Positions 1 through 46,107 of a stretch of 46,107 nucleotides of DNA are shown here, piece after piece. The stretch spans positions 1 to 46,107 of the forward strand of contig JACPDY010000013.1 in NCBI GenBank assembly GCA_016183775.1. The letters are read 5' to 3'. The notes under the pieces were generated by a model that was not told the origin of the DNA, ran no database searches, and saw nothing but the letters and a program-made list of their open reading frames with translations. Position 1 is the first letter of the stretch; every line of letters begins with the position of its first letter. Position numbers and translations under genes: made by a program. Origin of the DNA: Bacteroidota bacterium (GTDB taxonomy: Bacteria; Bacteroidota; Bacteroidia; JABDFU01).

Positions 1-120
1 AAAACCCTTGATGAAGTAAGTGACTTTATTACACTTGAACTTAGCAACCTCACAGAACAAAGCATAAAAAAAACATGTGGATTTGGGTATGTTTTTTCAA
101 ATATAAATTGGACTAATTAA
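1..120 (+). CDS. C-terminal end of an unidentified protein (runs in from the left edge)
   Basis: Frame 1 is open from the first base to a TAA at 118-120, giving 39 residues that end CGFGYVFSNINWTN. The start lies outside the window. The stop overlaps the stop of the convergent receiver gene by two bases. The pattern of a helical stretch followed by 'LTEQSIKKTCGFGYV' faintly recalls the ends of some DDE transposases, but this is a guess from memory of the family. If it were a transposase, it would explain why the neighbouring receiver gene is cut short. Function cannot be assigned from this fragment. Confidence 0.45.
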   Translation, partial: KTLDEVSDFITLELSNLTEQSIKKTCGFGYVFSNINWTN

Positions 121-410
121 TATTTATAATTGGTATTACTTGTCGCAGCACCTAAAAATATAACCGGTATTTTATAAAACACAGGATTCTTTTTTAATTC
201 CCTGCTCATACTTAAGCCATCCATAAATGGCATCATGATATCAAGTATTATAAGGTCTGGCTTTGTTGTTTTTAAAGACAGCAGACCGGAAAGGCCATCG
301 GGCTCTGCAAAAACTTTAAAGCCTTTTTTTGAAAAATTATAAGAGAGGATTTCACGCACATCTGGCTCATCATCAATAACAAGTATTCTCTTTGTCAAAC
401 TGGTATCCAT
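117..410 (-). CDS. Truncated response-regulator receiver domain
   Basis: A 97-residue protein that begins as a normal CheY-like receiver: the acidic pocket 'VIDDEPD' near residues 11-17 and the phosphoacceptor Asp57 in 'LDIMMPFMDG'. A full receiver is about 120 residues. This one stops after the fourth beta strand ('IPVIFLG'), so it lacks the fifth strand, the last helix and the conserved Lys; the switch Thr/Ser position is Gly. Its first 75 residues resemble the complete regulator at 1742-2428. It lies 184 bp downstream of the kinase gene on the same strand. It is either a decayed regulator or a truncation at an insertion junction; normal phosphoswitching is unlikely. Confidence 0.7.
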   Translation of the reverse strand: MDTSLTKRILVIDDEPDVREILSYNFSKKGFKVFAEPDGLSGLLSLKTTKPDLIILDIMMPFMDGLSMSRELKKNPVFYKIPVIFLGAATSNTNYKY

Positions 411-594
411 GTTAATTTATTCTTACATAAAGTAACGATGGACAAATTATTAAATCATTATCCGAATTTTACTTTACCATTATTATATGTGAAAAAAAGC
501 AGTTTCAATCACAAATTGAAACACCTTGAAAAAATCAGCAGAAATAATTTAAAGTGAAAAGGAGCAAAAGAAGAAATTACTTTGAATAGATCGA

Positions 595-1635
595 TTATGC
601 CTTTTTAAGCGTAAATGAGAACACAGAACCAACACCTTCTGTACTCATTACATTTATCATTTGATTATGTGCTTCAAGGATATGTTTAACAATAGCCAAA
701 CCCAAACCAGTCCCCCCCTGCTCTCTTGAACGATGTTTATCAACACGGTAAAACCGCTCAAATAAGCGCGGCAAGTGTTTTTCACTTATACCGATCCCGT
801 TATCCGAGATCTCTATACGTATGTTTTCACCTACATCGGAAAACTTCAATGTAGTTTCCCCATACTCTTTACCATATTTTATAGAATTAACCACGAGATT
901 GGTCAACACTTGCCTTATCCTGAATTTATCGGCTAAAACGTATACCGGCTTTTCATCAACATCTTTAAAACTCAATATGATCCCTTTGTCGGTTGCCTTC
1001 ATCTCCTGCGATCTGAAAATTTCTTTTGCAAGTGCGACAACATCGAATTTCTCAAATTCAAGTTCTAATTGTCCGGCTTCCAACTGCGAAATAGCTTCCA
1101 GGTCCTCAACAATTCCGATCATCCTATCTACGCTACTTTCAGCCCGCTGCAGATAATCCCGGTTAATGGATTTATCCTCTAATCCTCCATCCAATAAAGT
1201 TGAGATATAACCTTGTATATTGAATATGGGTGTCTTAAGCTCATGCGACACATTACCAAGATACTCCTTACGATATGTTTCGAGTTTTTTCAAACGATCA
1301 ATCTCTGTTTTCCGCTCCTCGGCCCAAACATTTACCTCTTTATCAATATCTTCGATCACATCATTACTGAATTCAATCTTTTCAACTTCCTGCTCATCAA
1401 TATCCGTTTTTCTATAGTTATGTATTGTTACATATAATTGCTTAAGTCTGCTATAGATGTAAATTCTAGTCAAAAGGTACACTATAACAAATATCAATAC
1501 AAACACTAATCCACCTGCAAACAACAGATCTGATGATCGGGAGAATGACAAGAGCTGAAAAAGACTGAAATAAAAGACAGTTGCGGTGAGTGTTGCAGTA
1601 AGAATTGAAAATAACAGAGGAGAGAGTTTATTCAT
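595..1635 (-). CDS. PhoR-like membrane sensor histidine kinase
   Basis: A 346-residue histidine kinase that should autophosphorylate and pass the phosphate to the regulator encoded just upstream (1742-2428). Two hydrophobic segments lie near residues 8-30 and 38-60, separated by only a few residues, so there is almost no periplasmic sensor; the signal is probably membrane or cytoplasmic. A linker with coiled-coil character (about 75-120) leads to the HisKA helix with His131 in 'VSHELKTP'. The ATPase domain has the N box 'NLVVNSIKYG' (about 247-256), G1 'DNGIGI' (about 278), F box 'LFERFYRVD' and G2 'GGTGLGLAI' (about 307). The order regulator-then-kinase on the minus strand, with a 106-bp gap, suggests one transcript. 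Confidence 0.93.
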   Translation of the reverse strand: MNKLSPLLFSILTATLTATVFYFSLFQLLSFSRSSDLLFAGGLVFVLIFVIVYLLTRIYIYSRLKQLYVTIHNYRKTDIDEQEVEKIEFSNDVIEDIDKEVNVWAEERKTEIDRLKKLETYRKEYLGNVSHELKTPIFNIQGYISTLLDGGLEDKSINRDYLQRAESSVDRMIGIVEDLEAISQLEAGQLELEFEKFDVVALAKEIFRSQEMKATDKGIILSFKDVDEKPVYVLADKFRIRQVLTNLVVNSIKYGKEYGETTLKFSDVGENIRIEISDNGIGISEKHLPRLFERFYRVDKHRSREQGGTGLGLAIVKHILEAHNQMINVMSTEGVGSVFSFTLKKA

Positions 1636-1741
1636 GATAAATGCGCCACTTCTAATATAAGAAAAATCGAATGTGGCAAAACTGAATTTAAACAGTTTTT
1701 TCGCACAGGCATACGGAAACCTGCTGATTCAGTAACAAGCA

Positions 1742-2428
1742 CTAAAATTCAAATTTATATCCAATACCTTTTACAGTTTTAATGAAATGCTCGCCCAGCT
1801 TCTCCCGTAATTTCCGGATGTGCACATCAATGGTTCTGTCACCAACAACTACATCATCTCCCCATATAGTATCCAAAATAACATCGCGGGTAAAAACCTT
1901 TCCGGGTTTGGACGCCAACAAGGCCAATAATTCAAATTCTTTTTTGGGGAGATTTATTTCAACATCATCCTTCACAACAACGTATCTCTCTCGGTCTATT
2001 TTTAGTCCTCCAACGTTCATATTATCAGCAAATTCTTCCTCACTATTCGAATGCCTTCTCAACAAAGCCGCTATTCGGCTCAACAAAACCCTTGGTTTAA
2101 TTGGTTTGTTGATATAGTCATCGGCTCCAACTTCAAAACCGGCAATTTGTGAATAATCCTCATTCCTGGCGGTTAAAAACGCAATCATTACATTTTTCAA
2201 TCCCTCCAAAGCTCTTATTTCACGACAGGTTTCAATACCATCCATATCCGGCATCATCACATCTAAAATAATAAGATGGGGTTTTTCTCTCTTTGCAATT
2301 GCTATGGCTTCCTTACCATTATTCGCTGTAAACACTGCATATCCGTCGCGTTTAATATTATAGCTCAGGAATTCAAGGATATCCGGCTCATCATCAACTA
2401 AAAGTATTTTATAATTATTGTTGTCCAT
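1742..2428 (-). CDS. PhoB/OmpR-family response regulator
   Basis: A 228-residue transcription factor. The receiver has an acidic pocket near residues 11-14, phosphoacceptor Asp56 in 'LDVMMPDMDG', switch Thr at about 86 and Lys108 in 'INKPIKP'. The C-terminal half is a winged helix, with 'KKEFELLALL', 'GDRTIDVHIRKLREKLG' and the closing 'VKGIGYKF' hairpin. It is the first gene of a regulator-kinase pair and presumably the partner of the kinase at 595-1635. It is clearly paralogous to the regulator at 2790-3476; the stretch 'NEDYSQIAGF' is identical in both. Its DNA targets cannot be read from the sequence. Confidence 0.95.
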   Translation of the reverse strand: MDNNNYKILLVDDEPDILEFLSYNIKRDGYAVFTANNGKEAIAIAKREKPHLIILDVMMPDMDGIETCREIRALEGLKNVMIAFLTARNEDYSQIAGFEVGADDYINKPIKPRVLLSRIAALLRRHSNSEEEFADNMNVGGLKIDRERYVVVKDDVEINLPKKEFELLALLASKPGKVFTRDVILDTIWGDDVVVGDRTIDVHIRKLREKLGEHFIKTVKGIGYKFEF

Positions 2429-2789
2429 TAAAATGAAATTTTTATACGTAAAACTACGCTTCCCTCCACCAAATCATGTTAATAAAACATTACCATAATA
2501 TTACGCTGTTTACAAAAGACAAACGCCTTTCAAACCACAATTTGCCAAACCAAACTCTTTATAAAATATTTTCTACAAAGTTAACATTTACTCACTTAGT
2601 GAATAGAAATGCCGGAATTAACCATTCAAAAGAACCATTGATACATGAAAAATCGCACAATTCTTTTGATAAAAATTCAATATGATAAACAAAATTACAG
2701 GTATACCGGTTTTTAGTCAATTTAAGAATTCCCGAATCTCAAAATCCTTAAAATCAAGTTCGCTCGGTATAATAGCAATGAACAGGGCC
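2429..2789. other. Intergenic region between two response-regulator genes
   Basis: 361 AT-rich bases between the start of the regulator at 1742-2428 and the end of the one at 2790-3476. It should hold the promoter of the regulator-kinase pair. I find no exact TAnnTTTG box on the minus strand (a one-mismatch version lies near 2448) and no convincing gene; a 69-codon open frame here has no protein-like features. Confidence 0.4.
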
Positions 2790-3476
2790 TTATGATGCAA
2801 AACTATACCCAATTCCCTTTACGGTTTTAATACAGTTATTCCCTAATTTCTCACGCAGTTTCCGGATGTGAACATCAATTGTCCTGTTTGCTGAAACAAT
2901 TTCATAACCCCATATTAAATTGGAGATTTCATTACGTGTAAATACTTTGCGCGGTGAAGAGTATAAGAGTGAAAGTAATTCAAATTCTTTACGCGGAAAA
3001 GCTATCTCCTCTCCATTTTTAATTACAACATACCGTTCGCGATCAATTTTAATAGTTGATTTTTCATTAACCTGCAGTTCATTTAAAGTACCATTCAATC
3101 GTTTTAGCAGAACCCGGATCCGGGTAAGTAATACCTTAGGCTTTACCGGTTTAATAATGTAATCGTCCGCTCCGGCATTAAAACCCGCTATTTGAGAATA
3201 ATCTTCATTCCGATCAGTATAAAATACAATTAACATTTTTTTAATGGAATTGACAGCACGCATTTCTATGCAGGCCTCAATACCATCCATAACAGGCATT
3301 GCAACATCCATTAATACGAGGTGGGGTTTAAAGTGCAGCGCAATTTCAACAGCCTGCCTGCCATTCAGGGCCGCTTCAACTTTATAACCTTCTATCAATA
3401 GTAGCTGCTTAATATCCTGTACTATTCCCAAATCATCGTCAACAACCAGTATCTTATTGCAATTATTAAGGCGCAT
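2790..3476 (-). CDS. Orphan PhoB/OmpR-family response regulator
   Basis: A 228-residue regulator with the same architecture as the one at 1742-2428: acidic pocket 'VVDDD' (about 11-15), phosphoacceptor Asp57 in 'LMDVAMPVMDG', switch Thr at about 87 in 'FYTDRNED', Lys109 in 'IIKPVKP', then a winged helix ending 'VKGIGYSF'. The long shared stretches, including 'IDVHIRKLREKLG', point to local duplication. No kinase gene lies next to it, so it may share the kinase at 595-1635 or answer to one elsewhere. Its recognition helix region ('SANRTIDVHIRK') differs from the paralogue only slightly, so overlapping DNA targets are possible. Confidence 0.93.
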   Translation of the reverse strand: MRLNNCNKILVVDDDLGIVQDIKQLLLIEGYKVEAALNGRQAVEIALHFKPHLVLMDVAMPVMDGIEACIEMRAVNSIKKMLIVFYTDRNEDYSQIAGFNAGADDYIIKPVKPKVLLTRIRVLLKRLNGTLNELQVNEKSTIKIDRERYVVIKNGEEIAFPRKEFELLSLLYSSPRKVFTRNEISNLIWGYEIVSANRTIDVHIRKLREKLGNNCIKTVKGIGYSFAS

Positions 3477-3590
3477 GGAAATAAAATGAATATAAATAGC
3501 CCCGAAAATAGAGCAATACAGACAATATCTGTGTTAAGGAAGGGTTAACTTAAGATTAGGAAATAAGCAGAAAAATGGCTGATAATATGC

Positions 3591-4118
3591 CTATGGGACA
3601 TTAATCTCGGGAGTAGTAATAACATTGCTCTTATTAAGAGCCCGATCGTAAATATATACATCAAAACGTATCACTTTATGTGCGGGAATTACCAGAGGGT
3701 CAACCACAAAATAGGGGGCCAATATATGGGCCCGTATTTCACCATCCAAAACTTTATTCTGACCCACTGGTGTTATGTATGGTATATGGTAGCCTATTAT
3801 CATTGAATCTGTTGCTGTTGCTGACTTAAACCGATGAAATTTACCATCCACCCCTTTATAATTGTACTCCATTACCATATCATAATAATACTTACCATTA
3901 ACATTGTGTGGAGGAGCAGTATCACCCGCAACCAAGCCGATATCGCCATCGCCATCCCTGAATGTAATGATCATATCAGCTGAATCTTTACCATACTTAA
4001 CAAAATCCTTAAAAACTATAGAAGGGGTGTTGGGAACACTTTGCGTTTTGATGCAGCCATATAAACTCATGGCAACAATACCTACGAACAATAATTGTAT
4101 TTTTGTCCTTATGAACAT
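3591..4118 (-). CDS. Small lipoprotein with DGDGDIGL motif, function unknown
   Basis: A 175-residue protein with a signal peptide and lipobox LYGC, which places the lipidated Cys at residue 22. The mature part has the acidic motif DGDGDIGL at 55-62, seen in many uncharacterised Bacteroidota lipoproteins and possibly a calcium-binding or beta-sandwich turn. The rest looks beta-rich and ends in 'TPEINVP'. It is transcribed divergently from the LuxE-like gene, with 48 bp between the starts. No function can be assigned. Confidence 0.75.
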   Translation of the reverse strand: MFIRTKIQLLFVGIVAMSLYGCIKTQSVPNTPSIVFKDFVKYGKDSADMIITFRDGDGDIGLVAGDTAPPHNVNGKYYYDMVMEYNYKGVDGKFHRFKSATATDSMIIGYHIPYITPVGQNKVLDGEIRAHILAPYFVVDPLVIPAHKVIRFDVYIYDRALNKSNVITTPEINVP

Positions 4119-4133
4119 TTGATATTAAAATTA

Positions 4134-4141
4134 CAAATTTA
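4134..4141 (-). promoter_or_regulatory. Candidate Bacteroidota -7 box (TAAATTTG)
   Basis: Read on the minus strand the sequence is TAAATTTG, an exact match to the Bacteroidota TAnnTTTG -7 consensus, 16 bp before the start of the lipoprotein gene at 3591-4118. No TTTG -33 box lies at the usual spacing, so support is partial. Confidence 0.35.
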
Positions 4142-4166
4142 ACCTGATTATACAAAGCACATTAAG

Positions 4167-5168
4167 GTGAATACCAAACAGCTCGCAAATAGCATATTCT
4201 CGGTAACCAACGAAACTTCATTCACGGATATTGCGCTTGAAATTTTCTATTTTCAATCCCGGCAAAACGCAGTCTATAAAGAGTATCTCAATTTATTAAA
4301 CATTGACCCGGCAAGTATTACCCGGTTGTCCCAAATTCCGTTTTTGCCCGTTGAATTCTTCAAAACACATACAATTGTAAGTGGGAATAGGCCTATTGAG
4401 AGTGTCTTTCTAAGCAGCGGAACCATTGATATCAATAGAAGCAAACACAAGGTATGTGACCTTACCTTATATGAACAAAGCTTTACAAAGGGATTCGAAT
4501 TATTTTACGGAAAGCCTCAGCAATATACGTTCCTCGGCCTTTTACCTTCCTACCTTGATCGGAAAGACTCATCTCTTGTATATATGGTCGGTAACCTAAT
4601 TCATCTTAGTGATTGTACCGACAGCGGGTTTTATTTGCGAAACACCGATGAACTGCTAAATAAGATAATAGTGCTGGAACAAGCCGACCAAAACTACATA
4701 TTGCTTGGAGTAACTTATGCTTTACTCGATCTCGCTGAAAAAGTGATGAAAAATAAATTTCCAAAACTGAAATATGCTATTGTTATGGAAACCGGCGGCA
4801 TGAAAGGCATACGCAAGGAACTTGTAAAAGCTGAATTACATACAATTCTGAAAAGCGCATTTGGTTTAACAGCCATACACTCCGAATACGGAATGACAGA
4901 ACTTTTATCACAGGCCTATTCGAAAGAAAACGGAATATTCAATTGCCCGCCCTGGATGAAGGTGATGATAAGGGATACCAATGACCCCTTTAGATTAGTG
5001 CAGCCTGGCCAAACCGGCGGAATTAACATCATTGACCTGGCCAACATATACTCTTGCTCGTTTATTGCGACACAAGACCTGGGAAAAATGCACAATGAAC
5101 GTAGCTTTGAAGTATTGGGCCGTTTTGATAACAGTGACCTTAGAGGCTGTAATCTTTTAATAAACTGA
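4167..5168 (+). CDS. LuxE/PaaK-like acyl-activating enzyme
   Basis: A 333-residue member of the adenylate-forming superfamily, closest in pattern to LuxE-type acyl-protein synthetases. Family motifs in order: 'LSSGT' at about 82-86 (phosphate loop), 'ETGGMKG' (about 208-214), 'HSEYGMTELLSQ' at about 248-259 (adenine/acyl site), 'TQDLG' near 302 and 'GRFDNSDLRGCN' at about 318-329, the hinge. It lacks a large C-terminal AMP-lid domain, as LuxE-type proteins do. The start codon is GTG. The RidA-like gene starts 3 bp after its stop, so the two are co-translated. The substrate is unknown; in Bacteroidota such enzymes are often called acyl transferases without proof. Confidence 0.82.
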   Translation: MNTKQLANSIFSVTNETSFTDIALEIFYFQSRQNAVYKEYLNLLNIDPASITRLSQIPFLPVEFFKTHTIVSGNRPIESVFLSSGTIDINRSKHKVCDLTLYEQSFTKGFELFYGKPQQYTFLGLLPSYLDRKDSSLVYMVGNLIHLSDCTDSGFYLRNTDELLNKIIVLEQADQNYILLGVTYALLDLAEKVMKNKFPKLKYAIVMETGGMKGIRKELVKAELHTILKSAFGLTAIHSEYGMTELLSQAYSKENGIFNCPPWMKVMIRDTNDPFRLVQPGQTGGINIIDLANIYSCSFIATQDLGKMHNERSFEVLGRFDNSDLRGCNLLIN

Positions 5169-5171
5169 ACG

Positions 5172-5570
5172 ATGATAAAACGAATCAACATCTCCTCGAA
5201 CGCGAAATGGGAAAACATTGTTGGTTATTCAAGAGCAGTACGCATTGGCAATATCATAGAGGTTGCCGGAACCACTGCAATTGACGGCGAAAAAATAATT
5301 GGCCCCGGCGATGCCTATTTACAAACCAAATACATTCTGCAAAGAATTGAAAAAGCACTCACCGATGCCGGAGCGCAATTAAGTGATGTGGTACGTACAC
5401 GTTTATATGTAACTGATATTTCGCAGTGGCAAAAAGTCGGCCAGGCACATGGCGAATTTTTCGGCGACATAAAGCCGGTTACAACAATGATTGAAGTAAG
5501 AGCGCTGATAGATCCCGGAATGCTCGTTGAGATAGAAGCAACAGCAATTTTAATTTCTTTTCCGGTTTGA
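5172..5570 (+). CDS. RidA/YjgF/UK114-family protein (probable enamine/imine deaminase)
   Basis: 132 residues, the normal RidA length. RidA proteins form trimers and hydrolyse reactive enamine or imine intermediates from PLP enzymes. Visible signatures are '[10 protein letters not shown]' (about 73-82), Arg110 in '[17 protein letters not shown]', equivalent to the substrate-carboxylate-binding Arg of E. coli RidA, and the following Glu residues near 120-122. The ATG lies 3 bp downstream of the LuxE-like stop, so it is the second gene of a two-gene operon. The link between acyl activation and RidA activity is not obvious. Confidence 0.9.
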
Positions 5571-5641
5571 GAATTACGGCCAACTCTTACGGCGCGTTTT
5601 GCAATACCGAAAGTACCGAAACCTACAGGCGCTCACCCTTC

Positions 5642-6385
5642 CTATTTGAATGTATATTTTCCGCTTTGATCGACAGTTATTGATGGCAAATTTTTTTTGT
5701 TCTCAAAAAAGACATATCCTTCCCTGAGATTAGTCCAGAAAGCCAGCATTTTTCCATCACCCGTTTTGGCTTTTAACCATGTAAATTGATCTTCGGTTAA
5801 ACGGGATGGAAATATATGAACTGGTATATTTTGCTGGCCGCCTCCGTGCGCTTCCACCGCCATTATATATACTTCCTTTATTTTGGCATCCGTTAATGGT
5901 ATACAACCAATTGTTACGCAATTTCCATGTATCATGATATCGCCGCCCGCGTTCGCATTACCTGCAATAATCTTATCAGATTTATTCGGATAGTTTATTC
6001 CCAGCGATAAATGATAGCTGCTTGTCGGGTTGAATACGCTGACCTGATAAAAACCCTCAGGGACCTGTCCGTCACCTTGCCGTCGCTTAGGACCTAATTC
6101 GCCCGATGAACTGCAAATAGCGTATGTTTCAACCAGTTTGTACCGTTCTTTTTTCGACCTGGCCCATACTTCCAATTCAGCCTCGCGTTTGAATGCCCTT
6201 ATAAATATCTCAAAACGGGAAGTATCAATGCCGGCCTTTACCAACTTGCCTTTTACTGTACTCCATTTTTCGCCATAAGCCGTTTTAACCCGGCTAAATT
6301 TCAATTGCTCAGTTTTAAACGAGTTGCCGGTATAAGATAAACAGACTAAACCCGTTACTGCAACTATGAAATATCTGCGAATCAT
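5642..6385 (-). CDS. YafK-like L,D-transpeptidase family (YkuD fold) protein
   Basis: A 247-residue exported protein with an N-terminal signal segment (about 1-22). The catalytic signature of the YkuD fold is present: 'DIMIHGNCVTIGCIPL' at about 149-164, with His153 and the nucleophile Cys161. The preceding 'GPKRRQGDGQVPEGFY' (about 98-113) is typical of the YafK branch, whose members act on peptidoglycan or on peptidoglycan-protein links. The last 70 residues are an extra alpha/beta tail. It is transcribed divergently from the FtsB/DivIC-like gene. Whether it makes or cuts cross-links cannot be told from sequence. Confidence 0.86.
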   Translation of the reverse strand: MIRRYFIVAVTGLVCLSYTGNSFKTEQLKFSRVKTAYGEKWSTVKGKLVKAGIDTSRFEIFIRAFKREAELEVWARSKKERYKLVETYAICSSSGELGPKRRQGDGQVPEGFYQVSVFNPTSSYHLSLGINYPNKSDKIIAGNANAGGDIMIHGNCVTIGCIPLTDAKIKEVYIMAVEAHGGGQQNIPVHIFPSRLTEDQFTWLKAKTGDGKMLAFWTNLREGYVFFENKKNLPSITVDQSGKYTFK

Positions 6386-6502
6386 ATTAATCTGATTTAT
6401 CGATAAATCTGACCTGAAATTAAAAATTAAATGTTCAAAACTTTAGTTTGCACCCGGTTATTACGGCTTAGCATAAAACTACTTTTAGCTTATATTATTG
6501 TT

Positions 6503-6817
6503 ATGCTAAAAAAAACACTTCCATATATTAAAAACAAGTACACGTTGACTTTATTGGCTTTCGTTGTCTGGGTTTCCTTTTTCGACAAAAACGATCTATT
6601 ATCGCAAATGGAACTTCGAAAAGAAGTAAAAAAGCTGGAGGGAGAAAAAAATTATTTTGTAACGGAGATCGGCAAGAATAAATCCGACATGAAAGATCTT
6701 ATGACGAACCCGAAAAATCTCGAAAAATTTGCAAGGGAAAAATACCTGATGAAAAAGGACAATGAGGATGTGTTTGTATTGGTAAAGGGACAAGGGACGA
6801 GTGAAAGGGACGAGTGA
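6503..6817 (+). CDS. FtsB/DivIC-like septum formation initiator
   Basis: I place the start at the internal ATG (MLKKTLPYIKNKY), giving 104 residues; an upstream in-frame ATG at 6431 would add 24 residues of unusual sequence. The protein is a bitopic membrane protein: a short cytoplasmic end, one membrane segment ('LTLLAFVVWVSFF'), a coiled coil ('MELRKEVKKLEGEKNYF') and the conserved region 'NLEKFAREKYLMKKDNEDVFVL'. This matches FtsB/DivIC, which links FtsQ and FtsL at the division septum. The last residues (GTSERDE) and the TGA come from the 13-bp tandem repeat at 6794-6858, so the original C-terminus may have been replaced. Confidence 0.85.
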   Translation: MLKKTLPYIKNKYTLTLLAFVVWVSFFDKNDLLSQMELRKEVKKLEGEKNYFVTEIGKNKSDMKDLMTNPKNLEKFAREKYLMKKDNEDVFVLVKGQGTSERDE

Positions 6818-6858
6818 AAGGGACGAGTGAAAGGGACGAGTGAAAGGGACGAGTGAAA
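6794..6858 (+). repeat. Five tandem copies of a 13-bp unit, supplying the ftsB-like stop codon
   Basis: Five perfect head-to-tail copies of GGGACGAGTGAAA at 6794, 6807, 6820, 6833 and 6846, preceded by a partial copy (GGGACAA). Because 13 is not a multiple of three, copy number changes would shift the reading frame; the stop of the septum gene lies inside the second copy. The array separates two convergent genes, ending 28 bp from the stop of the giant surface protein. Confidence 0.95.
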
Positions 6859-6886
6859 GGGGAGCTTTCTTGTTCACTATGTATTC

Positions 6887-9800
6887 CTATTTAATAATCA
6901 GCTTCTGTCTGTATATAGAGTTATCTGAAGAAGCCGAAATAATGTAGGTCCCGGCCGGCAATGTATTCGTGGGATCAATTGCAAGAACCCGATCATCTCC
7001 CTTTTCTACAATTGTAACTTTAGAAAAAACCTCTTTCCCGTTAATGTCATTAACAACCACCAGAACACCTTTGACTTCATCAATAGTGAATCTTAATTGA
7101 GGTGCCTCACCTACAACTGAAGGATTAGGGAATATTGTAAAGAAGGTTTCATTACTTGCAAAATCAACTGACACTATATTTGAATAGGTATATTTCCCGT
7201 CAAAGTCTGTCTGTCTTAAGCGATAATATGAAATTCCATTAAATGGTTTGAGGTCGACTGTCGAATACTTGATTGCTTTCACACTGTTTCCTGCCCCATC
7301 AACATGGGCTATGACTTCAAATTTTTCCCCGTCCGCACTGTTTTCTACGGTAAAATAATCGTTGTTTGTTTCCGTTGCAGTGGTCCAATTCAGATCAACC
7401 TTATTCACATTTTTTATCGCAGTGAATGAAAGAAGTTCTATAGGTAAAGGGTTGGTCCCGCCTGTTCTGTTGCCAAAAGTAAAGTAACTGAATGTTGTAA
7501 AATTAATTGTTGATGTAATAGTTCCCGTTCCGACTGCGGTTCCTGTTCCCCCGATATTTGTCCATACGGATGGATTACCCTTAAGAACACACAAATTTGC
7601 AGGGTCGGTTACGCCATTCTCAGGAAAATAATACAGTTTTATACTTGCAGATGCAACTAAAGCCCCTACTCCCTGGTTCAAATCCCAATAACCCATTAAC
7701 GATACACTATCTACACCCGCAGGCTTGGTCCAGCCAAGGGAACGGGCTCCAAGATGAAAATATTCACAGGTATACTGAGTAGAAGTAGTGGCAGTATGAG
7801 CAATAGTAAGTTCAGATCTACGGTATTTGTTATCCTTACTAATGGGTAAAATCTTTGTAAGAGAAGAAGTTGTAGCATAAGTAATATTTACAGGCCCCTT
7901 TACAAAACTACTGTCCTGTGTAACAGGTGCATTTAATGTAACCGTTGCTGTTGCGCCCAATGTCAATATGTTTGTTGAAGTGGTGATCATGTGTCCATCC
8001 GTTAAAGTAAAGACACCATTTACATTAACAGGCTTACTTAAAACAACAGCGCTACCCGGAAAACTGTTATCAATAGTAATGTTATTAAAATCCGGATATG
8101 TTGCACTTCCGCTGACCGATTGACTTGCGCTTCCATTAAATGTAAATGTATTAGCTCCCGGTGTCAAAGTCCCTCCATTATAAGTCATATTGCCGGATAA
8201 ATTAGTATTAGCCCCGGCTGTATAAGTGCCAGCTGTCAATAGCATATTTCCACCAATGTTCATTGTGGCAGGAGCGGTAAAATTACCGGTAGCTTGGGTA
8301 TAGTTATTTGTTGTAATTGTGGCAATGCTTCCTGCGGTGCTCAATGTCTGACCCGCAGTTTTTGCAAGTACTATATTATTAAACGTTTCAGATAAATTAG
8401 TGCCATTGATGATCTGCCCTGCAGTGCCTGTAAAATTAACCGTACCACTGTTATGAGTAAAGGCTGTTAAAGTACTATTACGTGTCCAATTACCGGTAAT
8501 ATTGATGGTTGCACCGGCTATAAATGTCCCGCCTGACAGGATCAGATCAGAAGCTGATGCGGTTGCATTAAGACTTAAGCTGGCCGGTGCTGTAAAGCTT
8601 CCCACATTTGTAGCTGCGAGTGTAATATCATTAGATGTTATAGCAATCGTTGATCCGCCAACAGTTAAGGCTCCGGCCGGTTTATCAACATTAATATCAT
8701 AAAATGTTTGTGACGCAGCAGTCCCATTGATTTGTTGCGCACCTGACCCATTAAATTTAATAGTCCTTGTTCCGGGTGTGAATGTTCCTCCGCTGTTTGT
8801 CCAATCGCCTCCGACATTCAGATCCATTGCATTGGTACTGCAATTTAATGTAGCATTGGCGCTTATAATAACACTTCCGGAAATATTAACAGTTGCGGTA
8901 GCACCTGTAGCATTTACTGTTGTAGTATTAGTAGCATCTCCAACTGTTAAATTACCCTGCATGTAATAAGTAGTATTAGAAAAACGTTGCGTTGCCGTTC
9001 CTGCAGGGTGCAGGAACAAATTGCCATAGCCCGGAGAAGCAACATTAGTTATAGTAATGGGATTTGTAGTTTGTTCATAATAAGTATTACTGCTGGCTCC
9101 AAAAGTAAATGTTCCAAAACCGGTGGGAAAAGTTGAAGTCCCCGTCATATAAAACTTTGCCCCGTTTGAAACCTGGAATGTCTTGGTGCCATTCCCGGCT
9201 ATCGGAAAACCACCATTTTTTAAGGTACCTGATTGCACAAACAAATTCTGAGTTACATTGGTTGTTGTTACCGCTGCAGCCAGCGTAGCTCCGCTTGCGA
9301 TATTTGTATTATTTATATATAAGTTTGCATAATTAACTCCCATATTAACAGTTTGAGCCGATGTCCCATTATAATTAAAAATACTGTTTGATCCGGCTGT
9401 AAAAGTTCCATAATATGTGGCTCCATCAAGGTTAAGAACTCCGGCTAAATTAACCGTTGCTGTTCCGGCACCGCCGTTTAATGTTAAAACCGCGTTTGCG
9501 GCCGTTGTTGACGGAAAAAACACCAGATTACTTACAATAGTTAATGTTCCGGTGGTAATGTCAACCCTTGATACCCTGTTTGGAGTCGATATTCCGCTTC
9601 CAATTTGAACATTACCCTGAACAGTCGCTGTACCGCCATTAATTGCCCATTGGTGCGCATTTGTGGCTGAGCTCGGCTGATTAATAATTATACTGCTGCC
9701 AATAGCAAGATCAACCCCTGAATTGTGCTGTAAAATATTGTTGCGGGCAATAGTCGTTGCCAAAAATTCAATTCTAACAGCGCTTCCATTTACATCAACA

Positions 9801-12800
9801 GTAATTGTTGTTGCCCCTGCATTCGCATTATCATTTCCAATTCTTACCATATCGGTTGATGTGGGAACCTTTTCACGTCCATATGAGCCGGTTGTGGTGG
9901 CACCTCCATATACGGCAGTCAAAACTAAATTATTGTCATCTGTAATTGATGAAATTACACCAATAACTGTTCCGGGCGTTGCCTGAAACATCAGCACATC
10001 ACCCGCTATTAAACTTGTTGTGAAATTGCAGTTACTTCCGGGACAAACAACATTGACAGATCCATTTGTGGCTGTAATAGAATTTGAACGTTCCTGGATC
10101 CAGGTTGTCAGATCGCTCCAATTATACGTTCCGTTCGACAGCCGGTTGTAAGTATACAGTGTGCCAAAATTTTCTCCTATCCCATAAGCCCTGGTTGTTC
10201 CGCTGGCCGGAACAGATTCCCCGGTAATTTGTGTATTGGTTGCGTTTTTAGTTCCAACCGTTGTTGCAGTCCAAAATGCAACCCCGTCATAACGCTGCAC
10301 ATCAAAATTACCTGTTGTTGCGCCAGGATCAACATCTCCTGCAAGAAAATTAAATACAGCACTGTAATTAATTGTTGCAATTGAATTGTTTGTTACAGAC
10401 CAATACCTGTTTACGGATTTGGATGAGTTAATTGTAGAGGAAAATACAAATGGATGATCGCCGTTGTTGGCGGAACATGTTAAATTTCCGGCTGTAGTTG
10501 CACCTCCAAAAGTAAAATCAATTGGCAAATAATCAGCACCATAACCGATCTCAAATGTTCTGCTTGAAACCCCGGCAACAATTGCTTTGCGCAAATTACC
10601 GTATACATGACCGCTGGTACGGGTAACAGTAGTAGTTGTAGCATTAAGTATAACAAAATTTGATCCGGTAACAATATTTCCAGCAGTAAAATTAAGATCG
10701 CCGCTAATGGTCATATTATTATTCAATGTGATGTCGCTTGCATTATTAATCGTTACGTAAATAAAAGTAGTCGCAGCTGTTTCAGTAAATGTTTGGGCTA
10801 TGGCGCATCCCTGGAAAATTGCTCTACCTGTTCCGGCGGTTGAAAAAGTGCCGGCTGATTTATTCCAGGCACTGCCGGTAACAATGAAATTACTATTGCT
10901 ACCATTATTTAATTGGCCGGATCCGGTATGCGTGTAGCTGCCAACTGTAACATTAACGCCTGCGGCTAATGTTGTATTTCCGGTCGAACCATATGTAAAT
11001 GTTTTGGCACAAGCCTGAACAAACGCGGAGTTGGTGGCAGCAATAGTTGCAGAACCAGAAACCGTTGCGTTACCATTAATAGTTAACAGGCCGGCAATTG
11101 TTTTAGCCCCGCTTATGCCAAAAACAAGGTTGTAATAAACATCTGCCCCTACTGCAGAAGGAATGGATGTAGCAGTTTTCAAAGTTTGGTTTCCGGCTCC
11201 ATCAAGGGTAATAGTTCCGCCTGTAAGAGTATAAGTTCCTGTTAGTTCCGGCACTACAGTTGTCGTTTTTCCAATCTGAAGATCACCACCTGTGGCGGTA
11301 AGACCACCGGCACCATTTAATGTAAGGGTGTTTATATCAAATATCCCTTCAGTCATAGTAAGTAAATTGGAAACCGTAACTGTAGTTACAGTTTGAGTCA
11401 CTGTGGTGCCTGCAGTTTTATTGATCTCAAGGTTATAGAATGTTGTAGGAGTTGTAGAACCTGCAATGGATTGAGCATTGCCGGCTGTAAATGTAACTTT
11501 CCCGTTATTGTGAGCAAAAGTTGAATTATTTGTAAAGGTCCCTTCAATATTCATATTAGTGGCGTGCCCGGTAAGGATTCCACTTGTCAGTCTGAGGTTG
11601 AAGAACGAAGTTGTGGCTGTCCCTGCAATGGTAACGTTACCTGTAATTGCAACTGTTCCGCTATTATGCGTGTAAGTGCCATTATTGGTAAAATCCGCTC
11701 CTTTTATGTTCATACTTGTGGCATGGCCAACAAGCGTCATGCCTGCATTTATGGTAACATTATTGAATGTTGTTGTTGACGAACCACTTACTGTTGTTGC
11801 TGCGGCATTAAACGTTGCCCGGCCATTGGCCGTGAATGTGCCTCCGTTATATACAAAGGTTGAACCGCAAAAAGTAATGGTATTGGAATTATCGTTCAAA
11901 GTACCTGTAGTTTGCAAAAAATTTCCCACCCCTATATCTGTAGCCGCAGTTAATGTAGTGGTGCCGCCCGATGAATATGTGAAAGTTTTTGAACAATTTT
12001 GCACAAAGGCAGAATGAGCAGCAATAGTAGCATTACCGGAAACTGTCATGTCGCCATTTACTGTAAGTAAACCTGTAATTGTTTTAGCGCCGCTATTACC
12101 CAATATCAAATTATAGCAGGCAGTCCCCCCTGTTGTTGAAGTTCTGAGAGTTTGGGCTCCACCGCCATCCAATGTTATAGTGCCTGCTGTAAGAGAATAA
12201 GTGCCGGTTAACTCCGGAACCGTTGTAGCTAATTTTGAGATTTGAAAGTCGGAAGTTTCAGTCATAGTTAAGGAACCCGCTCCATTTAATGTATTGCCAT
12301 CAATATCAAAAACAGCTGCATCCTTTATGATCAGGGAATTAGAAATAACAATAGTAGTAGCAGCATTCTGATAGTTTTTGATTCCGCTATTTCCGATAAC
12401 CAAATCATAATATCCTCCATCTGTCGGAGTGCGGACAGCCTGGTTACCTGAACCGTTGTAATAAACCGTATTGGGAGAAGCTGTAGAATTAAAAGTAGTA
12501 ACGGTAACAGGGGAACCGCCAACTCCTCCGGAAACATATAATATTCCGTTTGTACTGTTTGTAAATGTTCCATTACCGGTCAAAATGTTACCGGGAGTAC
12601 CATCCAGAACCAATATGCCTGTATTAATAACAGTCGTGCTGCTTGAAACGCTAAGTACCGACATCGCAATTGCATTTCCGGTTATTGTATACGTACCCGC
12701 CACAGATCCCATGGTATATGTACATGTTCCACCGGTACATCCTATCCAGCTGCCATTATTTGTAATATTTCCGTTTATTGTCGGCGTTTCACCTGTACTA

Positions 12801-13372
12801 TTGTTGAATGTTCCTGTTACAGAAATAACAATATTATTATTAAACGTTTTGTTACCCGTTGCAGTAACGGTAAAATTAAGCGTTCCATCAATGTTTACAG
12901 CACCCGTTTGGGTCCATGATGCCCCACCCATGTCCAGAGTTGAACCTGCATCAATCTGGCATATGCCTGTCACATTAAACTTTCTATTGGGGTTCGCTCC
13001 GCCGCCGCTAATAACGACAGTACTTGTTACGCCACCGGTAACGGTCAAATTACCATTTACAGTTAAAGTTTTATTATTGGAATAAGAAATGGTTCCACCC
13101 TGCATAGTAAGATTATTGCATTGAGGAGTACCTGAATTATCTATATCAACGGTAATACCCGAACATATATAAACATTATCTCCGGCACCAGGTGCAGAAC
13201 CGGCAACAGTGACGCCTCCACAGGCATCGGTGTACCAAGTGGCAGCGGCATTCCAAGCTCCGCCATTAACTTTTAAATAATAGTTGGCTCCACTTAATTC
13301 TTTAGGTTGAAACATAAAGATCAAACAGGCATGTGCTGAAATAAAAAAAAATTTCTTTAAAAAAGATATCAT
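6887..13372 (-). CDS. Giant repetitive surface protein with T9SS type A sorting domain
   Basis: A 2161-residue exported protein. Residues 1-28 form a signal peptide. Most of residues 60-1900 are short, Thr/Asn/Gly-rich irregular repeats such as 'TVNGNLTVTGG', 'GTYTLTGGTITLDG' and 'YDINVDKPAG', the pattern of a long beta-helix. From about 1974 comes the Bacteroidota linker 'NPLPIELLSF', then a fibronectin-like segment ('SYYRLRQTDFDGKY') and, from 'FPNP' near 2082, the type IX sorting domain ending 'YRQKLIIK'. The T9SS should cut this domain off and attach the protein to the surface. The last 188 residues closely match the end of the protein at 13668-15206. Likely role: adhesion or surface coat. 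Confidence 0.92.
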   Translation of the reverse strand: MISFLKKFFFISAHACLIFMFQPKELSGANYYLKVNGGAWNAAATWYTDACGGVTVAGSAPGAGDNVYICSGITVDIDNSGTPQCNNLTMQGGTISYSNNKTLTVNGNLTVTGGVTSTVVISGGGANPNRKFNVTGICQIDAGSTLDMGGASWTQTGAVNIDGTLNFTVTATGNKTFNNNIVISVTGTFNNSTGETPTINGNITNNGSWIGCTGGTCTYTMGSVAGTYTITGNAIAMSVLSVSSSTTVINTGILVLDGTPGNILTGNGTFTNSTNGILYVSGGVGGSPVTVTTFNSTASPNTVYYNGSGNQAVRTPTDGGYYDLVIGNSGIKNYQNAATTIVISNSLIIKDAAVFDIDGNTLNGAGSLTMTETSDFQISKLATTVPELTGTYSLTAGTITLDGGGAQTLRTSTTGGTACYNLILGNSGAKTITGLLTVNGDMTVSGNATIAAHSAFVQNCSKTFTYSSGGTTTLTAATDIGVGNFLQTTGTLNDNSNTITFCGSTFVYNGGTFTANGRATFNAAATTVSGSSTTTFNNVTINAGMTLVGHATSMNIKGADFTNNGTYTHNSGTVAITGNVTIAGTATTSFFNLRLTSGILTGHATNMNIEGTFTNNSTFAHNNGKVTFTAGNAQSIAGSTTPTTFYNLEINKTAGTTVTQTVTTVTVSNLLTMTEGIFDINTLTLNGAGGLTATGGDLQIGKTTTVVPELTGTYTLTGGTITLDGAGNQTLKTATSIPSAVGADVYYNLVFGISGAKTIAGLLTINGNATVSGSATIAATNSAFVQACAKTFTYGSTGNTTLAAGVNVTVGSYTHTGSGQLNNGSNSNFIVTGSAWNKSAGTFSTAGTGRAIFQGCAIAQTFTETAATTFIYVTINNASDITLNNNMTISGDLNFTAGNIVTGSNFVILNATTTTVTRTSGHVYGNLRKAIVAGVSSRTFEIGYGADYLPIDFTFGGATTAGNLTCSANNGDHPFVFSSTINSSKSVNRYWSVTNNSIATINYSAVFNFLAGDVDPGATTGNFDVQRYDGVAFWTATTVGTKNATNTQITGESVPASGTTRAYGIGENFGTLYTYNRLSNGTYNWSDLTTWIQERSNSITATNGSVNVVCPGSNCNFTTSLIAGDVLMFQATPGTVIGVISSITDDNNLVLTAVYGGATTTGSYGREKVPTSTDMVRIGNDNANAGATTITVDVNGSAVRIEFLATTIARNNILQHNSGVDLAIGSSIIINQPSSATNAHQWAINGGTATVQGNVQIGSGISTPNRVSRVDITTGTLTIVSNLVFFPSTTAANAVLTLNGGAGTATVNLAGVLNLDGATYYGTFTAGSNSIFNYNGTSAQTVNMGVNYANLYINNTNIASGATLAAAVTTTNVTQNLFVQSGTLKNGGFPIAGNGTKTFQVSNGAKFYMTGTSTFPTGFGTFTFGASSNTYYEQTTNPITITNVASPGYGNLFLHPAGTATQRFSNTTYYMQGNLTVGDATNTTTVNATGATATVNISGSVIISANATLNCSTNAMDLNVGGDWTNSGGTFTPGTRTIKFNGSGAQQINGTAASQTFYDINVDKPAGALTVGGSTIAITSNDITLAATNVGSFTAPASLSLNATASASDLILSGGTFIAGATINITGNWTRNSTLTAFTHNSGTVNFTGTAGQIINGTNLSETFNNIVLAKTAGQTLSTAGSIATITTNNYTQATGNFTAPATMNIGGNMLLTAGTYTAGANTNLSGNMTYNGGTLTPGANTFTFNGSASQSVSGSATYPDFNNITIDNSFPGSAVVLSKPVNVNGVFTLTDGHMITTSTNILTLGATATVTLNAPVTQDSSFVKGPVNITYATTSSLTKILPISKDNKYRRSELTIAHTATTSTQYTCEYFHLGARSLGWTKPAGVDSVSLMGYWDLNQGVGALVASASIKLYYFPENGVTDPANLCVLKGNPSVWTNIGGTGTAVGTGTITSTINFTTFSYFTFGNRTGGTNPLPIELLSFTAIKNVNKVDLNWTTATETNNDYFTVENSADGEKFEVIAHVDGAGNSVKAIKYSTVDLKPFNGISYYRLRQTDFDGKYTYSNIVSVDFASNETFFTIFPNPSVVGEAPQLRFTIDEVKGVLVVVNDINGKEVFSKVTIVEKGDDRVLAIDPTNTLPAGTYIISASSDNSIYRQKLIIK

Positions 13373-13667
13373 ACCATAATTGATTTTAAGGCAAAATTAA
13401 GTTGGACACAAATATCCATTATCAATATAAACTAAGTACTTATACGTAAGAAGCCGAGGAAAGTTACCCATTTCGACTGTATAATATTAACTTAAGTTGT
13501 TAATAACAATCTGATCGAAATGAATCATCGCTAAATTATTGATTTACAACACATAATATCAGAAGTCATGGGTCCAAAAGAAAATATTTGAAGGATAGAT
13601 TTACAATGGTATTCCTATGAAAAATGAGTTATACTTTATTTTTTCACGTAAAAAAGAAGCACTATTT
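13373..13667. other. Intergenic region between two T9SS cargo genes
   Basis: 295 bases without a gene. Near the left end is a candidate -7 box for the giant surface gene. The perfect palindrome AACTTAAGTT is present near 13490. No RNA gene or strong terminator is visible; the A/T-run hairpin around 13640-13655 could be a weak terminator for the upstream gene. Confidence 0.35.
13392..13399 (-). promoter_or_regulatory. Candidate Bacteroidota -7 box (TAATTTTG)
   Basis: On the minus strand this reads TAATTTTG, an exact TAnnTTTG match, 20 bp upstream of the giant surface gene's start. A TTTG is present upstream but only about 9 bp away, much closer than the usual spacing. If real, the giant gene has its own promoter rather than relying on the upstream cargo genes. 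Confidence 0.35.
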
Positions 13668-15206
13668 TTATTTGATAATCAATTTCTGCCTATACATCGT
13701 ATTGTCGGATGAAGCCGAAATAACATATATACCTGCAGGCAAAATATTGGAAGGATCAATCGCCACTACTTGATCAGGACCTTTTTCTACAATTGTAACC
13801 TTAGAAAACACTTCTTTACCATCAGCATCAAATACAACTACCAATACATTTTTTGTTTCATCTGAATTAAATTTTAACTGAGGTGCTTCACCCGCAGATG
13901 CCGGGTTGGGATAAATTGTAAATAATAAAGTTTCGGAGGGATTAAACTCAACAGCTACAAGATCACTGTGCTTGTATTTCCCGTCATAATCGGTTTGCCT
14001 TAACCTGTAATAGGAAACACCCATTAACGGCTTCTGATCTATTGTTGAGTAATTTAATTTTTTGCTGCTGTTACCCGCACCGGCGACTTTGGCGATCGAT
14101 TCAAAGTTTAATCCGTCTGAAGAACGTTCTATTGTAAAGTAGTCATTATTTATTTCAGTTGCAGTGGACCAATTTATATCAACCACGCTTTTATTTGGCT
14201 TTGCAGAGAACATTAATAATTCGATAGGTAAAGGATTATTTGATCCGATTTTGTTCGCTAAAGAAAAGTGACTGAAAGAAGTAAAACTCGCGGAGGTAAT
14301 ACTGCCAGTACCGTTAGCACTACCGGCTCCCGATGTATAATCAACCCAGCCGCCTGAACCATTGCTTTTGGCAACACCCAAATTAGGCGAATCAAGTACT
14401 TTGTCATCTGTTCCATTTGTCGCGCTGTAATATATTTTAATGACAGCACCGGTTAAATCAGATACACTTGAACGGCTTATCTGGTAATAATGCAGATGAG
14501 AAACATGGTCAAAAGTACCCGGCAAAGTGTTTCCTAAATTATTTGCATCACCATTAAATAATTCGGACGTATATGTATAAACGGTTGAGGCACTATGAGT
14601 GGGCGTGAGTTCAACCGGTCGCCAGTCATTGTTTTTCCCAAGAGGCATATTTAATGTCCGTGATGAAGCAATACCCATTTTATAATTCATAGGCCCATCA
14701 ATATAACTGCTATCATTTCCAATAGATGTTGTTGCGCCATCGTTAAGTGTAATAATATTAGCAGACGAAGTATTTATCACACCGGTATTAAGATCCAAAG
14801 TATTGGTTACCGTAATACTTTTGTCTAATGTAATTCCATTCGATAGCCCGCTGGTATTATTAATATTCAATGAATAAAAATCACTTACAACGGAACCGCC
14901 AATATTTTGCATAGATGTTCCGTTAAGAATAACTGTGCCGGAAACAGACGTAAGAAAAATATTTGCGGAAGAATTATTATTTATAACAGAGCCGGTAAGT
15001 TGTATTGTACCCTGATTGTCGATCTGACCGTCTACTCCATTCTGTTTACTGGTCAAGCCTCCCTGTATCGTGATTAATGTACCCGATGCAACGGTCACAA
15101 CGGCCAATCCGTCATTATATGCTATAAGTTGTGCATTTAGCGGATGACATAGGAAAATAATTCCCAATATATACGCGAAACAATAATGTAGTTTTATTTG
15201 CAACAT
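13668..15206 (-). CDS. T9SS cargo protein, sister of the giant surface protein
   Basis: I choose the ATG at 15206 (MLQIKLHYCFAYILG), which gives 512 residues and a clean signal peptide ending near 'LNA'; an upstream ATG at 15254 would overlap the previous gene by 26 bp and spoil the signal peptide. The N-terminal half has short beta repeats ('GTIQLTGSVINN', 'NTLDLNTGVINTSSANI'). The C-terminal part has 'NPLPIELLMFSA' (about 324), 'SYYRLRQTDYDGKY' and a T9SS type A domain from 'YPNP' to 'YRQKLIIK'. The last 190 residues are very similar to those of the 2161-residue neighbour, including 'GKEVFSKVTIVEKG', which suggests recent duplication or gene conversion of the export module. Confidence 0.9.
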   Translation of the reverse strand: MLQIKLHYCFAYILGIIFLCHPLNAQLIAYNDGLAVVTVASGTLITIQGGLTSKQNGVDGQIDNQGTIQLTGSVINNNSSANIFLTSVSGTVILNGTSMQNIGGSVVSDFYSLNINNTSGLSNGITLDKSITVTNTLDLNTGVINTSSANIITLNDGATTSIGNDSSYIDGPMNYKMGIASSRTLNMPLGKNNDWRPVELTPTHSASTVYTYTSELFNGDANNLGNTLPGTFDHVSHLHYYQISRSSVSDLTGAVIKIYYSATNGTDDKVLDSPNLGVAKSNGSGGWVDYTSGAGSANGTGSITSASFTSFSHFSLANKIGSNNPLPIELLMFSAKPNKSVVDINWSTATEINNDYFTIERSSDGLNFESIAKVAGAGNSSKKLNYSTIDQKPLMGVSYYRLRQTDYDGKYKHSDLVAVEFNPSETLLFTIYPNPASAGEAPQLKFNSDETKNVLVVVFDADGKEVFSKVTIVEKGPDQVVAIDPSNILPAGIYVISASSDNTMYRQKLIIK

Positions 15207-15228
15207 ATCAAACAAAAGATCAATTGCT

Positions 15229-17217
15229 TTATTTTTTAGCTTCCACAGAAACATTCTTCAACGTGTTTAACATGTCCTCAATTTTTAAAATCCGTATTTC
15301 CAGCGCATCACATTTAGCGGCCCTAGCAGAAGTCTCCTCCAACTTTAACTTAAGTCCATCTATTATTTTTTGCTGTTCCTTAATCGCAGCAATGGCTACA
15401 ATAAGAGCCGGATATGTATCCACCTGCAACAAGCCTTCACCATCATCTTTAACAAAATCAGGAAAAACATTTTTAAACTCCTGTGCAATTACATTGTAAT
15501 AATTGTAGCTTTTTACCGAAGGATGCTTTAACTTATACTCATTTGTGTATTTAAATGTAACAGGACGTAATAGTTTAATTGTTTCGATGGCACTCTCAAT
15601 GTCTTTAATATCGGTTTTTATTTTTTTATCAGAATTGGCTAACCAGGCAGTTGCGGTAGTTTTTGAAGCATCTCCTTCCACTTCAAACATATTGGCAGAT
15701 GGCACCCTTCCAATACCAACTTTTCCGGCGGCATCAATAATTATACGATCATTCGTACCCAGTGAAGCATTATTAGAGATTACAAAATTACCAGAGGCAC
15801 TTTGATCAATACCTATTGCAAAATTTGTGTAATTGCCTGATGGAGTATAGTAAATTTTAACTGTAACATGGTCGACATTGGCAGTAGCATTATTTGCGGT
15901 AACGGAAAGAGCAACACCAAAATCAGCATCTTTAACATCTGTATCAGTCCAGCTAAGTCCCCAAATGTCGGTGCTGGATCCATAAGTAACGGAAGCGTCC
16001 GCGGCAGGCCAATCGGTTGAAGTAGCGGCTTTATTACTTCCTGCAACCGTTCCATCCGCCTTAATAAGCTTTACTTCTGTATCGTAAACGGTTCTGACGC
16101 TATGGAGCACAATCCCTTCAATTAAAAAGTTGGTTGGGTCGTCATCCGCTGTCGGTTGGTAATCGAAAGCCGGATTTTCCGTTTGTGTAGCCGGTATATC
16201 AGCTTTTTGAACTATACTCATTGCCAATTCGTCTTCATCATTTCCTCCCTGGTCATCACTGATATCACCAACTTCTGTATACCCGGCCGGGGTATTATCA
16301 AAGTTATCATCAGTATTATCATTATCCAGATTTGAATTAGTATCGTCACTTGCCAAAGCACCTGCAAGAACAAGGTCGCCCTTAACACAACTAAGAGCGG
16401 AACTGAATGAAAGCGGATTTGTAGTGGTAGCAGATCGCGGCTCTGTATCTGAAATGGGATTAGTTTGATCAACATTCTGGAAAGAGGCAATAGCAAATAA
16501 CTGCGAATCAGATCCTCCTGTTCCATTAACAGTAACTGTTTGCACTCCTGTTCCGGCAGCTGCGATAAGTGTTTCAGGCAGGTACCATACTTCAAAATTT
16601 ACCCATTCACCATCACCGTTATTTTGAGCCACCATCCCTGCTGATATCATACTTTGTGTACCAAAAGTAACCGATGAAACAGTCTGGTAAGCAGAAGCTT
16701 CAATTGTACCGACAAAAAGCACAACTAACCGATTCGTTCCTGTACCTGCGTCCAGTGTAAACGAAGGATCATCATCAAAGGTCCATGCGCTTAACGGCGC
16801 AACATAAGTAATATCATTTCTGCTGCGATCTACAGTAACCTCAATTCCATCAATTGAAGCACCTACCGGTATTCCTGAAAAATTAAATCCTGTAGCTTTA
16901 AGATACTGGGAAACACCAGTTGTTGCTGTGGCGTAATTAACACCATCATTAAGGTATATATTTGTCGGACTTGTCCATGCCACTGAACCGCCACCCGCGC
17001 TTGCTCCCACAGTAGGACTCTGAGGGCCGTCTGTTGCGCCACCGCCTGATGTTTGTCCCTGGAAACGAACAGCGGCATCACCATTCTTTAATAAATGAAG
17101 GATTTCGGTAGGGTTAGGTGTTCCAATTCCAAAGCCCTGGGCATCTGCCATTGGACTTAACAAAAAAACGAATAATGTGGTTGCTACTATTGATAACGTA
17201 AGTTTTGTCTGTTTCAT
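15229..17217 (-). CDS. Exported protein with S74 intramolecular chaperone domain
   Basis: 662 residues. The signal peptide ends 'ADA' near 26, followed by 'GIGTPNPTEILHL', the start typical of tail-fibre-like proteins. A beta-sandwich ('SIDGIEVTVDRSR', about 121-133, continuing at about 377-458 'YDTEVKLIKADG ... VDHVTVKIYYTP') seems to be split by a 240-residue inserted domain. The C-terminal peptidase S74 domain has 'SDKKIKTDI' with Ser529 and Lys534 at the spacing of the known Ser-Lys autocleavage dyad, then 'LRPVTFKYT' and a terminal coiled coil. S74 domains drive trimer folding and then release themselves. It is followed directly by the T9SS cargo gene at 13668-15206. It has no T9SS domain of its own. 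Confidence 0.88.
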   Translation of the reverse strand: MKQTKLTLSIVATTLFVFLLSPMADAQGFGIGTPNPTEILHLLKNGDAAVRFQGQTSGGGATDGPQSPTVGASAGGGSVAWTSPTNIYLNDGVNYATATTGVSQYLKATGFNFSGIPVGASIDGIEVTVDRSRNDITYVAPLSAWTFDDDPSFTLDAGTGTNRLVVLFVGTIEASAYQTVSSVTFGTQSMISAGMVAQNNGDGEWVNFEVWYLPETLIAAAGTGVQTVTVNGTGGSDSQLFAIASFQNVDQTNPISDTEPRSATTTNPLSFSSALSCVKGDLVLAGALASDDTNSNLDNDNTDDNFDNTPAGYTEVGDISDDQGGNDEDELAMSIVQKADIPATQTENPAFDYQPTADDDPTNFLIEGIVLHSVRTVYDTEVKLIKADGTVAGSNKAATSTDWPAADASVTYGSSTDIWGLSWTDTDVKDADFGVALSVTANNATANVDHVTVKIYYTPSGNYTNFAIGIDQSASGNFVISNNASLGTNDRIIIDAAGKVGIGRVPSANMFEVEGDASKTTATAWLANSDKKIKTDIKDIESAIETIKLLRPVTFKYTNEYKLKHPSVKSYNYYNVIAQEFKNVFPDFVKDDGEGLLQVDTYPALIVAIAAIKEQQKIIDGLKLKLEETSARAAKCDALEIRILKIEDMLNTLKNVSVEAKK

Positions 17218-17564
17218 CGCCTTTTTATTTACTGATTAATACTGTTCTAGTTCCAATAGATACTTATACCTCGGCATTTGGCATTCTTGTTGACTGCCTG
17301 GTATTAACTCCTACTAATATTCATTGGTATTTATACCCAATCTCTACTCACAAAACCAAAAAACACCTTATACACGCCATGTGTACGCAATAACTCACAA
17401 TAAAGTTACATAATTAAAGCAAAAAATATACACAATATGTTGATAACAAACAGATTAAAAAATTAACGATGTATACACAATACATCCCGACCAATGCTCT
17501 ATTATATCGCATTAGTAATCCAAAAAAATAAGGTCGTTTGAAAAATTTATTTGTAATATAAATA
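17218..17564. other. Intergenic region upstream of the S74 surface protein gene
   Basis: 347 AT-rich bases with no convincing gene. It should contain the promoter for the S74 gene and its downstream partner, but I find no exact TAnnTTTG box. A 7-bp stem with a 5-nt loop (GATGTAT/ATACATC, 17468-17486) is visible and may act in transcription termination or RNA folding. Confidence 0.4.
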
Positions 17565-18339
17565 TTACCAGCTTCCCCCCGACCCACCGCCTCCGAAACT
17601 ACCGCCTCCAAAGCCTCCGAAGCCGCCTCCTGATGAACGTCCTCCGACCACCACCAAAAAATGTGCCGCCATGATACATACCCCGCCTTCCCATTGTATA
17701 ACCGGAAAAACGTCTTCCTAATGTGCTGAAAATAATCAGAAGTATAACTGCTATAACAATTATTACGGGCATATACTTTTCAGTACGATGTTGTTTCTGA
17801 TAATCTTTATAATTATACTCTCCCTTTGCAAGGCTCATTAATACATCCGTCGCGGTATTTAAACCTCCATAAAAATCACCTGCCTTAAAATGTGGAATGA
17901 TCTCCCGATCAACAATACGCCTGGCAATAATATCCGGAATTGCTCCTTCCAGACCCCTGCCAACCGCTATAAAAGTTTTTCGATCTCCTTTGCCCCCTGT
18001 AGGCTTAACCAATATTACAATTCCATTATCCTTGTCCTTCTGACCAATGCCCCAGGCTCTGCCTACACCTGTCGCAAACTGTTCGGGATCCATATCATTC
18101 AGATCATCGACAATAACAATTACAATTTGATTGGAAGTACTATCATTAAAATGTAAGAGCTTCCGCTCCAGATCATTTTGTTCGGAAGCGGATATAAAAT
18201 CGGGGAACTCTTTTGATAAATTATTTACAAGACGGGGAGGATTTGGCTTTTCGGGCAAACCATTACTATCAGCCGCATTCAATAAAAAGTTGAATGTACT
18301 AAAAAGAAAAACTAATATGTATTTAATTGATTTTATCAT
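17565..18339 (-). CDS. TPM-domain (YgcG-like) membrane protein with a probable frameshift at its C-terminus
   Basis: The likely start is the ATG at 18339 (MIKSIKYILVFLF), a signal peptide ending 'LNA'. A TPM domain follows ('NQIVIVIVDDLND', 'NGIVILVKPTGG', 'VGRGLEGAIPD'), then one membrane helix ('MPVIIVIAVILLIIF') and a Gly-rich tail. As given, the frame ends at 17599 with 'TFIRRRLRRLWRR', unlike the family. Shifting one frame within 17645-17661 gives 'GGRSSGGGFGGFGGG' and a final 'GGSW' with a TAA at 17565-17567, the tail normal for this family. So the gene carries an indel in a (ACC)3/A6 tract, real or from sequencing. TPM proteins neighbour LemA and are linked to membrane quality control and to photosystem repair in plants. 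Confidence 0.85.
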
Positions 18340-18422
18340 AAATTGGAAATAACACACCCCCGCAAACACATAAGCCTACGCTACCCCCCTCGCCTACACA
18401 CAAGGCCATACAAAGAGGGGAG

Positions 18423-18863
18423 TTATTTGCCGAAGGATACTTCGTCTTTTAATTCATTCACGTCGTTTTGCTTATAGGGAAAATGCTTTTTTAATTGCTC
18501 ACCCGCTTTTCCAATTGCAATACATAATCCCTCGGTAAACTTTTCTTCTTTAAAATAGCTTTGCATTTCTGATTTGATGTTGTCCCAGAAATTATCAGGA
18601 ACAACTGCATGGATACCTGCATCACCAAGTATAGCGAATTTCCTGTCCTGCACAGCGAGATAAAATAAAACTCCATTCCGGAGTTCGGTCTTTTGCATTT
18701 TAAGTATGGCAAAGACATCAACCGCCTTTTGCATTGGCTCGCCGGGACACTTATTGTCAATATGCAATCGTATTTCGCCGGAAGTGTTATCCTCTGCGTC
18801 AATTATCGCTTGCTTAAGAGCGTCCTGCTGTTGAAGTGTAAAAAAATCTTTTGCAGTAGGCAT
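18423..18863 (-). CDS. TPM-domain protein without membrane anchor
   Basis: 146 residues from the ATG at 18863 (MPTAKDFFTLQQQD). An in-frame start at 18935 would add 24 residues encoded by the TTATTGAG repeat, so I reject it. The sequence is the soluble second TPM protein of the LemA/TPM/TPM gene set: 'SGEIRLHIDNKCPG' (about 28-41), 'RNGVLFYLAVQDRKFAILGD' and 'GLCIAIGKAGEQLKKHFP'. The three genes share a strand and order (LemA, soluble TPM, anchored TPM), and probably act together at the cell envelope. Mechanism is not known. Confidence 0.87.
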   Translation of the reverse strand: MPTAKDFFTLQQQDALKQAIIDAEDNTSGEIRLHIDNKCPGEPMQKAVDVFAILKMQKTELRNGVLFYLAVQDRKFAILGDAGIHAVVPDNFWDNIKSEMQSYFKEEKFTEGLCIAIGKAGEQLKKHFPYKQNDVNELKDEVSFGK

Positions 18864-18887
18864 GGATAAGTTATTGGGGTATTTAGT

Positions 18888-18937
18888 TATTGAGTTATTG
18901 GGTTCATAAACATGGGTACAGCCTAAATAACTCAATA
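18888..18937. repeat. Inverted copies of the TTATTGAG repeat between lemA and the TPM gene
   Basis: A 12-bp inverted repeat, TATTGAGTTATT (18888-18899) against AATAACTCAATA (18926-18937), with a 26-nt loop. The unit is the same as in the large array at 19547-19754, so the same repeat family flanks lemA on both sides. It may form a hairpin in the mRNA between the two genes. Confidence 0.8.
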
Positions 18938-18966
18938 GTTTATCAACTGATAACTACCTTCAAATA

Positions 18967-19530
18967 CTACTTCTTTTCAAAATCCACTTTTGGAGCAACT
19001 TCCGTTCCGGCAGCTTCCTTAAATGGTTCTTTTTTAGCAAATACATCTTTATTTAAAAACATGCTGTTAAAAAAACCACGTACATGCGAATTGTAACTTT
19101 TAACTGCATCGTTATAATCCTGGCGGGCAACAGCTATCCTATTCTCCGTTCCTTCCAATTGAGCCTGGAGAGCGCCAAAATTTTCAGTGGATCGGATCTG
19201 GGGATAAGCTTCAAAAGCCAGGTTGATCGCTGTATTTATCTTTTTTCCGGCAATCTCCATATCCTCGGGGGTCCTGGCACTTACTATTCCGGCACGCGCT
19301 TCAGTAACTTTAGTGAGTATCGTTTGCTCATTCGCGGCTGCACCCTTTACCGTTGCCACCAATTGTGGTACCAGGTCTGCTCTTCGCTGATACATGGCAC
19401 CTACATCACCCCATTTTGCTACCGCATTTTCCTGCAAAGTTACCGCAGTGTTATAAGAATTTCTGTACATCATAAAGATGACGAAGATAAATCCTAAGAC
19501 ACCTCCAATTATTATTAAATTTTTTTTCAT
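18967..19530 (-). CDS. LemA family protein
   Basis: 187 residues. One N-terminal membrane helix ('LIIIGGVLGFIFVIFMMY') is followed by the LemA helical domain: 'AVAKWGDVGAMYQRRADLVP' (about 37-56), 'VKGAAANEQTILTKV', 'AYPQIRSTENFGALQAQLEG' and 'VARQDYNDAVKSYNS'. Length and motifs fit the family. It is first of three genes with two TPM proteins, a widespread arrangement. The last 20 residues are charged and poorly conserved. Its start lies 17 bp from a long 8-bp tandem array, which therefore occupies its promoter or leader region. Confidence 0.94.
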   Translation of the reverse strand: MKKNLIIIGGVLGFIFVIFMMYRNSYNTAVTLQENAVAKWGDVGAMYQRRADLVPQLVATVKGAAANEQTILTKVTEARAGIVSARTPEDMEIAGKKINTAINLAFEAYPQIRSTENFGALQAQLEGTENRIAVARQDYNDAVKSYNSHVRGFFNSMFLNKDVFAKKEPFKEAAGTEVAPKVDFEKK

Positions 19531-19546
19531 TTTGTTAGTTGGTTAG

Positions 19547-19754
19547 TTATTGAGTTATTGGGTTATTGAGTTATTGGGTTATTGAGTTATTGAGTTATTG
19601 GGTTATTGAGTTATTGGGTTATTGGGTTATTGAGTTATTGGGTTATTGAGTTATTGGGTTATTGGGTTATTGGGTTATTGGGTTATTGAGTTATTGGGTT
19701 AATTGGTTATTATTTTCAAATTTCTACCTGAATAACTCAATAACTTAATAACTT
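19547..19754. repeat. Array of 19 tandem 8-bp units with an inverted tail
   Basis: Nineteen perfect units of TTATTGRG run from 19547 to 19698. Only the seventh base varies, in the order A G A G A A G A G G A G A G G G G A G. After a short degenerate stretch, inverted copies (AATAACTCAATAAC...) fill 19730-19754 up to the htpG stop codon. The whole can fold as a long hairpin. It fills the htpG-lemA gap (19531-19754). Confidence 0.97.
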
Positions 19755-21572
19755 CTATCCTATCAAGTCCACGCTTCGTTTAATAAATTTTGTAAGTTCT
19801 TCTCCTTTTAAAAGATTTTGCGATAAAAGTGCCAGATCTGTAGCTTGTTTTGTCAGCTGTTCCTGCTTTGAAGCGTCAGCCTCCGCAACTATTTTACTTA
19901 TGAGCGGATGATTTGAGTTTACAACCAGATTATACATTTCGGGAGCCGCACCCATAAAACCCATCCCACCGCCACCAAGTGCGCTCATATCTTTCATACG
20001 ACGCATAAATTCGGGTTGAGTAACAAGTATCGGACTGTCCTTTTCACTAAGGCTTTCAAACACAACCGTGAATTTTTCTTTAGGAACAACTTTTTCAACA
20101 ATTGGTTTTAATGCATTCTGCTGTTGTTCTGTTAATTTCGATCGCTGGGCCTCTTCTTTTTTGATCAACCTGTCAATAGTATCCGCATCCACTCGAACAA
20201 AACTGGCATTCTCCAGTTTGGTTTCAAGAAAATTAACGAAATGTGAATCGATCGCCGTGTCAAGCACCAGTACTTCATATCCGCGGCTTTTTGCTGTTTC
20301 AACAAAACTATGCTGCTCAACTTCATTGGTTGTATATAAGTACACTAAACGTTTGTCTTTATCTGTTTGTAAAGGTTTTATTTTTTCGGCAAACTCATCC
20401 ATTGTATATAACTTGCCATCTGTCGTTTTAAACATGGCAAATTTCTTCGCGCGCTCATTGAATTTTTCATCCGACAACATGCCGTACTCGATGAAAACCT
20501 TAATATCCTCCCATTTGGATTCAAAATCTTTTCTATCCTTCTTAAACAACTCTTCCAGCTTATCGGCAACTTTTTTGGTGATGTGTGTGCTTATCTTTTT
20601 CACATTACCATCACTTTGCAAATAGCTGCGGGATACATTCAAAGGAATATCCGGTGAATCAAGCACTCCACGCAGTAACATTAAAAAATCAGGCACAATA
20701 TTTTCAACCTCATCGGTAATAAAAACCTGGCGTGAGTATAATTGTATCTTGTCTTTTTGTGTTTCGAAACGCTGTTTTATTTTAGGAAAATATAAAACAC
20801 CCGTGAGATTAAAAGGATAATCAACATTCAGATGAATGTGGAACAAGGGATCTTCAAACGTCATCGGATAAAGCTCCTTGTAAAACTTTTTGTAATCCTC
20901 ATCTGTTAAAGAGGTGGGCGCTTTTGTCCAGGCCGGTTGTGTGTTATTAATAACCTTATCCTCGAATTTAATTTCAACGGGTAAAAACTTGCAGTATTTG
21001 GTTAAAAGTGTTTGTATACGTGACGGCTCAAGGAATTCAACTGAATCCTCCGCGATATGAAGAATAATATCAGTACCTCTCTTTTTACGTTTGTGTTCTT
21101 CTATTTTGTAATCGGGACTGCCATCGCACTCCCAGTGAACAGCTTTTTCACTTTTATAGCTCTTTGTAATTATTTCCACCCTAGAAGACACCATGAAAGA
21201 AGAATAAAAGCCTAAACCAAAATGACCTATGATATTATTTACATCGGTTTTATCCTTATACTTCTGCACAAACTCTTCGGCACCTGAAAAAGCTACCTGG
21301 TTAATATACTTTTCAACCTCTTCAGCCGTCATACCGATACCTTTATCTTTAATGGTAATGGTCTTCTCCTTTTTATCAATACTTATTTCGATGGCGGTTT
21401 CACCAACTTCACCTTTGAATTCGCCCAACTTGGAGATAGCAATTACCTTTTGCGTGGCGTCCACAGCATTTGAAACCAATTCACGCAAAAATATTTCGTG
21501 ATCGGAATAAAGGAATTTTTTAATAATAGGGAAAATGTTCTCGGTTTGTACATTGATCTTTCCGGTACTCAT
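19755..21572 (-). CDS. htpG: Molecular chaperone HtpG (Hsp90)
   Basis: 605 residues, close to the bacterial Hsp90 length. The GHKL ATPase domain shows 'FLRELVSNAVDA' with catalytic Glu31 and Asn35, 'IKDKGIGM' with Asp76, and the lid/glycine loop 'GHFGLGFYS' (116-124). The middle domain has 'SRSYLQSDGNVKKI', with the phosphate-contacting Arg region; a shortened C-terminal dimerisation domain ends 'KRSVDLIG'. HtpG remodels client proteins using ATP. No heat-shock operator (CIRCE) is visible upstream. The gene sits alone between a repeat array and the outer-membrane protein gene. Confidence 0.97.
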   Translation of the reverse strand: MSTGKINVQTENIFPIIKKFLYSDHEIFLRELVSNAVDATQKVIAISKLGEFKGEVGETAIEISIDKKEKTITIKDKGIGMTAEEVEKYINQVAFSGAEEFVQKYKDKTDVNNIIGHFGLGFYSSFMVSSRVEIITKSYKSEKAVHWECDGSPDYKIEEHKRKKRGTDIILHIAEDSVEFLEPSRIQTLLTKYCKFLPVEIKFEDKVINNTQPAWTKAPTSLTDEDYKKFYKELYPMTFEDPLFHIHLNVDYPFNLTGVLYFPKIKQRFETQKDKIQLYSRQVFITDEVENIVPDFLMLLRGVLDSPDIPLNVSRSYLQSDGNVKKISTHITKKVADKLEELFKKDRKDFESKWEDIKVFIEYGMLSDEKFNERAKKFAMFKTTDGKLYTMDEFAEKIKPLQTDKDKRLVYLYTTNEVEQHSFVETAKSRGYEVLVLDTAIDSHFVNFLETKLENASFVRVDADTIDRLIKKEEAQRSKLTEQQQNALKPIVEKVVPKEKFTVVFESLSEKDSPILVTQPEFMRRMKDMSALGGGGMGFMGAAPEMYNLVVNSNHPLISKIVAEADASKQEQLTKQATDLALLSQNLLKGEELTKFIKRSVDLIG

Positions 21573-21797
21573 ATTGATATACGGTTTAAATGGGTTTAAA
21601 TTTACGCTTTCTTATGTCAAACCATGTGCCAGCAACAATAAACTGACAAACTGTCGCAAATGCCTGTCTTCCGGGAAAGATGCAAAACCTATACAGGCAT
21701 AAATACCCTTCGATTCCCGCAGGAACTCAGAACACACGGGCTAGACAAAAATGCCTTCCATTACAGAATACATTTTCCAAAAGTTTATTAACTATGA

Positions 21798-22544
21798 TCA
21801 AAATGCAATACCAATACACAATCCCGTTCGCATACCCGCGAAAGGCAGCCCGGCAACTTCCAGTTTTACAGTATTGCCTGACATCGTTATTGTTTTTGTA
21901 GCACCATTTACATCCATCTCTTCAAGATTTTTCCTGATATCATCATTTTGTCCCGCATTTTCAGCATCTACGCGCGCGGTTACCTTACTGGCACCACCAT
22001 GACCGCCTACTATCCACCAGTCAATGGATATCTTGTTGTTTATTACCCACTGATAACCTATCATGCCGCCAAAACCTAATCCCGCATAAGTAATACTCAT
22101 TGAAGCGACCTTTTTCTGGATAAAAGCAGGATAGTATGTAGAATCATCATAGGTAAATGAACCGGCAGCAGTATAACTTGAATAACGAAGGTATGGAGCG
22201 ATATAAAATCCGCGCGGAGCCTGCTTTACAGCTTTTTTACCCGGATACCAGCGAAATTCAGGAGATATATTAAATCCTGAAATTTTAATACTGCTTACAT
22301 CTGAAGGCACAGCTGAACTTATTTGTGAAGGTAAGCCATGAGAAGGGATAAAACCAGCCTGAAGAGCCACTGAAATATTTTTGTGCAGCGCCCGTTCATA
22401 TTGTAATGAAATATTGCTTACACCTAACCCAAAAAGGTTAAGCTTTACAATATTTTTTGCATACTCCTGTGCTTCTTGTGCAGCTACCTTCTTAGCGAAC
22501 AGAGCCAAAACAGCGAATGAAATGATAAGTAGTTTCTTGTTCAT
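21798..22544 (-). CDS. Outer-membrane beta-barrel protein (DUF3575-like)
   Basis: 248 residues with a signal peptide cleaved after 'VAA' near residue 22. The mature part alternates amphipathic strands: 'IVKLNLFGLGVSNISLQYER' (about 32-51), 'GFNISPEFRWYPGKK', 'GFYIAPYLRYSSY', 'ISIDWWIVGGHGG' and a final strand 'GMRTGLCIGIAF' ending in Phe, as expected for a BAM-inserted barrel. The opening and the 'RWYP' pattern match the DUF3575/OmpW-like small barrels frequent in Bacteroidota. Ligand or role unknown. Residues 180-225 look like an extracellular or periplasmic charged insertion. Confidence 0.82.
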   Translation of the reverse strand: MNKKLLIISFAVLALFAKKVAAQEAQEYAKNIVKLNLFGLGVSNISLQYERALHKNISVALQAGFIPSHGLPSQISSAVPSDVSSIKISGFNISPEFRWYPGKKAVKQAPRGFYIAPYLRYSSYTAAGSFTYDDSTYYPAFIQKKVASMSITYAGLGFGGMIGYQWVINNKISIDWWIVGGHGGASKVTARVDAENAGQNDDIRKNLEEMDVNGATKTITMSGNTVKLEVAGLPFAGMRTGLCIGIAF

Positions 22545-22605
22545 AGTCCTTTGTTTTAAGATCGTTTTAGCGAAAGTAATACATTTTTGGGAGAGATTGG
22601 TTGTT

Positions 22606-22672
22606 GGTTGTTGGTTGTTAGGTGCTAAAAAGATACCAATTACCGATCACTGACACCTAACAACTAACAACC
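22606..22672. repeat. Imperfect 19-bp inverted repeat with GGTTGTT-type units
   Basis: The left arm (22606-22624) and right arm (22654-22672) are 19 bp long and pair with a single mismatch; each is built from TTGTTGG/TTGTTAG units, with further units to the left (22599-22605). The loop is 29 nt. It lies between the stop of the phospholipase-like gene and the barrel gene and may end transcription or stabilise the mRNA end. Confidence 0.9.
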
Positions 22673-22679
22673 GCCCCCC

Positions 22680-23654
22680 TCACTCCTCATGCCCCTTTAA
22701 AATTTCAACACCGATTCTAACCGCGACACTATCCTCCTTTTTTACTACAGGATCACGAACGGTTTTATCATCTAATTTTCCGAGGTCAGGCTGGCCGGCA
22801 TTGACCCAGGCTGTATACCAAAAAGATCCAATCATATGAATGGCGCTGCGCATTCTTCGCTCAACCATTCCGTTTAGCATTTTATCATAGGCCAACGTAT
22901 AAGATTCAGAATAACTTTTAACGGTCTTTTTTCCCTTGTTTACAAAAGAATATTTTTTATCCTGCGCATACTCCCCATTCAACTTAGCTTCAAATAGTAA
23001 AACCGAATCCACTTCAGCATGACTCGCCTTTATAATTTTCCAGATCATATCCTTTGGTTTATCAACGTAACCGGCCCTGCCAACAAAATAATCGTAACTG
23101 TCCGCCTTAAGCTCAGGTATGCGTGACTCCCAAAAAGAATGAATGCCCTTTTGTTTAGTGAGCTGCCCGTCGTGGTTCTGACTGGTGTGCAATGGCACAT
23201 GCGCATCTGCAATGTAATGACCCAGATCAGCTGAAACGTGCAAGATCTTTTGTGCATCCTGTTCCTTAAAGGCATCTGTTAAATTATTCAACATACGCTC
23301 CAGGTGCCAGGGCAGGATGCCGTGAGCTTTCAATGTATCTTCAGAGTATTTCTCAACCGCTTTGCTCCATTGTTGCGGCATTGAGTCGAATGGTGAAACA
23401 CCAAAATGATCAATGTCAATATAATGCCTCGGGGCTTCATTCACATTCCGGAATCTTCGCTTGTCAGGATCAACTGCATGCTCGGCAATGAAGTCGATAT
23501 GTTTTTTATAAAAGCCGATCATTTCCGGAGGCAGGGTAAATACAGCCATACGGTTAATCCGTTTATGCGCAAAAAATCCCCAGGAAAAAGCGAAAGGTCT
23601 TATAATAAGACCAAGAAGAAAAATAATTAATGTGGCAAATAAAAACTTACGCAT
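22680..23654 (-). CDS. Exported zinc-dependent phospholipase C / S1-P1 nuclease-like protein
   Basis: I use the ATG at 23654 (MRKFLFATL), giving 324 residues; a TTG seven codons upstream overlaps comB. The signal peptide ends before 'WGFFAHKR', which would make Trp25 the first mature residue, as in zinc phospholipases where the N-terminal Trp binds metal. Further likely zinc ligands are His30, His77 and Asp80 ('RHYIDID'), His146, Asp150 and His152 ('DLGHYIADAHVPLH'), His156, and His172 and Glu176 ('IHSFWE'). The fold is all-helical. It probably acts on phospholipids or nucleic acids outside the cytoplasm. It directly follows comB on the same strand, 17 bp apart. Confidence 0.87.
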   Translation of the reverse strand: MRKFLFATLIIFLLGLIIRPFAFSWGFFAHKRINRMAVFTLPPEMIGFYKKHIDFIAEHAVDPDKRRFRNVNEAPRHYIDIDHFGVSPFDSMPQQWSKAVEKYSEDTLKAHGILPWHLERMLNNLTDAFKEQDAQKILHVSADLGHYIADAHVPLHTSQNHDGQLTKQKGIHSFWESRIPELKADSYDYFVGRAGYVDKPKDMIWKIIKASHAEVDSVLLFEAKLNGEYAQDKKYSFVNKGKKTVKSYSESYTLAYDKMLNGMVERRMRSAIHMIGSFWYTAWVNAGQPDLGKLDDKTVRDPVVKKEDSVAVRIGVEILKGHEE

Positions 23655-23671
23655 GATAAATACGTTAGAAT

Positions 23672-24385
23672 TCAAACCATCTTAACCAGGCAATTACCCT
23701 GCAAAACAGGAATAACGGGGGCAGAATCGGGTGTAAGGCAATAACGAATGTCTTTTTCAAGTTTTAACTTTTCAAGCCTTCGGCGATGAGAGGAACACTC
23801 CAGGAAATCATACAAATTACCTTCGGCACGCTCATATAAATACCGCGATGCAACAGCCGAATCGCACGTGGTAACAAATTTATCCGAAGCTAAAAGGCTT
23901 TTAACAACCGCGCCTGCGAACATAGAATCTTCGATGTTAAACTTATTTTTCCAGCCAGCACAAAGGAGAATAACATCTTTACCTTCTTTGATCAGCCATT
24001 GAGCAAGCACAGCCATATTTAAAAACGAACCGATAACTATTTTATGCGAATGTTTCGCCACTTCAATGGCCAGCGTACCGTTTGTAGTGGTCAATGCCAG
24101 TGTTTTGCCTTTAATATCATTACTCATATAACTGAAAGGAGAATTGCCAAGTGTAAACCCTTCAACTACTTCACCATTTCGTTCAGCGGCGGCTAAGTGC
24201 CCTTTAGCAAGATAGGCCTTGGCCTCATCAACAGTGGCAACCGGAATTATTTTTTCAACGCCATGATGAAAGGCAGTACAGATTGCGGAAGTAGCTCTCA
24301 AAATATCGATGACAACAACAATGGCCTTCTCATTGTAAAACAGAGAAAAATTATTAGGGGTGAAACATACTTCTATTTGATTCAT
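23672..24385 (-). CDS. comB: 2-phosphosulfolactate phosphatase family protein (ComB)
   Basis: 237 residues. ComB hydrolyses 2-phosphosulfolactate to sulfolactate, a step of coenzyme M synthesis in archaea; in bacteria the family more likely serves sulfolactate or another phosphate ester. Family motifs are 'VIDILRATS' (about 25-33), 'AERNGE' (67-72), 'TLGNSP' (78-83), 'TTTNGT' (99-104), 'LCAGW' (141-145) and 'EDSMFAGA' (about 152-159). No other sulfolactate genes lie nearby, so the physiological substrate is unclear. Its start is preceded by the GGTTTCAGG repeat region. Confidence 0.9.
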   Translation of the reverse strand: MNQIEVCFTPNNFSLFYNEKAIVVVIDILRATSAICTAFHHGVEKIIPVATVDEAKAYLAKGHLAAAERNGEVVEGFTLGNSPFSYMSNDIKGKTLALTTTNGTLAIEVAKHSHKIVIGSFLNMAVLAQWLIKEGKDVILLCAGWKNKFNIEDSMFAGAVVKSLLASDKFVTTCDSAVASRYLYERAEGNLYDFLECSSHRRRLEKLKLEKDIRYCLTPDSAPVIPVLQGNCLVKMV

Positions 24386-24390
24386 TGTTT

Positions 24391-24512
24391 GGTTTCAGGT
24401 TGACTGATTTCAGGTTTCAAGTTACAAGTTTGTTTGCACATGCAGATCGGTGTTTAATTAAATTTATGAGGAATATATTTAACCCGGAACCTGAAACTTT
24501 GAACCTGAAACC
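24391..24512. repeat. Inverted GGTTTCAGGTT-type repeats between ispE and comB, reaching into ispE
   Basis: The left block (24391-24417) has two GGTTTCAGGTT-like copies; the right block (24488-24512) holds inverted copies AACCTGAAAC and GAACCTGAAACC. The right block lies inside the ispE coding region: it encodes that protein's last residues 'SKFQVPG', just before the TAA at 24479-24481. The two blocks could pair as a hairpin spanning the ispE stop codon. Confidence 0.85.
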
Positions 24513-25327
24513 TTTTCCATCCACACAAAACAATCCTTGAACTCATTTCCCAGATCAACTGCCTTTTCAAACAACCCGTATAGCGCCGAACCGCTACCAC
24601 TCATAGAAGCATAAACAGCGCCATGTCTATACAATGATTGTTTTAGATTTTTCACAACAGGATATTTTGCAAATACAGATTCTTCAAAATCATTTTTAAC
24701 CACACTCTTCCATTTGGCAACCGGCAACTTTAGCACATCATTTTCCAATGACGAAACCGGCTTCTTTGGGACAAGACCGGCATAAGCATTGGCGGTATTA
24801 ACATGTATGTTTGGATAGACCAGTACCAGATAATATCCATTCAGATCAAGTTCAATCCTTTCGTATTTATCACCTTTTTCCTCGGCAAACACAGGTTTAT
24901 TAATAACAAAAAAAGAACAATCGCTGCCCAATTGCCGGGCATAGTTATGCTGCTCACCCCAGCTTAATCCAAGCTCAAATTTTTCATCCAGCAACTTAAT
25001 AAAAAAAGCTGCATCAGACGAACCTCCACCAAGGCCGGCTCCGATCGGAATGATCTTATGCAAATGAATTTTCACTTTAGGTAACTGATAGTCCTTCACA
25101 ATCATATTATAGGCCCTGATACACAGATTATCATTCACGCTCCCGGGAATAGAAATACCGGTGGAATAAAACTCAACAGGCTCTGAGGCTCGCGGATTCT
25201 CTATCACTTCCAATATATCACATAAAGCAATAGGATAAAAAACACTTTCGAGGTCGTGGTAACCATCGGAACGTTTCTTTATAACATTTAGTCCGATATT
25301 TATTTTAGCATTAGGAAAACAAACCAT
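24479..25327 (-). CDS. ispE: 4-diphosphocytidyl-2-C-methyl-D-erythritol kinase
   Basis: 282 residues of the GHMP kinase family. IspE phosphorylates CDP-methylerythritol in the MEP pathway of isoprenoid synthesis. Signatures: 'FPNAKINIGLNV' with catalytic Lys8, 'RSDGYHDLESVFYP' (about 19-32), the ATP loop 'PIGAGLGGGSSDAA' (94-107), catalytic Asp136 in 'LGSDCSFF', and 'SMSGSGSALYGLF' (about 241-253). The final residues 'KVSGSKFQVPG' are translated from an intergenic-type repeat and are unlikely to be ancestral. It lies 17 bp after the helical-repeat gene on the same strand. Confidence 0.97.
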   Translation of the reverse strand: MVCFPNAKINIGLNVIKKRSDGYHDLESVFYPIALCDILEVIENPRASEPVEFYSTGISIPGSVNDNLCIRAYNMIVKDYQLPKVKIHLHKIIPIGAGLGGGSSDAAFFIKLLDEKFELGLSWGEQHNYARQLGSDCSFFVINKPVFAEEKGDKYERIELDLNGYYLVLVYPNIHVNTANAYAGLVPKKPVSSLENDVLKLPVAKWKSVVKNDFEESVFAKYPVVKNLKQSLYRHGAVYASMSGSGSALYGLFEKAVDLGNEFKDCFVWMEKVSGSKFQVPG

Positions 25328-25344
25328 AAATCAGATTATAAAAA

Positions 25345-26865
25345 TCACTTCTTTCTCTTCAACACTTCCGCAAGGGAGCGGTCCTCTATTTTACTGTCGA
25401 TCCAGGAAAGAATATCAAATATCTTAAGAAAATTCTGTTCTAAGGGATCTTTTATTATTTCAGCTAATCTAGCCTTAAGCGTTAAAAAGGCGCGCTTCTC
25501 TTCTTCCCTGCTGTTTATTTTATAAATATCCTTTTTCATGAAGGCAAGCAAAAGTTTTTCCGTTTTATATAAATGGTCCCTCGTTTTAAAAAACCGGTAT
25601 ATGTTTTTTACAAGTGATTGCATGAAATTCAATTCTTCTGATTCATAATATACAAAAAGCAACAAGACCCTTGCGGCGCTAACAAATTCTTTTGCCTCCG
25701 AATCTCTCACCTCATTAATAATTTTCAGGGCCCATTTCTTTGATCCCGCAAAATCACTCCCGCAAAAATACGCGAAAGCCATATAAAAACAGATCACAGA
25801 TCGTCGCTTGTTATTTATTATATCTCCGAAACGGGCAAATACACTTTCAACTTCCTTTTCAAGCAGAATTATTTTTGAGTATTGAAAAGTTGCAAGATGT
25901 AAAAATATTGTATTGGTATAAACATAATCGTTCTTTATCCCATCCAGTGTTTTCTCAACGGCCTTTACCTGTTTAAGCTTTTCGATGGCTTGCAGGGCTT
26001 CTTTATAATTCTTCACATAAAAACATGCAAGAATATAATTAGCAAGTGTTTTTATATAATTTTCCGTGTAATACAAACCCCTTTCAGTCAATTGTTCAGT
26101 CACATTCAGCTTTTCCCTGCTCCATTTATAGCTGTTCTTATAATCATTTAATGAAGCCAATAAAATACTCTTCGTCGAATATATCAGTCCCTTTACTTTT
26201 AATGAAAGGTCACCGGGGATTATATTCAGCAAGGGATGTTTGACATACTTTTTCAATTCTTTCAGATGTGCATTATCTCTTAGCCTGGATTGAGAAAAGT
26301 GAGAGATAAATATCTTATCGTTTAATTGCTGATATGTCTCGAGATCAGCTATATTTTTAAGAGTGGTTTTTTTTTCGTTAAAATTATCACGGTAATTTTT
26401 TTCCAAAACAGCCGTGTCGGGAGTAATATTTACGATCAGTTTCCGCTCAAAATCCAGTATAATTAATAGCTCGGGGAATAATTCCAATTTAACAGCCAGC
26501 ATTTTTGCCTCTTTTATTAATGCATTCGACTGCCTGTATAACGCCTTATCATACAACATATCCGCTTTTACGAGCAGATCGGAAATGATTTTAACCGGCC
26601 CATTATTTAAAAAACTGATCTGTTCAAGTATTTTATCATGTAGGTATTTTTTTTGCGCGGATAATCGCTGGATATTAAGTCCTTTAAATCGCTTCAAAAT
26701 AAGTGCATCGTCATTTTGCTTTTGATTATCAATAAAGTCAAATAACTGCATATAAACAGGCACAGTACCATCAACAGATTTCAGGTGTACTTTAAAATAT
26801 ATCTTTTCCCTCTTTGACAAGGATTTTATCAACTTGTACAATTCGTCGGATGATGTTTTTGCCAT
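25345..26865 (-). CDS. Bacteroidota-specific helical (TPR-like) protein, function unknown
   Basis: 506 residues from the ATG at 26865 (MAKTSSDELYKLIK); a TTG four codons upstream is possible. The opening 'SDELYKLIKSLSKREKIYFK' is the hallmark of a large Bacteroidota family of uncharacterised proteins, followed by 'LSAQKKYLHDKILEQI'. The rest is predicted all-helical with TPR-like pairs (e.g. 'NYILACFYVKNYKEALQAIE', 'AFAYFCGSDFAGSKKWALKI'). No signal peptide or membrane segment, so it is probably a cytoplasmic scaffold. It is upstream of ispE and likely co-transcribed with it. Function unknown. Confidence 0.8.
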   Translation of the reverse strand: MAKTSSDELYKLIKSLSKREKIYFKVHLKSVDGTVPVYMQLFDFIDNQKQNDDALILKRFKGLNIQRLSAQKKYLHDKILEQISFLNNGPVKIISDLLVKADMLYDKALYRQSNALIKEAKMLAVKLELFPELLIILDFERKLIVNITPDTAVLEKNYRDNFNEKKTTLKNIADLETYQQLNDKIFISHFSQSRLRDNAHLKELKKYVKHPLLNIIPGDLSLKVKGLIYSTKSILLASLNDYKNSYKWSREKLNVTEQLTERGLYYTENYIKTLANYILACFYVKNYKEALQAIEKLKQVKAVEKTLDGIKNDYVYTNTIFLHLATFQYSKIILLEKEVESVFARFGDIINNKRRSVICFYMAFAYFCGSDFAGSKKWALKIINEVRDSEAKEFVSAARVLLLFVYYESEELNFMQSLVKNIYRFFKTRDHLYKTEKLLLAFMKKDIYKINSREEEKRAFLTLKARLAEIIKDPLEQNFLKIFDILSWIDSKIEDRSLAEVLKRKK

Positions 26866-26986
26866 ACCTTTAACCAATGTTATACCGAATATAATTGTTT
26901 TTTTCCGATTACCTTTCCGTACTCACCTGAATATTGGGAAATATTGGGTTGACTTTCTGTTTTAAATAGATGAACTTTAGAGAAAA

Positions 26987-29900
26987 ATGCATTCGATGAA
27001 ATATGCCCGCCTGATTACATTAGCCCTTTTACTGTTATGCCACACTGTTTTTTCAGGTATCAATGGCTTCGTTACAAACCCATTTGAACATAATGTATTT
27101 ATTGAAAACAAGGGGCAGTTTGACAAAATTGACAAAAGGACCTGCTCCCGTATTCTTTTTGGCGGAATTGATCACGGGGTACAGATCTATTTCACAGCTA
27201 AAGGCTTAACTTATCATTTTGATAAAACTGAATTTCCTGAAGAAAAGGAGAACGAAAGAAAAGAAAATGAAGCAGAACGGGAAATGGAAAGAGTAAAAAA
27301 CAAGAAAATATATAGCTATACCCTCGATATGGAATGGGAAGGTGCAGATCCAGAGGTGAAGTTAATTTCTGAAAATATCGCCACCGAATATTATTGCTAT
27401 GGTGATGACAGATCATCCTTTAAAGCCTCAGCCTACAAAAAACTTATTTATAAAAACGTATATCCAGGGATAGATGTTGAATACATATTTCATGAACAGG
27501 GAGGCTTGAAATATACACTCACCCTTCAACCGGGAGCCGACATTTCAAAAATTAAAATGAAATATAAAAATGCAAAAAGCATTACACCCGACAGGTTGGG
27601 AAATATTATTATTAAAAGTGATTTTGGAAATTTTACCGATCATACCCCTTTTAGCTTTTATGAATCGGACAGATCTGTTGTGAACTCCTCATTTAATGTT
27701 AATGGTGATGAAGTAGGCTTTACACTTAATGGCAACTATGACCGTTCGAAAACATTAATAATTGACCCCTGGCTGACAAATCCGAATTTTTCAATCTTTA
27801 ATTCGGCTTATGAAGTGGAATATGATCTTTCAGGAAACGTATATGTATACGGCGGATCGCTAAAATCTCCGCAATTAATAAAATTCAATAGCGGCGGAGT
27901 CATTCAGTGGGTCTATTCACTTTTCAGTGAAAACTATCACGGCGATATTGCTACAGATGAAGTTAGCGGCACAACGTATTATTCAGATGGATTTGGCGGA
28001 AATGGCAGCACAACAGGAGCCCGAATGTTTAAAATAAATACAGCAGGTAATTTAACAGGTTCCTTTGCAGGCTTCGGAGCCACTATGCTTGAGATCATCA
28101 GGCTTGATTACAACAGATGTATCAATAAATTGATCATTGGAGGAGGTGGTACAGCTCAAACCAATCAATCCGCGATTCTCGATACAAATTTTAACGTGAT
28201 AATATCTCCAAAAAATGCAGTTGCTTCCTGTTGCCCGTTTAATGATATAAATCTCTTAGCACAAGATGATTATGATCCAAACTATTTTTATTTCATTCCC
28301 GGGATCCCGACATCAGGGAGCACAGCACAAGCTAACAAACTTTTCAAAGCTCCTGTTTCAACGATCATCCCCTCCACCTTTTCTGTCCCAACAGGATATG
28401 GCTTTGTTGAAACAGGGAATGCCAACTATTTTGGTACGCACAATTCAGTAATGGGTACAACAAGCAATACAAGAGGATTTGCGTTTAATGGTATTGCAAT
28501 TAGTCCGAATTTTGTTTATACCTATGATGGTTCCATACTGAAAAAATGGAATAAAACGACAGGTGCATTTATTGCACAGGTGAATACAGGCGGAACCATA
28601 TACAGTGCAGGGGGACTTGCTGCCGATGATTGCGATAATGTTTACGCAGGTGTTGGGAATTATCTTACCAATGCAGGATCAATAAAAGAATACAACTCGG
28701 CTCTTTCTCAAATAAATACGTTCTCGGTTCCAAATACCCCCGTCGATCTAAAGTTGGCTCCTAATAATACGCTCTACGCATGCGGTATTGGTTTTGTTAA
28801 ATCATTCTCCACAATAGTCTCTTGTCCTAAGCCTCCGTTAACTTTAACAGTTAACACCATTCCCGTTTCATGCGGAGCCGGCACTAACAACGGAACGGCA
28901 ACTGCAACAGTGACCGGCGGGAGTGGCTCCTATTCATATCTGTGGAGCAATGGACAGACTACTCAAACGGCCACAGGATTGGCTGCAGGCACGTATACTG
29001 TGTTTGTATCCGACAATAGTATTCCTGGCAGTTGTTTGGGAAGCGGAAAAGGAGCAGTTGTTACATCTACAGTTACGATCACCACAACAACCGGCCTTGC
29101 CGTTTCAAGCACCTCTGCATCTCCGATCTGTAACGGAGCAAACAACGGGGTCGCTACTATATCTGTTACAGGAGGAACATCACCTTATACTTATTCATGG
29201 TCCCCTTCAGGGAAAACAGGCGCTTCGGCTACGGGCTTAAATGCGGGCGCATATACTGTATCGGTTACCGATGCAAGCGGGTGCACCATAAAAACCATTC
29301 TTACAATTACTCAATCTGCCCCCTTCACTATTTCGGCCACCGGAAAAACTACATCATGCGGGGCAAACAATGGTACAGCTACTGTCGCAACAACTGGTAC
29401 CGGCATGTATACATACTCCTGGAACCCAATCGGAGGTGTGGGTTCACAAGCCCAGAGTTTGATAAACACACCTCCCGGAATATACACAGTAATAGTAACA
29501 GAACTTAATACAGGTTGTGTTAAAACAGACACTGCCATTATTGCCGCATCAGTAAACACTGTTACAGCTACATTCACACAATCTCCAACAGGTACAATTT
29601 GTGCGGGCACAATGGTCAACTTCACAAATACCGGTTCTACAGGCACTAATATATTTCATTACTGGTCCGTTAATACCCCTTCTATTAAAAACGGGAATAC
29701 TATTGCCTTTTCATATACCTTCTTAACAGCAGGAACATACACCATTACTCAAAGAAATACTGACGGTACCTGTTGGGCTGTGGTAACAAGCACGGTTACT
29801 GTAGTAAATTGCTCCGGCACCATTGTAACCGCAACAGGAAGTTCGGTTTGTTCCGGTTCATGTGCATCCGTAACATCCTCCGCAAGTAATGGTACTGGCC

Positions 29901-30487
29901 CATATACCTACTTATGGAACACGGGTGCCACTACTCAAAATATCAATCCGTGTCCTGCCTCGACAACAACATACACAGTAACCATATCCGACAATACAGG
30001 AGCCACAGCTACTTCTACCGCAATAGCAACAATAAACCCCACAGTAACTGCCACAACCACTCCAACCAACATTACCTGCGATGGTGGAACGAACGGTTCC
30101 GTTTTAGCAACAGGAAGCAACGGAACTTTACCATATACCTATAGTTGGAGTAACGGGTTTTCAGGTTCCTCGGTTTCAGGTTTATCCTCAGGTATATATT
30201 CAGTAAGCATTACTGACAGCAAAGGCTGCACAGCAACTTCCGTTGCGACAATATTATCTCCCCCTGCACTCCTTGGTCAATTTTCAAAAGGCACAGCCAA
30301 TTGTACAGCATGCGGCTGCAAACAATGGCTATTGGTATCAGCGACAGGAGGTACAAGTCCGTATTCCTATACCTGGCCGGATGGATATGTCAAAAGATAC
30401 AAGAATCAACTTTGCCCGGGAGCATATAACATACAGATTACAGATAAAAATGGTTGTAACATATATGTATTAGTAAATGCACCATGA
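26987..30487 (+). CDS. Large surface protein with ENKGQF N-terminal domain and SprB-type repeats (paralogue 1)
   Basis: 1166 residues; the ATG at 26996 is an equally good start. A signal peptide ends near 'HTVFS'. Residues about 35-260 form the domain typed by 'FIENKGQF', 'YKNVYPGIDVEYIFHEQGGL' and 'IDPWLTNP' (DUF7948-like). About 265-620 look like a propeller ('GNVYVYGGSL', 'CDNVYAGVGN'). From about 630 there are SprB-type adhesin repeats ('GSYSYLWSNGQTTQTATGL', 'SPYTYSWSPSGKTG', 'LPYTYSWSNGFSG') with one PKD-like domain. It ends at 1090-1166 with a Cys-containing module shared with the next gene, and has no T9SS sorting domain. The role is probably adhesion or gliding-type surface contact. 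Confidence 0.88.
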   Translation: MHSMKYARLITLALLLLCHTVFSGINGFVTNPFEHNVFIENKGQFDKIDKRTCSRILFGGIDHGVQIYFTAKGLTYHFDKTEFPEEKENERKENEAEREMERVKNKKIYSYTLDMEWEGADPEVKLISENIATEYYCYGDDRSSFKASAYKKLIYKNVYPGIDVEYIFHEQGGLKYTLTLQPGADISKIKMKYKNAKSITPDRLGNIIIKSDFGNFTDHTPFSFYESDRSVVNSSFNVNGDEVGFTLNGNYDRSKTLIIDPWLTNPNFSIFNSAYEVEYDLSGNVYVYGGSLKSPQLIKFNSGGVIQWVYSLFSENYHGDIATDEVSGTTYYSDGFGGNGSTTGARMFKINTAGNLTGSFAGFGATMLEIIRLDYNRCINKLIIGGGGTAQTNQSAILDTNFNVIISPKNAVASCCPFNDINLLAQDDYDPNYFYFIPGIPTSGSTAQANKLFKAPVSTIIPSTFSVPTGYGFVETGNANYFGTHNSVMGTTSNTRGFAFNGIAISPNFVYTYDGSILKKWNKTTGAFIAQVNTGGTIYSAGGLAADDCDNVYAGVGNYLTNAGSIKEYNSALSQINTFSVPNTPVDLKLAPNNTLYACGIGFVKSFSTIVSCPKPPLTLTVNTIPVSCGAGTNNGTATATVTGGSGSYSYLWSNGQTTQTATGLAAGTYTVFVSDNSIPGSCLGSGKGAVVTSTVTITTTTGLAVSSTSASPICNGANNGVATISVTGGTSPYTYSWSPSGKTGASATGLNAGAYTVSVTDASGCTIKTILTITQSAPFTISATGKTTSCGANNGTATVATTGTGMYTYSWNPIGGVGSQAQSLINTPPGIYTVIVTELNTGCVKTDTAIIAASVNTVTATFTQSPTGTICAGTMVNFTNTGSTGTNIFHYWSVNTPSIKNGNTIAFSYTFLTAGTYTITQRNTDGTCWAVVTSTVTVVNCSGTIVTATGSSVCSGSCASVTSSASNGTGPYTYLWNTGATTQNINPCPASTTTYTVTISDNTGATATSTAIATINPTVTATTTPTNITCDGGTNGSVLATGSNGTLPYTYSWSNGFSGSSVSGLSSGIYSVSITDSKGCTATSVATILSPPALLGQFSKGTANCTACGCKQWLLVSATGGTSPYSYTWPDGYVKRYKNQLCPGAYNIQITDKNGCNIYVLVNAP

Positions 30488-30570
30488 TAGCTGTTACACA
30501 AATCAACCCTCTTTCCATTGTGGAAATCGGTCTGCCTGAATATAGCCGTTTCGGCGAAGGCAAGGGAGTA

Positions 30571-30586
30571 AGCCATAAAAATGGCT
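30571..30586. terminator. Short perfect hairpin after paralogue 1
   Basis: AGCCAT-AAAA-ATGGCT, a 6-bp perfect stem with a 4-nt loop, 84 bp after the stop of the first paralogue. No T-run follows, so a Rho-independent terminator is only a possibility. Confidence 0.25.
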
Positions 30587-30669
30587 GAAGTATAAATATG
30601 AACCTTTAGGGCTCCATAGATTTCATTCTGACTGAACGAATTTTAGTTCCTTTTTCTTCCTCATTTTGT

Positions 30670-30677
30670 TAGATTTG
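30670..30677 (+). promoter_or_regulatory. Candidate Bacteroidota -7 box (TAGATTTG)
   Basis: TAGATTTG matches TAnnTTTG exactly and lies 27 bp before the start of the second paralogue. No exact TTTG at the -33 position is seen. It suggests that the two paralogues can be transcribed separately. Confidence 0.38.
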
Positions 30678-30704
30678 TCATTATTAAATAGCTAATTCAT
30701 TATA

Positions 30705-33395
30705 ATGAACCTGTCTTTTTCAGAATTATCAAAAGGAATATATTCCCGACTTGTTTTAGCTGTATTAAGTTTCATTTTTTCTTTGCTCACACTTTGCTCT
30801 CAAACAATGCCAAAACAAAAATGGCATACGGACTTTGGACGGGCTACAGCTTTTGTGGAAAATAAAGGCCAATTTATTCCAGGCAAAAACAAGGGAAACA
30901 ATAAAATTCAATATGAACTTAATAATTACGGAACCCGGGTATTTTTTGAGCCTTCAGGTTTAACATATCTTATTACAATGCCGGATTCTAAACAAAAGGC
31001 CTCCGACATAAAAAGGAAAATGAGGAACGTGAGCGAAGATGAAGACCACATAAAAAACATGGTGAGTGTTACGGAAGAAATAACAATGACTTGGATAAAT
31101 GCGAATCCGGATGTTAAAATAGTTGCCGAGAACAAAGTAGCCGGATCTTATAATTATTTTATTCCCGAAACAAATTCTACTATTATAAGCAATGGCTTTA
31201 AAAAAATCATTTATAAAAATTTATATCCGGGAATTGATGTTGAGTATTCAATACATGAGAAAAATGGGATCAAGTATTCTCTGATCCTTCACCCGGGCGC
31301 AGATATTAATGCTGTTAAAATTCAATTTACCGGACAAAAGAACATTCGGATTGAAGAAAATGGCACAATTCGCATTACTGCTATCGCAGGAGATATTGTT
31401 GATAGTGCGCCAATAACATTTTACAATGATGACCAAACCATTATTCCCTCTTCCTTCAACCTGGATGGAAATATTATAAACTTTAAAACAGCTGAATATG
31501 ACAGATCCCGGACAATTACAATTGATCCCTGGACGACTACTCCAATTTTACCCGGCTCAAATAAAGCTTATGATGTTGAAAGAGATAACGCAGGAAATAT
31601 ATATGTATATGGCGGTAATGCTCCATATACGCTATTAAAGTATAACTCATCGGGTACTTTAATCTGGTCATTTACGAGCGCCAACAATAATTTTTTTTAT
31701 GGAGACCTGGTTGTTGAACCTGGGGGTAACGCAACAATTACCGACATGATCAACATTCAAAAAGTAAGTCCGGGAGGCGTTAGCGTTTGGACAAATACCA
31801 CCGGAAACGGAAATCTGGTATGGGAATACTGGACGATAACATATAATAACATCCACAGCAAACTTAAAATATTTGGCGGCTCCGGAACATGTAAGGGAAT
31901 GGACGTAAACCTATTGAACGGAGCGATAAATTCAACTACATCGCATGCCCAAAACGAAATTCGCTCAACCGCATCCGCTGCCAACGGCAATTATTATTGT
32001 TTAACACATGGAACAAAAGACTTTTTTTCCGGGACATATACAGCAGGCAAATTAATCGCTCTTGATCCTAATCTTGCAATTATTTATTCAGTTTCAAGCA
32101 GCTATAAACTAACCTACGATAAATTAGGGTATGCTCCGCTTGGATATGGTGCGATAAATGGAATTGCGGTAAATAAGTGTGCCATTTATACCTCTGATGG
32201 AGCCACCCTTTTTAAACGCGATATTGGAACCGGTTCTCCTTTGGACTCGGTAGTTATTCCCAATGGGAGAAGTGAATTTAATTCAGGCATCGCAGTCGAT
32301 AGCTGTGGCAATGTATTTGTTGGAAGTGGTAAAAAAGTTCATAAGTACGACCGCAATCTTAATCTGATAACGAGCGCCGCTGTTTCGGATACAGTTTACG
32401 GATTATGTATTGGTAAAAATTCTGAAATAATAGCATGTGGGAAAGGGTTTTTAAGCTCTATTGATATGCAGGCAGCTTGTTTGATAACAGCACGGGAAGA
32501 CACTGTTCTCTGTTCGGGAGGGAGTGTCGTGTTAAATGTGACAGGAGGAAGCAATTATTCCTGGCAGCCATCCGCAGGTCTGAGCTGCACAAATTGCACA
32601 GCGCCTGTGGCTACCCCGACAGTTACAACTAAATATATTGTGACAATGAATGCATTATGTGGTAGCCTAAGCGATACCGTACTGGTTACTGTTAACTCTT
32701 GTGGAGTGCTTTCAGCAAACATATCACAAATAAATGTTCCTTGCGGCGGAGACAATAACGGAAGCGCTACCGTCGTTGTTACAAATGGAACCCCATCCTA
32801 TACCTATTCCTGGAGCACAGGAGCCAGCACAACTACAAACGCCCCTTCAAATACATTGAATAACCTTACTGCAGGGACATATACCGTAACAATCAAGGAT
32901 GCATCCGGCACATCAACAACGGCAACTTTTACACTTTCTCCCCTTCCGGCGATAAACAGTCCCATAATTACAATTACCAATTCCTCCTGTGGAAATTCAA
33001 ATGGGAATGCAGTCGTTACAGCGTCTGGTGGGTCAGGCTTGCTAACTTACAACTGGAGTAATGGTACAGTCGGCCAAACAGCTTCAGGGCTCTCAGCCGG
33101 TTCATACAGCGTAACAGTTACAGATGAAAATGGTTGTACTAACACCGCATCTGCAGATGTTCTTTCACCCCCACCCCTTTCGGTACAGTATGCCAAAGGT
33201 AGTTCCAACTGCACAGGCTGCAGTTGCAAAGAATGGATCATGATAAACGCAATCGGGGGCACAAGCCCATACTCCTACCTATGGCCTGATGGATATGTGA
33301 ACAGGTACAAGAGCCAACTTTGCCCGGGTAATTACACCATAAATATTAAAGACAAAAACGGCTGCAGCATAAATGTGAACCTAACTGCGCCATGA
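30705..33395 (+). CDS. Large surface protein with ENKGQF N-terminal domain and SprB-type repeats (paralogue 2)
   Basis: 896 residues, a shorter paralogue of the protein at 26987-30487. A signal segment covers about 17-33. The N-terminal domain has 'FVENKGQF', 'YKNLYPGIDVEYSIHEKNG' and 'IDPWTTTP' in the same order; a propeller-like region follows (about 275-600, 'GNIYVYGGN', 'CGNVFVGSGK'). Next is a PKD/Ig-like domain with 'CSGGSVVLNVTGGSNYSWQP', two SprB repeats ('PSYTYSWSTGAST', 'GLLTYNWSNGTVG') and the 77-residue end module (820-896), whose five Cys align without gaps with paralogue 1. No T9SS domain is present. The stop is 6 bp from a convergent lipoprotein gene. Confidence 0.88.
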   Translation: MNLSFSELSKGIYSRLVLAVLSFIFSLLTLCSQTMPKQKWHTDFGRATAFVENKGQFIPGKNKGNNKIQYELNNYGTRVFFEPSGLTYLITMPDSKQKASDIKRKMRNVSEDEDHIKNMVSVTEEITMTWINANPDVKIVAENKVAGSYNYFIPETNSTIISNGFKKIIYKNLYPGIDVEYSIHEKNGIKYSLILHPGADINAVKIQFTGQKNIRIEENGTIRITAIAGDIVDSAPITFYNDDQTIIPSSFNLDGNIINFKTAEYDRSRTITIDPWTTTPILPGSNKAYDVERDNAGNIYVYGGNAPYTLLKYNSSGTLIWSFTSANNNFFYGDLVVEPGGNATITDMINIQKVSPGGVSVWTNTTGNGNLVWEYWTITYNNIHSKLKIFGGSGTCKGMDVNLLNGAINSTTSHAQNEIRSTASAANGNYYCLTHGTKDFFSGTYTAGKLIALDPNLAIIYSVSSSYKLTYDKLGYAPLGYGAINGIAVNKCAIYTSDGATLFKRDIGTGSPLDSVVIPNGRSEFNSGIAVDSCGNVFVGSGKKVHKYDRNLNLITSAAVSDTVYGLCIGKNSEIIACGKGFLSSIDMQAACLITAREDTVLCSGGSVVLNVTGGSNYSWQPSAGLSCTNCTAPVATPTVTTKYIVTMNALCGSLSDTVLVTVNSCGVLSANISQINVPCGGDNNGSATVVVTNGTPSYTYSWSTGASTTTNAPSNTLNNLTAGTYTVTIKDASGTSTTATFTLSPLPAINSPIITITNSSCGNSNGNAVVTASGGSGLLTYNWSNGTVGQTASGLSAGSYSVTVTDENGCTNTASADVLSPPPLSVQYAKGSSNCTGCSCKEWIMINAIGGTSPYSYLWPDGYVNRYKSQLCPGNYTINIKDKNGCSINVNLTAP

Positions 33396-33401
33396 TGCAA
33401 A

Positions 33402-34706
33402 TCACTTGTTAAACAAAATGTGTATATCAAGGATACTGTCGGCTAAAGCGACTGTGTTGTCAAGGGTAGTAACAGAGGGAGAGTAAGTATACAGTTTCAC
33501 ATCCTTTGCCTGAGCCACAATTAACTGATTATTCACAACATCATACCTCATCCTGTAAGCTTTTACACCACTCACCAACGTTGTTAAACTGTTTTGCGAA
33601 TATTGGTAGCGATATATAATGCCATCATCATGTCCAATGAGATAATTGTCAGCATCGATCTGCACGGCCGACCATATTTTACCTGTGTTCAAAGCATGTG
33701 GGGAAAAAAAACTATTGTTTGCAATGTCATACACTTCCATCGTACCCTGTCCGCTGTTATTACTGAAAACGAATACCTCGTTAGAATTTTTCATCAAATA
33801 ATCCACCACATCTCTGTACATATAGATCTCCTGTATCCCAAGTCCTGTAGCTGAAAGATAAGTCACCAGTTTTTTTGTCGGGCCGGATTTGTCCTTCACT
33901 TCCACCAAAACATGGCTCCCATTCTCAACAACCTTTATTGGGTAAAATCCTGCGGGTACGGGCAGTGTCTCGTAGGTCGATATCCCATAATGATCGTACG
34001 CCTTTACAAAACCTGAATAATACGAAACATAATTCCGGTCACCTTTGTTGTATAAAGAAGTGAAACATGGATCTCCGGAGATCACAGGATCCACTAACCA
34101 TTTAACAGTATTACTTTCCAGGTCAATGCCTTTTATTGCTCCGGTATAATTTCCACTCACATATAAACACCTGTAATACGAACTTATTCCTGAGCCGGCA
34201 TAATCACTTGTATAACTCAATTTATTCAACGCATTAAACGAAGAATCGATCTTAACTATATTTAAAAGAGAGGAAGATCGGGTGATGGCATAAATGCCGG
34301 TTCTGAATGTGGGTGCCTCGTGAATAAATATCTTCAGGTATCCAACTCCAGAATTCACTCCATCCGTTGCTTCAATACGCAGGTAATAATAACCCGTTGG
34401 TAAATGTATATCATACAGCTCGTACTTACGGTCGAGTGCCAGCTTCTTGCCGCTTGCGGTGAATGTTACAGGAACCTGCATTATGGCCTGCTGTTCATTT
34501 AACAGCTTAATATTTACGGAGGTTAACTGCTTATCATCACTGATATCGGCTTTAATTGTGAATATATCATACACGCTGAATATCTGATTTTCATAAGGCG
34601 ATAAAATTTTTACAACTGGCGGAACAATGTCGCTATCCTTCTTACATTGGATAAGTAACATCATTAAAATGAAACCGGGAATAATGTTAATAAGTCCTTT
34701 CCGCAT
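33402..34706 (-). CDS. Lipoprotein with Ig-like domain and beta-propeller-like region
   Basis: 434 residues. Lipobox LIQC places the lipidated Cys at residue 21. Residues about 28-130 form an Ig-like domain ('PPVVKILSPYENQIFSVYD', 'LPTGYYYLRIEATDGVNS'). The rest has repeated short strands ('GIYAITRSSSLLNIVKID', 'GIIYRYQYSQNSLTTL', 'DVKLYTYSPSVTTL') as in a propeller. It is probably anchored in the outer membrane. It is convergent with the second ENKGQF paralogue and may have a related surface role; nothing more specific can be said. Confidence 0.72.
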   Translation of the reverse strand: MRKGLINIIPGFILMMLLIQCKKDSDIVPPVVKILSPYENQIFSVYDIFTIKADISDDKQLTSVNIKLLNEQQAIMQVPVTFTASGKKLALDRKYELYDIHLPTGYYYLRIEATDGVNSGVGYLKIFIHEAPTFRTGIYAITRSSSLLNIVKIDSSFNALNKLSYTSDYAGSGISSYYRCLYVSGNYTGAIKGIDLESNTVKWLVDPVISGDPCFTSLYNKGDRNYVSYYSGFVKAYDHYGISTYETLPVPAGFYPIKVVENGSHVLVEVKDKSGPTKKLVTYLSATGLGIQEIYMYRDVVDYLMKNSNEVFVFSNNSGQGTMEVYDIANNSFFSPHALNTGKIWSAVQIDADNYLIGHDDGIIYRYQYSQNSLTTLVSGVKAYRMRYDVVNNQLIVAQAKDVKLYTYSPSVTTLDNTVALADSILDIHILFNK

Positions 34707-34868
34707 CTATTAAATTTACAATTAAAAATCCATAACTTAAGAAATCGGATTTGATTCGAGAATTGAACCCATTTTTATTTTTTGCTAAGTTTCGGCTTGT
34801 TCAAATCATGTTGACCTAATGTTAATAACCGCATGAATGAATAAACTACATTTGGCTTCCTTGAAAAA

Positions 34869-34919
34869 GGTTCAAGGTTCAAGGTTCAAGGTTCAAGGTT
34901 CAAAGTTGAAGGTTGAAAG
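34869..34919 (+). repeat. Five tandem copies of a 7-bp unit (GGTTCAA) upstream of dnaB
   Basis: Five perfect GGTTCAA units at 34869-34903, then degenerate GTTGAA units to 34919. The array ends 41 bp before the dnaB start and so lies in its leader or promoter region. No inverted partner is visible here. Confidence 0.95.
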
Positions 34920-34960
34920 AAAAAGAAAAATATAGACATATTTAAAATAATAGAATTAAA

Positions 34961-36496
34961 ATGGCCGAAGTAGATGTAAAAGACAGTTCACGCAGAAGAA
35001 CCACTAAACCGGGATTAATCAGTCAGCAGTTGAATGAGATCGGGAAAATGCCTCCCCAGGCTGTTGAATTGGAAGAAGCGGTATTGGGTGCCCTGATGCT
35101 TGAGAAAGACGCTGTTACCAATGTGATCGATATTTTAAGACCTAAAAGTTTTTACAAGGAATCGCATGAGCGCATATTCGGCGCAATACACCGGCTGTTC
35201 GAAAAGTCTGAACCCGTTGATATTTTAACTGTAACCCAGGAACTGAAAAAAACAGGGGAGCTTGATCTTGCCGGCGGCGCATATTATATCACACAGCTCA
35301 CCAACCGTGTCGCATCGGCTGCTAACGTTGAGTTTCATGCGCGTATCATTGTACAAAAATACATTCAACGCGAGTTAATCCGCATCTCCACCGAAACTAT
35401 CCGCGACGCGTATGAAGAGACGTCGGATGTATTCGACCTGCTCGACAAAGCCGAAGGAAATCTTTACTCTGTCGTTGAAGGCAGTATCCGTAAGAATTAC
35501 GACAAAATGAGTTCATTGATCGGTTTGGCCATTTCACAAATCGAAACAGCTCGTAACGCGAAAACAGGTGTTACCGGCGTCGAAAGCGGCTTTACAGAAC
35601 TTGACCGGGCAACATCCGGTTGGCAAAAATCCGATCTGATCATTATAGCGGCCCGGCCTGCCATGGGTAAAACCGCTCTTGTACTTTCACTCGCACGCAA
35701 TGCGGCAGTTGATTTTACAAGACCGATAGCGGTATTCTCACTTGAGATGTCCTCTGTACAATTGGTGAATCGTTTAATAGCCAGCGAAGCGGAAATATCG
35801 GCCGAAAAATTAAAAAAGGGACAATTGGAAGATCATGAATTCCAACAGTTGAATTCCAAAATACATAAGCTGGCGGAAGCTCCTTTGTTTATCGACGACA
35901 CCCCTGCCCTGTCTGTGTTTGAGTTACGCGCAAAAGCACGACGACTCAAGCAGCAGCACAACATAAGCATGATCATTGTCGATTACCTTCAGCTTATGCA
36001 TGCCGGCGGCGATAACAAAAGCTTTAACCGTGAACAAGAGATCAGCACCATTTCTCGTTCGCTTAAAAGCCTTGCTAAAGAATTAGAGATACCTGTAATC
36101 GCGCTTTCTCAATTAAGTCGTGCTGTTGAAACACGCGGCGGAGATAAAAAACCGCAGCTCTCCGACTTACGTGAATCAGGCGCTATTGAGCAGGATGCAG
36201 ACATGGTAATTTTCATCCACCGTCCGGAATATTATGGTTTAACAGAAGATGCGGCTGGCAACCCTACGAATGGCGTGGCCGAAATTATTATTGCCAAACA
36301 CCGTAACGGACCAACTACAAGCGTCAATCTTAAATTCATTGATCGCCTGGCCAAGTTTACTGATATGGAATCAAACAACTTTAACTACAATGCATCTGCG
36401 GGAATTGAACCTTCCGCGGATTTTGACAACTCACCTCCTCAAAATACTATTACACGCGGATCGAAGATGAATGATATTGAGGAGGAACCGTTCTAA
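34961..36496 (+). CDS. dnaB: Replicative DNA helicase DnaB
   Basis: 511 residues. DnaB is the hexameric 5'-3' helicase of the replication fork. The N-terminal collar domain covers about 30-135 ('PPQAVELEEAVLGALMLEKD'). The RecA-like motor has the Walker A site 'ARPAMGKTAL' (231-240), 'AVFSLEMSSVQLVNRL', the Walker B region 'MIIVDYLQLM' and 'ALSQLSRAVE', 'LRESGAIEQDADMVIF'. The short N-terminal extension (1-28) and the C-terminal tail ending 'DIEEEPF' are of the kind usual in Bacteroidota. No intein is present. Confidence 0.97.
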   Translation: MAEVDVKDSSRRRTTKPGLISQQLNEIGKMPPQAVELEEAVLGALMLEKDAVTNVIDILRPKSFYKESHERIFGAIHRLFEKSEPVDILTVTQELKKTGELDLAGGAYYITQLTNRVASAANVEFHARIIVQKYIQRELIRISTETIRDAYEETSDVFDLLDKAEGNLYSVVEGSIRKNYDKMSSLIGLAISQIETARNAKTGVTGVESGFTELDRATSGWQKSDLIIIAARPAMGKTALVLSLARNAAVDFTRPIAVFSLEMSSVQLVNRLIASEAEISAEKLKKGQLEDHEFQQLNSKIHKLAEAPLFIDDTPALSVFELRAKARRLKQQHNISMIIVDYLQLMHAGGDNKSFNREQEISTISRSLKSLAKELEIPVIALSQLSRAVETRGGDKKPQLSDLRESGAIEQDADMVIFIHRPEYYGLTEDAAGNPTNGVAEIIIAKHRNGPTTSVNLKFIDRLAKFTDMESNNFNYNASAGIEPSADFDNSPPQNTITRGSKMNDIEEEPF

Positions 36497-36518
36497 AAAT
36501 GATCTCACACCTTCGCAC

Positions 36519-36576
36519 GTTCTCGACAAGCTCGAACTGACAAGCGCGCGATAGTCAGTTCGGGCTTGTCGAGAAC
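36519..36576. repeat. REP-like palindrome with 23-bp arms between dnaB and the SDR gene
   Basis: Arms at 36519-36541 and 36554-36576 are 23 bp each, with one C/T difference that is a G-U pair in RNA, so the RNA stem is unbroken; the loop is 12 nt (AAGCGCGCGATA). The core TTCTCGACAAGC is the kind of palindrome found many times in some bacterial genomes. It is notably GC-richer than its surroundings. Confidence 0.9.
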
Positions 36577-36597
36577 AGGGGAGCGCATCAAACTAAC

Positions 36598-37332
36598 ATG
36601 CAAACAACCAACAACACCATATTAATCACCGGAGGTTCCGCGGGGATCGGGTTGGGATTTGCGGAAGAATTTTTGAAGCTCAGAAATAAAATTATCATTT
36701 GCGGGCGCAGAGAAGACAGGCTTAACAAAGTAAAAGAGAAACACCCCGAAATTATTACCCGTAAATGTGATGTGTCTGTTGCACAACAGCGGGAGGAACT
36801 CTATTCCTGGATCAAAGAAAACCATTCTGATATAAATGTGTTAATAAACAATGCAGGAGTTCAGTTAAACACAGAAATTGCAGTGCCGCTGGATATGCAA
36901 AAGGTGAGCTTGGAGATCGACACAAATTTAATTGCACCGCTGCACTTAAGCTCATTATTTATTGAACTTTTAAAAACAAAAAACGAGTCCGCTATAATAA
37001 ACATTACCTCCGGCTTAGCCTTTGCTCCTCTCGCTTCCATACCCGTGTATTGTGCTACAAAAGCCTCATTACATTCTTTATCATTAACATTACGTCACCA
37101 GCTTAAAAAGACATCCATAAAAGTATTTGAAATTGCTCCTCCCGGCGTTGATACCGAACTTGGCCACGACAGAATATCTGATAAAACCCAAACACACAGT
37201 GGCATTACCGTTGCTGAGTTTTTAAAAGAAGCCATGCCTGCTATTGCTGGTGATATTTATGAATTTGCTGTGGGAAAAGCGAAAGGGTTGCGGATTAAGA
37301 GAGAGGATGTGTTTGATATAATGAATAAGTAG
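36598..37332 (+). CDS. Short-chain dehydrogenase/reductase (DltE-like)
   Basis: 244 residues with a Rossmann fold. Cofactor loop 'TGGSAGIGLG' (11-20), with 'CGRREDR' (35-41), whose Arg residues favour NADP; 'LINNAGVQ' (82-89); catalytic Ser138, Tyr151 and Lys155 ('NITSG', 'YCATK'). The C-terminal pattern 'APPGVDTEL' and the overall spacing recall the DltE/YvaG-type SDRs. The substrate cannot be deduced. It stands alone between a REP-like hairpin and the restriction cassette. Confidence 0.9.
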   Translation: MQTTNNTILITGGSAGIGLGFAEEFLKLRNKIIICGRREDRLNKVKEKHPEIITRKCDVSVAQQREELYSWIKENHSDINVLINNAGVQLNTEIAVPLDMQKVSLEIDTNLIAPLHLSSLFIELLKTKNESAIINITSGLAFAPLASIPVYCATKASLHSLSLTLRHQLKKTSIKVFEIAPPGVDTELGHDRISDKTQTHSGITVAEFLKEAMPAIAGDIYEFAVGKAKGLRIKREDVFDIMNK

Positions 37333-37641
37333 AATGCGAGCAATATGTACATCGTGCCGAAATTGAGGTGCTGCGTAATACTGATATAACATTGTTAGGC
37401 ACAATTTGTTAAAAATAAATCAACGGTAGACAAATCCCGAAGAACAAGAACAGCCACACAAACTATGATCTGACAGTATTCATGCCATAGCATTCCTGTT
37501 GAAAAGTATAATAACCTTACCCTAAAAATACATAAAACACACTCCTGTCAAGGCTTTCAGAATATAGCCAATTGTTCAAAACCCCTACGTTTTTATTCCC
37601 AAAAATACCCCCTCAAATCGTATATTTATCCTCCTTAAAAA
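37333..37641. other. Intergenic region upstream of the restriction-modification cassette
   Basis: 309 AT-rich bases. It must hold the promoter of the cassette at 37642-41626, but only one-mismatch forms of TAnnTTTG are seen (e.g. TACGTTTT near 37588). I see no controller-protein gene or obvious inverted-repeat operator. A few short open frames have no protein-like features. Confidence 0.4.
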
Positions 37642-40596
37642 ATGACTAAAGAAGAAGCTAAAAATATAATCCAAAAACTTGTTGAACGGTTCCGCGAACA
37701 TCGGGAGGAATACCATTTGCCCGATTATAACGAAACAAAAACAAGGCGCGACTTCATTGATCCGTTTTTCAAGGCTTTAGGATGGGATATTGACAACGAA
37801 CAAGGATTTGCCGAAGCATACCGAGAAGTAATACACGAAGACAAAACAAGAGTTCACGGTAAACTGAAAGCTCCCGATTATGGTTTCCGTATGAACGGGA
37901 GTGATAAACGCCTTTTCTTTGTTGAAGCGAAAAAACCATCCGTTCCGTTAAAGGTTAATAAAGAATCAGCCTATCAGATCAGGCGGTACGGACGCAGTGC
38001 CTACACCCCCGTTTCAATACTAACAAATTTTGAAGAGTTTATCGTTTACGATTGCACTAAACGACCAAACTATAATGATAGTGCAAGCAACGCACGATTA
38101 AAACTCATTAATTTTGAGCAGTACGCTTCCGAGTTTGATTTTATTTACGACACATTTTCTCGTGAAGCCGTTGCCAAAGGCCGCTTCGATAAATTTGTTC
38201 AAAGCGATACACATAAAAAGGGAACACAAACGCTTGACAAAGATTTTGTTGCCAGCCTTGATGAATGGCGCATCTATTTAGCGAAGAGCATTGTTTCAAG
38301 CAACAAAAAAATTAACGAAGAAGAACTTAATTACGCTGTTCAACAAACAATTGATCGTTTAATATTCCTTCGCTTTTGCGAAGATCGTGCAGTTGAACAA
38401 TACGGTCAATTGCAAAAAGCAGTGCAAATAAAAGGAAATGCGTATAATCACCTGATCGACCTGTTCAAACAAGCGGATGATAAATACAATTCCGGACTCT
38501 TTGATTTCAAGAAAGACACCATAACGCCCGGACTTAAAATTCCTGATAAAGTATTTGAATATATTATCTCCGAACTTTACTATCCAAAATGCGAATATGA
38601 ATTTTCTGTAATGCCGGTTGAAATCCTTGGTAATGCTTACGAGCAATTCCTTGGTAAAGTAATACGCATTACACCAGGGCACAGTGCACGGATTGAGCAA
38701 AAGCCCGAAGTACGCAAAGCAGGTGGCGTATTTTATACCCCGCAATACATTGTTGAATATATTGTAAAAAATACAGTTGGTAAATTAATTGAAGGTAAAA
38801 CTCCCAAAGAAATTGAAAAAATAAAAATTGTTGATCCTGCCTGCGGCAGCGGTTCGTTTTTATTGGGAGCTTTTCATTATCTTTTAAACTATCATGCAAA
38901 TTGGTACATACAAAAAGGATACTTAGATAAAAAAGGGAACAACAATCCACTTTCACCAAGTGGGGTTCTTACCACTATTGAGAAAAAGAAAATACTACTC
39001 AATAATATTTTCGGTGTAGATATTGATGCCAATGCAGTAGAAGTAACTAAGCTTAGTTTATTACTTAAATGTATGGATGGTGAAACAGCTGCTTCTGTTA
39101 AACAGCAGTTAAGCGTTTTTCACGAACGCGTATTACCCGATTTGGATAATAATATTAAATGCGGAAATAGTTTAGTAGATTTTGATGATGAGTTAAATTT
39201 TGGTGAAGAGAAAAAACTTAAACCATTTAATTGGAAACAAGCATTTCCGGACGTATTCAAAAAAAGACCATCTGCTATTGATGCAACTAAACAAGAACTA
39301 AAAGAGCATTATAACAAAGTAAAAGACCAAGCTACTGCCTCAAATGATTTATTAGACAAGCTATCCGGAAAAGTTGAGGAACCAATCGTAGAATATGGTG
39401 ATGCAGGAGGTTTTGATGTTGTTATTGGCAACCCACCTTACGTAAGACAAGAGCTGCTCGCTGATTATAAAGAATATTTTGAAAAACATTATCGGGTTTT
39501 TCACGGAGCAGGTGATCTGTATACCTATTTTATTGAGAAAGGGAAATCTCTGTTAAGAGAAGATGGATACTTCGGAGTAATTGTTGCCAACAAATGGATG
39601 CGGGCAAACTATGGAGAACCATTAAGAAAATGGTTAAAGCAGATTGATATTACAGAAATTACGGATTTTGGCGACTTACCTGTTTTTCAGGGAGCCATCG
39701 CTTATCCTTGTATTTTAATATACAGAAACTCTTTCCCCAGCAAACATTTTAAGGTTGCGAATATTAAAACACTTCAGTTTTCAACTCTTGAAAAAATTGT
39801 TAACGAATCTCAAACTCTTGTACACCAAGACGGTCTTGATGATACAGGTTGGAATCTTTCTTCTGAAAACGAACAAAATCTAGCTTTTGTTATTGATTAT
39901 GAAACAAGAAAAAAACTCATCCAGGAAGATAAAAAATGTGTCGAAATAATTAAGCCTTTTTTAGCTGGAAGAGATATTAAAAGATATCAATTGCCTCAAA
40001 GCGACAAATTTTTAATTATTACAATTCGAGGGATGAATATAGCCAATTATCCATCCATAAAAAATCATTTACATCGGTTTAAAAAGAAATTGGAGGCAAG
40101 AGCTGGGAAACAAGCTTGGTATGAATTACAAGCAAGCCCAGACAATCTTATCAAGTTTGAATCACCAAAGATAATGTATCCGGATATTGCACTTAGAGCA
40201 CAGGCAATTTATGATAAAAAGGGATTTTTTTCAGTAAATACCGTTTATAATATTGGTATTGATGACAAATATTTGTTAGCTATCATTAACTCAAATTTAT
40301 TCCAGTATTATTTTTCAAGTATTACCAATAGTATTCAAGGAGGATATTTGAGGTTTTTCAGTCAATATGTTGAAACCGTACCAGTTCCAATTGTTTCAGA
40401 AAAAACAAAAACTGAAATTATAAAGTATGTGGATGCGCTATTAGCATCAAATGAGGAGCTAAAGGTATCAAAACTCCAAAGCAATGTTGAGCAACTAAAA
40501 CAGCACATTGCTCACAGCGAAGAAAAAATAAACCAATTGGTTTACGAATTATATAATTTAACGAAAGAAGAAATTAAAATAATAGAAGAAAAATAA
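37642..40596 (+). CDS. Single-chain type IIG-like restriction endonuclease-methyltransferase
   Basis: 984 residues joining nuclease, methylase and specificity parts. The N-terminal HsdR-like nuclease domain has Asp79 ('KAPDYGF') and Glu95-x-Lys97 ('FFVEAKK'), a PD-(D/E)xK site. A helical linker (about 210-360) follows. The adenine-methylase core has motif I 'DPACGSG' (398-404), 'FYTPQYIVEYIV' just before it and motif IV NPPY (597-600) in 'FDVVIGNPPYVRQE'. The C-terminal part resembles a TaqI-like specificity domain ('ITDFGDLPVFQGAIAYPCIL', 'KPFLAGRDIKRY') with a final coiled coil. It should methylate adenine and cut unmethylated foreign DNA. Two small genes follow 2 bp and then -4 bp apart. 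The region is more AT-rich than dnaB, which suggests horizontal gain. Confidence 0.92.
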   Translation: MTKEEAKNIIQKLVERFREHREEYHLPDYNETKTRRDFIDPFFKALGWDIDNEQGFAEAYREVIHEDKTRVHGKLKAPDYGFRMNGSDKRLFFVEAKKPSVPLKVNKESAYQIRRYGRSAYTPVSILTNFEEFIVYDCTKRPNYNDSASNARLKLINFEQYASEFDFIYDTFSREAVAKGRFDKFVQSDTHKKGTQTLDKDFVASLDEWRIYLAKSIVSSNKKINEEELNYAVQQTIDRLIFLRFCEDRAVEQYGQLQKAVQIKGNAYNHLIDLFKQADDKYNSGLFDFKKDTITPGLKIPDKVFEYIISELYYPKCEYEFSVMPVEILGNAYEQFLGKVIRITPGHSARIEQKPEVRKAGGVFYTPQYIVEYIVKNTVGKLIEGKTPKEIEKIKIVDPACGSGSFLLGAFHYLLNYHANWYIQKGYLDKKGNNNPLSPSGVLTTIEKKKILLNNIFGVDIDANAVEVTKLSLLLKCMDGETAASVKQQLSVFHERVLPDLDNNIKCGNSLVDFDDELNFGEEKKLKPFNWKQAFPDVFKKRPSAIDATKQELKEHYNKVKDQATASNDLLDKLSGKVEEPIVEYGDAGGFDVVIGNPPYVRQELLADYKEYFEKHYRVFHGAGDLYTYFIEKGKSLLREDGYFGVIVANKWMRANYGEPLRKWLKQIDITEITDFGDLPVFQGAIAYPCILIYRNSFPSKHFKVANIKTLQFSTLEKIVNESQTLVHQDGLDDTGWNLSSENEQNLAFVIDYETRKKLIQEDKKCVEIIKPFLAGRDIKRYQLPQSDKFLIITIRGMNIANYPSIKNHLHRFKKKLEARAGKQAWYELQASPDNLIKFESPKIMYPDIALRAQAIYDKKGFFSVNTVYNIGIDDKYLLAIINSNLFQYYFSSITNSIQGGYLRFFSQYVETVPVPIVSEKTKTEIIKYVDALLASNEELKVSKLQSNVEQLKQHIAHSEEKINQLVYELYNLTKEEIKIIEEK

Positions 40597-40598
40597 AA

Positions 40599-41237
40599 AT
40601 GGCTATTCACTTAGAAAAATTTGAATTACATAAAGAAGCAATGCATGAAACATTGATTGCAGTAGATGAGTTAATAAATTATTCAAAAACTGCGCACACT
40701 ACCGGATGGAATAATGACGATGAGGGTTGCCTTGGTTATCCTGCAGCTATTTTACTTTTTTCTTTTGTTAATGCCTTTGGGAATCTATTCTATGGAGAAG
40801 TAATTGACGGAGTTAAGGTTGATTGCGACAAAAAAACATTCGGAATTATTAAATTAAAATATTTTAATAATTCCGATATAGATTCTAAAGTACTTGAAGC
40901 TTTTTATGAAAGCTATCGCAGCAAATTAGTTCATAATTTAACTCTTCCAGCTGGGTATTATTTAAAGATTGGCAAAGACAATTCTGAATGGTATTCTTTA
41001 GCGAATAGTGATAAGGGTGAACCAATAATTAATACACTTTTTTTATTTCCATTTTTGACGTGTTGCAAAAATGCTTTTTTGAAATTGCAAACTGAGCACA
41101 AGGAAAAATTTACCCAATCAATTAAAATAATCGATATATCTTACAAAGATAACTCCTCCATACTATCTAACGATAATATTTCTATGGATAGTTCAGGAAC
41201 AACCCATTATCAAAATCCATTGAAGTTTAAGAGATGA
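40599..41237 (+). CDS. Small protein with HEPN-like R-x4-H motif, partner of the restriction enzyme
   Basis: 212 residues, no recognised family. The start is 2 bp after the restriction-enzyme stop, and its own stop overlaps the next start (ATGA), so translation is coupled. The N-terminal half looks helical ('MHETLIAVDELINYSK', 'AAILLFSFVNAFGNLFYG'). The central 'SYRSKLVHNLTLP' places Arg107 and His112 in an R-x4-H arrangement after a helix, the signature of HEPN nucleases, often followed by Asn as here. The C-terminal 40 residues are polar. HEPN proteins are RNases or nucleotide-binding partners in many defence systems; the assignment rests on this motif and context only. It could instead be an inactive HEPN-fold accessory protein. 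Confidence 0.7.
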   Translation: MAIHLEKFELHKEAMHETLIAVDELINYSKTAHTTGWNNDDEGCLGYPAAILLFSFVNAFGNLFYGEVIDGVKVDCDKKTFGIIKLKYFNNSDIDSKVLEAFYESYRSKLVHNLTLPAGYYLKIGKDNSEWYSLANSDKGEPIINTLFLFPFLTCCKNAFLKLQTEHKEKFTQSIKIIDISYKDNSSILSNDNISMDSSGTTHYQNPLKFKR

Positions 41238-41626
41238 CCCCCACAGAGTATAAAATACAACTTGCTACAGAAAACTTTGATAAGTGGGTAAAACTTTATG
41301 CTTCAGAATCAGCTGCAAAACTAAAAAAACGTTTACGCATCAACCATCAGCAATACTTACTTGCAGAAAAAGCAGGTAACGATAAAGCAGGAGAATTACT
41401 AAATATTATGGAACGCATAATAATTGAAGCCCGCACATATAAAGCAGAAAATAATATTCCAGACACATTATCCGAAATTGAATTAGCTATTGCCGATGTT
41501 GAAACTGTAACTGTTAAATCAGATGGGAGGCAGGAAATTTACACCGAAGGAACCAAATCAACCAAGCAATTGCGTGTTAAAAAGCAAACCCCTGCTGACG
41601 ATGACAGCCAGATGTCGTTATTTTAA
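41234..41626 (+). CDS. Small protein ending in a probable sliding-clamp-binding peptide
   Basis: 130 residues with no recognised family. It overlaps the HEPN-like gene by 4 bp (ATGA). The N-terminal 70 residues look like a helical bundle rich in Lys ('SAAKLKKRLRINHQQYLL'), followed by 'TLSEIELAIADVETVTV' and a charged, probably flexible tail. The last five residues are QMSLF (126-130), very close to the QL[S/D]LF beta-clamp-binding consensus that is often found at protein ends. This suggests docking on DnaN at replication forks or repair sites. The stop is 9 bp from the convergent gcvT stop. Real coding is supported by operon position and by codon use like its neighbours. Confidence 0.72.
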   Translation: MTPTEYKIQLATENFDKWVKLYASESAAKLKKRLRINHQQYLLAEKAGNDKAGELLNIMERIIIEARTYKAENNIPDTLSEIELAIADVETVTVKSDGRQEIYTEGTKSTKQLRVKKQTPADDDSQMSLF

Positions 41627-41635
41627 ATAATGACC

Positions 41636-42742
41636 TTACTTCTTCCCATAAAACGGAATCTTCACCACCTGCGCCTTAATAGCCTTATCACGTATTTTGA
41701 TGAAAATTTCAGAACCCGCCTTTGAAAAAGCAGTAGCCACATAGCCAAGTCCAATACCTTTTTGTAATGACGGAGCCTGTGTGCCCGATGTAACTTTACC
41801 AATTATGTTTCCGCTTACATCAGCTATTTCGTAATCGTGGCGGGGAATGCCGCGATCGATCATTTCAAAGCCAACTAATTTTTTTGTCACGCCTTTTTCT
41901 TTTTGTTCTTGCAAAGCTTTTGAATTGGTGAACTCTTTGGTGAACTTGGTAATCCAACCCAAACCCGCTTCAAGTGGAGATGTTGTATCGTCAATGTCAT
42001 TTCCATATAAACAGAAACCCATTTCCAAACGTAAAGTATCACGTGCACCTAAACCAATTGGTTTTATTCCAAATTCTTTTCCGGCTTCAAAAATGGCATC
42101 CCACATTTTTACCGCATCTTTATTTTCAAAATACAACTCAAAACCTCCTGCACCTGTATAGCCTGTGTTGGAAATAACAACATTGTCCACTCCATTGAAT
42201 GTGCCTTTTACAAAACTGTAATAAGGGATTTCGCTCAGCTTAACACTGGTTAGCTTTTGCAATGTCGCAACCGCTTTAGGACCTTGAACTGCAAGCAATG
42301 ATGTTTTATCAGAAATATTATGCATTTCAACATTTTTAGTGTTGAACTTTTGAATCCAGTTCCAATCCTTTTCAATGTTCGATGCGTTCACAACAAGCAT
42401 ATATGTTTTCGCGTCAATACGATACACTAACAGGTCATCAACAATACCACCCTTATCATTTGGCAGACAGGAATATTGAGCCTTTCCATCTGTCAATACT
42501 GAAGCATCGTTGGATGTAACACGCTGTATCAGGTCAAGCGCGTTATCGCCTTTGAGGATAAACTCGCCCATGTGAGATACATCGAACACTCCAACCGCAT
42601 TACGCACAACAGCATGCTCTTCATTTAAACCTGTGTAGGATACAGGCATATTGTAACCGGCAAAAGGAACCATTTTAGCTCCTAATGAAATATGTTTTTG
42701 CTCTAAGGCTGTCGATTTTAATTCTGTTGCTGTTGCTTCCAT
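41636..42742 (-). CDS. gcvT: Glycine cleavage system T protein (aminomethyltransferase)
   Basis: 368 residues. GcvT takes the aminomethyl group from the lipoylated H protein, releases ammonia and passes the carbon to tetrahydrofolate. Signatures: '[17 protein letters not shown]' (about 20-36), '[11 protein letters not shown]' (51-61), '[11 protein letters not shown]' (about 98-108, with the catalytic Asp region), '[12 protein letters not shown]' and '[18 protein letters not shown]'. It is monocistronic here, with no gcvH or gcvP alongside. I looked for a glycine riboswitch upstream and saw none; a REP-like hairpin and a -7 box are there instead. Confidence 0.97.
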
Positions 42743-42773
42743 GACTTAGTGATTTAGGATTGTTGGATTAAAG

Positions 42774-42795
42774 GTGGTTCGACTTCGCTCACCAC
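42774..42795. repeat. Short REP-like hairpin upstream of gcvT
   Basis: GTGGT and ACCAC (42774-42778, 42791-42795) flank the core TCGACTTCGCTC. Such TTCGACTTCGCT-type palindromes occur as dispersed repeats in many bacterial genomes. It lies about 30 bp before the gcvT start. Confidence 0.6.
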
Positions 42796-42820
42796 AAGAT
42801 TAGGATTTTTTTATGGAGTA

Positions 42821-42828
42821 CAAATATA
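42821..42828 (-). promoter_or_regulatory. Candidate Bacteroidota -7 box for gcvT (TATATTTG)
   Basis: On the minus strand the sequence is TATATTTG, an exact TAnnTTTG match, 78 bp upstream of the gcvT start. No good -33 TTTG is seen. It would place the REP-like hairpin in the 5' untranslated region. Confidence 0.4.
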
Positions 42829-42920
42829 AACTATTCGGAATTAAAAAGAAGAAATGTACTATCTTTATCTATACAGTTTAATGCGAATAAATCCTGCGGT
42901 TATGAAAGCAATAAATATAT

Positions 42921-42993
42921 GCCACCAAAACACAAAAACACTAAATCCCACAAAAAAATTTAGTGCTATTTGGTGCTTTAGTGCCTTAGTGGC
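42921..42993. repeat. Degenerate inverted repeat of CACTAAAG-type units
   Basis: The left arm (42921-42946) carries CCACCAAA and CACTAAAT units; the right arm (42958-42993) is an inverted set (TAGTG, TTGGTG, TTAGTG, TTAGTGG). They pair imperfectly around a 7-A spacer. The element lies just before the 4,6-dehydratase gene and probably falls in its leader. Confidence 0.75.
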
Positions 42994-43016
42994 TAAAAAA
43001 CTGCATTTATCAACCT

Positions 43017-44918
43017 ATGACAAACCGTTTAAACATACTATTTGAACGGAATACTCCACGGTGGATCATTTTCGCAATCGACCTGGGAATATGCCTTTTT
43101 TCCCTTGTTCTGGCTTATTTATTGCGTTTCAATTTCTCCATTCCTCCTATTGAGATACAGGCATTTAAAATAGTTTTCCCGGTTGTACTGGCAACGCGCG
43201 CGTTAAGCTTTGTTATATCAAGGACTTACAAAGGCATTGTAAAATACACAGGGTCAAAAGACGCCCAGCGGATCTTTATAGTAGTTACTGTCGGAAGTTT
43301 ATTTTTCGTGTTATTTAATTTAGTGAACTACAGGTTTGTAAACCATACATTCCCTATCCCCTTCTCCATTATCATTATCGATTACATGGCCACCACATTT
43401 CTGATGATCAGTCTGCGCGTGATGTTCAAGGCCCTTTACTTCGAAATTAAAAATCCAAGCCGCGGAAAAAGTCATGTCGTTATTTTTGGCGCCGGCGAAT
43501 CGGGAATTATTACTAAACGCACACTCGACCGCGATGCCGGAACGAAATACAAAGTGGTGGCCTTTATTGATGATGATAAAAAGAAACAAGATCGCAAACT
43601 GGAAGGTATTACCATTCACCCAGCCGATAAACTCGAAACTTTTCTACAGGGAGGGAATATAGCGCATGTCATTATCTCGATGCAGGACATCCCCCCATCG
43701 CGCAAGCAGGAGATCATTGAACTGTGCTTAAAGTACAATACCAAAGTTTTGAATGTACCTCCTGTACACAACTGGATCAATGGCGAACTTAGTTTTAAAC
43801 AAATACGTAAAGTAAAAATTGAAGAGCTACTTGAACGCGACCCGATCAAACTGAATGAGGATAATATCAGGCAGCAAATTCACAATAAAGTGGTGTTGGT
43901 TACAGGTGCAGCCGGTTCAATTGGCAGTGAAATTGTAAGGCAGGTAATACGATATGAACCCAAATTATTGATCCTGCTCGACCAGGCCGAAACCCCGCTT
44001 TACGAGATCGACCTGGAAATACTTGAAAAATTAAAACCCGGTCAATTCGAGATCGTCATCGGTGATATACGCGTTAAAGAGCGTATGGACAAGCTATTCA
44101 GCACATTTAAACCACAGCTCATTTTTCATGCCGCCGCGTATAAACATGTACCCATGATGGAAAACAATCCATCGGAATCAATACTTACAAATGTTTTAGG
44201 TACCAAAATCATTGCCGACCTCGCCAATACATACAAAGCTGAAACATTTGTATTGGTATCAACCGACAAAGCCGTAAACCCCACGAGTATCATGGGCGCG
44301 TCAAAACGGATCGGGGAAATTTATGTACAGTCGTTGAACAAAAAGTCGACCACAAAATACATTACCACCCGCTTCGGAAATGTATTAGGTTCAAGCGGAT
44401 CCGTGATACCCCGTTTCCGTCAGCAAATTGAAAACGGAGGCCCGGTAACTATTACACATCCCGACATTACCCGTTATTTCATGACCATACCTGAAGCCTG
44501 TCAGCTGGTCCTTGAAGCCGGTGCTATGGGAAAAGGGGGCGAGATATTTATTTTCGACATGGGTAAATCAGTTAAGATCGTGGATCTCGCAAAAAAAATG
44601 ATACAACTGTCAGGCATGACACTTGACAAAGACATTTACATTAAATACACAGGCCTTCGCCCCGGTGAAAAGCTTTACGAAGAATTGTTGAACAACAGTG
44701 AGAACATAGTACCAACGCATCATGCGCAAATACTTATCGCCAAAGTGCGGGAATATGATTACGAAATTATTTCCGGCGAAATTGATTCGCTGATATCATT
44801 ATTTGATAAGCAGGACAACTTCGCAATTGTTGGAAAGATGAAACATATAGTGCCGGAGTATAAGAGTAATAATTCCGTATTCGAGAAGTTGGATACACCA
44901 TCAACGAATAACGAATAA
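43017..44918 (+). CDS. Membrane nucleotide-sugar 4,6-dehydratase (CapD/WbpM/FlaA1-like)
   Basis: 633 residues. Four N-terminal membrane helices span about 14-140, followed by a first Rossmann domain ('VVIFGAGESG', 154-163) and a second catalytic one ('VTGAAGSIGSEIVRQ', 295-309). The catalytic region 'VSTDKAVNPTSIMGASKRIGE' (split here as STDKAVNPTS and IMGASKR) has Met416 in the place of the usual Tyr, four before Lys420, as in WbpM-type inverting or retaining 4,6-dehydratases. It likely acts on UDP-GlcNAc-type sugars for surface polysaccharide or glycan linkage. The final residues 'STNNE' and the stop lie inside the inverted repeat at 44900-45139. No other polysaccharide genes are in view. 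Confidence 0.93.
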   Translation: MTNRLNILFERNTPRWIIFAIDLGICLFSLVLAYLLRFNFSIPPIEIQAFKIVFPVVLATRALSFVISRTYKGIVKYTGSKDAQRIFIVVTVGSLFFVLFNLVNYRFVNHTFPIPFSIIIIDYMATTFLMISLRVMFKALYFEIKNPSRGKSHVVIFGAGESGIITKRTLDRDAGTKYKVVAFIDDDKKKQDRKLEGITIHPADKLETFLQGGNIAHVIISMQDIPPSRKQEIIELCLKYNTKVLNVPPVHNWINGELSFKQIRKVKIEELLERDPIKLNEDNIRQQIHNKVVLVTGAAGSIGSEIVRQVIRYEPKLLILLDQAETPLYEIDLEILEKLKPGQFEIVIGDIRVKERMDKLFSTFKPQLIFHAAAYKHVPMMENNPSESILTNVLGTKIIADLANTYKAETFVLVSTDKAVNPTSIMGASKRIGEIYVQSLNKKSTTKYITTRFGNVLGSSGSVIPRFRQQIENGGPVTITHPDITRYFMTIPEACQLVLEAGAMGKGGEIFIFDMGKSVKIVDLAKKMIQLSGMTLDKDIYIKYTGLRPGEKLYEELLNNSENIVPTHHAQILIAKVREYDYEIISGEIDSLISLFDKQDNFAIVGKMKHIVPEYKSNNSVFEKLDTPSTNNE

Positions 44919-45139
44919 AAAACGTGATGAAAAAACACAGTCGATTTTCAAAGTCACATATCGACCAGGTATTGGAATATCTGAAAACAAAGAATTACAA
45001 ACTTGCATTGCTAATTAACTTTACAAATCAGGGTGTTGTTCATAAAAGAATCATTAATCTTCCGGCAAAACAATAAATTAACCTGAAGTTATTCCCCTGA
45101 CTTATTCGCACATTCGTTTTTTATTCGTTATTCGTTGAT
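44900..45139. repeat. 25-bp perfect inverted repeats bracketing a gene remnant
   Basis: Positions 44900-44924 and 45115-45139 are perfect 25-bp inverted repeats built from CGAATAA units. The left copy encodes the last residues and stop of the dehydratase; the right copy ends 3 bp before the thioesterase start. The enclosed 190 bp holds a 49-codon gene remnant. The layout is like a small insertion cassette or an inverted intergenic repeat that captured a gene piece. Confidence 0.95.
44927..45076 (+). CDS. C-terminal remnant of a GxxExxY-type protein
   Basis: A 49-codon frame from ATG to TAA. The residues 'HIDQVLEYLKTKNYKLALLI' and 'NFTNQGVVHKRIIN' match the C-terminal third of GxxExxY proteins, which are normally about 120-130 residues. 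The N-terminal part with the naming motif is missing, so this is a remnant or a mini-protein rather than a complete gene. It starts directly after the left 25-bp repeat and ends before the right one. Function of the full family is not established. Confidence 0.6.
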   Translation: MKKHSRFSKSHIDQVLEYLKTKNYKLALLINFTNQGVVHKRIINLPAKQ

Positions 45140-45142
45140 ATT

Positions 45143-45559
45143 ATGAAACACCACAGAACCCAAATACAACTCCGCTTCAAAGACCTCGATAAACTTGGCC
45201 ATGTAAACAACGCAAATTACCTAACTTACTTTGAACTGGCCCGTGTAAATTTTTTCAAAGCCGTGATGGGCACTAAAACCATTGACTGGAGTACAGAAGG
45301 AATTATTATGGCAAAAGTTGAACTAACTTTTAAGCAGCCTATCCTGCTCGAAGATGAAGTTTTTGTTTATGTATGGGTGTCACGCTTTGGCACTAAAAGT
45401 TTTGACATGAATTGCTCAATTGTGAAGTCGGAAAACGGGCAGGAAACAGAAGTAGCCACTGGCATGACGGTTTTGGTTTGCATAAACTACAAAACAAACC
45501 AGACAATTGAAATCCCCCCTTTGTGGAAGCAGAAAATGGAAGCATTTCAGGCCGGGTAA
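45143..45559 (+). CDS. Acyl-CoA thioesterase, 4-hydroxybenzoyl-CoA thioesterase (hot-dog) family
   Basis: 138 residues, normal for a single hot-dog domain. The N-terminal signature 'RFKDLDKLGHVNNANYLTYF' (11-30) has the catalytic Asp16 and the 'GHVNNA' loop; 'VELTFKQPILLEDEVFVYVW' forms the central strands. It should hydrolyse acyl-CoA thioesters, of unknown chain. Its start lies 3 bp after the right inverted repeat, so that repeat occupies its ribosome-loading region. Confidence 0.92.
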   Translation: MKHHRTQIQLRFKDLDKLGHVNNANYLTYFELARVNFFKAVMGTKTIDWSTEGIIMAKVELTFKQPILLEDEVFVYVWVSRFGTKSFDMNCSIVKSENGQETEVATGMTVLVCINYKTNQTIEIPPLWKQKMEAFQAG

Positions 45560-45576
45560 CCGAATAGCATTTTCAC

Positions 45577-45584
45577 TATATTTG
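45577..45584 (+). promoter_or_regulatory. Candidate Bacteroidota -7 box (TATATTTG)
   Basis: TATATTTG matches TAnnTTTG exactly, 16 bp before the start of the partial gene at the right edge and 17 bp after the thioesterase stop. No clear -33 TTTG is seen. Confidence 0.45.
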
Positions 45585-45600
45585 ATCAAATTTTAATTCA

Positions 45601-46107
45601 ATGAAACTATCATATTCGTTTATTCTTTCCACAATTATAGCTTTTGTGGCAACTCTTTTCCTTTATAATGTATCCACGCATACACAGATAAAATTAATGC
45701 CTGCCGGAGAACCCATGAGCATCGGATCGTCCGATGACACAGATGCCCGTTATAACTATGAATTAATGCGCCTGCGCGATCCGGCTACCGGCCGTATACC
45801 TGATCATATACGCGAACTTGAACTGGCTTTTGCACGAACCCTTCCCAATGACGCGATGCTTGCTTCCGGAAATCTTAAAACAGCAGGGGTGAACTGGAAT
45901 CCCCGCGGCCCCTATAATGTTGGAGGGCGTACACGTGCCTTAGCCATTGATGTGACCGATGAAAATATTATCCTGGCCGGCACAAATTCCGGCGGCCTTT
46001 GGCGATCAACAAACGGCGGTGCAACATGGACTCAAACCACGGATATCAGTAAACTTCAAAATGTATCCTGCATCGCGCAGGACACACGCCCCGGAAAAAC
46101 AAATACC
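45601..46107 (+). CDS. N-terminal part of a propeller-type (VPS10/BNR-like) surface protein, cut by the window edge
   Basis: 169 codons, open to the end of the window. It starts with a signal peptide or anchor ('SFILSTIIAFVATLFLY'). The motif 'VNWNPRGPYNVGGRTRALAI' followed by 'ILAGTNSGGLWRSTNGGATW' contains an Asp-box/BNR-like blade of the sortilin-type propeller found in many T9SS-exported Bacteroidota proteins. Whether it ends in a sorting domain cannot be seen. The candidate -7 box at 45577 lies just upstream. Confidence 0.85.
   Translation, partial: MKLSYSFILSTIIAFVATLFLYNVSTHTQIKLMPAGEPMSIGSSDDTDARYNYELMRLRDPATGRIPDHIRELELAFARTLPNDAMLASGNLKTAGVNWNPRGPYNVGGRTRALAIDVTDENIILAGTNSGGLWRSTNGGATWTQTTDISKLQNVSCIAQDTRPGKTNT

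Follow-up and report, generated by a model that had tools for sequence, protein, structure and literature searches.

A type IIG restriction-modification enzyme clade of Bacteroidota with a small fixed partner and a possible link to the sliding clamp

Type IIG and lone-strand (IIL, MmeI-like) restriction enzymes combine a nuclease, a gamma-type methylase and a recognition domain in a single chain, with no companion methylase encoded nearby. In a review of these systems, it was pointed out that lone-strand IIG enzymes relying on one-strand modification would see no difference between invading DNA and host DNA that has just been replicated, and paired sites have been proposed as a way out of this self-protection problem (PMC3874165). 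A connection between methylation and replication has been described for M.BceJIII and M.EcoGIX, plasmid-borne orphan methylases with single-strand action, the methylation of which is tied to DNA replication, with the sliding clamp suggested by the authors as a possible intermediary (PMC7736820). Clamp binding in bacteria commonly occurs through the short motif QL[S/D]LF, or more generally QxxLF (PMC12309361), and in transposases this motif is often C-terminal (PMC4549789).

The locus described here lies within a window of 46,107 nt, meaning the whole stretch of DNA that was analysed (contig JACPDY010000013.1, assembly GCA_016183775.1, from a Bacteroidota bacterium). It resembles the type IIG and lone-strand enzymes in having all three activities on a single chain, and no second methylase gene was found among the neighbouring genes, but it differs from them in having a dedicated downstream partner with a predicted clamp motif. 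This motif is of the same Q-L-x-L-F kind as in clamp-binding transposases (PMC4549789) and polymerases (PMC12309361), where it is likewise often C-terminal and in unstructured sequence, except that in those proteins it is part of the enzyme itself, whereas here it would be carried by a second, small protein that accompanies a restriction enzyme. The replication-linked methylation of M.BceJIII and M.EcoGIX provides a precedent for the role proposed below, with the difference that, as far as the accessible text of that report goes, no clamp-motif adaptor gene is described for them (PMC7736820). Among the titles and abstracts listed, a literature search found no restriction enzyme with a clamp-binding partner, and a narrower search gave no paper that combines restriction-modification with a clamp-binding motif.

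Three genes on the plus strand make up the cassette, and their frames and spacings agree with the original prediction of three coupled genes. Gene 1 (37642-40596, 984 aa) is followed after 2 bp by gene 2 (40599-41237, 212 aa), which overlaps gene 3 (41234-41626, 130 aa) by the 4 bp ATGA. The cassette had also been described as more AT-rich than the flanking dnaB and gcvT, and the GC contents of the enzyme (35.1%), gene 2 (30.5%, the lowest of the three) and gene 3 (36.6%) are indeed below those of dnaB (45.4%) and gcvT (39.8%), although gene 3 is barely more AT-rich than gcvT, and the immediate upstream neighbour is not dnaB but an SDR gene (36598-37332, 40.1% GC) that lies between dnaB and the cassette. 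Only gene 1 matches a PADLOC model, and the trio, which had not been recognised originally either, does not match any one described system there. No family was matched above cut-off by gene 2 or gene 3 in Pfam, NCBIfam or PADLOC.

By its domains, gene 1 encodes a type IIG restriction-modification enzyme on a single chain, as originally predicted, with an HSDR_N nuclease (residues 29-143, 4e-9), a gamma-type N6-adenine methylase (Eco57I, 454-682, 3e-45) and a TaqI_C specificity domain (771-915, 1.5e-18), and with a match to the type IIG model of PADLOC (7.7e-198). The catalytic motifs are intact, both in the N-terminal nuclease domain with its PD-(D/E)xK residues (PD...EAK, 78-97) and in the methylase, which has motif I (DPACGSG, 398-404) and NPPY (597-600). 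Across the family, the nuclease, the central methylase part and the C-terminal tail share about 72-76% identity, while the recognition domain varies (median identity 24.8%); one conserved adaptor could therefore serve many specificities. Gene 3 was also considered as a specificity subunit, which is unlikely given that recognition domains vary widely and gene 3 is conserved.

An alignment with 27 distinct relatives showed that 29 aa are missing from the start of the recognition domain in the window enzyme only, and according to a DNA comparison its closest relative, from the same genus (L014), retains them. Because these residues are absent, the window enzyme may have an altered specificity, or this copy may be inactive. 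The same genome carries a second pair of IIG enzyme and gene 3 (C56 paralogue, locus L007, G000 contig 56; 6783-9741, minus strand), in which the enzyme is interrupted by two in-frame TAG codons while gene 3 is intact and ends in QLSLF. The deletion and the in-frame stops could be read as signs of a decaying locus, in which the window enzyme has lost its activity and the two small genes are what is left over. This is improbable: all three window frames are open, the catalytic motifs are intact and gene 3 is constrained, and decay would in any case bear on one copy, not on the whole family. An HEPN-like ORF (RDDIVH) follows the C56 pair at 5567-6379. A third IIG gene of this genome (L060/L008, G000 contig 37) starts about 260 bp after a truncated dinB, and the enzyme runs off the contig.

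The relationship between gene 3 and the enzyme was examined by scanning the class with the enzyme alone (295 genomes), which gave 23 enzyme copies, and by then reading the downstream DNA for gene 3. It was found downstream of ten of these copies. Nine of the ten form one clade without exceptions and the tenth (L100) is an outlying, long-branched sequence; the other 13 have no proper gene 3 adjacent, with only a weak, motif-less relative beside one of them (L088, G421 C34), and the sister enzyme clade does without gene 3. When the presence of gene 3 is mapped on an enzyme-core tree, one change (one gain or loss) is required; this tree also takes in loci that were found through gene 3, and is biased to that extent, while the count of 10 versus 13 is free of that bias. 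The one-clade pattern corresponds in effect to a single evolutionary event, and thus indicates a stable partnership rather than repeated independent association, L100 excepted. Altogether, enzyme and gene 3 occur together in 15 loci, a recurrence which, with the purifying selection on gene 3 described below, goes beyond chance. By this distribution gene 3 is a fixed partner of the enzyme clade, and the fixed unit is enzyme plus gene 3.

Gene 3 is not an obligate subunit of the enzyme, because three copies lie away from it. When the class was scanned with gene 3, 15 full-length copies were recovered, ten of them beside the enzyme, two at contig ends (L123, L126) and three elsewhere (L015, L125, L127). 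Beyond the class, a search of 395 genomes of the phylum with an early two-sequence profile gave no gene 3, and none was found in plasmids, phages or viral contigs. In one locus (L027) gene 3 comes after genes for a C5 methylase and an AAA_21 ATPase, and in another (L125) after an SLFN-g3 helicase that also has GIY-YIG and S24-like domains, contexts which suggest that it is used by other systems too. In two genomes (L015, L025) gene 3 adjoins the same enoyl-CoA hydratase gene, in opposite relative orientation.

The product of gene 3 showed no meaningful match among PHROGs, and nothing significant was found in the PDB, either by sequence or by fold. In an AF2 model, the helices are confident as far as about residue 70 and another helix runs to residue 96, giving a helical domain (3-96); a tail (97-130) of low confidence and no secondary structure follows. 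The predicted clamp motif, QMSLF (41609-41623), forms the C-terminal pentapeptide; in the model it would sit in an accessible, disordered region, with a geometry that suits a docking peptide. Estimates of dN/dS place gene 3 under purifying selection (about 0.09 to 0.23 in three of the four pairs compared, with dS saturated in the fourth).

A motif of the QxxLF type is conserved across the gene 3 orthologues. A relaxed form of the pattern is present in all 18 full-length members and in one of 264 other ORFs, and conservation reaches 0.91 over the last five columns, compared with 0.50 in the preceding linker. Besides the QMSLF of the window, the tails end in QLSLF, QLTLF, QMSLF or QLSFF, and in L100 in QMNLF plus three residues; exact QxxLF fits most members, two ending in QLSFF, and three members found later end in QLGLF, QFDLF and QTSLF. 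One copy (G005 C77) has a frameshift just ahead of the motif, and four partial or divergent relatives (L088, L124, L128, L129) are without it. The single match among the 264 background ORFs is a 291-aa protein that ends in the clamp-like NQIDLFN and is encoded two genes downstream of a IIG gene (L056, 5549-6424, plus strand). A comparison with the clamp motif of the host DinB had no C-terminus to draw upon, as the sole IMS-domain gene found in the genome, the dinB of contig 37, is truncated at about 155 aa.

We propose, with a probability of roughly 45%, that gene 3 of this type IIG locus encodes a clamp adaptor, tethering the enzyme in such a way that methylation of new host DNA precedes any cutting, and that gene 2 is accessory. 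The helical domain of gene 3 would bind the conserved core or the C-terminal helix of the enzyme, and its flexible tail would allow the terminal QMSLF to dock on DnaN, in the hydrophobic cleft of this sliding clamp, as the motif implies. Clamps stay behind on newly replicated host DNA, and so the enzyme would be kept at fresh unmodified sites, held where these arise and methylating them before cutting. Such a tether would matter because an asymmetric site is modified on one strand only by an enzyme of this kind that works alone as a single chain, so that one of the daughter duplexes carries no modification. The replication-fork tether put forward for gene 3 in the original prediction has gained support, as the best reading of a fixed partner with a C-terminal predicted clamp motif, and gene 3 homologues do sit mostly beside the same enzyme family, the point which that prediction had proposed to check.

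The same motif and the same linkage to the enzyme could equally mean that the tether directs cutting, bringing the enzyme to forks at which phage DNA is being copied and would be cut during its replication, and the occurrence of gene 3 next to other defence-like genes (the helicase with GIY-YIG domain, and the C5 methylase with its ATPase) is in keeping with this. We regard it as unlikely, given that host forks, too, would then have the nuclease brought to them, although unmodified sites form there in every generation, and that many lytic phages use a clamp of their own. The small partners found near restriction genes are in many cases controllers, and gene 3, which is small, helical and coupled to the operon, might similarly be a regulator or antidote that restrains the nuclease or its expression, the terminal motif then serving something other than the clamp. 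Such a role seems no more probable than the directing of cutting; within a fast-evolving tail no part is better conserved than the motif, which fits the clamp consensus, gene 3 also occurs without the enzyme, and it matched no DNA-binding family in Pfam or NCBIfam.

If the clamp-adaptor reading is correct, and the tail does act as a hook, this could account for the way in which such enzymes spare the freshly copied DNA of the cell. A clamp-bound partner would be an alternative to paired sites, and one that is directly testable. Somewhat more tentative is the broader idea that a clade of IIG enzymes has acquired a dedicated sliding-clamp adaptor coupling self-methylation to the fork, which would be a so far undescribed answer to the self-protection problem if these enzymes modify one strand only. 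It would link restriction-modification to the replisome, and provides a concrete hypothesis for an unnamed Bacteroidota family.

The position between enzyme and gene 3 is variable. In seven of the 15 loci with both genes the slot is empty or the two overlap (C56, G005 C77, L020, L022, L029, L086, L100). According to Pfam matches, the occupant elsewhere is a DUF559 protein (L025, L082), a Bro-N protein (L021), or a PDDEXK_3 protein together with an AbiU2-like HEPN protein and Trypco2 (L026); by reading the sequence, a further DUF559 protein (L083) and an IS200-like transposase (L087) were recognized; and in one locus (L019) it is an unknown protein of 215 aa. The gene 2 family itself is present in one of the 15, that of the window. 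A fixed trio was rejected on this count, and by the same distribution gene 2 is an accessory passenger, one of several unrelated and interchangeable occupants of the slot. The variable slot shows how restriction operons gather interchangeable genes.

Both small genes had originally been taken as parts of one system with the enzyme, and for gene 2 this was not supported: its only two clear relatives (G427 and G542, 34% identity) lie away from IIG genes, the outcome that the original prediction had named as counting against it. No gene 2 was found in plasmids or viral contigs. The three homologues, though distant, share an R-x4-H-N signature, with R107, H112 and N113 of the window protein (R107-x4-H112-N113) invariant in a three-way alignment, and so conserve the R-x4-6-H pattern expected of HEPN proteins. 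No HEPN model was matched in Pfam or PADLOC, and a single-sequence structure model (pLDDT 36.7) was too poor for a fold search. Gene 2 is therefore similar to HEPN RNases of the AbiU2 kind in its signature and in its setting, AbiU2-like genes being found in the same slot (L026) and directly upstream of gene 3 (L126), but differs from them in matching no HEPN family model. Going by the signature, it is probably an HEPN RNase, adding an abortive second layer of defence or merely riding in the operon, and to this extent the suggestion of an RNase-type back-up toxin has some support, though not as a fixed part of the system. A stronger version, in which all three genes are one defence system and the RNase is released as a toxin when the enzyme is inhibited, would fit the tight coupling (+2 bp and a 4-bp overlap), the HEPN signature and the AbiU2-like genes upstream of gene 3, yet it is very improbable, since the gene 2 family is present in one of the 15 loci, that of the window, the slot is elsewhere often empty or filled by unrelated genes, and the relatives of gene 2 are elsewhere.

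Other genes are found directly downstream of some sister-clade IIG enzymes. In one such locus without gene 3 (L095), the enzyme is followed after 2-3 bp by the start of a TIR-domain protein, and in two others the stop codon of the enzyme is overlapped by 4 bp by a small protein, of 92 aa in L085 and 76 aa in L093; the latter two are alike by eye and possibly represent a different partner family.
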